A DNA stretch of 38,873 nucleotides from Flavobacteriaceae bacterium. GTDB lineage: Bacteria > Bacteroidota > Bacteroidia > Flavobacteriales > Flavobacteriaceae. Made by a program: the position numbers and the translations under genes. Positions 1-38,873 of this stretch are shown piece after piece (within the stretch, counting starts at the first letter, position 1; every line of letters starts with the position of its first letter). The DNA lies in the NCBI GenBank assembly GCA_024638225.1, contig JAHEKR010000011.1:1-38873 (forward strand), given 5' to 3'. The notes beneath the pieces are model-generated. The model was not told where the DNA came from, searched no databases, and worked only from the letters and a program-made list of their open reading frames with translations.

Positions 1-331
1 CAGATAAGTTAGTGCCCAAAGTCTCTAGCTGGGCCGTTGCGTTCTGGTAGGCCGCTTTTAATGCCTCAGCTTCTTTAGAAATTCCTGAGAGGTCTGCAGC
101 ATCTGTTGAAGTAGCTGCTGTACTTTCGGTTGCCATATAGTACCCACGGATACCCGCTATAAGAAATATTACAGCCTCCGTGACAAGACCACCAGTAAGC
201 CAGGTATTTCCTGAGAAAATAAAATCATTATGGGTGATTTTCAGTAAAGCGCCGATAATGACTACCGAGGCACCCGCTCCAAAGAGAAGCTCTAGTATGT
301 TTTCTGGGATTGGAAATTTTTTCTGTTTCAT
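1..331 (-). CDS. gldL: Gliding motility / type IX secretion protein GldL, N-terminal part (runs off the left edge)
   Basis: Reverse complement from the CAT at 329-331 is open to the window edge: MKQKKFPIPENILELLFGAGASVVIIGALLKITHNDFIFSGNTWLTGGLVTEAVIFLIAGIRGYYMATES... Two hydrophobic segments, directly downstream of gldK as in gldKLMN operons. Absent from the ORF track because it is partial. Confidence 0.88.
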   Translation of the reverse strand, partial: MKQKKFPIPENILELLFGAGASVVIIGALLKITHNDFIFSGNTWLTGGLVTEAVIFLIAGIRGYYMATESTAATSTDAADLSGISKEAEALKAAYQNATAQLETLGTNLS

Positions 332-357
332 TTTTGCTTTTATTTTTATTTTAATTT

Positions 358-1809
358 TTAATTTTGTTGTACTTCATTTGTTCCTAGATAATCACGAACT
401 AAGCGAAATCCTAAATAACTCCGTGCACTATCGGCATATTCATAGTCGCGTGATGCGACACGCAAATAATAGGCAACGTCTTTCCACGAACCTCCGCGTA
501 TCACTTTTTGACTGTCTCCAAAATTATCGTAATTCGGATTCATGGGTGTAGTAAATTCATAGGTGTCTTTAGTGTAGGTCGAGTTTGTCCATTCAGAGAC
601 ATTTCCAGCCATATTGTACAAGCCGTAATCATTAGGCTCGTAAGAGTCTGCCTCTACGGTGTATAAGGAGTCATCACCCGCATAATCGCCACGGTTGGGC
701 TTAAAGTTTGCTAAAAAACAACCTCTATCGTCATAGGTGTAAGGGCCGCCCCATGGATATATAGCAGATTCCAAACCACCTCGTGCTGCAAATTCCCACT
801 CTATTTCAGTAGGCAAGCGAAATACGCCTGTAGATGATTTTTTCTTTTTTCTGCTGCGCAAATAGTCATTTCTGATTTTTGTACGCCAGTGTGCAAAAGC
901 TCTAGCCTGATGCCAATTAATTCCAACAACTGGGTAATCGGCGTAAGCCCTATGCCAGAAATAGTCATTGTGCATAGGTTCGTTATAACTGTATTTGAAA
1001 TCTTTAATCCATACCGTAGTATCGGGATAAATTTGAGGAGCCTCGTAACGCGCAAAACTGGAGCGTGAGCTATCTGGATTGGCCACAGCAGCCTGCATGT
1101 CAATGCTCGAAAATCGATATTTTAGAATACTGGTGTCCACCGTTGGCTGTCCATTAAACCATTCACTTTCTGGAAGATAAATAATCTCCTCCATCACTTG
1201 GGCATACTCCAATCCAGGATAATCGGTTCGGTCTGTTATTATATCTTCATCCCTATTTAGTGGCAGATGATAATGAAAAACACTGTCTGGTTCTTGTTCT
1301 GTATCGTAATAATTTGATACAAAGTCAGTAGATTTCTCTTCTAGATAGAGCTGATATCCGCTTTTGTCTTCTTCTTCACTTTTCAAAGCGTCCATATCGT
1401 ACGCTGGCAAATAGTTGTATATAGGCGTTGTTTCAAAATCGTCATCAGAAGTAGGAAATTCAGAAACAAAATTGAAACCACCCGAAAAAAGTGCAGCTTT
1501 TGCCAACTCCGTACGCACGATAGAGTCCTTTACCCATTCGACAAATTGCTGGTATTCCGCGTTTGTTATTTCGGTTTCATCCATCCAAAAAGAACGTATG
1601 GTAACCGTACGAGTAATATTGTCATTGGCAGCTAAGATATCCTCGTCCGATGAACCCATAATAAATGATCCACCAGGTATCAAAGCCATTCCGTGTGGCT
1701 TATGCTGGTGAAACTTCTTTTGTTTTACAACGACCAACTCACCTTGATTTCTTTTGCCACAGCTAACCGCTATGCACAATACAAGAAAAACCAAAAGTTT
1801 CTTTTTCAT
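358..1809 (-). CDS. gldK: Gliding motility lipoprotein GldK (FGE-sulfatase fold, T9SS component)
   Basis: Lipoprotein signal MKKKLLVFLVLCIAVSCG; HGMALIPGGSFIMGSSDEDI, FWMDETEITNAEYQQFVEWVKDSI, GGSWKDVAYYLRVASRDY...LGFRLV are FGE/GldK motifs; gldL follows. Confidence 0.92.
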   Translation of the reverse strand: MKKKLLVFLVLCIAVSCGKRNQGELVVVKQKKFHQHKPHGMALIPGGSFIMGSSDEDILAANDNITRTVTIRSFWMDETEITNAEYQQFVEWVKDSIVRTELAKAALFSGGFNFVSEFPTSDDDFETTPIYNYLPAYDMDALKSEEEDKSGYQLYLEEKSTDFVSNYYDTEQEPDSVFHYHLPLNRDEDIITDRTDYPGLEYAQVMEEIIYLPESEWFNGQPTVDTSILKYRFSSIDMQAAVANPDSSRSSFARYEAPQIYPDTTVWIKDFKYSYNEPMHNDYFWHRAYADYPVVGINWHQARAFAHWRTKIRNDYLRSRKKKKSSTGVFRLPTEIEWEFAARGGLESAIYPWGGPYTYDDRGCFLANFKPNRGDYAGDDSLYTVEADSYEPNDYGLYNMAGNVSEWTNSTYTKDTYEFTTPMNPNYDNFGDSQKVIRGGSWKDVAYYLRVASRDYEYADSARSYLGFRLVRDYLGTNEVQQN

Positions 1810-1865
1810 TTATTTTAATTAAATTTTGACTTCAGGTCAAAAGCAACTTTACAAAAATATGTAAA

Positions 1866-3002
1866 TTAATGCATACTTCGTTGAACTGATTTCCACCATC
1901 TTGCCGGCAATTCCCCTTTTTGAGCCTCACGATAGTCAGTTTCAGCACATGGTAATAACGTCTTTTCTCTGTTATTATTATAAATCCCCTCCTTTGGAAC
2001 TTCAATCCACCAGCGATGGCTTTTATGGCTTTTATAAAAAATTAAGGTGTCTTCGTCCAGTGGAACAGCGTATTTGGTGCATGATTCGTGTACCGAAAAC
2101 GGATATTCGTTTACTCTATGGCAGTAGCCTTCGAGCACATACCAGACCATTTGCGCGAGCAATTGATCGGTCATAAAAGTATTGGGTATGTTGAATAACC
2201 CCAAGGTATTTAGCCTATCACTCAAGCCCGCATAACGCATTAGACTGCATATTTGAGCCCCGCTAAAACCGTTTGGCAGGCCTTTGGCGCTGTTAAGCTC
2301 ACTTGCCTTAACAGCAGTAAGGTCAACAGAAAAAATGTCTGTATCACGTATGATCGGCTCCACATCAAAATCTTCGCTAGAAACTTCTCCCAAGCGATAT
2401 GCATCAAAAAAAAGTTTTTGCATCAAATCCAATTCCTCTTGTGAAACGTAATAGCTTTGATAGCCTAGATTTGTAAATTGTTTTAAATTATTGGGTTTTT
2501 CAGTGATGATTTTTGACATATAACTATCGTCGGAAACCAGTTCTCCGGCTGAACCAAAGTCAAAACGCGCATCTACCGAAGTAATGTTAACCAGTGTGTT
2601 CATTTTGCTCAGTCCACGAAACATCCCCAAGCTGTTGTCCTGACTACCACCAACCAATACAGTAAGTATATTTCGCTGATACATTTCCGCTACAATAGAT
2701 TGAATAACAAAATAAGTGTCCTCAGGACTTTCGCCAGAGGTTAGTTGACCTAAATCAGCTATGGAGAAATCCCAATTTCCAGAAAAAAGTGAATAAAACT
2801 GCTTGCGAAAACGAAAATGAAGGGATTCTTCCTCTTGAGCCAAATCGTCAATTGTCAAAAAAACCACGCGGACATCTTTTAAATCTGGAAATCCGTCTTG
2901 TTGGGTATGGATGCGAAGGTTGCGCCCAATTATCTGGTCTGGAAGCATCAAGTTATGTGCCAACAACCGATCACTAACAGGATCTAAAAAATCAACGTCC
3001 AC
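1866..3002 (-). CDS. Arginase/ureohydrolase-fold protein (formimidoylglutamase-like annotation likely; metal ligands appear degenerate)
   Basis: ORF track start is 3047, inside topA. A GTG at 3002 sits immediately after the topA stop and gives (V/M)DVDFLDPVSDRLLAHNLMLPDQIIG. Ureohydrolase-like blocks: LVGGSQDNSLG, ITSVDARFDFGSAG, IFSVDLTAVKASE. Confidence 0.8.
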   Translation of the reverse strand: MDVDFLDPVSDRLLAHNLMLPDQIIGRNLRIHTQQDGFPDLKDVRVVFLTIDDLAQEEESLHFRFRKQFYSLFSGNWDFSIADLGQLTSGESPEDTYFVIQSIVAEMYQRNILTVLVGGSQDNSLGMFRGLSKMNTLVNITSVDARFDFGSAGELVSDDSYMSKIITEKPNNLKQFTNLGYQSYYVSQEELDLMQKLFFDAYRLGEVSSEDFDVEPIIRDTDIFSVDLTAVKASELNSAKGLPNGFSGAQICSLMRYAGLSDRLNTLGLFNIPNTFMTDQLLAQMVWYVLEGYCHRVNEYPFSVHESCTKYAVPLDEDTLIFYKSHKSHRWWIEVPKEGIYNNNREKTLLPCAETDYREAQKGELPARWWKSVQRSMH

Positions 3003-3003
3003 T

Positions 3004-5475
3004 TTACTTCTTTTTTGCTCGTTTCTTTTTGGGCTTTTGCTTCTCAAGTAATGTCATCGCTTGAGTTAAGGTCATTTTGGAAACATCCACATCTTTGGAT
3101 AATTCGATTTTTTGCTTCCCTTTTATTAGGTTATGTCGACCCCAACGCGCCTTTTCAATTCGAACACCCTCTTCTTTCCAGTTGTGTACGATTCGTTCAG
3201 CCTCTTTTTGCTTTTTAGCCTCTATTAATGCCGCTATGTCCTGATCGGTAAGCGCATCATAATCGTATTTTTTGGACACATTGATAAACCAGCTATTCCA
3301 CTTAATAAAGGGACCAAATCGACCAACCCCTTTGGTAACAGGCAAGTCTTGGTAGGTGGCAATAGGTGCATCAGCAAGTCGCTTTTCTTTGATTAAATCG
3401 ATTGCCTCTTCTAGAGTGGTGGTCAATGGGTTCTTCCCTTTTGGCAAAGAAATGAATGATTTACCATGACGAACATAGGGACCATAACGGCCATTGTTTA
3501 CTTCTACCGGCTCAGCATCAAACTCACCCAAATTTAACGGCAGCTTAAATAAATCTAAGGCCTGCTCAAAGGTGATTTTTGAAAGTTGTTGATCAGGCTG
3601 TAAGCTAGCAAACAAAGGTTTTTCTTCATCATCAACAGTTCCTATTTGTGCCATCGCACCAAATTTACCCAAACGAACACTTAGCTGCCTTCCTGTTTTT
3701 GGATCAACACCAAGAATACGCTCTCCTATTTCGCGTTCTGCATTTTCACGAACGTCTTCGACTACAGGGTGGAAGCCTTCATAGAATGTTTTCATCATGG
3801 ACTTCCAATCCTCCTGACCCATAGCAATAGAGTCAAAGTCCTCCTCTACTTTGGCGGTAAAGTTATAATCGACAACATTTGGAAAATTAGCAACCAAAAA
3901 GTCATTGACAAGTCTCCCGACATCTGTTGGAACTAGCTTTCCTTTTTCAGAACCTACACGCTCGGAAAGAGTTTGTTGCGCTACTGCTCCATTGGAAAGT
4001 ACAATTTGTGTGTATTTGCGTTCGGTGCCTTCTACAGTTCCTTTTTCGACATACTTTCTGTTAATTATCGTCGTAATGGTTGGGGCATAAGTAGATGGTC
4101 GGCCAATACCCAATTCTTCAAGGCGCTTAACCAAAGAGGCTTCCGTGTATCGAGCTGGAGGTCTTGTAAATCGTTCTGTTGCCAAAATTCGCTTGGTCTG
4201 CACCCGATCACCAACTGTCATTTTTGGCAACAACCCTTCAGAAGTTTCTTCCTCATCATCACTGCCTTCCAAATATACCTTAAGAAACCCTTCAAAGGTG
4301 ATGACCTCACCACGAGCAGTAAACAACACATCGTGCTTTTCTGTTTTTAGTTGAACGGTAGTACGTTCTAACTTTGCGTCGCTCATTTGCGAGGCAATAG
4401 TACGCCGCCAGATAAGTTGGTATAAGCGCTCTTCATCTGGAGCGGCAGTTACAGACATTCTGGCGAGACTGGTCGGTCGAATCGCTTCGTGCGCTTCTTG
4501 CGCTCCTTTGTTTTTTGTTTTGAATACACGATGATGGGCAAAATCTTCACCGTAGTTTTTTGTAATCACTTCTTTGGCTTCCTGAAGCGCTTGCTGAGAT
4601 AAATTCACGCTGTCTGTTCGCATGTAGGTAATCAAGCCAGCCTCATAAAGACGTTGTGCATTCGACATGGTTCTGCTAACCGAATACCCCAATTTACGAG
4701 AAGCTTCTTGTTGTAAAGTAGAAGTGGTAAAAGGAGCTGTTGGCGATTTTTTTGCTGGTTTTTGCTCTAAAGAGGATACCTGAAAGCTTACGTCCGTGTT
4801 TAATGTAAGAAAAGCCTGAGCAGCTTCAGCCGTAGGATAGGTTGTTGTGCTAGTTGCTTTTACTTGCTTCCCCTCTTTTGTAGTAAAAAGGGCCTGCAAT
4901 TTAAATAACGCTGTAGGGGTAAATGCTTCTATTTCACGCTCGCGTTCAACCAAAATTCGTACCGATACCGATTGGACTCTTCCAGCAGATAAGCCTCCTT
5001 TTACCTTACGCCACAGTATTGGCGAAAGTTCATAGCCAACAAGCCGGTCCAATACCCGACGGGCCTGTTGTGCGTCAACCAGGTGTTGATTGATGCTACG
5101 TGGATGAGCAATGGCATTTTGAATCGCGCTTTTCGTAATTTCATGAAAAACAATTCGCTTGGTGTTTTGTTGATCTAATCCTAACTGTTCCGCTAAGTGC
5201 CAAGCAATTGCTTCACCTTCTCTGTCTTCATCACTAGCCAACCATACCATTTCTGCTTTTTGGGCCAAGCTCTTGAGCTCACGCACTACCTTTTTCTTGT
5301 CGTCACTGACAATGTAGTTAGGGCTAAAATCTCCAGAAACGTCAACGCCTAACTCTTTGGCAGGCAAATCCGAAATGTGACCATAGCTGGAAACTACTTT
5401 AAATTTATCGCCTAAAAACTTCTCAATTGTTTTGGCTTTTGCTGGGGATTCGACAATGACTAGATTCTTGGACAT
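3004..5475 (-). CDS. topA: DNA topoisomerase I
   Basis: MSKNLVIVESPAKAKTIEKFLG (Toprim), DEDREGEAIAWHLAE, GLITYMRTDSVNLS, repeated C-terminal GRYGPYVRHG / GRFGPFIKW blocks, K-rich tail. Confidence 0.97.
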   Translation of the reverse strand: MSKNLVIVESPAKAKTIEKFLGDKFKVVSSYGHISDLPAKELGVDVSGDFSPNYIVSDDKKKVVRELKSLAQKAEMVWLASDEDREGEAIAWHLAEQLGLDQQNTKRIVFHEITKSAIQNAIAHPRSINQHLVDAQQARRVLDRLVGYELSPILWRKVKGGLSAGRVQSVSVRILVEREREIEAFTPTALFKLQALFTTKEGKQVKATSTTTYPTAEAAQAFLTLNTDVSFQVSSLEQKPAKKSPTAPFTTSTLQQEASRKLGYSVSRTMSNAQRLYEAGLITYMRTDSVNLSQQALQEAKEVITKNYGEDFAHHRVFKTKNKGAQEAHEAIRPTSLARMSVTAAPDEERLYQLIWRRTIASQMSDAKLERTTVQLKTEKHDVLFTARGEVITFEGFLKVYLEGSDDEEETSEGLLPKMTVGDRVQTKRILATERFTRPPARYTEASLVKRLEELGIGRPSTYAPTITTIINRKYVEKGTVEGTERKYTQIVLSNGAVAQQTLSERVGSEKGKLVPTDVGRLVNDFLVANFPNVVDYNFTAKVEEDFDSIAMGQEDWKSMMKTFYEGFHPVVEDVRENAEREIGERILGVDPKTGRQLSVRLGKFGAMAQIGTVDDEEKPLFASLQPDQQLSKITFEQALDLFKLPLNLGEFDAEPVEVNNGRYGPYVRHGKSFISLPKGKNPLTTTLEEAIDLIKEKRLADAPIATYQDLPVTKGVGRFGPFIKWNSWFINVSKKYDYDALTDQDIAALIEAKKQKEAERIVHNWKEEGVRIEKARWGRHNLIKGKQKIELSKDVDVSKMTLTQAMTLLEKQKPKKKRAKKK

Positions 5476-5624
5476 AGGGTGAATTTCGAAACAAAAGTAG
5501 AAGAATTTATGGTTTGTGAAATAGCTCTAGCAAAAATTTAAGCGCAAAAAAGCCCGTTCCAACAGGTTAAAATGCGACTCATAAATTTATGGTATTTTTG
5601 TGTATAATCCATTCCAAAAGTTCC

Positions 5625-7325
5625 TTGAGCAGACAAAATAGCTTTTTTTCATCCTTAGGCAAACCCGAATTAGCAGACCTAAAATCTGGCCTAACTGTAG
5701 GAGTAGTTGTTATTCCACAGGCCATGGCCTATGCAACTTTAGCAGGTTTACCTCCACAACACGGTCTCTATGCTGCGTTTGTGCCCGTGTTGCTGTATGG
5801 ACTGTTTGGAAGCTCTCGCTATTTGAGCATTGGTCCAGCTGCGCTAGATTCCATGCTGGTCGCTGCTTTTTTGGTAACCCTTGAGTTGCCTTCATTAAGT
5901 GCCTATGTTCAAGCAGCCATACTGCTAACGCTGTTAGTAGGTAGCCTGCAGTTTTTACTTGGGTTACTTAAGCTAGGTGTTCTCGTGCAATTTTTGTCTA
6001 AGCCGGTTATCAGCGGATTTACGATGGCTGCAGTTTTGTTGATTGGAGTTAGTCAATTAGCCCCGTTTTTAGGCCTGAAGGACCTAACAAGCCCATTTGC
6101 TGCATTAAAAAACTCATTCAATGTGATTGTCATGACCTCTTCCATTGGAATTGGCTCTTTAGTTCTTCTATTGCTGGGTAAACGTCTACTTCCAAAAATT
6201 CCGATTGAATTATTGGTGGTGATTTTGGCAACCCTTACTACTGTATCTTTAAAGTGGGCGGAGCTGGGCGTAGCAGAGGTAGGTAGCATCCCCAGTGGAC
6301 TGCCGTCATTTAATGGGTATTTGATTGATCTCTATCTAATTAAAGAATTAATCCCTTTTGCAGTGGCATTAGCTATTTTAGGATTTCTCAGCTCCATGAC
6401 AATTGTCAAGGCTTCCGAAAGCAAAACAGGCATAGTAGAAAGTAATCCCAATAAAGAGCTTCGCGCACTGGGGCTAGCCAATATTGTAGGTGCTCTTTTT
6501 CAATCCTATGTAGCGAGTGCCAGTTTTTCTCGCTCTTCAATTTTAATGGGGAGTGGTTCAAAATCTCGATGGGCAGTTCTTTTTAGTGCGGCTCTGGTTG
6601 GTTTATCCTTATTTGTACTAACACCATTGCTTGAACATATTCCCATGGCTGTTTTATCGGCTATTGTGCTCTTTTCGTTAATTCAACTCCTCAGTTTTAA
6701 CTATCCGATAAAACTCTGGAAACAATCTAGAGCAGAGTTTTTGGTTTTACTCTGTACATTTGTGCTAACACTTTTCGTCGGAATCATTCAGGGCTTGGTG
6801 TTGGGAATTTTGGTTTCACTTATTGTTTGGATTAGCAGAAGTGTAAAACCACACTACGCTGTGCTTGGTAAAATTAGAAACACGCATTATTACAAAAATA
6901 TCAACCGGTTTAGCCAAGATATTGACCAAGATGAGCGATTGCTTCTCTTTCGTTTTGATGCCCCAATATTTTTTGCCAACAAAGATTATTTCAACCAAAT
7001 GTTAATGGATGAGATTGATAAAAAAGGAGAGAGTCTTCAAGAAATCGTTTTAATATCAAGAGGGATTAGCTATCTGGATAGCTCATCAATCGAGCTATTA
7101 CACCATATCCTAAAGAGACTAAGGCAAAGGGGGTTGGGCTTTAGTGTTGCTGGAGCTATTGGCCCCACGCGCGATGCCATGCGACGTTCTGGACTGATGG
7201 AACGCATCGGAGGACATCGATTTTTTTCCAAAACTGCTGACGCAGTATCCTTTCTAAATGGAGAAATAGATGCGACAGAACACTCCGAAAATATTGCAAC
7301 ACAAACAAATAAACAAAAGGTCTAA
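5625..7325 (+). CDS. SulP family inorganic anion (sulfate-type) transporter with C-terminal STAS domain
   Basis: LADLKSGLTVGVVVIPQAMAYATLAGLPPQHGLYAAF is the SulP signature; STAS-like LISRGISYLDSSSIELLHHILKRLRQRG. ORF track start is 5589, but a Bacteroidota -7 box lies at 5593-5600, so an in-frame TTG at 5625 is a plausible start. Confidence 0.9.
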   Translation: MSRQNSFFSSLGKPELADLKSGLTVGVVVIPQAMAYATLAGLPPQHGLYAAFVPVLLYGLFGSSRYLSIGPAALDSMLVAAFLVTLELPSLSAYVQAAILLTLLVGSLQFLLGLLKLGVLVQFLSKPVISGFTMAAVLLIGVSQLAPFLGLKDLTSPFAALKNSFNVIVMTSSIGIGSLVLLLLGKRLLPKIPIELLVVILATLTTVSLKWAELGVAEVGSIPSGLPSFNGYLIDLYLIKELIPFAVALAILGFLSSMTIVKASESKTGIVESNPNKELRALGLANIVGALFQSYVASASFSRSSILMGSGSKSRWAVLFSAALVGLSLFVLTPLLEHIPMAVLSAIVLFSLIQLLSFNYPIKLWKQSRAEFLVLLCTFVLTLFVGIIQGLVLGILVSLIVWISRSVKPHYAVLGKIRNTHYYKNINRFSQDIDQDERLLLFRFDAPIFFANKDYFNQMLMDEIDKKGESLQEIVLISRGISYLDSSSIELLHHILKRLRQRGLGFSVAGAIGPTRDAMRRSGLMERIGGHRFFSKTADAVSFLNGEIDATEHSENIATQTNKQKV

Positions 7326-7343
7326 ATTTGCAAAAAACACTCT

Positions 7344-8744
7344 ATGATTCTTGAACAAATCTACACAGGTTGTCTCGCACAAGGGGCTTATTACATCGAA
7401 AGCAATGGCGAGGCTGTAGTCATTGATCCATTAAGAGAAATTAATAGCTACTTAGAAAAAGCATCCAAAAATAATGCTCAGATTAAATATATTTTTGAGA
7501 CCCATTTTCATGCAGACTTTGTAAGTGGTCACGTTAGCTTGTCCAAAGCGACTGGCGCACCCATTGTTTTTGGTCCAGAGGCCAACCCTACTTTTGACGC
7601 GATTATTGCCACAGACGGTCAAGAGTTTACGATTGGAGCGCTTACGCTAAAGGTGATGCATACACCAGGTCACACCATGGAGAGCAGTTGTTTTCTCCTG
7701 TTTGACGAAAACGGCAAAGAACATGCCCTATTTTCTGGAGACACTCTTTTTTTGGGAGATGTTGGTCGCCCTGACCTAGCGCAAAAAGCGGCTCATATGA
7801 CTCAAGAAGAGCTGGCCGGGATTCTTTACGAAAGCTTACACAGCAAAATACTGCCTTTACCTGATTATGTTTTACTTTATCCTGCGCATGGTGCGGGGTC
7901 TGCTTGCGGAAAAAACATCAGTAAAGAGACATTTGGCCCTCTAGGAGATCAAAAAAAGAATAACTACGCCCTTGACGTGTCATTAGGCAAAGAAGAATTT
8001 ATAAAGCAACTTACTGACGGTTTACTGCCTGCGCCCGCTTATTTCCCGGCTAACGTAAAACTAAACAAAGAAGGGTATTCTGATGTAAATGATGTACTTG
8101 CTCAAGGCCTGATTCCACTAAATGCTGACGAATTTGAACACGCAGCTATACAAAGTAGAGCACTCATATTGGACGTACGTCATCAAGATGATTTTACAAC
8201 TGCCCACATACCTAACAGTATTTTTATCGGCTTAGATGGTGGCTTTGCGCCATGGGTTGGTGCTATGATTGGAGATGTACAGCATCCCATTTTACTCGTC
8301 GTGGATAAAGGTCGTGAGCAAGAGGCTATTACCCGACTTGCCCGTGTAGGCTTCGATCGTGTAATGGGATATCTTAGTGGAGGGCTAGCTAGTTGGGAGG
8401 CTGCTGGAAAAGAAACTGATAAAATCGAAAATGTTGCTGCACAAGATATTGAAAAACAAAAGCTCACTGTTGTCGATGTGCGCAAACCCAGTGAATACAT
8501 CAGTGAACATCTAGAAGGTGCAACTAATATGCCTTTAGATTTAATCAATGACTATTTGAATGATTTCAATCAGGACACACCTTTTTACATTCACTGTGCG
8601 GGTGGTTACCGTAGCGTTATTGCGGCATCTGTACTCAAGAGTAGGGGCATTCATGGAGGTATAAATATACTTGGTGGCTATGCTGCACTCAAAAAAACGA
8701 ATTTAAAAAGGACGGATTATGTTTGTCCATCCACAATTAACTAA
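7344..8744 (+). CDS. MBL-fold metallohydrolase with two rhodanese domains (persulfide dioxygenase-like)
   Basis: THFHADFVSGH metallo-beta-lactamase motif, HTPGHTMESS, SGDTLFLGDVGRPDL; C-terminal rhodanese repeats, the second with FYIHCAGGYRS. Confidence 0.92.
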   Translation: MILEQIYTGCLAQGAYYIESNGEAVVIDPLREINSYLEKASKNNAQIKYIFETHFHADFVSGHVSLSKATGAPIVFGPEANPTFDAIIATDGQEFTIGALTLKVMHTPGHTMESSCFLLFDENGKEHALFSGDTLFLGDVGRPDLAQKAAHMTQEELAGILYESLHSKILPLPDYVLLYPAHGAGSACGKNISKETFGPLGDQKKNNYALDVSLGKEEFIKQLTDGLLPAPAYFPANVKLNKEGYSDVNDVLAQGLIPLNADEFEHAAIQSRALILDVRHQDDFTTAHIPNSIFIGLDGGFAPWVGAMIGDVQHPILLVVDKGREQEAITRLARVGFDRVMGYLSGGLASWEAAGKETDKIENVAAQDIEKQKLTVVDVRKPSEYISEHLEGATNMPLDLINDYLNDFNQDTPFYIHCAGGYRSVIAASVLKSRGIHGGINILGGYAALKKTNLKRTDYVCPSTIN

Positions 8745-8746
8745 AC

Positions 8747-9304
8747 ATGAATTTACTTCTAGATCCTTGGCCTTGGTATATAGGCGGTCCGGCTATTGCA
8801 GTGGTCCTATTTTTATTGCTTTTTAGCGAAAAACGCTTTGGTATGTCTACCAACCTCAAGACACTTTGTTCGATTGCTGGTGCAGGCAAAAAGATCCCCT
8901 TTTTTGCTGGTGATTGGAAAGCCAATCGTTGGGGGCTGATTGTTGCTTTAGGTGCTGCCACAGGTGGATTTATCGCAGCAAATTTTTTAACAAATGGATC
9001 TGTAGGGCTTATCAACCAGGAGGTTGTTCGCGAATTAAATCAAATGGGTATCGCAGGTGCTGGTAGCGATTTTATGCCCGCTGCCTTGTTTGGCAATAAC
9101 GCTCTTTTGCAGCCCAAGATTTTGCTGTTGTTGGCACTTGGCGGTTTTTTAATTGGCTTTGGTACCCGCTATGCTGGAGGCTGCACTTCAGGTCATGCGA
9201 TTTCAGGCCTAAGTGATTTACAATGGCCTTCATTGATTGCTGTTATAGGCTTCTTTATTGGGGGGCTTTTTATGAATCACTTTATACTCCCTTATTTGTT
9301 ATGA
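8747..9304 (+). CDS. YeeE/YedE family transporter, first half
   Basis: GFLIGFGTRYAGGCTSGHAISGLSDLQWPSLIAVIGFFIGG is a YeeE/YedE motif; multiple TM segments. Confidence 0.9.
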   Translation: MNLLLDPWPWYIGGPAIAVVLFLLLFSEKRFGMSTNLKTLCSIAGAGKKIPFFAGDWKANRWGLIVALGAATGGFIAANFLTNGSVGLINQEVVRELNQMGIAGAGSDFMPAALFGNNALLQPKILLLLALGGFLIGFGTRYAGGCTSGHAISGLSDLQWPSLIAVIGFFIGGLFMNHFILPYLL

Positions 9305-9717
9305 AAAGAGTCCTATTGTATTTTTTGATCGGTATTTTGTTTGGCATCACCATGATGAAGTCCGAAGCTGCTTCTTGGTTTCGTATCTATGAAATGTTTC
9401 AATTTAAGTCCTTTCACATGTACGGAATTATTGGAGCGGCTGTTTGTTTAGGTGTCCTTATTACTCAACTCATAAAGCGTTACAAGCTTCGCTCGTTTTT
9501 TGGGGAAGAAATACACATAGCGCCCAAACCAAAACTAGTTAGCGCACCGCTGATCGGTGGGGCTATTTTTGGACTAGGTTGGGCACTTACAGGCGCTTGC
9601 CCTGGTCCAATCTATGTACTTATAGGGGCAGGATATCTTCCGCTACTTGTGGTCATGGTCTTTGCTATCTTAGGAACCTATTGTTATGGTTGGATAAAGC
9701 CAAGACTTCCACACTAA
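9301..9717 (+). CDS. YeeE/YedE family transporter, second half (DUF6691-like)
   Basis: ATG at 9301 overlaps the upstream stop (ATGA); MKRVLLYFLIGILFGITMMKSEAASWFRIYEMFQF...GGAIFGLGWALTGACPGPIYV. Confidence 0.9.
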   Translation: MKRVLLYFLIGILFGITMMKSEAASWFRIYEMFQFKSFHMYGIIGAAVCLGVLITQLIKRYKLRSFFGEEIHIAPKPKLVSAPLIGGAIFGLGWALTGACPGPIYVLIGAGYLPLLVVMVFAILGTYCYGWIKPRLPH

Positions 9718-9794
9718 ATTGTTTTTTTAAAACCTGACAAAATGTCAATTCCACTGATATTTTGTACTTTTGTATGCGCAAAAAAAACAAAAGC

Positions 9795-11276
9795 ATGTCC
9801 AATACCCCAGTTGCCAACACCAAAAATCCCAATGCATACAACGGCGAGGTACTTTCAGCGCCAATTGGAACAGCGGATTTGGCCAACAAAAAAATGTTCA
9901 TTGAGTCATATGGATGTCAAATGAATTTTTCTGATAGTGAAATCGTGGCTTCTATTCTGGGTGATGCTGGATACCAAACCACGAACGAGCTTGATGATGC
10001 AGACTTAATACTTGTTAATACATGTTCTATCCGAGACAAGGCCGAACAAACGGTGCGCAAGCGTTTGGCCACTTTTCAAAAGGCAAAAAAAACTAACCCT
10101 AAACTCAAGGTAGGTGTTCTTGGATGTATGGCAGAACGCTTGAAACGTGCTTTTTTGGAAGAGGAGAAAATTGTCGACTTGGTTGTTGGGCCTGATGCAT
10201 ACAAGGATTTACCTAATCTAGTTGCTGAAGTTGAAGCAGGACAAGCAGCGGTGAATGTAATCTTATCTAAAGAAGAAACCTATGCAGATGTGCAACCTGT
10301 TCGCTTGCAGTCTAATGGGGTAACTGCCTTTGTCTCCATAACGAGAGGTTGCGACAATATGTGTACCTTTTGTGTAGTTCCCTTTACCAGAGGGCGAGAA
10401 CGCAGCCGTGATCCCAAAAGTATTCTGTCGGAAATCAACTCTTTAGCTGAAAATGGGTTTAAAGAAGTTTCCTTACTTGGTCAAAACGTCGATAGCTATT
10501 TGTGGTATGGCGGAGGGCCCAAAAAAGACTTTGTCAAGGCGAGTCCTTTGCAACAAAAAACAGCCGTTCACTTTTATCATTTACTTGATTTAGTAGCCCA
10601 AGCCCATCCAGGAATGCGTATTCGTTTTTCAACCTCTAACCCGCAAGACATGACTCGGGAGGTCCTGCACATTATGGCCAAACATTCCAATATCTGTAAC
10701 TACATTCACTTACCTGTTCAATCTGGTAGTAACCGTGTGCTAAAAGCAATGAATCGTCAACACACACGTGAGGAGTATATGGAGTTAATTGACGATATCA
10801 AACGAATTATTCCCGACTGTGGTATTTCACAAGACATGATTGCAGGCTTTCCAAACGAAACCGAAGAAGACCATCAAGATACACTAAGCCTTATGGAGTA
10901 CGTCCAATACGACTTTGGTTTTATGTTTATGTATTCGGAAAGACCCGGAACGCCCGCAGCCAAAAAATTAGAGGACAACATCGCAGAAAACATCAAAAAA
11001 AGAAGGCTTCAAGAAATTGTTGACATGCAGCAAAAGCACGGGCGTATAAAAAACGAACAAAAAATAGGGAAAACCCTAGAGGTCTTAATTGAAAAAACAT
11101 CGAAAAAATCAACCGATCAGTGGAGCGGAAGAGCGCAACAAAACACGGTAGTTGTTTTCCCAAAAGAACAGTTCAAAGTTGGTGATTTTGTTTCGGTCAA
11201 AATTGAGTCTTGTACTTCTGCAACCCTAATTGGAACTGGCGTAGGTTACGGCCCAACACAAAAGCATCATGGATAA
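9795..11276 (+). CDS. miaB: tRNA (N6-isopentenyladenosine(37)-C2)-methylthiotransferase
   Basis: ESYGCQMNFSDSEIVASIL, NTCSIRDKAEQ, radical-SAM SITRGCDNMCTFCVVPFTRGRERSR; TRAM-like C-terminus. In-frame ATG at 9795 preferred over the TTG at 9762. Confidence 0.96.
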   Translation: MSNTPVANTKNPNAYNGEVLSAPIGTADLANKKMFIESYGCQMNFSDSEIVASILGDAGYQTTNELDDADLILVNTCSIRDKAEQTVRKRLATFQKAKKTNPKLKVGVLGCMAERLKRAFLEEEKIVDLVVGPDAYKDLPNLVAEVEAGQAAVNVILSKEETYADVQPVRLQSNGVTAFVSITRGCDNMCTFCVVPFTRGRERSRDPKSILSEINSLAENGFKEVSLLGQNVDSYLWYGGGPKKDFVKASPLQQKTAVHFYHLLDLVAQAHPGMRIRFSTSNPQDMTREVLHIMAKHSNICNYIHLPVQSGSNRVLKAMNRQHTREEYMELIDDIKRIIPDCGISQDMIAGFPNETEEDHQDTLSLMEYVQYDFGFMFMYSERPGTPAAKKLEDNIAENIKKRRLQEIVDMQQKHGRIKNEQKIGKTLEVLIEKTSKKSTDQWSGRAQQNTVVVFPKEQFKVGDFVSVKIESCTSATLIGTGVGYGPTQKHHG

Positions 11277-12513
11277 TACGCAAAACATAAAACAACGGTT
11301 TGGAATCATTGGAAACGATCCTCAGTTAAATTTTGCCATTGGCAAAGCACTTCGCGTCGCACCGACCGAAATTTCGGTGCTTATTACAGGTGAATCAGGA
11401 GTTGGTAAAGAAGTGTTCCCAAGAATCATTCATCAACTATCAAACCGAAAACACGGAAAGTTCATTGCTGTCAACTGTGGAGCAATCCCAGAGGGTACCA
11501 TAGACTCAGAACTTTTTGGACACGAAAAGGGAGCTTTTACAGGGGCAACTCAAACTCGAAGCGGATATTTTGAGGTAGCGCATGGCGGGACTATTTTTTT
11601 GGATGAAGTTGGTGAGCTTCCACTCGCAACTCAAGTTCGCTTGCTTCGCGTCTTGGAGAATGGTGAGTTTATGAAAGTTGGTTCTTCTAAAGTCCAAAAA
11701 ACTGATGTTCGCGTAGTGGCAGCAACCAATGTTGCCATGATGGAAGCTATCCAAAAAGGAAAGTTTAGAGAGGATTTATATTACCGTTTGAGCACTGTGG
11801 AAATTAATTTGCCTCCACTACGCGAGCGGAAAGGGGATATTCATCTACTTTTTCGAAAATTTGCTGCTGATTTTGGTCAAAAGTACCGGATGCCCACCGT
11901 TCGGCTTGACGATCAGGCGCAACAGCTTTTGGAGCAGCAACCCTGGCGCGGAAATATTCGTCAATTACGCAATATAGCCGAACAATTATCAGTCTTAGAA
12001 CAAGAAAGAGAAATTAGTCCGAGTATACTCAGGCAATATTTACCTGTGCGCACATCCAACTTACCTGCAGTAATTGACAGCAAGGAGAGTGGTGGAGATT
12101 TTGGTTCCGAACGTGAAATTCTTTACAAAGTGCTTTTTGACATGAAAGCAGATTTAAACGACTTAAAAAAACTGACTCACGAATTGATGAACACCTCAAA
12201 TATGGATCAAGCAAAGGAGCAACACGAGGGGCTTATTCAAAAAATTTACGGTGGCGAGAAAGAAAATCCAGACCCCTTGCAACTACAACACCCGATACAA
12301 GCAGAACCACAAACTGCTGCTTTTGAAGATCGCTTTGACTATGCCGAGGAGGTTCAGGAGGCCGAAACACTTTCCCTACAAGACAAAGAGTTAGAGCTTA
12401 TTGTTAAAGCCCTGGAGCGCAACAAAGGACGAAGGAAAGCTGCGGCTAGTGAGCTTGGGATTTCGGAACGTACGCTATACCGCAAAATCAAGCAATTTGA
12501 CTTAGATTTATAG
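11269..12513 (+). CDS. Sigma-54 interaction domain transcriptional activator without receiver domain
   Basis: Walker A GESGVGKE, GAFTGA loop in GHEKGAFTGATQTRSGYFE, HGGTIFLDEVGELP; C-terminal Fis-like HTH KAAASELGISERTLYRKIKQF. Confidence 0.95.
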   Translation: MDNTQNIKQRFGIIGNDPQLNFAIGKALRVAPTEISVLITGESGVGKEVFPRIIHQLSNRKHGKFIAVNCGAIPEGTIDSELFGHEKGAFTGATQTRSGYFEVAHGGTIFLDEVGELPLATQVRLLRVLENGEFMKVGSSKVQKTDVRVVAATNVAMMEAIQKGKFREDLYYRLSTVEINLPPLRERKGDIHLLFRKFAADFGQKYRMPTVRLDDQAQQLLEQQPWRGNIRQLRNIAEQLSVLEQEREISPSILRQYLPVRTSNLPAVIDSKESGGDFGSEREILYKVLFDMKADLNDLKKLTHELMNTSNMDQAKEQHEGLIQKIYGGEKENPDPLQLQHPIQAEPQTAAFEDRFDYAEEVQEAETLSLQDKELELIVKALERNKGRRKAAASELGISERTLYRKIKQFDLDL

Positions 12514-12514
12514 C

Positions 12515-13021
12515 ATGAAAAAAGCTGTTTTATTATTGTTGTTACTTGCAGTAGGGTGTAAATATTACTCTTTCACTGGTGCTTCAATACCAGAAGGTGT
12601 AGAAACCGTTCAGGTAAATTTCTTCATCAACGATGCGGCAAATGAAGTAGGGTCGGTATTTGAGCCCGGCCTTGATCGAAACTTTACCAATGCAGTACAA
12701 GAGATGCTCCTCAACCAAACAAATTTAGACCTAACTACTGTCAACGGTGATTTAATCTATGAAGGAGAGATTGTTCAGTACATGGTAAGCCCCATGTCAG
12801 CAACAGCTGAGCAGACTGCTGCTCAAAACAGACTTTCCATGGCAGTAAATGTGCGGTATTTTAACACGCTAGACGATGAGGATAGCTTCGAGAAACGCTT
12901 CAGTTTTTTCTACGACTTTGATGCGGCAGTCCAGTTACAATCCGTACAGGCAGAAGCGCACGAAGTCATTTTTGAGCGAATTACACAAGACATATTTAAT
13001 GAATCTCTAGCCAAATGGTAA
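12515..13021 (+). CDS. lptE: LptE-family lipoprotein (LPS assembly)
   Basis: Lipoprotein signal MKKAVLLLLLLAVGCKYYSFTGASIPEGVETVQVNFFIN...; position between the sigma-54 activator and secG is consistent with flavobacterial LptE. Confidence 0.75.
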   Translation: MKKAVLLLLLLAVGCKYYSFTGASIPEGVETVQVNFFINDAANEVGSVFEPGLDRNFTNAVQEMLLNQTNLDLTTVNGDLIYEGEIVQYMVSPMSATAEQTAAQNRLSMAVNVRYFNTLDDEDSFEKRFSFFYDFDAAVQLQSVQAEAHEVIFERITQDIFNESLAKW

Positions 13022-13626
13022 GCCAAGAGCAAACATATCTCTCCACACTTGAAAAGCAAGCTTCTGATAATCCAGAAGAAGCACTTAAAAAGATTCAATC
13101 TCTTGTGAAGGAATATCCCTACTTTCAAGCTTTGTATCATATGGGCTGGCAAATTGCAAAGACGCATGGCTTGGGGGATACCTCTTCCCTGCTTCATGCC
13201 TGTTCACTTCGCACCAAAAATCGACTACACCTGATTCCCAATCCAGATTATGTGGAGCAACCCAAGTTGACAAAATACACCACCGGTGACGCTAACGAGG
13301 TCAAATCGTTTTCAGATTGGTTGGTACAACTAGCGCCAACATCTAATGCCGCAAGCGACGAAAGTAGATTAATTGATAAGTTTTTAAGTGATGTGCCCAA
13401 AATATCCTTTGAAAAAACTGCTGAAAAGCAAGTAGATTTAACCAAAAAACAGTCCTTTGATGCCCAAACCCTTATGACAGAAACCTTGGCAGAAGTTTAC
13501 GTCAAACAAGGGAAACTTAAAAAAGCAAAAAAGGCCTATGAGATATTGGCGTTGAAATATCCAGAAAAAAGTAGTTTCTTTGCCACCCAAATAAAAAAGA
13601 TTAAAAGCAAATTAAAAGAGAGTTGA
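13015..13626 (+). CDS. Hypothetical TPR-like protein
   Basis: Intact ORF overlapping the lptE stop; C-terminal TPR-like LAEVYVKQGKLKKAKKAYEILALKYPEKSSFFATQIKKIK. Confidence 0.7.
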   Translation: MVSQEQTYLSTLEKQASDNPEEALKKIQSLVKEYPYFQALYHMGWQIAKTHGLGDTSSLLHACSLRTKNRLHLIPNPDYVEQPKLTKYTTGDANEVKSFSDWLVQLAPTSNAASDESRLIDKFLSDVPKISFEKTAEKQVDLTKKQSFDAQTLMTETLAEVYVKQGKLKKAKKAYEILALKYPEKSSFFATQIKKIKSKLKES

Positions 13627-13627
13627 T

Positions 13628-13981
13628 ATGAGCACATTTTCCATCTTCCTAGCACTGACGATTATCGTCTGCTTTTTGTTGATATTGGTCGTTATGGTTC
13701 AGAATCCTAAAGGTGGAGGTTTATCTTCTTCTTTTGGTGGCAGTTCACAACAACTCGGCGGTGTACAGAAAACGACCGACTTCTTGGATAGAAGTACATG
13801 GGTTTTGGCGGCTCTTTTGCTAGTCCTCATTTTAATTTCAAACTCCATGATTAGTCTGCCAACAGATACTAGTGAATCACAACTTGTAGATGAAAATGCA
13901 ATTGAAGAAATGATTCCTGAAGAAATTCCGGAGGAAATTCCAGAACTTCCTGAAATTCCCGAAACTACAGACGGCAACTAA
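13628..13981 (+). CDS. secG: Preprotein translocase subunit SecG
   Basis: VVMVQNPKGGGLSSSFGGSSQQLGGVQKTTDFLDRSTW, two TM helices, acidic EIPE-rich tail. Confidence 0.93.
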   Translation: MSTFSIFLALTIIVCFLLILVVMVQNPKGGGLSSSFGGSSQQLGGVQKTTDFLDRSTWVLAALLLVLILISNSMISLPTDTSESQLVDENAIEEMIPEEIPEEIPELPEIPETTDGN

Positions 13982-14033
13982 AATAAGTGTCATCCTGTCA
14001 GATTGTTTCAAGCAATCAAACCAAAAACTAGCT

Positions 14034-14049
14034 TGGCATAGTTGCTGCT
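14034..14049 (+). promoter_or_regulatory. Candidate sigma-54 (-24/-12) promoter upstream of groES
   Basis: TGGCATAGTTGCTGCT: GG and GC are spaced as in TGGCACG-N4-TTGCW, and the predicted TSS (~14060) lies about 18 nt before the groES ATG (14078). Confidence 0.4.
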
Positions 14050-14077
14050 ATTTCGTTTAAAACTATAAATTCAAAAT

Positions 14078-16005
<1,928 letters not shown>

Positions 16006-16017
16006 TACAAACAAGCA

Positions 16018-16044
16018 CTGCCCCGTTAAGGGGCAGTTTTTTTT
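16018..16044 (+). terminator. Intrinsic terminator after groEL
   Basis: CTGCCCC-GTTAA-GGGGCAG hairpin followed by eight T residues. Confidence 0.9.
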
Positions 16045-16515
16045 ATGTACACTACCCTGCTAAACAGCATCGAAAACTATTTAAACCAACAACCAGAAGT
16101 GGAACAAGGTTTGACTTGGGTGTGCACAACAATCAAAGACGAACTCCCTCGATACGACTGGGTAGGCTTTTACTTTCACCACGCTACCAAAAAAGAACTT
16201 CACCTAAAAGCCTTTGCAGGAAAGCCAACTGATCATACGATTATTCCTTTTGGAAAAGGCATTTGCGGCCAAGTAGCCGTGAGCAATAAGAATTTTGTTG
16301 TAGATGATGTTGGTCAACAAGACAACTACATTGCGTGTAGTATTGATGTAAAATCAGAAATTGTCATTCCGCTATTCGTTGAGAATAAAAATATAGGCCA
16401 AATCGATATTGACTCCAATACAGCCCGTGCTTTTTCAAAAAAAGATGAGGAATTTTTGACAGAAGTAAATGTACTTATAGCCGCATTTTTAATACGTGCT
16501 CAAGTATCATTTTAG
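16045..16515 (+). CDS. GAF-domain protein, free methionine-(R)-sulfoxide reductase-like
   Basis: YDWVGFYF, GKGICGQVAVSNKNFVVDDVGQQDNYIACSIDVKSEIVIPLF; the two conserved fRMsr-type Cys contexts (GICG, IAC) are present. Confidence 0.85.
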   Translation: MYTTLLNSIENYLNQQPEVEQGLTWVCTTIKDELPRYDWVGFYFHHATKKELHLKAFAGKPTDHTIIPFGKGICGQVAVSNKNFVVDDVGQQDNYIACSIDVKSEIVIPLFVENKNIGQIDIDSNTARAFSKKDEEFLTEVNVLIAAFLIRAQVSF

Positions 16516-16558
16516 CGGTAAAATTTCCTACTTTTACTTTTTTAATTTTTACCACCAC

Positions 16559-18085
16559 ATGCAAGAAGCAATACAAGCAAAATCAGCCCTTATTTCCGTT
16601 TACAACAAAGAAGGGCTTGCCCCGATAATACACAAATTGAACGAGTTAGGGATCACCTTGTATTCCACTGGCGGAACTGCTGCATTTATCGAAGAACAGG
16701 ACGTTCCCGTAAAACATGTAGAGGATTTAACTTCTTATCCCTCTATTTTGGGTGGACGTGTAAAAACCTTGCACCCAAAAGTTTTCGGTGGTATACTCAA
16801 CAGACGTGCCAACGAAAATGATCAAAAAGAATTGGACGAGTTTGACATCCCGCATTTAGACATAGTGCTGGTAGACCTCTACCCTTTTGAAGACACAGTA
16901 CGTTCAGGTGCAAGCGAATCAGAAATTATTGAAAAAATTGACATTGGAGGAATTTCACTTATCCGTGCGGCTGCCAAAAATTACAAAGACGTGCTATGCG
17001 TATCCTCGGTAAGTGATTACGCTGATTTTTTGGCATTACTACACAACAAGAATGGCGTGAGCTCATTGAGCGACCGTAAGCGTTTTGCGGCAAATGCTTT
17101 TCATATTTCATCGCACTACGACACGCAAATTTTTGATTTCTTTAATGAGGAGTCAGATGCATTAAAAATCAGTTACCAACGTGGTACTTCTTTGCGCTAT
17201 GGGGAAAATCCGCACCAAAAAGGAGCTTTCTTTGGAGATTTTGATGCCGTTTTTGAAAAACATCATGGAAAAGAACTTTCGTATAACAACCTTTTGGATG
17301 TTGATGCTGCAGTACAATTAATGCAAGAGTTTCAAAGCGAAGCACCCACTTTTGCCATCCTAAAACACAACAATGCTTGTGGTCTTGCTACACGAACTAC
17401 ACTGAGCCAAGCCTATACTGATGCTTTGGCTGGGGATCCTGTCTCAGCATTTGGCGGTGTACTTATTGCAAATACTACCATTGATAGCGATACGGCAAAT
17501 AAAATTCACGATCTATTTTGTGAAGTGGTTATTGCTCCTAATTTTGATTTGGAAGCCCTTACAGTTTTAAAGCAAAAAAAGAATCGCATTTTATTGCAAT
17601 TAAAACACTATCCGCAGCCCGAAACACTCGTACGCAGTTGCTTAAATGGACACTTAAAGCAAGAACGAGATAATATTACAGACACGGAAGAGGTACTTCG
17701 TGAGGTAAGCAAACGCAGCACAACTGCACATGAAAAAGCAGACCTGTTGTTTGCTGCTAAAGTATCGAAGCACACCAAATCAAATACTATAGTATTGGCT
17801 AAAAATGGACAACTTATGTCATCAGGAACGGGGCAAACATCCCGTGTTGATGCCCTAAGGCAAGCTATTGAAAAGGCAAAAAACTTTGGTTTTTCTCTAG
17901 AAGGTGCTGTTATGGCTAGTGATGCTTTTTTTCCATTCCCTGACTGTGTCGAAATTGCACACAAGGCTGGTATACAGGCCGTAATCCAACCAGGTGGTTC
18001 CATCAAAGATCAATTGAGTATAGATTACTGCAATGAAAATAATATAGCTATGGTCGTTACTGGAGTGCGGCATTTCAAACATTAA
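16559..18085 (+). CDS. purH: Bifunctional AICAR formyltransferase/IMP cyclohydrolase
   Basis: ALISVYNKEGLAPIIHKLNELGITLYSTGGTAAFIEE, GGRVKTLHPKVFGGIL, RYGENPHQKGAFF, AILKHNNACGLA. In-frame ATG at 16559 preferred over the ORF track start at 16496. Confidence 0.97.
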   Translation: MQEAIQAKSALISVYNKEGLAPIIHKLNELGITLYSTGGTAAFIEEQDVPVKHVEDLTSYPSILGGRVKTLHPKVFGGILNRRANENDQKELDEFDIPHLDIVLVDLYPFEDTVRSGASESEIIEKIDIGGISLIRAAAKNYKDVLCVSSVSDYADFLALLHNKNGVSSLSDRKRFAANAFHISSHYDTQIFDFFNEESDALKISYQRGTSLRYGENPHQKGAFFGDFDAVFEKHHGKELSYNNLLDVDAAVQLMQEFQSEAPTFAILKHNNACGLATRTTLSQAYTDALAGDPVSAFGGVLIANTTIDSDTANKIHDLFCEVVIAPNFDLEALTVLKQKKNRILLQLKHYPQPETLVRSCLNGHLKQERDNITDTEEVLREVSKRSTTAHEKADLLFAAKVSKHTKSNTIVLAKNGQLMSSGTGQTSRVDALRQAIEKAKNFGFSLEGAVMASDAFFPFPDCVEIAHKAGIQAVIQPGGSIKDQLSIDYCNENNIAMVVTGVRHFKH

Positions 18086-18114
18086 TTCGTAATTTACAAG
18101 ACAAATTTTCACTC

Positions 18115-19143
18115 ATGGGGTTTTTTGATTTTTTGACTGAGGAAATCGCGATAGATTTAGGTACCGCGAACACACTAATTATCCACAACGATAAAGTAGT
18201 GGTCGATAGTCCGTCTATTGTTGCCCTTGACAGAACCAACGACAAGATAATCGCTGTTGGTCAGGAAGCCAACTTGATGCAGGGAAAAACCCACGAGAAC
18301 ATAAGGACAGTGCGCCCGTTAAAAGATGGTGTTATTGCCGACTTTAATGCGTCGGAACAAATGATCAGTATGTTTATTCGAAACATACCCTCACTTAAAA
18401 AACGCTTTTTTACCCCTTCGCTTCGCATGGTTATTTGCATCCCCTCTGGAATCACAGAAGTAGAAATGCGCGCCGTTCGTGAATCAGCCGAACGTGTTAA
18501 CGGGAAAGAAGTTTACCTCATCCACGAGCCTATGGCTGCAGCTATTGGTATCGGTATTGATATCATGCAACCCAAAGGAAACATGATTATTGACATCGGA
18601 GGTGGAACAACTGAAATAGCTGTTATTGCCCTTTCCGGGATTGTCTGCGATAAGTCTGTAAAAGTAGCTGGTGATGTCTTTACCAATGATATCATTTATT
18701 ATATGCGAACACAACACAACTTGTTTGTTGGAGACCGCACTGCCGAGCGTGTAAAGATTTCGATTGGCTCTGCTACTGAAGAACTAGATAATCCTCCAGA
18801 AGATATGTCGGTACAAGGAAGAGATCTCTTAACCGGTAAGCCTAAAGAAATTTTAATTTCTTATCGAGAAATTCACAAGGCCCTCGACAAATCCATCATA
18901 CGTATTGAGGATTCAGTTATGGAAACCTTGTCGCAAACTCCTCCCGAATTGGCTGCTGATATTTACAACACAGGTGTTTATCTGGCCGGTGGTGGATCTA
19001 TGCTCCGTGGTTTAGACAAGCGACTATCTCAAAAAACAGAGCTCCCCATTTTTATTGCAGAAGATCCATTGAGGGCAGTAGTGCGCGGGACAGGAACTGT
19101 ACTTAAGAATATAGAACGATATAAGTCCGTTTTGATTAAGTAA
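18115..19143 (+). CDS. mreB: Rod shape-determining protein MreB
   Basis: IAIDLGTANTLI, IDIGGGTTEIAVI, YLAGGGSMLRGLDK actin-fold motifs; followed by mreC and mreD. Confidence 0.97.
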   Translation: MGFFDFLTEEIAIDLGTANTLIIHNDKVVVDSPSIVALDRTNDKIIAVGQEANLMQGKTHENIRTVRPLKDGVIADFNASEQMISMFIRNIPSLKKRFFTPSLRMVICIPSGITEVEMRAVRESAERVNGKEVYLIHEPMAAAIGIGIDIMQPKGNMIIDIGGGTTEIAVIALSGIVCDKSVKVAGDVFTNDIIYYMRTQHNLFVGDRTAERVKISIGSATEELDNPPEDMSVQGRDLLTGKPKEILISYREIHKALDKSIIRIEDSVMETLSQTPPELAADIYNTGVYLAGGGSMLRGLDKRLSQKTELPIFIAEDPLRAVVRGTGTVLKNIERYKSVLIK

Positions 19144-19151
19144 GTTAGCCC

Positions 19152-19958
19152 ATGCAAAAATTACTGAACAGCATATTGCGCAACGGAACGCTGCTGTTGT
19201 TTATCTTTTTGCTTGCTTTGTCATTTTTACTCATTTCTAGAAGTCAGCGTTTTCAGCAAAGTAATTTTGTGTCGTTAAACAATTCCATTACTTCACCTTT
19301 TTTTGAGTTACGTCATAACGTGTACCGCTTTTTTGAACGAAACAAACACAACCAACAGTTAATAGAAGAAAATCAGTACCTCATAAGCCAACTCATCACG
19401 CAACAAAACAAAGGGATGCTGCTTGATTCACTTCCTTTTGAAGTAATTCCAGTTCAAGTCCTTCGCAACAGTATACGTTTAGGATATAATTACATAACCA
19501 TCAATGCGGGTACAGAAAAAGGAGTTAGCAAAGAAATGGGAGTCATAACCGCCAAAGGAGTTGTTGGTGTAATACACAGCTCTGGAAAAAAAACCAGCAG
19601 TGTTATTTCTATTTTAAACAAATCACTACGTATCAATGCCAAACTAAAAAAAAGCGATCACTTTGGAAGCTTGTATTGGGATGGGGTATCACCAGAAAAA
19701 ATGCTTCTTGCTGATGTACCTTTGGTTGCCAATGTGGCTTTGGGCGATACAGTCGTAACTGGAGGAATGTCGGCAATATTTCCTGGTGGAATACATTTGG
19801 GAGTAGTCGATAAAATTTTAGTGCCACTAAACGACAATTATTACAATCTTCAAATTGCCCTTTTTGAAGATATTACCCGAATCAATCACGTTTATGCGGT
19901 TAAAAATCCCAGTGCGGAACATATTACAGAAATCATAACTACTACAGATGAAAAGTAA
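19152..19958 (+). CDS. mreC: Rod shape-determining protein MreC
   Basis: N-terminal TM, coiled-coil, GVVGVIHSSGKKTSSVISILNKSLRINAKL...FPGGIHLGVVD; position after mreB. Confidence 0.93.
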   Translation: MQKLLNSILRNGTLLLFIFLLALSFLLISRSQRFQQSNFVSLNNSITSPFFELRHNVYRFFERNKHNQQLIEENQYLISQLITQQNKGMLLDSLPFEVIPVQVLRNSIRLGYNYITINAGTEKGVSKEMGVITAKGVVGVIHSSGKKTSSVISILNKSLRINAKLKKSDHFGSLYWDGVSPEKMLLADVPLVANVALGDTVVTGGMSAIFPGGIHLGVVDKILVPLNDNYYNLQIALFEDITRINHVYAVKNPSAEHITEIITTTDEK

Positions 19959-20454
19959 ACCAGCCAATTTTACAGCATGGTTTTTTGCCTTGATTTTTGC
20001 ACAGGCATTTGTCTTAGACCCTGTATTACTGGGTGTCAACTATGCGCCATTGGTTTATGTTTTGTTACTGATTTTCTTACCCAACTACTGGCCCTCATGG
20101 GTTGTTTTGTTAGCAGGGTTTATTATTGGGCTAATCATTGATCTATTTTATTTGTCTGGGGGTATTCATGCTGCGGCAAGCTTGGTGGTTTGCTTTCTTC
20201 GGCCAAATTTTATCCGAACAGGATATAAGGGTACGCTCAAACCAAATGAATTGGTTATCGAAAATGAATCTTTCGATAGCCTCATTGTATACATTTTTTT
20301 GACAACTGCTATCCACCATTTTGTGTTGTTGGCATTTGTTGTTTTTGACTGGGCTAGAATTGGCTGGTTTTTGTCCGCTTGGGGTACGAATACCTTGTTA
20401 ACTTTTGTGACCTGTACCTTACTTGTTATTATTACTAGAAAAGGTCGATTATGA
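19948..20454 (+). CDS. mreD: Rod shape-determining protein MreD
   Basis: Multi-TM ~168-aa protein between mreC and PBP2; GFIIGLIIDLFYLSGGIHAAASLVVCFLRP. Confidence 0.88.
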   Translation: MKSKPANFTAWFFALIFAQAFVLDPVLLGVNYAPLVYVLLLIFLPNYWPSWVVLLAGFIIGLIIDLFYLSGGIHAAASLVVCFLRPNFIRTGYKGTLKPNELVIENESFDSLIVYIFLTTAIHHFVLLAFVVFDWARIGWFLSAWGTNTLLTFVTCTLLVIITRKGRL

Positions 20455-22313
20455 GAACTGGTTTCTTTCCATTACTTATTGGTTTTTTTGGTATCGTACT
20501 GTTTGCCCGCCTAGTTTCCTTGCAACTTCTATCGAATGAATACGGAGATATGTCCTTGCAGAATTCTGTGCTTAAACAAAATATTTATCCAGAACGCGGT
20601 TATATTTTTGACCGCAACGGAGCACTACTGGTCTCCAATCAGCCCATGTATGACTTGATGGTTATTCCTAGAAATGTGCGCCCTTTTGACACCCTTGATT
20701 TATGCACGACCATAAACATCTCCATTGAGGAACTGAACGAGCAAATCAACAAAGCGAAGCGTTATTCGATGCGTGCACCATCAGCTCTTGTCAGTCAAAT
20801 ATCCAAACAAGATTATGCCGTTCTGCAAGAAAAAATGTGGAAATTCCCGGGCATGTATATTCAACGTAAATCTGTTCGAGCATACCAAACCGATGTAGCG
20901 GCTAATGTATTGGGCTACATAAGTGAAGTCAATTATTTCGACATGGAGCAAGACCCATATTATGTCAAAGGGGAACTCATTGGGCGACAAGGCATTGAGA
21001 AAACCTACGAAAAAATACTTCGTGGCACCAAAGGCGTAAATTACCTGCAGCGAGATAAGTTTAATCGCATTATAGGCAAATACAAAAATGGAATCCTCGA
21101 CACCTTGCCCAAGCCCGCCAAAGACATTACACTATCTATAGATGTTGACTTACAAGAATACGGTACTCAGCTTTTGGCCAACAAACGAGGTGGTATATTA
21201 GCCATAGAGCCGAGTACCGGTGAGATATTAATGAGCGTCAGTACGCCCACATACACCCCCAACTTATTGGTCGGCAGAGCGCGTTCGGAATACTTTAACA
21301 CACTCAAACAAGACACCTTAAATCGATTTTTATTTGATCGTTCCTTGCAGGGGCAATACCCTCCGGGTTCGCCATTTAAAGTACTCAATGCGCTTATTGC
21401 GCTAGAAGAAGAAGTGATCGATACCAATACTCGATTTACCTGTTACAGCGGACATTTTTATGCCCGAAACCAATTTATGGAATGTAAGTGCCCAAGCGGT
21501 GTACAAAACAACCTAAACAAAGGAATTCACAATTCATGCAATACATACTTCTCAAATGTGTATCGAAAAATAATTGACAAGAACAACGATGCAGCTGACG
21601 GTATTAATATTTGGAGTGAGCACTTGAGTAGTTTTGGATTGGGAAATTACTTGGGCTACGATCATCCAGTCGGTCAAGCTGGCTACGTGCCCAATGCTAA
21701 CTTCTACAATCTTTGGTATCCAAATCAGAAATGGCGAGGAGCGACAACTGTTTCTAATGCTATTGGGCAAGGAGAAATTTTGATGACTCCTATTCAGTTG
21801 GCTAATGTTGCGGCGACAATTGCAAACAGAGGGTTTTTCTACACACCCCATTTTGTTAAAGGGATACAAGGAACCTTTATCGATCCGAAATACCGAACCA
21901 AGCGATACACGACGATCTCAGAAGAACACTTTACACCCGTAATAGAAGGGATGGCAAATGTGGTAAAGATAGGTACAGCCCGAATAGCGCAAATTCCTGG
22001 AGTCGAAGTATGTGGTAAAACAGGAACCATAGAAAACTTTACCCGTATTAATGGCGTTCGAACCCAGCTTACTGACCACTCTATGTTTATTGCTTTTGCC
22101 CCAAAGGATAATCCTAAAATTGCCATCGCCGTTATTGTTGAAAATGGTTATTGGGGAGGACGTTGGGCGGCACCTATTGCCAGTTTAGTTATCGAGAAAT
22201 ACCTCAAGGGGAATGTAAAAAGAGCATGGTTAGAAAATCGAATGCTTAATGGAAGCTTACTTGATGAATATGCTAAAGTAACCAGCAATAAACCCTTTGC
22301 CATTAATGAATAA
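20451..22313 (+). CDS. mrdA: Penicillin-binding protein 2
   Basis: ERGYIFDRNGALLVSNQPMYDL, GILAIEPSTGEILMSVSTPTY, QGQYPPGSPFKVLNALIALEE (SxxK region), VCGKTGTIEN (KTG). Confidence 0.96.
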   Translation: MRTGFFPLLIGFFGIVLFARLVSLQLLSNEYGDMSLQNSVLKQNIYPERGYIFDRNGALLVSNQPMYDLMVIPRNVRPFDTLDLCTTINISIEELNEQINKAKRYSMRAPSALVSQISKQDYAVLQEKMWKFPGMYIQRKSVRAYQTDVAANVLGYISEVNYFDMEQDPYYVKGELIGRQGIEKTYEKILRGTKGVNYLQRDKFNRIIGKYKNGILDTLPKPAKDITLSIDVDLQEYGTQLLANKRGGILAIEPSTGEILMSVSTPTYTPNLLVGRARSEYFNTLKQDTLNRFLFDRSLQGQYPPGSPFKVLNALIALEEEVIDTNTRFTCYSGHFYARNQFMECKCPSGVQNNLNKGIHNSCNTYFSNVYRKIIDKNNDAADGINIWSEHLSSFGLGNYLGYDHPVGQAGYVPNANFYNLWYPNQKWRGATTVSNAIGQGEILMTPIQLANVAATIANRGFFYTPHFVKGIQGTFIDPKYRTKRYTTISEEHFTPVIEGMANVVKIGTARIAQIPGVEVCGKTGTIENFTRINGVRTQLTDHSMFIAFAPKDNPKIAIAVIVENGYWGGRWAAPIASLVIEKYLKGNVKRAWLENRMLNGSLLDEYAKVTSNKPFAINE

Positions 22314-23544
22314 GTTATTCCGAATAGACTGGTTGAGTATACTGTATTGTGTCCTGCTACTGGCTGCTGGTTTGGCCAATATTTACTCTGCTGCATATAC
22401 ATTGGACAATGCAGAAGTAGCCTGGTCGGTATTGGAAAAGCAACTGATTTCTTTGGGGCTCGCTGTTGTAGCGGTATTGCTAATTCAATTTCTGGACACC
22501 AAGTTTTTTGAACGCTATGCCAGTCTTCTGTATTTGTTTTCCATTTTTGCCCTGTTGGGCTTATGGGTTATGGGAACTGAAGTTTCTGGAGCACGCTCTT
22601 GGTATGCCATCCGCAGTTTTAGTCTACAACCCTCCGAATTTGCCAAAGTAGCACTTGCACTCGCACTTGCCAAACATCTAGGGGATTTTAATACGCAAAT
22701 AAAAAGACGAAAAGATTACTTGATCGCTTTTTTACTGATCTGTATTCCAGCTGGGTTAACCTTGTTGCAGCCCGATGCAGGAACGGCTCTTGTACTGCTC
22801 GGATTTTTCTTGGTGCTCCACGCCGAAGGATTACCACAATTATTTTTAACTGCTTTACTAAGTCTTTTTGCTCTTTTTCTACTAACCTTAGTGTTGGGGG
22901 TAACGTGGGTACTGGTGCTCTTAAGCTTTGGACTAGTGCTGTATTTATTTTTTCAGCGCAAACGAAAAAGAATCATCTGGCCAGCTGTTTTTACCGTTTT
23001 GGTTTTTGGTGCCTTTACCTATTCGGTATCATATATTTTTGAAGAAGTTTTTGAACAGCGTCACCGAGATCGGTTTAATATAATTCTAGGAAAAGAGGTT
23101 GACACACGCGGTATCGGCTATAACATCAACCAGTCTCAGATTGCGATTGGATCGGGGAAATTTTCGGGAAAGGGTTATTTAGAAGGAACACAAACAAAAG
23201 GAGGGTTTGTTCCAGAACAACAAACAGACTATATCTTTACAACTGTGGGAGAAGAATGGGGCTTTTTGGGGTCCATAACTGTCTTGGGGATTTTTATCCT
23301 ACTGCTTTTGCGTATCATACGAGTAGCGTACAAGCAAAAAACTACTTTTGCTCGGGTGTTTTGTTTGGGCTTCGCCTGTACCCTATTTATCCACGTTGCA
23401 GTAAATCTGGGAATGGTTGTCGGTTTGGTACCGACAATCGGCATTCCACTTCCACTAATGAGTTATGGAGGCTCTAGCTTACTGGCATTTGGTTTGTTTT
23501 TGGGAATTTACATTCGAATTGAATACCAGAGAACTGTAGCCTAA
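22297..23544 (+). CDS. rodA: Rod shape-determining protein RodA (SEDS)
   Basis: SGARSWYAIRSFSLQPSEFAKVALALALAKHL, LLQPDAGTALVLLG, PTIGIPLPLMSYGGSSLLAFG. Confidence 0.96.
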   Translation: MPLMNKLFRIDWLSILYCVLLLAAGLANIYSAAYTLDNAEVAWSVLEKQLISLGLAVVAVLLIQFLDTKFFERYASLLYLFSIFALLGLWVMGTEVSGARSWYAIRSFSLQPSEFAKVALALALAKHLGDFNTQIKRRKDYLIAFLLICIPAGLTLLQPDAGTALVLLGFFLVLHAEGLPQLFLTALLSLFALFLLTLVLGVTWVLVLLSFGLVLYLFFQRKRKRIIWPAVFTVLVFGAFTYSVSYIFEEVFEQRHRDRFNIILGKEVDTRGIGYNINQSQIAIGSGKFSGKGYLEGTQTKGGFVPEQQTDYIFTTVGEEWGFLGSITVLGIFILLLLRIIRVAYKQKTTFARVFCLGFACTLFIHVAVNLGMVVGLVPTIGIPLPLMSYGGSSLLAFGLFLGIYIRIEYQRTVA

Positions 23545-25686
23545 TTATTGCTGCATTGCTAAAGGCTTGGAGGGGATGAAATTCAATTTTAAATCTTCCA
23601 AAATAAGTACGGCTTCTTCCACGTAAAGATCTCTGCTGAGCACTTTTTTCCAGCGTTTCCTTTTTTCAGCCAAGATCGTGTCTCGCTTCATTTTTTCTCG
23701 TTCGTATTCAAGCGAGCGAAACGATAAATTATTCTTGTAATCATCAAGTGCTTTAAACTCTTCGGCGGTAGCCTCATCTTGATCAATTGTCGAAGAAAAC
23801 TGATCGAGGTTTAATGAAAAGTCATCTTTATCTTGTTGTTCACGAATCCATCTGGCGTTTTTATCAATGAGTTGAAATAGATTGTTTTCTTTAACCCGCT
23901 TATTACTCGATTGAATGGTCTGGCTGAAGTTTTCATATCCACTCCATGACGTAAAGGGTGCTGCAGCGATTTGATCCCAAACAAGTGGATTGTCTTCATC
24001 TTTTTCGCCAATATCGACATAGGCGTATTGATCAGGAGCAACCACGTCACTTTTTACACCTTCCAATTGAGTTGACTTTCCTGTAATTCGATAAAATTTT
24101 TCCGTAGTGTATTTTAGTGCACCCAACTCCCCATAGGTGCTGCTAGAGATAAAGCGATTTAGTTCGAGAACGTTTTGTACCGTTCCTTTTCCAAACGTCT
24201 GTTTACTTCCCAGCACAACCGCACGTTCGTAGTCTTGCATAGCGGCGGCTAAGATTTCTGAGGCAGATGCGGAGAGTTCGTTAACCAATATAACAAGTGG
24301 TCCTTCATATAGTGTTTTGCCGTCACGGTCTTTGAGCACTTTTGTTTTTTCCATAGAAGATTTGACCTGAACAACAGGGCCTTCATCAATAAAGAAGCCC
24401 GCCATATCCACTACCGTTTGCAAAGAACCTCCACCGTTGTTACGCAAATCAATTACCAACCCTTGAACACCTTCTTTTTTGAGTCGGACAATCTCCTGCT
24501 GCATGTCCTTAGCCGCGTTTCGTTCTTTGTAGTCCTTAAAATCTACATAAAATTTGGGTAGGTGGATTAATCCATAGGAACGTCCACCTTTATCAATTAA
24601 TGTTGATTTTAAATAGGATTCTTCCAGCTCAACGGTATCGCGTTTGATGGGAACCTCTTCAATGGTTCCATCAACGCGTTTTACGGTAAGGTAAACTGTA
24701 GTACCTGCAGGTCCTTTTATCAACTCAATTGCGTCGTCCAATCGCATGGATTGTACATCTACAGGAGCGCCATCTTCTTGACGCACCATCATGATTTGAT
24801 CACCTACTTCCAAAAGCTGTCCTCGCCAAATCGGTCCGCCAGAAATCACATCAACAATTTTAATGGTTTGGTTTCTTTTGGTCAGTCGAGCACCAATCCC
24901 TTCATATTTGCCTGACATATTCGCATCAAAACGGTCTTTATCTACAGGGGCGTAGTATAGCGAGTGTGGGTCAAACTGAGTAACAAATGCATTTAAGTAA
25001 CTGGCAAACCAATCTTCTTCACGAACATCCTCCATTAATGAGAAGTAATTATCCATGTTTTCTAAGGTGATGTCTCGAGCTTCTTTTTCTAAAACTTCAA
25101 AGGTTTTGGGGGTGTAGTCCGTGTCTTTTTCAGCGCGTTTTTCTTCCTCTTCAAGCTTTCCGTGAACAATATTAAGCGTGGAGAATTTCAGCTGTTTGCG
25201 CCATCTTTCTTTTCGGGAGTTGAGCGTTGTAGAGAAATCCTGTTTGTCGTAATCCAGACTTATCTGCTCATCTACAGTATAATCAAACGGCTGTGCAAGT
25301 AATTCTTTATAAAATAATTTTACCTCATTTCTTCGCTCGAGATAACGCAAATAAACAAAGTCAAAGAAATCAGTTTGAAGACTTCTAAATTCGTCATCCA
25401 AAGCATACTTGTAGCGTGCAAATTGAATAGCGTCCTTTTTGAGAAAATAGCGTTTTTGGCCGTCCAACATTTCCAAAAAAGTGGTGTGTAATTCCTCTGA
25501 GAGTTCATTGTTTATGTCCTTGGGGGAAAAATGACCTCGCTGCATAAAATAAGTGACCAGCTCCATAAGCAGCTTTTCTTTGGAAGATGCTTCCGTAAAT
25601 GCTGGTATTGAGGGTGTACTTAATCTTGTCCAAGCAACAAGCACTAAGGCAAACAAAATTAGGGGTATAAATATCTTCTTTCTCAT
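23545..25686 (-). CDS. Carboxy-terminal processing protease (tail-specific protease, PDZ + S41)
   Basis: YEGIGARLTKRNQTIKIVDVISGGPIWRGQLLEVGDQI (PDZ), VIDLRNNGGGSL, VNELSASASEILAAAMQDY, GSKQTFGKGTVQ. Confidence 0.95.
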   Translation of the reverse strand: MRKKIFIPLILFALVLVAWTRLSTPSIPAFTEASSKEKLLMELVTYFMQRGHFSPKDINNELSEELHTTFLEMLDGQKRYFLKKDAIQFARYKYALDDEFRSLQTDFFDFVYLRYLERRNEVKLFYKELLAQPFDYTVDEQISLDYDKQDFSTTLNSRKERWRKQLKFSTLNIVHGKLEEEEKRAEKDTDYTPKTFEVLEKEARDITLENMDNYFSLMEDVREEDWFASYLNAFVTQFDPHSLYYAPVDKDRFDANMSGKYEGIGARLTKRNQTIKIVDVISGGPIWRGQLLEVGDQIMMVRQEDGAPVDVQSMRLDDAIELIKGPAGTTVYLTVKRVDGTIEEVPIKRDTVELEESYLKSTLIDKGGRSYGLIHLPKFYVDFKDYKERNAAKDMQQEIVRLKKEGVQGLVIDLRNNGGGSLQTVVDMAGFFIDEGPVVQVKSSMEKTKVLKDRDGKTLYEGPLVILVNELSASASEILAAAMQDYERAVVLGSKQTFGKGTVQNVLELNRFISSSTYGELGALKYTTEKFYRITGKSTQLEGVKSDVVAPDQYAYVDIGEKDEDNPLVWDQIAAAPFTSWSGYENFSQTIQSSNKRVKENNLFQLIDKNARWIREQQDKDDFSLNLDQFSSTIDQDEATAEEFKALDDYKNNLSFRSLEYEREKMKRDTILAEKRKRWKKVLSRDLYVEEAVLILEDLKLNFIPSKPLAMQQ

Positions 25687-25811
25687 ATCTCGTTTTGGGC
25701 GCTAGTAAAAATACAGTTTTTTGTTAATTTACGGAAACCTTCGCCAGAACCATGCCAAAAAAAATAAAATAAACCAAAGCCAATGTGTATTTTTATAAGA
25801 AATTTGGACAA

Positions 25812-26579
25812 ATGAAAAAACCACTAATACTTGTAACCAATGATGACGGAATCAGTGCACCTGGTCTTCGGAAACTAATTCAAGTTATGAACGAAATTGG
25901 CGATGTGGTAGTAGTGGCCCCTGACAGTCCACAATCTGGAATGGGTCATGCCATTACGATCAACAATACCTTGCGCTGCACCAAAGTCTCCTTGGACGAA
26001 GGTCCACAAAAAGAATACTCTTGCTCTGGTACTCCAGCAGATTGCGTCAAGATGGGTGTACATGAAATTTTAAAACGTAAACCCGATTTATGCGTTTCGG
26101 GAATCAATCACGGGTCAAATTCTTCTATTAATGTTATTTACTCGGGCACGATGAGTGCCGCTGTTGAGGCTGGTATAGAGGGTATTCCTGCAATTGGGTT
26201 TTCGTTTTTAGACTATGCTTGGGAAGCCGATTTTTCACAAGTAACTTCTTATGTCAAGCGAATTGCTGTCTCGGCACTAACAAACGGAATTCCTGATGGC
26301 GTTGTGCTGAACGTAAACCTGCCAAACTTAAAAGAAAAAGAAATTAAAGGGATTCGCATCTGCCGTCAAGCAATGGCCTATTGGGTTGAAAAGTTTGACA
26401 AACGACAAGACCCCACTGGAAAAGAATATTATTGGCTTACTGGTGAATTTATCAATCCAGACAAAGGAGAAGATACAGACGAGTGGGCTTTGGAAAATGG
26501 TTATGTAAGTGTTGTCCCTGTTCATTTTGACATGACAGCACACCACAGTATTCAAAAATTAAACAGGTGGGATTTTTAA
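25812..26579 (+). CDS. surE: 5'/3'-nucleotidase SurE
   Basis: MKKPLILVTNDDGISAPGLRKLI, VVAPDSPQSGMGHAIT, SGINHGSNSSINVIYSGTMSAAVEAG; ATG at 25812 preferred. Confidence 0.96.
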   Translation: MKKPLILVTNDDGISAPGLRKLIQVMNEIGDVVVVAPDSPQSGMGHAITINNTLRCTKVSLDEGPQKEYSCSGTPADCVKMGVHEILKRKPDLCVSGINHGSNSSINVIYSGTMSAAVEAGIEGIPAIGFSFLDYAWEADFSQVTSYVKRIAVSALTNGIPDGVVLNVNLPNLKEKEIKGIRICRQAMAYWVEKFDKRQDPTGKEYYWLTGEFINPDKGEDTDEWALENGYVSVVPVHFDMTAHHSIQKLNRWDF

Positions 26580-26836
26580 AAACATCGCTGCGCCAAGGCA
26601 TGCTTGTTGGAGTTAGTATTCCCGTTTGCTTACTGGGTATCGCACTTCTTCTTTTTGACTCCCAACAAAAACAAATTTCCATAGATTCTTTGGCTGGTCT
26701 TGCTGCCCTTTGTGCCCTTCCTAATATGGGACTCTTTTTCTTTGCTATTCGCAAAGGCAAAGATGTATTTGCTTATGGCATTTTGTGGGGTTGCATCTTG
26801 TGGGCTTTGTTTACCTTTGGTTTAAAGCTATTTTGA
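26567..26836 (+). CDS. Small membrane protein of unknown function between surE and lpxB
   Basis: 89-aa ORF overlapping the surE end and the lpxB start, three hydrophobic segments. Confidence 0.6.
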   Translation: MGFLKTSLRQGMLVGVSIPVCLLGIALLLFDSQQKQISIDSLAGLAALCALPNMGLFFFAIRKGKDVFAYGILWGCILWALFTFGLKLF

Positions 26837-27942
26837 TGAAATACTACGTTATTGCTGGAGAAGCATCTGGAGATTTACACGGTGCTAACTTACTGAAAGC
26901 CTTAACCCAAATAGATGCGCATGCTGATGTCCGCGCATGGGGTGGAAACCAAATGCAAGCCCAAGGAGCTACCCTAGTAAAACATTACAGCGACTTGGCC
27001 TTTATGGGATTTTGGGAAGTAGCCAAAAACATCCGAACCATTCTAAAAAATATAAAGTATTGCAAAGAGGATATCGAAGTCTTTAAGCCCGATGCGCTTA
27101 TTCTTATCGATTATCCAGGGTTTAATTTAAGAATAGCTGAGTGGGCAAAAAGTAAACGCATACCCGTTCATTATTACATCAGTCCACAAGTATGGGCTTG
27201 GAAAGAAAATAGGGTTAAGCTAATGGCAAAAGTCATCGATTATTTATATGTCATTTTACCCTTTGAGCAATCCTATTTTGAAGAAAAACACCAGATTCCT
27301 GTAGATTTTGTTGGGCATCCACTGCTAGACGAAGTGGAGGGGTTTAACGCAGGAACTGAATCAGCATTTAGAACCGGACATAAATTACCTCTAGACAAAG
27401 ATATTATTGCCCTTCTCCCTGGAAGCCGTAAACAAGAAGTGAAAAAAATAATGGATGTGATGATTGCTACTGCCACCGAGTTTCCAAATTGTTGTTTTGT
27501 AGTGGCTGCTGCTCCCCACTTAGATGATGCGCTTTTTAAGAATTTACCTGTCTTTATTGTACGAAACAATACCTATAAATTATTGGCGCACGCTAAGGCA
27601 GCATTAGTAACCAGCGGAACAGCTACGCTTGAAACAGCCCTTTTTGAAGTTCCACAAATTGTTTGTTATAAAACATCAGCATTAAGTTATGCCATTGGCA
27701 AACAACTTGTGAAACTTGAACATATATCACTCGTAAATTTAATTTTGGCTAAAAAAGCAGTGCCTGAACGCATACAAAGTTCATGCACATCAACACAACT
27801 AAGTAAAGACTTAGCCTCCATACTTAAAGGACCAGAAAGGAGTGCCCAGTTGGATATGTACAAAGAATTAAAAGAAAGACTAGGTGGCGTTGGTGCCAGT
27901 AAGAAAACAGCAACTCTAATTTACCAAAGAACAAATGCGTAA
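26836..27942 (+). CDS. lpxB: Lipid-A-disaccharide synthase
   Basis: MKYYVIAGEASGDLHGANLLKAL, FMGFWEVAKNI, YYISPQVWAWKENRVK, LLPGSRKQEVKK, VTSGTATLETAL. Confidence 0.96.
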   Translation: MKYYVIAGEASGDLHGANLLKALTQIDAHADVRAWGGNQMQAQGATLVKHYSDLAFMGFWEVAKNIRTILKNIKYCKEDIEVFKPDALILIDYPGFNLRIAEWAKSKRIPVHYYISPQVWAWKENRVKLMAKVIDYLYVILPFEQSYFEEKHQIPVDFVGHPLLDEVEGFNAGTESAFRTGHKLPLDKDIIALLPGSRKQEVKKIMDVMIATATEFPNCCFVVAAAPHLDDALFKNLPVFIVRNNTYKLLAHAKAALVTSGTATLETALFEVPQIVCYKTSALSYAIGKQLVKLEHISLVNLILAKKAVPERIQSSCTSTQLSKDLASILKGPERSAQLDMYKELKERLGGVGASKKTATLIYQRTNA

Positions 27943-28396
27943 TCTTATCCTTTTTGTAACCGTTTGTACCCTTGTAGGCTGCGGAGGTTTGCGAAAGGGA
28001 GTGAAGATGAAACCCAGAGATGGAGTAGTATTTTACGCCAAAGGTTATTTAGGAACTCCGTATGCATACGGAGGAAATACAAAGAATGGAATTGATTGCT
28101 CAGGCCTAATCCACAATGCCTATAATCAACAAGGAATTAAAATTCCAAGAACGGTTAATGAATTGCGAAAAAAAGGAAAACGCATATCGGTAAACCGAGC
28201 AAAAAAAGGAGACATCCTATTTTTCCGAACCAGTCGGAGGCGAAAATTAACCCATGCGGGTATAGTAGTCAATATTCGTGGAGGAGTACCTGAATTTATT
28301 CATGCCTCGACTTCAAAAGGAGTCATGATTTCCTCAATGGCTAATTCCTATTGGGAAAAGCGCTATGCCCAAACACGGCGATTGCTAAAAAAATAA
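27935..28396 (+). CDS. NlpC/P60 (C40) family peptidase lipoprotein
   Basis: MRNLILFVTVCTLVGCGG lipobox; YAYGGNTKNGIDCSGLIHNAY, THAGIVV, EFIHASTSKGV. Confidence 0.93.
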   Translation: MRNLILFVTVCTLVGCGGLRKGVKMKPRDGVVFYAKGYLGTPYAYGGNTKNGIDCSGLIHNAYNQQGIKIPRTVNELRKKGKRISVNRAKKGDILFFRTSRRRKLTHAGIVVNIRGGVPEFIHASTSKGVMISSMANSYWEKRYAQTRRLLKK

Positions 28397-28416
28397 AATG
28401 TTCTTTACTTTGGGCT

Positions 28417-30338
28417 ATGCTCCATCCAAGCCTACCCATATCTGTCATTGGCATCTCTTTTTGCTGTGGAATTGTTCTACGGGAAATGGTCACAGATTCT
28501 CCATCATTCACTATGGTCGGTTTTGCTTTTGTTTTCATGTGGCTTAGCCATATTAAACGATGGCAAATAGTATTCTGGAGTGCAGTTGTCGGTGCGTTTG
28601 TTCTGTTGGGTATGATTCGACATGTCCCAGTTAAAAACAAAGAAGCCAACCACGAGAAGCAAATAGTAGTGATGGTACAAAAGCCACTAAATACCAATTC
28701 ATTTGGTCATCAGTACATCGTTAAAAATCAAGACGATAACGAGCGCTTATTGCTGCAAACTCCCTTAAGTCAAACTTTTTTGATTGGTGATCGGTTATTG
28801 ACTCAAGGGTCGCTAGTACCTATACCAAAACCCAAGAACCCCGTCGATTTTGATTTTAAAACCTATATGAATCAAAAAGGCGTAGTGCGAAAAATAATTG
28901 CAAGCCACGACGAGCACATCTTACTTCCACCACAACAAAGTTTACGCAGGTGGGCGCATCAAACTCAACGAAAGCTTGTCCAACAACTCAACAAGCTTCC
29001 TATTCATCTCGAAAGCAAAGCACTTATTATGGCATTAGTTTTAGGCGAAAAAAGAGACTTGTCAGAAGAGCGAATAGCCCAGTACCAGCGAGCAGGTGCC
29101 ATGCATCTACTTGCTATTTCGGGCTTGCATATTGGTATACTGCTTTTGCTGTTCCGAACAATAGTTTCTCCTTTAAAGCGTTTCCGTTACGGATCCGTAG
29201 CAGCAGCTTTACTGCCTGTAGTACTGCTTTGGTGCTTTGCTTTTGTTTCGGGGGCATCAGCTTCTGTTACTCGTGCGGTAACCATGTTTTCTTTTCTTCA
29301 ACTAGGACTTGGGCTAAACCGAAAGCTTATACGCATGCAGTCTTTGTGGGCCAGCTTTTTTATTCTCCTCTTTATCCAGCCTAAATTCATTTTTGATGTT
29401 GGCTTTCAGTTAAGTTATTCAGCTGTATTGGGGATTGTATGGATGCTTCCGTATTGGCAAAAAATGGTGCGATCAAAAAATACCATCATACAACCTATAT
29501 CGACCCTTTTCGGTTTAGGGCTTATCGCGCAAATATCTGTGCTTCCACTTAGTCTCTTCTATTTTCATCAGTTTCCATTACTTTTTTGGGTAAGTAATCT
29601 AAGCTTGTTCCCCTAATTGGTGTGGTCATTGGCGTAGGGATTGGGTGCTTGGTCATCAGTTTATTTCCAGCCTTATATTTTTTGCTGCCCATCGCCGATT
29701 GGGTACTTCGCAGCTATCTGCATTTAGTGGCGTGGATCGCGCAGTGGGAGCATTTTTTCTTGACTGAAATTCCCTTTCGATCTTTAGATGCCGTCTTACT
29801 CGGACTGGTTGTGTTGGCGCTTTTTTACTTTGCGCAAAAGCCAACAAAATACAAGGCGATCACTTTGGGAGTTTTGTCTTTGGTCTTTCATTTGTTTCTT
29901 TTTATCGAATACCCAAAATTACCCAGAGGCTATGTTGCACACACATACCAAAATACCTTAATCGTCACTAACTCAGAGGCTGTGCTAAGGGCTTATCACG
30001 GGACAAAAACAAAAGGAATAATAGAACTGGCGCAAAAATTCAAACAAAAATACCGCCTAGATAGCATTGCCTATCAACCCCTAAAACAGGGCTATAAAAA
30101 TGTACTTTTTGTTGACAGTTTAGGCATCTACACAAAAGGGGGGCAGCAGTCTGTGGTGGTCCTTCGACAGAGCCCCAAAATACACCTCGATGATTTAATC
30201 GACTCCCTTCAACCAAGTATGATCGTGGCAGATGGAAGCAACTATCCTTCATTCATCAAGCGTTGGGAGAAAACATGCGCGATGCGAAACATAGCTTTTC
30301 ACGCAACAATACAGCAAGGTGCCTATCCCTTAAACTGA
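28417..30338 (+). pseudogene. comEC: ComEC/Rec2-family DNA uptake channel protein, interrupted by a single frameshift
   Basis: ORF 28351-29616 (competence domain: LVLGEKRDLSEERIAQYQRAGAMHLLAISGLHIGIL) ends ...FHQFPLLFWVSNLSLFP*. ORF 29622-30338 continues in the next frame as (LI)GVVIGVGIGCLVISLFPALYFLLPIADW. One extra C in the C4 run at 29610-29613 would fuse them. Confidence 0.85.
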
Positions 30339-30871
30339 TGGTCGAAATCTTTAATGTAAGTAGTAAAGTCTTCTTGAGACTTTATTTGCTCGTAGTGTTT
30401 TAGGTGAACTAACTTTAGGTAAATCTCTATTTGTGTCGGATTAAGGTACCCAACTACAGGCGTGAGGTAATTTCCGCTATCGTCAAAAAAAACTAACGTA
30501 GGATAGCCCGAAACGCCTAAAAAGCGCGTAAATGGATGGGTCGCATTTCGAACACTTGACTTCTTGGGATCATAACTTGTATTGGAAAAGGACTGCCCTT
30601 GAAATTCAATATCCTCATTGCCTTCGGCATTGAATTTGACTGGATAAAAATGTGCGTTTAAATAGTCACTGACATCTTGATTACCAAACGTATTTTTATC
30701 AAGCAACTTACACGGACCACACCAAACTGTATAGGCATCTAACATAATTGGGCGTGGATTTTCCTTTTGAGCAGCTAAAGCGTCTTCTAAGGAATACCAC
30801 TTTACTTGCGCATGAGTAGTAAGGGCTAGTAATAGGGAAAATAAGACAAGAGAGCGATTAAACAATACCAT
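30323..30871 (-). CDS. Secreted thioredoxin-family protein
   Basis: Signal peptide; IMLDAYTVWCGPCKLLDKNTF (WCGPC). Confidence 0.92.
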   Translation of the reverse strand: MVLFNRSLVLFSLLLALTTHAQVKWYSLEDALAAQKENPRPIMLDAYTVWCGPCKLLDKNTFGNQDVSDYLNAHFYPVKFNAEGNEDIEFQGQSFSNTSYDPKKSSVRNATHPFTRFLGVSGYPTLVFFDDSGNYLTPVVGYLNPTQIEIYLKLVHLKHYEQIKSQEDFTTYIKDFDHQFKG

Positions 30872-32417
30872 GCATTTTTTTAATTAAAATAGGTTTTAAC
30901 AACAACATCAATATCCCTGCCAAAACAGGAATTACAAAGAAAATCAAGAAAAAGTTTGACAGACCGTAGGCTTCTGAAATTTTGTCAATGTAGCTTCCTG
31001 TAATTCCGCCTAAGAAATTAGCGACAGCACTACAGACAAACCAAAAGCCAAACATAAGCCCTACAAGCTTAAGGGGTGCTAACTTACTCACGTATGACAA
31101 TCCGACTGGTGAGATACACAATTCGCCCATGGTATGAAATAAATAGGCCATAATGAGCCAAACAATACTCACGCTAGCCGTTTTGGCTCCCATAGGGATA
31201 CTCCACGAGCCAAAAGACAGAAACGCAAATCCAATTCCTAATAAAATAAGACCAATGGCAAATTTTACAGGACCAGAGGGATTTAATTTCGATGCCCAAA
31301 CTTTGGAAAATAATGGAGCCAGTAAAATAATAAATAAGGAGTTTAAAACAGAAAACCAGGAAGCAGGGATTTCGGTGGCTTCTGCACCGAACTCACGGCT
31401 TATCATCCAAATAACTATCCCCCAGATAATCACAAAGCTTGTGCCTAAAAAGAGGTTGGAAAGTAAAAAATTTCCCATCATTTTCTGAAATAAACCAAAC
31501 AAGACCACAGTTAATATGACCATGGGAACAAGCGTGATAATGGTATTGGCCACATTAAAAATCGTGGAGGCATCGCCCATTAAAGTGCGCTGGGTAAAGT
31601 CTTTGGCAAATATGGTCATGGAACCACCGGCTTGTTCAAAAGCCCACCAAAAGAAAATGGTGAAGATGGAAAAAATAACAATAACAATAAGCCGATCTAC
31701 CTCTACCTTACTAAGACCGGCGTTGGCATTTGAAGGCATTTTGTTGGCCGCTTTTTCAGCGGCAGCCATTTTGGGAGATAAGCCTATGGAGCCAAAAATC
31801 TTTTGGGCTAACCAAAATTGAAGCATCCCCAAAAACATAAAGATACCCGCCAAACCAAATCCGAGGTGCCAACCTACTTTTTCGCCTATATAGCCACACA
31901 ATAAAATTCCCAAGAAGGCACCCGAATTAATCCCCATATAAAATATGGTATAGCCGCCATCTTTGCGTTTATCCCCGTCTTTATACAGCTGCCCTACGAT
32001 AGAGGATATATTGGGCTTAAAAAAACCGTTTCCTACTACCAATAGGCCTAAGCCCAAATAGAAGAAAGAATCAGTAAAGGTTTCTAGTGCCATAGAAGCA
32101 TGCCCCAAGGTCATAATAAGCGCACCTAAGGTAGTAGCATTGCGGTATCCGAGATAACGATCGGCCAAAAAACCACCCAATATAGGCGTCAAATACACCA
32201 AGCCAGTATACCATCCATAAAGGACCAAAGCATCTTCGCTAGACCAAGCCCAACCCTCATTCATAATAGAGGAAGTAAGAAATAACACCAAAATAGCACG
32301 CATGCCATAGTAGGAAAATCGTTCCCACATTTCGGTAAAGAATAAAACGAATAGGCCCACAGGGTGGCTCAAAATAGTCTTTTGGTTTAGGGCAGAACCT
32401 CCAAATTGTGCTTCCAT
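30858..32417 (-). CDS. POT/PTR family peptide MFS transporter
   Basis: HPVGLFVLFFTEMWERFSYYGMRAILVLFL, GGFLADRYLGYR, GNGFFKPNISSIVGQLY; in-frame ATG at 32417 (MEAQFGGSALNQKTIL) preferred. Confidence 0.94.
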   Translation of the reverse strand: MEAQFGGSALNQKTILSHPVGLFVLFFTEMWERFSYYGMRAILVLFLTSSIMNEGWAWSSEDALVLYGWYTGLVYLTPILGGFLADRYLGYRNATTLGALIMTLGHASMALETFTDSFFYLGLGLLVVGNGFFKPNISSIVGQLYKDGDKRKDGGYTIFYMGINSGAFLGILLCGYIGEKVGWHLGFGLAGIFMFLGMLQFWLAQKIFGSIGLSPKMAAAEKAANKMPSNANAGLSKVEVDRLIVIVIFSIFTIFFWWAFEQAGGSMTIFAKDFTQRTLMGDASTIFNVANTIITLVPMVILTVVLFGLFQKMMGNFLLSNLFLGTSFVIIWGIVIWMISREFGAEATEIPASWFSVLNSLFIILLAPLFSKVWASKLNPSGPVKFAIGLILLGIGFAFLSFGSWSIPMGAKTASVSIVWLIMAYLFHTMGELCISPVGLSYVSKLAPLKLVGLMFGFWFVCSAVANFLGGITGSYIDKISEAYGLSNFFLIFFVIPVLAGILMLLLKPILIKKMHGIV

Positions 32418-32492
32418 AGTTAAGTTGTTGTTGCGTAAATATAGGATTTTTACAGAAAGTTGGCCTTTCCCCAACAATCGTATCTTTGCTAA

Positions 32493-33821
32493 ATGAAAAA
32501 TGATGGGGCAACGGAAAAATTGGTAGCTGGTTTTTCAAAAAAGTCAAAGGCAGAAAAAATTGCTTGGATAAGCGAGCAGTTTTCCCAGCCAGAACAAGCC
32601 AAAGCATTGCTTGACACCTACGCACACCCAGACAGCTTACGCCAAAGTGCTCACGACGATTTTATCGAGAATGCGGTCTCCAATTTTTATCTTCCACTAG
32701 GTGTAGCACCCAATTTTATCATCAATGGAAAAATGTTGACCATACCCATGGCCATCGAAGAAAGTTCCGTTGTGGCTGCTGCATCCAACGCAGCAAAATT
32801 TTGGGCCGATAAAGGCGGCTTTACCGCCCAAGTGCTGGATACCGAAAAAGCAGGTCATGTTCATTTTATCTACGAAGGAGATACAGCGAAGCTACACGCG
32901 TTTTTTGCTGCCCATAAATCTAGACTTCTTCAAGCTACAGAACCCATTACCAAAAATATGCGTGCTCGTGGCGGGGGAATTACTCGCTTGGAACTTATCG
33001 ATAAAAGCGATTTGATTTCGGGCTATTTTCAACTTGATGTACGCTTCGACACTCAGGACTCCATGGGTGCTAATTTTATCAATTCTTGTCTTGAGCAATT
33101 GGCAACCAGTTTCAAAGAGTTTGTTGCTCAGCATACCTCTTTTAGCGAAAAAGAAAAGGATGTTGAGGTGGTGATGAGCATATTGTCTAATTATGTGCCA
33201 AACTGCCTCGTTACTGCAGCGGTTTCTTGTTCTGTAGACAAGCTACTTCCGAGCCCAGAGGAAAGCAAGCTGTTTGCCGAAAAATTTGTTCAGGCCGTTC
33301 GCATTGCGGAGGTAGAATCCTTCCGAGCAGTAACGCACAACAAGGGAATCATGAACGGTGTTGATGCTGTAATCATTGCCAGTGGTAACGACTTTAGAGC
33401 AGTCGCTGCAGGCGTACACGCCTATGCGGCCGAAAGCGGAAAATACCGCAGCCTATCAAAAGCTGAAATTAAAGAAGGTGTTTTTCATTTTTCGCTTACC
33501 CTCCCATTGGCCATTGGTACCGTAGGTGGTCTAACCAAGCTGCATCCAATGGTCCGTTGGTGTCATGAGCTGATGGGTATGCCCGATGCAAAATCACTTA
33601 TGGAAATTATAGCCGTCGCCGGATTGGCACAAAACTTTGCCGCTGTAAAAAGCTTGGTGACTACTGGAATTCAGCAAGGACATATGAAAATGCACCTACT
33701 CAATATTTTAAACCAGCAAGGAGCCACAAAACAAGAAAAAGCAGCTGCAATTACGCATTTTAAAACGCAACAGGTTTCGTACCATGCAGTTACCGATTTG
33801 CTTCAAAAACTAAGGTCTTGA
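32493..33821 (+). CDS. Hydroxymethylglutaryl-CoA reductase, class II-like
   Basis: FSKKSKAEKIAWI, ENAVSNFYLPLGVAPNFIINGK, IPMAIEESSVVAAAS, NKGIMNGVDAVIIASGNDFRAVAAGVHAYA, LPLAIGTVGG. Confidence 0.95.
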   Translation: MKNDGATEKLVAGFSKKSKAEKIAWISEQFSQPEQAKALLDTYAHPDSLRQSAHDDFIENAVSNFYLPLGVAPNFIINGKMLTIPMAIEESSVVAAASNAAKFWADKGGFTAQVLDTEKAGHVHFIYEGDTAKLHAFFAAHKSRLLQATEPITKNMRARGGGITRLELIDKSDLISGYFQLDVRFDTQDSMGANFINSCLEQLATSFKEFVAQHTSFSEKEKDVEVVMSILSNYVPNCLVTAAVSCSVDKLLPSPEESKLFAEKFVQAVRIAEVESFRAVTHNKGIMNGVDAVIIASGNDFRAVAAGVHAYAAESGKYRSLSKAEIKEGVFHFSLTLPLAIGTVGGLTKLHPMVRWCHELMGMPDAKSLMEIIAVAGLAQNFAAVKSLVTTGIQQGHMKMHLLNILNQQGATKQEKAAAITHFKTQQVSYHAVTDLLQKLRS

Positions 33822-34759
33822 TGCGGTATTTTGCTAGAGGGAAGTTATTACTAACTGCCGAATATGCAGTACTAGGCGGTGCCTCTGCCCTGGCCGTTCC
33901 TACAAGGCTTGGGCAATCCCTGACTGTTCATCCGATTGATAAAAAACGTATCGAGTGGAAAAGCATTGATGAGCAGGGAACTGTTTGGTACCAAAATACT
34001 TTTGATAAACACAGTTTATTGCCCGGCAATGCAGATGACAAAATAAGCGATCGCCTACAAGCTTTACTTCAACGCATAGCAAAAGAAAACTGCAATCTTT
34101 GGAACAGTGCACCTGGATTTTCGTTCGAAACCAAACTTGATTTTAACCGCAGCTGGGGATTGGGAAGCTCCTCAACATTGGTTTCTCTATTGGCACAATG
34201 GGCAGAGATGAATCCCTACCTACTACAACAATCTGTTTTTGGTGGAAGTGGTTATGATATTGCCTGTGCAACAGCTTCTGGTCCTATTCGCTATACCTTA
34301 GTTAAAGGGCAACAACCGCTCGTTGAAAGCGTCAACTTTGCTCCGGCATTTTTAGACCATTTATATTTTGTTTATTTGAATCAAAAGCAAGACAGCCAAA
34401 ATGAAGTTGCTGCCTTTGACTACGACAAATTGGTCCCAAAATTTATTCATCAAATAAATACGTTAACAGATGAATTTTTAGCAGCAACTACTTTGGATGT
34501 ATTTCAACAGTCAATGGGAAAACATGAACATAAAATCAGCGTGCTATTGGGAAGCCAATCGATTGGGGAAAAGATGTTTTTAGATTATAACAGTGCTGTC
34601 AAAAGCCTTGGCGCTTGGGGAGGTGATTTTATCTTGGCTTGTGGAGATGCCAATACGCCCAACTACTTTAGGGAAAGAGGCTATCCCGTATGCTTCGCAT
34701 ACAAAGACCTTATCTATGACGCGTCTTTAGGTCTAGGGGCAGACTTAGGGTTGCCTTAG
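33821..34759 (+). CDS. GYDIA-type GHMP kinase (mevalonate pathway-associated)
   Basis: FARGKLLLTAEYAVLGGASALAVPT, WGLGSSSTLVSLLA, GGSGYDIACATASGPIRY; ATG overlaps the upstream TGA. Confidence 0.92.
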   Translation: MRYFARGKLLLTAEYAVLGGASALAVPTRLGQSLTVHPIDKKRIEWKSIDEQGTVWYQNTFDKHSLLPGNADDKISDRLQALLQRIAKENCNLWNSAPGFSFETKLDFNRSWGLGSSSTLVSLLAQWAEMNPYLLQQSVFGGSGYDIACATASGPIRYTLVKGQQPLVESVNFAPAFLDHLYFVYLNQKQDSQNEVAAFDYDKLVPKFIHQINTLTDEFLAATTLDVFQQSMGKHEHKISVLLGSQSIGEKMFLDYNSAVKSLGAWGGDFILACGDANTPNYFRERGYPVCFAYKDLIYDASLGLGADLGLP

Positions 34760-35900
34760 TTCCTGCAGCAGATCCATCTTTATCATATAAATCATCAATA
34801 GTAAAGCTTAATTGATCCTTATTGTAGTAATTAAAAATATCTATTCGATCACGCATGATTTGTGTGGCAAAAGATTTATGCGTTTTTTGGTAGCGTTCCT
34901 TTTCTTTTTCTGCGGCCTTACGCCCAATACCATCGTCTTCAACAATGACCAACAGCGTCCCCGCTGAGGTTGATATGTCTATAGAAATAAAGCCATCCGC
35001 TTTTTTGGGGATAATGCCATGTACTATTGAATTTTCCACAATCGGTTGCAACATCATACAGGGCATAAAAACCTCGTCTTTATTTATTTCAGCAGCCACA
35101 GTAAGGTGTAATGTAATCTGATTTTCCAAGCGTAAACTCTGAAGCCTAATATAATTAGTAATGTATTTGATTTCATCTGCAATGGATATTCGATCTACGC
35201 GACTCATTTCGGTAGTATCACGAATAAGTTTTGAAAAAGAGGTGATGTATTTGTTAAATTCTTTTTCACCACCCAACACCATAGCGCTTTGCATTCCATT
35301 GTGCGCATTGAAAATAAAATGTGGATTCATCTGCGCTCGGTATGCCTTAGCTTCCAGATTAGAAACCTCTAGGTTTCGGTCTTTTCGTTCTTTTCGTTCT
35401 TTTAGCAACTTAGATTCTAAAGACAAAAAGAAGTAAAAAAGCAAAACAACTGCGATGATGTTGAGTGAGATAAACCACCATTTTAAATAAAATGGAGTGG
35501 GAATTAAAATATTTAGCGCATAGGTATTTGTGGAGAAAACCCCTTGCCGTTCTCCGCGGATATACTAACGGTGAGCACCGCGTGAAAGTCCAACCAGGTG
35601 AAGTTCGCTGTTGGTATTTTTCCAGTTGAGCAAACCCGCTTCGCCGGTAACTTTGTATGCATACTGAATGGATGGGTCTTTCTTTAAGGCTACGTACACA
35701 TGATTGTAATCACGAGAAAGTTTTAGTGTTGCATCAACAGAAGTGGTGGCGTCCAAATAGGTTATTTCTTGTGTTTCAGCATCAATGTATTCTACTTCAA
35801 TGACTTCTATTTGAAGATCTACGTCCGATTGCCCGTGTAAAAAAACAATAAAAAATAGAGTGAAAATTAAGTAAGTAGGATGAAATTTAGAGTTTGGCAC
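34710..35900 (-). pseudogene. LytS-type sensor histidine kinase with a secreted Y_Y_Y-like sensor domain, disrupted near 35540-35575
   Basis: ORF 35900-35565: signal peptide plus IQYAYKVTGEAGLLNW...LHLVGLSRGAH. Same frame resumes as GVFSTNTYALNILIPTPFYLKWWFISLNIIAVVLLFYFF, then kinase QMNPHFIFNAHNGMQ, PCMMLQPIVENSIVHGI, EDDGIGR. A TAG at 35565-35567 splits them, and ~10 codons between read correctly only in another frame (TVSISAENGKG). Confidence 0.78.
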
Positions 35901-35957
35901 GGTTCGTGATAATTATAAAATGTAATGTCTTAACATTTTTATTGGTTATTGTTTTAG

Positions 35958-35990
35958 CACCCGCACTTTTGTAAGTGTGGGTGTTTTTTT
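35958..35990 (+). terminator. Strong intrinsic terminator-like hairpin on the + strand
   Basis: CACCCGCACTT-TTGT-AAGTGTGGGTG (one G-T pair) followed by seven T residues. Confidence 0.8.
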
Positions 35991-36038
35991 GACCCTTAAA
36001 TATAATGAATGTACTGCAGAATTAACTAATTTAGCCTC

Positions 36039-37268
36039 ATGGTACTTCTTTATGACTTCCTTATCAAACTAAGCTGGGAAACAGCTTGGGCATGGTGGGC
36101 AAACTTTACTGCTGTTACAATTGCCCTACTAACAATTGCTTGGGTTTTTCGCGTTATTGCACGCTTTATTCTTGTAGGCATCTTTCACAAAGTTGCAGCC
36201 AAAACAAATACAAGTATCGATGACACCCTAGTTGAAAATAAACTTCCAAAAAACATTTCCCGTTTTGTTCCCTATTTCTTTTTGAGTGCTGTGTTACAGC
36301 CTTGGAGCAATGGAAATACAGACGTATTGGCTTGGCTAACCGCAATAGTTGATGTCTATGCCGTCTACATAGCCATCATCATTATTCGAAGTTTGTTGCG
36401 CAGCATACGACAAGAACTTCAAAAAAGACCACAGTTTAAGGACAAGCCCATTGATAGCTATATTCAAGTGGTCATGATTTTCCTATGGGGGATAGGACTA
36501 CTTCTCTCGTTTTCTATTTTTTCAGGTAAAGAGCTCGTATACTTTTTCACTGGTCTGGGTGCCTTGTCGGCGGTAATACTATTGGTGTTCAAAGACACCA
36601 TTTTGGGTTTTGTCGCCAGCATTCAAATCTCAGCAAACGATCTTGTTCGTATTGGCGACTGGATAACCATGGAATCCTACGGAGCAGATGGGGATGTGAT
36701 TGAAATAAATTTATCAACCATCAAAATTCAAAATTTTGATAAAACCATCACAACAGTCCCTACCTATAAATTATTATCAAGCTCCATTAAGAACTGGCGT
36801 GGCATGAGCGAATCTGAAGGCCGTAGAGTGAAGCGGCCCGTTTATATTCGCGCATCTTCTGTTCGCTTTTTAAATGAAAATGAGCTTGGCGTCATAGAGC
36901 AAGTTGAACGTTTTCGGGATGTTGTTAATGAAAAGAAAAAAGATATTCATGCCTACAATGAGGCGCTGAAAGCCGACACCTCCATCCCGTTAAATGGGAG
37001 AAACTTGACCAATCTTGGGTTGTTTCGTTCTTATATACAAACCTTTTTGGAGCAGCATCCAGAAATCAACCAAAATCTAACGGTTATGTGTAGGCAATTA
37101 CCACCAACGCCAAATGGGATTCCCTTAGAAGTGTATGCGTTTACTAAAGACAAACAGTGGAAAAATCACGAAAACGTCTCAGGTGACTTGTTTGATCATA
37201 TTATCGCTTCTGCTTCTTATTTCCATCTTAAACTGTTCGAATTCGAACAGCAAGCGCCAACAAGTTAG
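36039..37268 (+). CDS. MscS-family mechanosensitive ion channel
   Basis: GLGALSAVILLVFKDTILGFVASIQISANDLVRIGDWITM...GDVIEINLSTIKIQNFDKTITTVPTYKLLSSSIKNW. Confidence 0.94.
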   Translation: MVLLYDFLIKLSWETAWAWWANFTAVTIALLTIAWVFRVIARFILVGIFHKVAAKTNTSIDDTLVENKLPKNISRFVPYFFLSAVLQPWSNGNTDVLAWLTAIVDVYAVYIAIIIIRSLLRSIRQELQKRPQFKDKPIDSYIQVVMIFLWGIGLLLSFSIFSGKELVYFFTGLGALSAVILLVFKDTILGFVASIQISANDLVRIGDWITMESYGADGDVIEINLSTIKIQNFDKTITTVPTYKLLSSSIKNWRGMSESEGRRVKRPVYIRASSVRFLNENELGVIEQVERFRDVVNEKKKDIHAYNEALKADTSIPLNGRNLTNLGLFRSYIQTFLEQHPEINQNLTVMCRQLPPTPNGIPLEVYAFTKDKQWKNHENVSGDLFDHIIASASYFHLKLFEFEQQAPTS

Positions 37269-37404
37269 CCACATTTAACAACTTATAAAAGCAAAAAAGC
37301 CCTCCAATTCAGGAAAGCTTCTCATGGTTCATCTACGAACCTCTTGCAAACGATTGTCTGCAAGCAACACAACGCGTTAATTTTGTTACGTACTAATGTA
37401 CTTC

Positions 37405-37427
37405 GCGGTCTGGACGGGAATCGAACC
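37405..37427 (-). repeat. tRNA 3'-end-like attachment-site copy 1
   Basis: GCGGTCTGGACGGGAATCGAACC; the reverse complement GGTTCGATTCCCGTCCAGACCGC reads as T-arm plus 3' acceptor strand. No matching 5' acceptor half (CCAGACC on + strand) nearby. Confidence 0.7.
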
Positions 37428-37460
37428 CATTCATAATTACCTGATAATCAAACCCTTAAA

Positions 37461-37560
37461 AATACTCACTGTCCTCACTGAGGATTAAATTTGTTGATTT
37501 TTGTTCTCTGTGAGTACTCTGTAAACTTTGTGAGTACTATATTTACCAGAGGTGAGTACT
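37461..37560. repeat. Short iteron-like repeats: GTGAGTACT x3 direct plus one inverted near-copy
   Basis: GTGAGTACT at 37510-37518, 37530-37538, 37552-37560; AATACTCACT (inverted) at 37461-37470. Confidence 0.85.
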
Positions 37561-37650
37561 AAAAATCAGTTCAAATATAAATGAAATAAGTTTTAAATGA
37601 AAATATCATATTGAACCCACAACTTTTAGAGTCCCATAAAACCACAAATT

Positions 37651-37863
37651 TTATTTATTTGATAATACAAAATTGTAATATCTTAACCTATATTCTTTAT
37701 TTGATTCGTGGTCAACTTTAGGTAATTCCAATAATACTTCTTTTGGAAATTTTCTTAAACCACTTGGGGATGGGGATATTAGAGTAAATAACTTTGATGA
37801 ATTGTAAAGACTAGGACTTATAATTTTTTCAAAATGTTTTCTTACCCACTTTGTATTATAATT
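37651..37863 (-). pseudogene. Reverse-strand C-terminal gene remnant, no start codon
   Basis: 70 open codons on the reverse strand with coding-like composition: NYNTKWVRKHFEKIISPSLYNSSKLFTLISPSPSGLRKFPKEVLLELPKVDHESNKEYRLRYYNFVLSNK*; in-frame TAA just upstream and no ATG/GTG, so absent from the ORF track. Confidence 0.45.
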
Positions 37864-37898
37864 TTATAAATTAGTATGTAACTTAAAATATAAATAAT

Positions 37899-38060
37899 AT
37901 GATTAGTCAAACTTTAGATGGAATTGAAAACAGTTTAGATATTTTAGAAGAACGTTGTGATACCCTAGAAGATAATGGTGTGAATGTTGATAATTTTAGA
38001 ACCCAATTGAGTAACCTATGGGATGAACATGAAAAGTTAGTTGAATCACATGGAGATTAG
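37899..38060 (+). CDS. Small acidic, coiled-coil-like protein (53 aa), unknown function
   Basis: MISQTLDGIENSLDILEERCDTLEDNGVNVDNFRTQLSNLWDEHEKLVESHGD*; heptad-like hydrophobic spacing; 23 nt upstream of the next ORF. Confidence 0.55.
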   Translation: MISQTLDGIENSLDILEERCDTLEDNGVNVDNFRTQLSNLWDEHEKLVESHGD

Positions 38061-38083
38061 AACCCCTTCTTAAACATAATATA

Positions 38084-38659
38084 TTGAAATATACAATACA
38101 AGTCTTTGGTTATGAATGTGTTTTAAAATGTATGTCCATAAATGACAAAGATGTTGATTTGATAAAAAAAATCAATAACCCATGGGAAATCGAACAACAG
38201 TTTTTTGATTGTAGAGAGATTTTGTATGAAACTTCTTCTTTGTTTTTTGATAAAAATCTTCACTTTAAAATTCTAAATAAAGATGGGTTATTAGTGGATT
38301 CATTTAACAGTTATAAAATGGATTCAATTGGTGATGTAATAGGAGATGATAATTTTGGTTATGAAGATATTGTAGTAGACCCTAAATGGACTGATAAATT
38401 CAATAATACATTGTTGTTAATACATGAATACAAAGGATCGAATATGGAATTTATAATTGAAAGTAATTCAAAACCAATAAAAAACAATATTTCAACATCA
38501 TCACTTTGTATTGGTACCCCGAATGGAGATTATGACCTTCTAAAAACAATTGGATATAATGGAAAGTTACTAGAATGTGAGAATTTTTGGGGAGGTGTTG
38601 GTAAATGTTCTTATGTTAAAATATTTACTAATAATGGAAAAACAATCGAAATAGAATAG
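38084..38659 (+). CDS. Hypothetical protein (191 aa), unknown function
   Basis: Long AT-rich ORF with TTG start: MKYTIQVFGYECVLKCMSINDKDVDLIKKINNPWEIEQQFFDCREILYETSSLFF...; no family recognised. Confidence 0.65.
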   Translation: MKYTIQVFGYECVLKCMSINDKDVDLIKKINNPWEIEQQFFDCREILYETSSLFFDKNLHFKILNKDGLLVDSFNSYKMDSIGDVIGDDNFGYEDIVVDPKWTDKFNNTLLLIHEYKGSNMEFIIESNSKPIKNNISTSSLCIGTPNGDYDLLKTIGYNGKLLECENFWGGVGKCSYVKIFTNNGKTIEIE

Positions 38660-38723
38660 TTAATCAAAAAACAAAACTGGGAAGGATTCGAACCAGTCAA
38701 AAAATAGGATGATTTATAAAAAC

Positions 38724-38750
38724 ATAAACCCTTGATTATCAAGGGTTTAT
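38724..38750. terminator. Perfect 13-bp inverted repeat, possible minus-strand terminator
   Basis: ATAAACCCTTGAT-T-ATCAAGGGTTTAT; on the minus strand it is followed by GTTTTTAT. Confidence 0.6.
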
Positions 38751-38755
38751 AAATT

Positions 38756-38778
38756 GCGGTCTGGACGGGACTCGAACC
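38756..38778 (-). repeat. tRNA 3'-end-like attachment-site copy 2
   Basis: GCGGTCTGGACGGGACTCGAACC, 22/23 identical to copy 1 and in the same orientation; no complete tRNA fold available in the adjacent sequence. Confidence 0.7.
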
Positions 38779-38820
38779 AATCCTTTAACTACCTAGAGAC
38801 TAATGTTTTAACCTCCTCCC

Positions 38821-38873
38821 TTATAACACGGTGTGTTATAAAATTGTTGGTTTTTATGTTACTCTGTGTTATA
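38821..38873. repeat. Second set of short repeats: GTGTTATA x2 direct plus one inverted copy
   Basis: TTATAACAC (38821-38829), GTGTTATAA (38833-38841), GTGTTATA (38866-38873, at window edge). Confidence 0.75.

Follow-up and report, generated by a model that had tools for sequence, protein, structure and literature searches.

The window, by which we mean the whole 38,873-nucleotide stretch that was analyzed, is the entire contig C65 of a metagenome-assembled genome of a member of the Flavobacteriaceae (1.48 Mb in 65 contigs, about 80% complete). Toward its right edge, a gene for an mscS-like mechanosensitive channel and a short intergenic flank are followed by a unit of 1,351 bp (37405-38778), referred to here as cassette 1, and by the beginning of a second cassette that is ended by the edge of the contig (Table 1). 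Cassette 1 is bracketed by two copies of a 23-bp block, GCGGTCTGGACGGGA[A/C]TCGAACC, found at 37405-37427 with A at 37420 and at 38756-38778 with C at 38771. The first-pass annotation had described these two blocks as differing in one base and as lacking the 5' half of a tRNA, and both points hold; ARAGORN finds no tRNA in the window. No third match is present in the window at up to three mismatches, and 100 dinucleotide shuffles yielded none. Across the genome, the sole further copy coincides with the 3' end of a complete tRNA-Asp(GTC) on contig C34 (99-173, minus strand), 98 bp from the left end of that contig and beside trxA, which bears out the earlier suggestion of a tRNA 3'-end attachment (att) site with tRNA-Asp as the target. 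With only three copies in the genome and none in the shuffles, chance or a dispersed repeat is ruled out as the source of the 23-mers. An Rfam scan for other RNA returned only sub-threshold chance matches.

Table 1 Features at the right edge of the window and the evidence for each.
Feature	Position	Strand	Evidence or remark
Gene for an mscS-like mechanosensitive channel, next to the insertion on its left chromosomal side	36039..37268	+	Pfam MS_channel; mscS beside the empty site in nine same-genus genomes
Chromosomal intergenic flank, abutting intact tRNA-Asp in relatives	37269..37404	.	Alignment and BLAST with L058-L066: identity of up to 87%, continuing through the att core
Left att copy, tRNA-Asp 3' end in reverse complement	37405..37427	.	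A at 37420 follows the left-end type
Left part of cassette 1; 447 bp shared at 99.3% identity with the forsetii cassette at 1940454 (NZ_OU342399.1)	37405..37851	.	BLAST
Arm-type repeat 1, GTGAGTACT	37510..37518	+	
Arm-type repeat 2, GTGAGTACT	37530..37538	+	
Arm-type repeat 3, GTGAGTACT	37552..37560	+	
Cut gene remnant, C-terminal 69 of 211 aa; gene whole in the forsetii cassette	37654..37860	-	tblastn 95.7% identity, E 2e-41
ORF of 53 aa, coiled-coil-like cargo	37899..38060	+	Similar-looking small ORF upstream of the homologous cargo in L112
ORF of 191 aa (TTG start), main cargo	38084..38659	+	BLASTP 27% over 190 aa, E 6e-18 (L112, 184 aa)
Cassette 1 right end, model R1	38675..38758	+	104.6 bits; sequence in R1 seed
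Degenerate T-arm-like motif CTGGGAAGGATTCGAACCAGTC, right end	38677..38698	.	Conserved across aligned right ends
Hairpin, 13-bp perfect stem	38724..38750	-	Stem covaries between right-end types
Internal att copy, between cassettes 1 and 2	38756..38778	.	23-bp match
Cassette 2 left end, TGTGTTATA type, ended by the contig edge	38775..38873	+	Model R2, 64 bits (in seed)
Cassette 2 arm-type repeat, TGTGTTATA	38832..38840	+	
Cassette 2 arm-type repeat, TGTGTTATA	38865..38873	+	

Nine genomes of the same genus carry an empty allele, in which mscS, intergenic DNA, intact tRNA-Asp and trxA follow one another. When aligned, the window and these nine relatives agree up to the core, where the window enters cassette DNA and the relatives enter the tRNA. 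As the empty allele is present in these genomes, the 1,351-bp unit is an insertion rather than a conserved part of the locus. Contig C34 has the tRNA and trxA as in the relatives, while the opposite side of its tRNA is a cassette right end (R1 72.8 bits, a sequence that is in the R1 seed). The left flank on C65 and the right end on C34 thus place an array of at least two cassettes between mscS and tRNA-Asp, in agreement with the stacking of at least two elements proposed earlier. The annotation had also put the intact tRNA to the right of the window; this stands by synteny but not by contiguity, as the DNA from 38873 to C34:1 is unassembled and the two contigs neither overlap nor are physically joined. 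A single additional cassette, about 1 kb long, would be enough to fill this gap, because both visible end types co-occur in TGTGTTATA-class cassettes. Given the position at the end of a contig, the incompleteness of the genome and the presence of repeats that break assemblies, it could be argued that the right end of C65 and its cassettes were drawn from another organism of the metagenome by faulty assembly or binning. We consider such an artefact highly improbable, as the left flank is orthologous to the nine same-genus genomes up to the core, as C34 independently terminates in a cassette right end, and as members of the family are also found in single-cell genomes and in one closed isolate genome. 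Contigs C16, C26, C34 and C62 of the window's genome (G000) each begin just past a tRNA 3' end, which would fit other tRNA-linked arrays breaking the assembly elsewhere.

The closed genome is that of Candidatus Arcticimaribacter forsetii AHE01FL (NZ_OU342399.1; hereafter forsetii), a cultured isolate of the NS5 marine group (PMC9122927). Its chromosome carries copies of the core at 1935806, 1937950, 1938228, 1939454, 1940454, 1942309 and 1945997, and the array ends at an intact tRNA-Asp at 1948295. The seven units measure 2144, 278, 1226, 1000, 1855, 3688 and 2298 bp, the 278-bp unit being without cargo, and complete cassettes outside this array range from 768 to 3138 bp. The possibility, raised in the annotation, that the window's unit is one of a longer tRNA-att array thus has a complete counterpart. 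Within the forsetii array there is no tyrosine recombinase, hence no neighbour of the IntI type, and an autonomous neighbouring element is not seen.

Besides the left part of cassette 1, its last 99 bp match the forsetii cassette at 1940454 (96% identity), while the DNA between the two ends is wholly different. The 118 bp from 38756 onward, which open cassette 2, are identical to forsetii 1939454 (BLAST 118/118) and 97% identical to sequence in G135, a genome of another genus. In forsetii a gene for 211 aa is intact, and most of its last 69 codons fall within the 447 bp shared on the left. Cassette 1 is therefore a chimera, which arose in an array through deletion or recombination. The dnaE genes of the two genomes are 69.7% identical, as against 99.3% for the shared 447 bp, and the cassette has therefore moved recently. 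Neither the 53-aa nor the 191-aa protein has a significant match in Pfam, PHROG or PADLOC. Single-sequence searches of viral contigs, GTDB contigs and phages with the 191-aa protein returned nothing, and its relatives surfaced only by way of the cassette ends: they lie in a G135 cassette (L112, 184 aa), in a forsetii cassette (L122:1078-1620, 180 aa) and, outside any identified array, in G192. Modelled with a mean pLDDT of 72.5, the 191-aa protein has a predicted fold similar to that of four uncharacterised Caudovirales proteins in BFVD (Foldseek E 3e-7 to 2e-6); a fold search of the PDB with the same model gave no significant match.

Cassette ends were searched with two models, R2 for the left end and R1 for the right end, each built from four seed sequences. 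The left end consists of the core followed by about 85-190 bp that can be aligned across classes. Most left ends contain two to four direct words of the form TGWGTWM (TGAGTAC, TGTGTTC, TGTGTAC, TGTGTTA, TGAGTTC), and with few exceptions these share one orientation; shuffled sequences give a mean of 0.1-0.85. This consensus came from the sequences on which it was tested and is descriptive, the shuffle control for exact 7-mers being weak by itself. The left end in G372 has one copy only, and several TGTGTTATA-class cassettes have a single inverted copy of the repeat near the right end. In att sites of the lambda type, the arm-type sites of the tyrosine integrase are expected where such repeats sit. 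The right end presents, in order, a T-arm-like motif GGRARKGAYTCGAACC, a hairpin and the core; in cassette 1 the corresponding CTGGGAAGGATTCGAACCAGTC fragment lies about 80 bp ahead of the right 23-bp copy. We considered whether this internal motif was a piece of another tRNA and rejected it, as no convincing source was found among the tRNAs of this genome. Two right-end types differ by paired changes in the hairpin stem (AAACCC/GGGTTT and AACTCC/GGAGTT), and pairing has therefore been kept. On the tRNA strand the hairpin occupies the position of a terminator, and that of cassette 1 is probably a terminator provided downstream of the tRNA.

The single difference between the two 23-bp copies is informative with respect to the point of strand exchange. 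The base at core position 16 tracks the left end that follows it, not the sequence that precedes it: it is A before CATTCATAATTACC (the window, forsetii 1935806 and 1940454), CATTTATAATTACC (L128) and ATTTAATATTTATC (forsetii 1937950), and also in an integrase-bearing element of G356 and a phage-like contig (L092), both described below, and it is C before the remaining left ends and in the intact tRNA. The difference between 37420 and 38771 is thus not random drift. As the same right-end type precedes both A and C cores, strand exchange takes place left of position 16, within GCGGTCTGGACGGGA. On this reading of the junctions, the crossover is left of 37420 and the chromosomal remnant in the window is at most 37405-37419; these positions are probably the displaced chromosomal part, with 37420-37427 supplied by the cassette. 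The internal T-arm motif serves as a secondary junction in L121:560, where a left end follows it immediately, with a similar join inside forsetii 1935806, and damaged junctions are found at L131, L125 and G356:7489. Decay would also produce such broken or secondary junctions.

The cassette family is present in at least ten further flavobacterial genomes. Scanning 400 genomes of the bacterial family for a tRNA-Asp 3' fragment without the 5' half identified 16 genomes besides that of the window, and in two of these, from other genera, the flanks are homologous at both ends around unrelated cargo. A member outside the seeds, from another genus (G135:C50), scored 64 bits with R2 and 92.6 bits with R1. 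A DNA pattern of the right end matched 15 loci in GTDB genomes, all of them titled as flavobacteria or uncultured Bacteroidetes. The distribution is patchy: the cassette protein is encoded in one of 17 genomes of the window's genus, the left end occurs in two of 23 genomes of another genus, and the right end in five of the 400, one of which (G204) was set aside because the core is absent, as were weak R2 matches in G372:C1, G139 and G427. In other arrays, too, trxA flanks the tRNA-Asp. Interiors consist mostly of orphan small ORFs, often acidic, and the recognisable cargo comprises serine hydrolases (Pfam Beta-lactamase), DUF1572/DinB, LRR and DUF4386 proteins and a DNA-ligase-like protein.

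Cassette ends are 90-100% identical between genera (97-100% at some), while the chromosomes differ by 30%. Ends of this length and similarity (100-450 bp, more than 90% identity) could also serve as substrates for RecA-dependent exchange, in which case cargo would be swapped by homology and not site-specifically, and the window and forsetii cassettes, with common ends and different middles, are what such exchange would leave. Nonetheless, the first insertion at an empty site has no homology beyond the core to work with, the breakpoints coincide, with few exceptions, with the tRNA core, and the number of cassettes varies between genomes, so that we regard homologous recombination as an improbable account of the family.

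Other integrations at the same gene were also encountered. Other flavobacterial genomes (L075-L077, L079, L080, L082-L091) hold displaced tRNA-Asp 3' fragments with different flanks, several of them with a GTTGACGATTTGTGA motif; the GTTGACGATTTGTGA-bearing and other differently flanked fragments apparently represent other integrating elements at tRNA-Asp. A large cassette or element in G135 (L112:3-5541) encodes an ATP-dependent DNA-ligase-like protein, two unknown proteins, with no PADLOC match, and a protein of 924 aa that is similar to a P-loop NTPase in G192. A repeat of about 55 bp, AACACACTTTAATT..TCTTTTCGAAAATCAGTATAA, occurs inside the G135 element at L112 positions ~6985 and ~8330 and also in a TGTGTTATA-class right end, which suggests that cassettes have been fused.

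The annotation had noted that the left unit lacks an integrase, and this extends to all of its sisters: among 18 complete cassettes, none matches any of six different integrases by ORF lists or tblastn, integrase fragments included. Transfer genes were likewise absent from the cassettes in ORF lists and in Pfam scans of part of the ORFs. The recombinases of the closed forsetii genome are two of Xer size, a weak 312-aa match, an integrase at tRNA-Ser and an integrase at tRNA-Phe; none is a tRNA-Asp integrase. In the cassette-bearing genomes, no integrase was found whose arms are of the corresponding TGAGTAC or TGTGTTATA class. For the window's own genome, the sole candidate that is not Xer-like is a 347-aa tyrosine recombinase adjoining a degenerate tRNA-like match (G000:C28:88499-89662; L177:8480-9663), which was rejected as a tRNA-Asp integrase as it is unmatched to the integrase of G356. 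Two other integrase matches, in the cassette-bearing single-cell genomes AG-916-G20 (G372; L135:1486-3276) and AG-422-M18 (G438; L136:1486-3288), proved to be SdhA-like ORFs and not integrases; their first ~100 residues are an in-frame fusion to an arm-DNA-binding domain, 50-51% identical to that of the G356 integrase.

G356 is a 3.1-Mb genome of a different genus, in which an element of 16.9 kb lies at tRNA-Asp (L115:7784 to L116:4779). It carries type I restriction-modification genes, a resolvase and, adjoining the tRNA, a 547-aa tyrosine integrase with Phage_integrase, SAM-like and Arm-DNA-bind_5 domains, and has TGTGTTC repeats at both ends. Both have their counterparts (74-77%) at the ends of the 278-bp forsetii unit, which is the strongest indication that the cassettes may be non-autonomous relatives of G356-like elements, and an element of the G356 type is likely to be the kind of helper involved.

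Taken together, the region 37405-38778 is quite probably a member of a family of very small mobile cassettes without integrase that insert at the tRNA-Asp 3' end and form tandem arrays in marine flavobacteria. We propose that a tyrosine recombinase supplied in trans, by a related autonomous element or by a phage with the same att site, would bind the arm-type repeats of the left end and the T-arm core and join the cassette att to the tRNA-Asp 3' end by a crossover within GCGGTCTGGACGGGA. The incoming cassette would restore the intact 3' end of the tRNA and add its hairpin terminator, while displacing the old 3' end outward; with the 3' end restored and a new terminator in place, the tRNA is therefore proposed to stay functional. 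Repeated insertion would build the array, which may usually grow beside the tRNA, with units presumably also able to excise and move on, and deletions and recombination between neighbours would swap or fuse cargo, as appears to have occurred in the window cassette. The sequences themselves show tandem cassettes at tRNA-Asp that have standard ends and no integrase and that have passed between genera with exchange of cargo; the integrase in trans, excision and the order of growth are inferred from them.

The same arrays might instead be graveyards of successive integrations, in which the units are immobile relics of tRNA-Asp elements that lost their integrase by deletion. The truncated gene in the window cassette, the 278-bp unit, which is little beyond the two ends of a G356-like element, and the damaged junctions noted above would all be expected of such relics, and decay is described as the origin of cis-mobilizable elements (CIMEs) in the case of other elements (PMC5704250). 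However, relics would not be expected to have ends nearly identical across genera with diverged chromosomes, many complete ORFs that are unrelated to one another lie between ends of the same types, no cassette retains a detectable integrase fragment, the terminator hairpin has been maintained through compensating changes, and decay of independent large elements would not readily yield such uniform units, mostly of 1-4 kb. We thus find the relic account rather unlikely, though likelier than the other alternatives.

A second question is whether temperate phages with this tRNA-Asp att site package the cassettes as satellites. A phage-like contig in IMG/VR (IMGVR_UViG_3300030104_005413; L092:5908-8690) does have a tRNA-Asp core of the A type next to an integrase of its own (398 aa), and the Caudovirales-like fold predicted for the 191-aa cargo also favours this reading. 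Nonetheless, cassette ends are absent from the 2.9 million viral contigs of IMG/VR, no window ORF matches a PHROG, packaging or replication genes are recognised in no cassette ORF, and the repeats that flank the L092 phage look unlike those of the cassettes. Packaging as phage satellites, whether of the PICMI, PICI or another kind, thus seems to us a doubtful explanation with little chance of being correct, and the preferred reading remains that of integrase-less cassettes served by a recombinase in trans.

These cassettes share features with several known systems. Tycheposons have genes for a tyrosine recombinase and for replication, and their hosts belong to another phylum. The flavobacterial cassettes resemble them and other marine integrative satellites in inserting at tRNA 3' ends in streamlined marine bacteria and in carrying cargo, but have neither of these gene sets. 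As in tyrosine-recombinase elements at tRNA genes generally, insertion at the 3' end restores the tRNA and leaves direct repeats, whereas an integrase of its own is present only in the G356 element. MITEs depend on a transposase and have no protein genes (PMC11389934); they too are non-autonomous and have the ends of an autonomous element, to which the 278-bp unit is similar, but the cassettes are site-specific and bear cargo.

CIMEs, among them the islands related to ICESt1/ICESt3 (Pavlovic 2004 and Bellanger 2011, as cited in PMC5704250), are described as decayed ICE or IME remnants that keep attL and attR without integrase or transfer genes, accrete in tandem at one site and are moved in cis with a neighbouring element (PMC5704250). 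The cassettes likewise retain both att sites in direct orientation and have no recombinase or transfer genes. With respect to descent by decay from an ICE or IME, the only unit that matches both ends of an integrase-bearing element is the 278-bp one, and the G356 element in question is at most a candidate ICE or IME. The cassettes differ from CIMEs in that the arrays show no autonomous neighbour and consist of units of 0.3-4 kb with standard ends across genera and many unrelated cargos. Of the known systems, CIMEs and the ssrA islands of Dehalococcoides come nearest. The latter stand in tandem after one RNA gene, each with a ~20-bp copy of that gene's 3' end as its boundary, insert in the T-loop region and include 15 islands without an integration module (PMC3146451). 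Some islands of those arrays, however, do encode a serine integrase, DsiB (PMC3146451), while the cassettes are far smaller, target tRNA-Asp and have no recombinase-like ORF, the only related tRNA-Asp integrase here being the tyrosine recombinase in G356. Integron arrays and CALINs offer a likeness of another kind, namely small promiscuous cassettes with shared recombination ends in arrays without integrase, to which the enzyme is probably supplied in trans (PMC11389934), although the flanking site seen is a tRNA 3' end accompanied by arm repeats, which would set it apart from attC/attI, the two ends are unlike one another and no integrase is adjacent. By analogy, the cassettes thus seem to work like an integrase-less integron array anchored at a tRNA, and the array seems to be assembled like CIME accretion or like the Dehalococcoides islands (PMC5704250, PMC3146451, PMC11389934). 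We found no description of such cassette arrays in the open-licence literature.

A bolder reading, which we put forward tentatively and would not place above its converse, is of a separate capture system analogous to integrons but acting on a double-stranded tRNA-Asp att site, in which a pool of integrase-free cassettes and matching tyrosine integrases in trans would circulate single genes among streamlined ocean flavobacteria; the arm-repeat classes of that system would be TGAGTAC, TGTGTTC, TGTGTAC, TGTGTTATA and TGAGTTC. In surface oceans the NS5 group and the streamlined marine flavobacteria related to it are found widely, while the routes by which they acquire genes are poorly known, and cassettes of about 1 kb with standard ends and without integrase at one tRNA would be a low-cost system of gene exchange. 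Such a system would be easily missed, as the arrays break assemblies, hold orphan ORFs and offer no recombinase as a marker. As one array belongs to an isolate in culture whose genome is closed, excision, variation between strains and the need for a helper can be tested directly, and the clean ends, T-arm core and arm classes are useful for studying tyrosine integrases that act in trans.

Related integrases (38-40% identity) were also observed in elements at tRNA-Phe, in forsetii (1899597-1907150; L141, L142) and in MOX_bin16 (L145). One of these elements is bounded by a displaced tRNA-Phe 3' fragment at 1907126, and a 150-aa cargo protein of the tRNA-Phe elements resembles the first ORF of the second cassette in G135.
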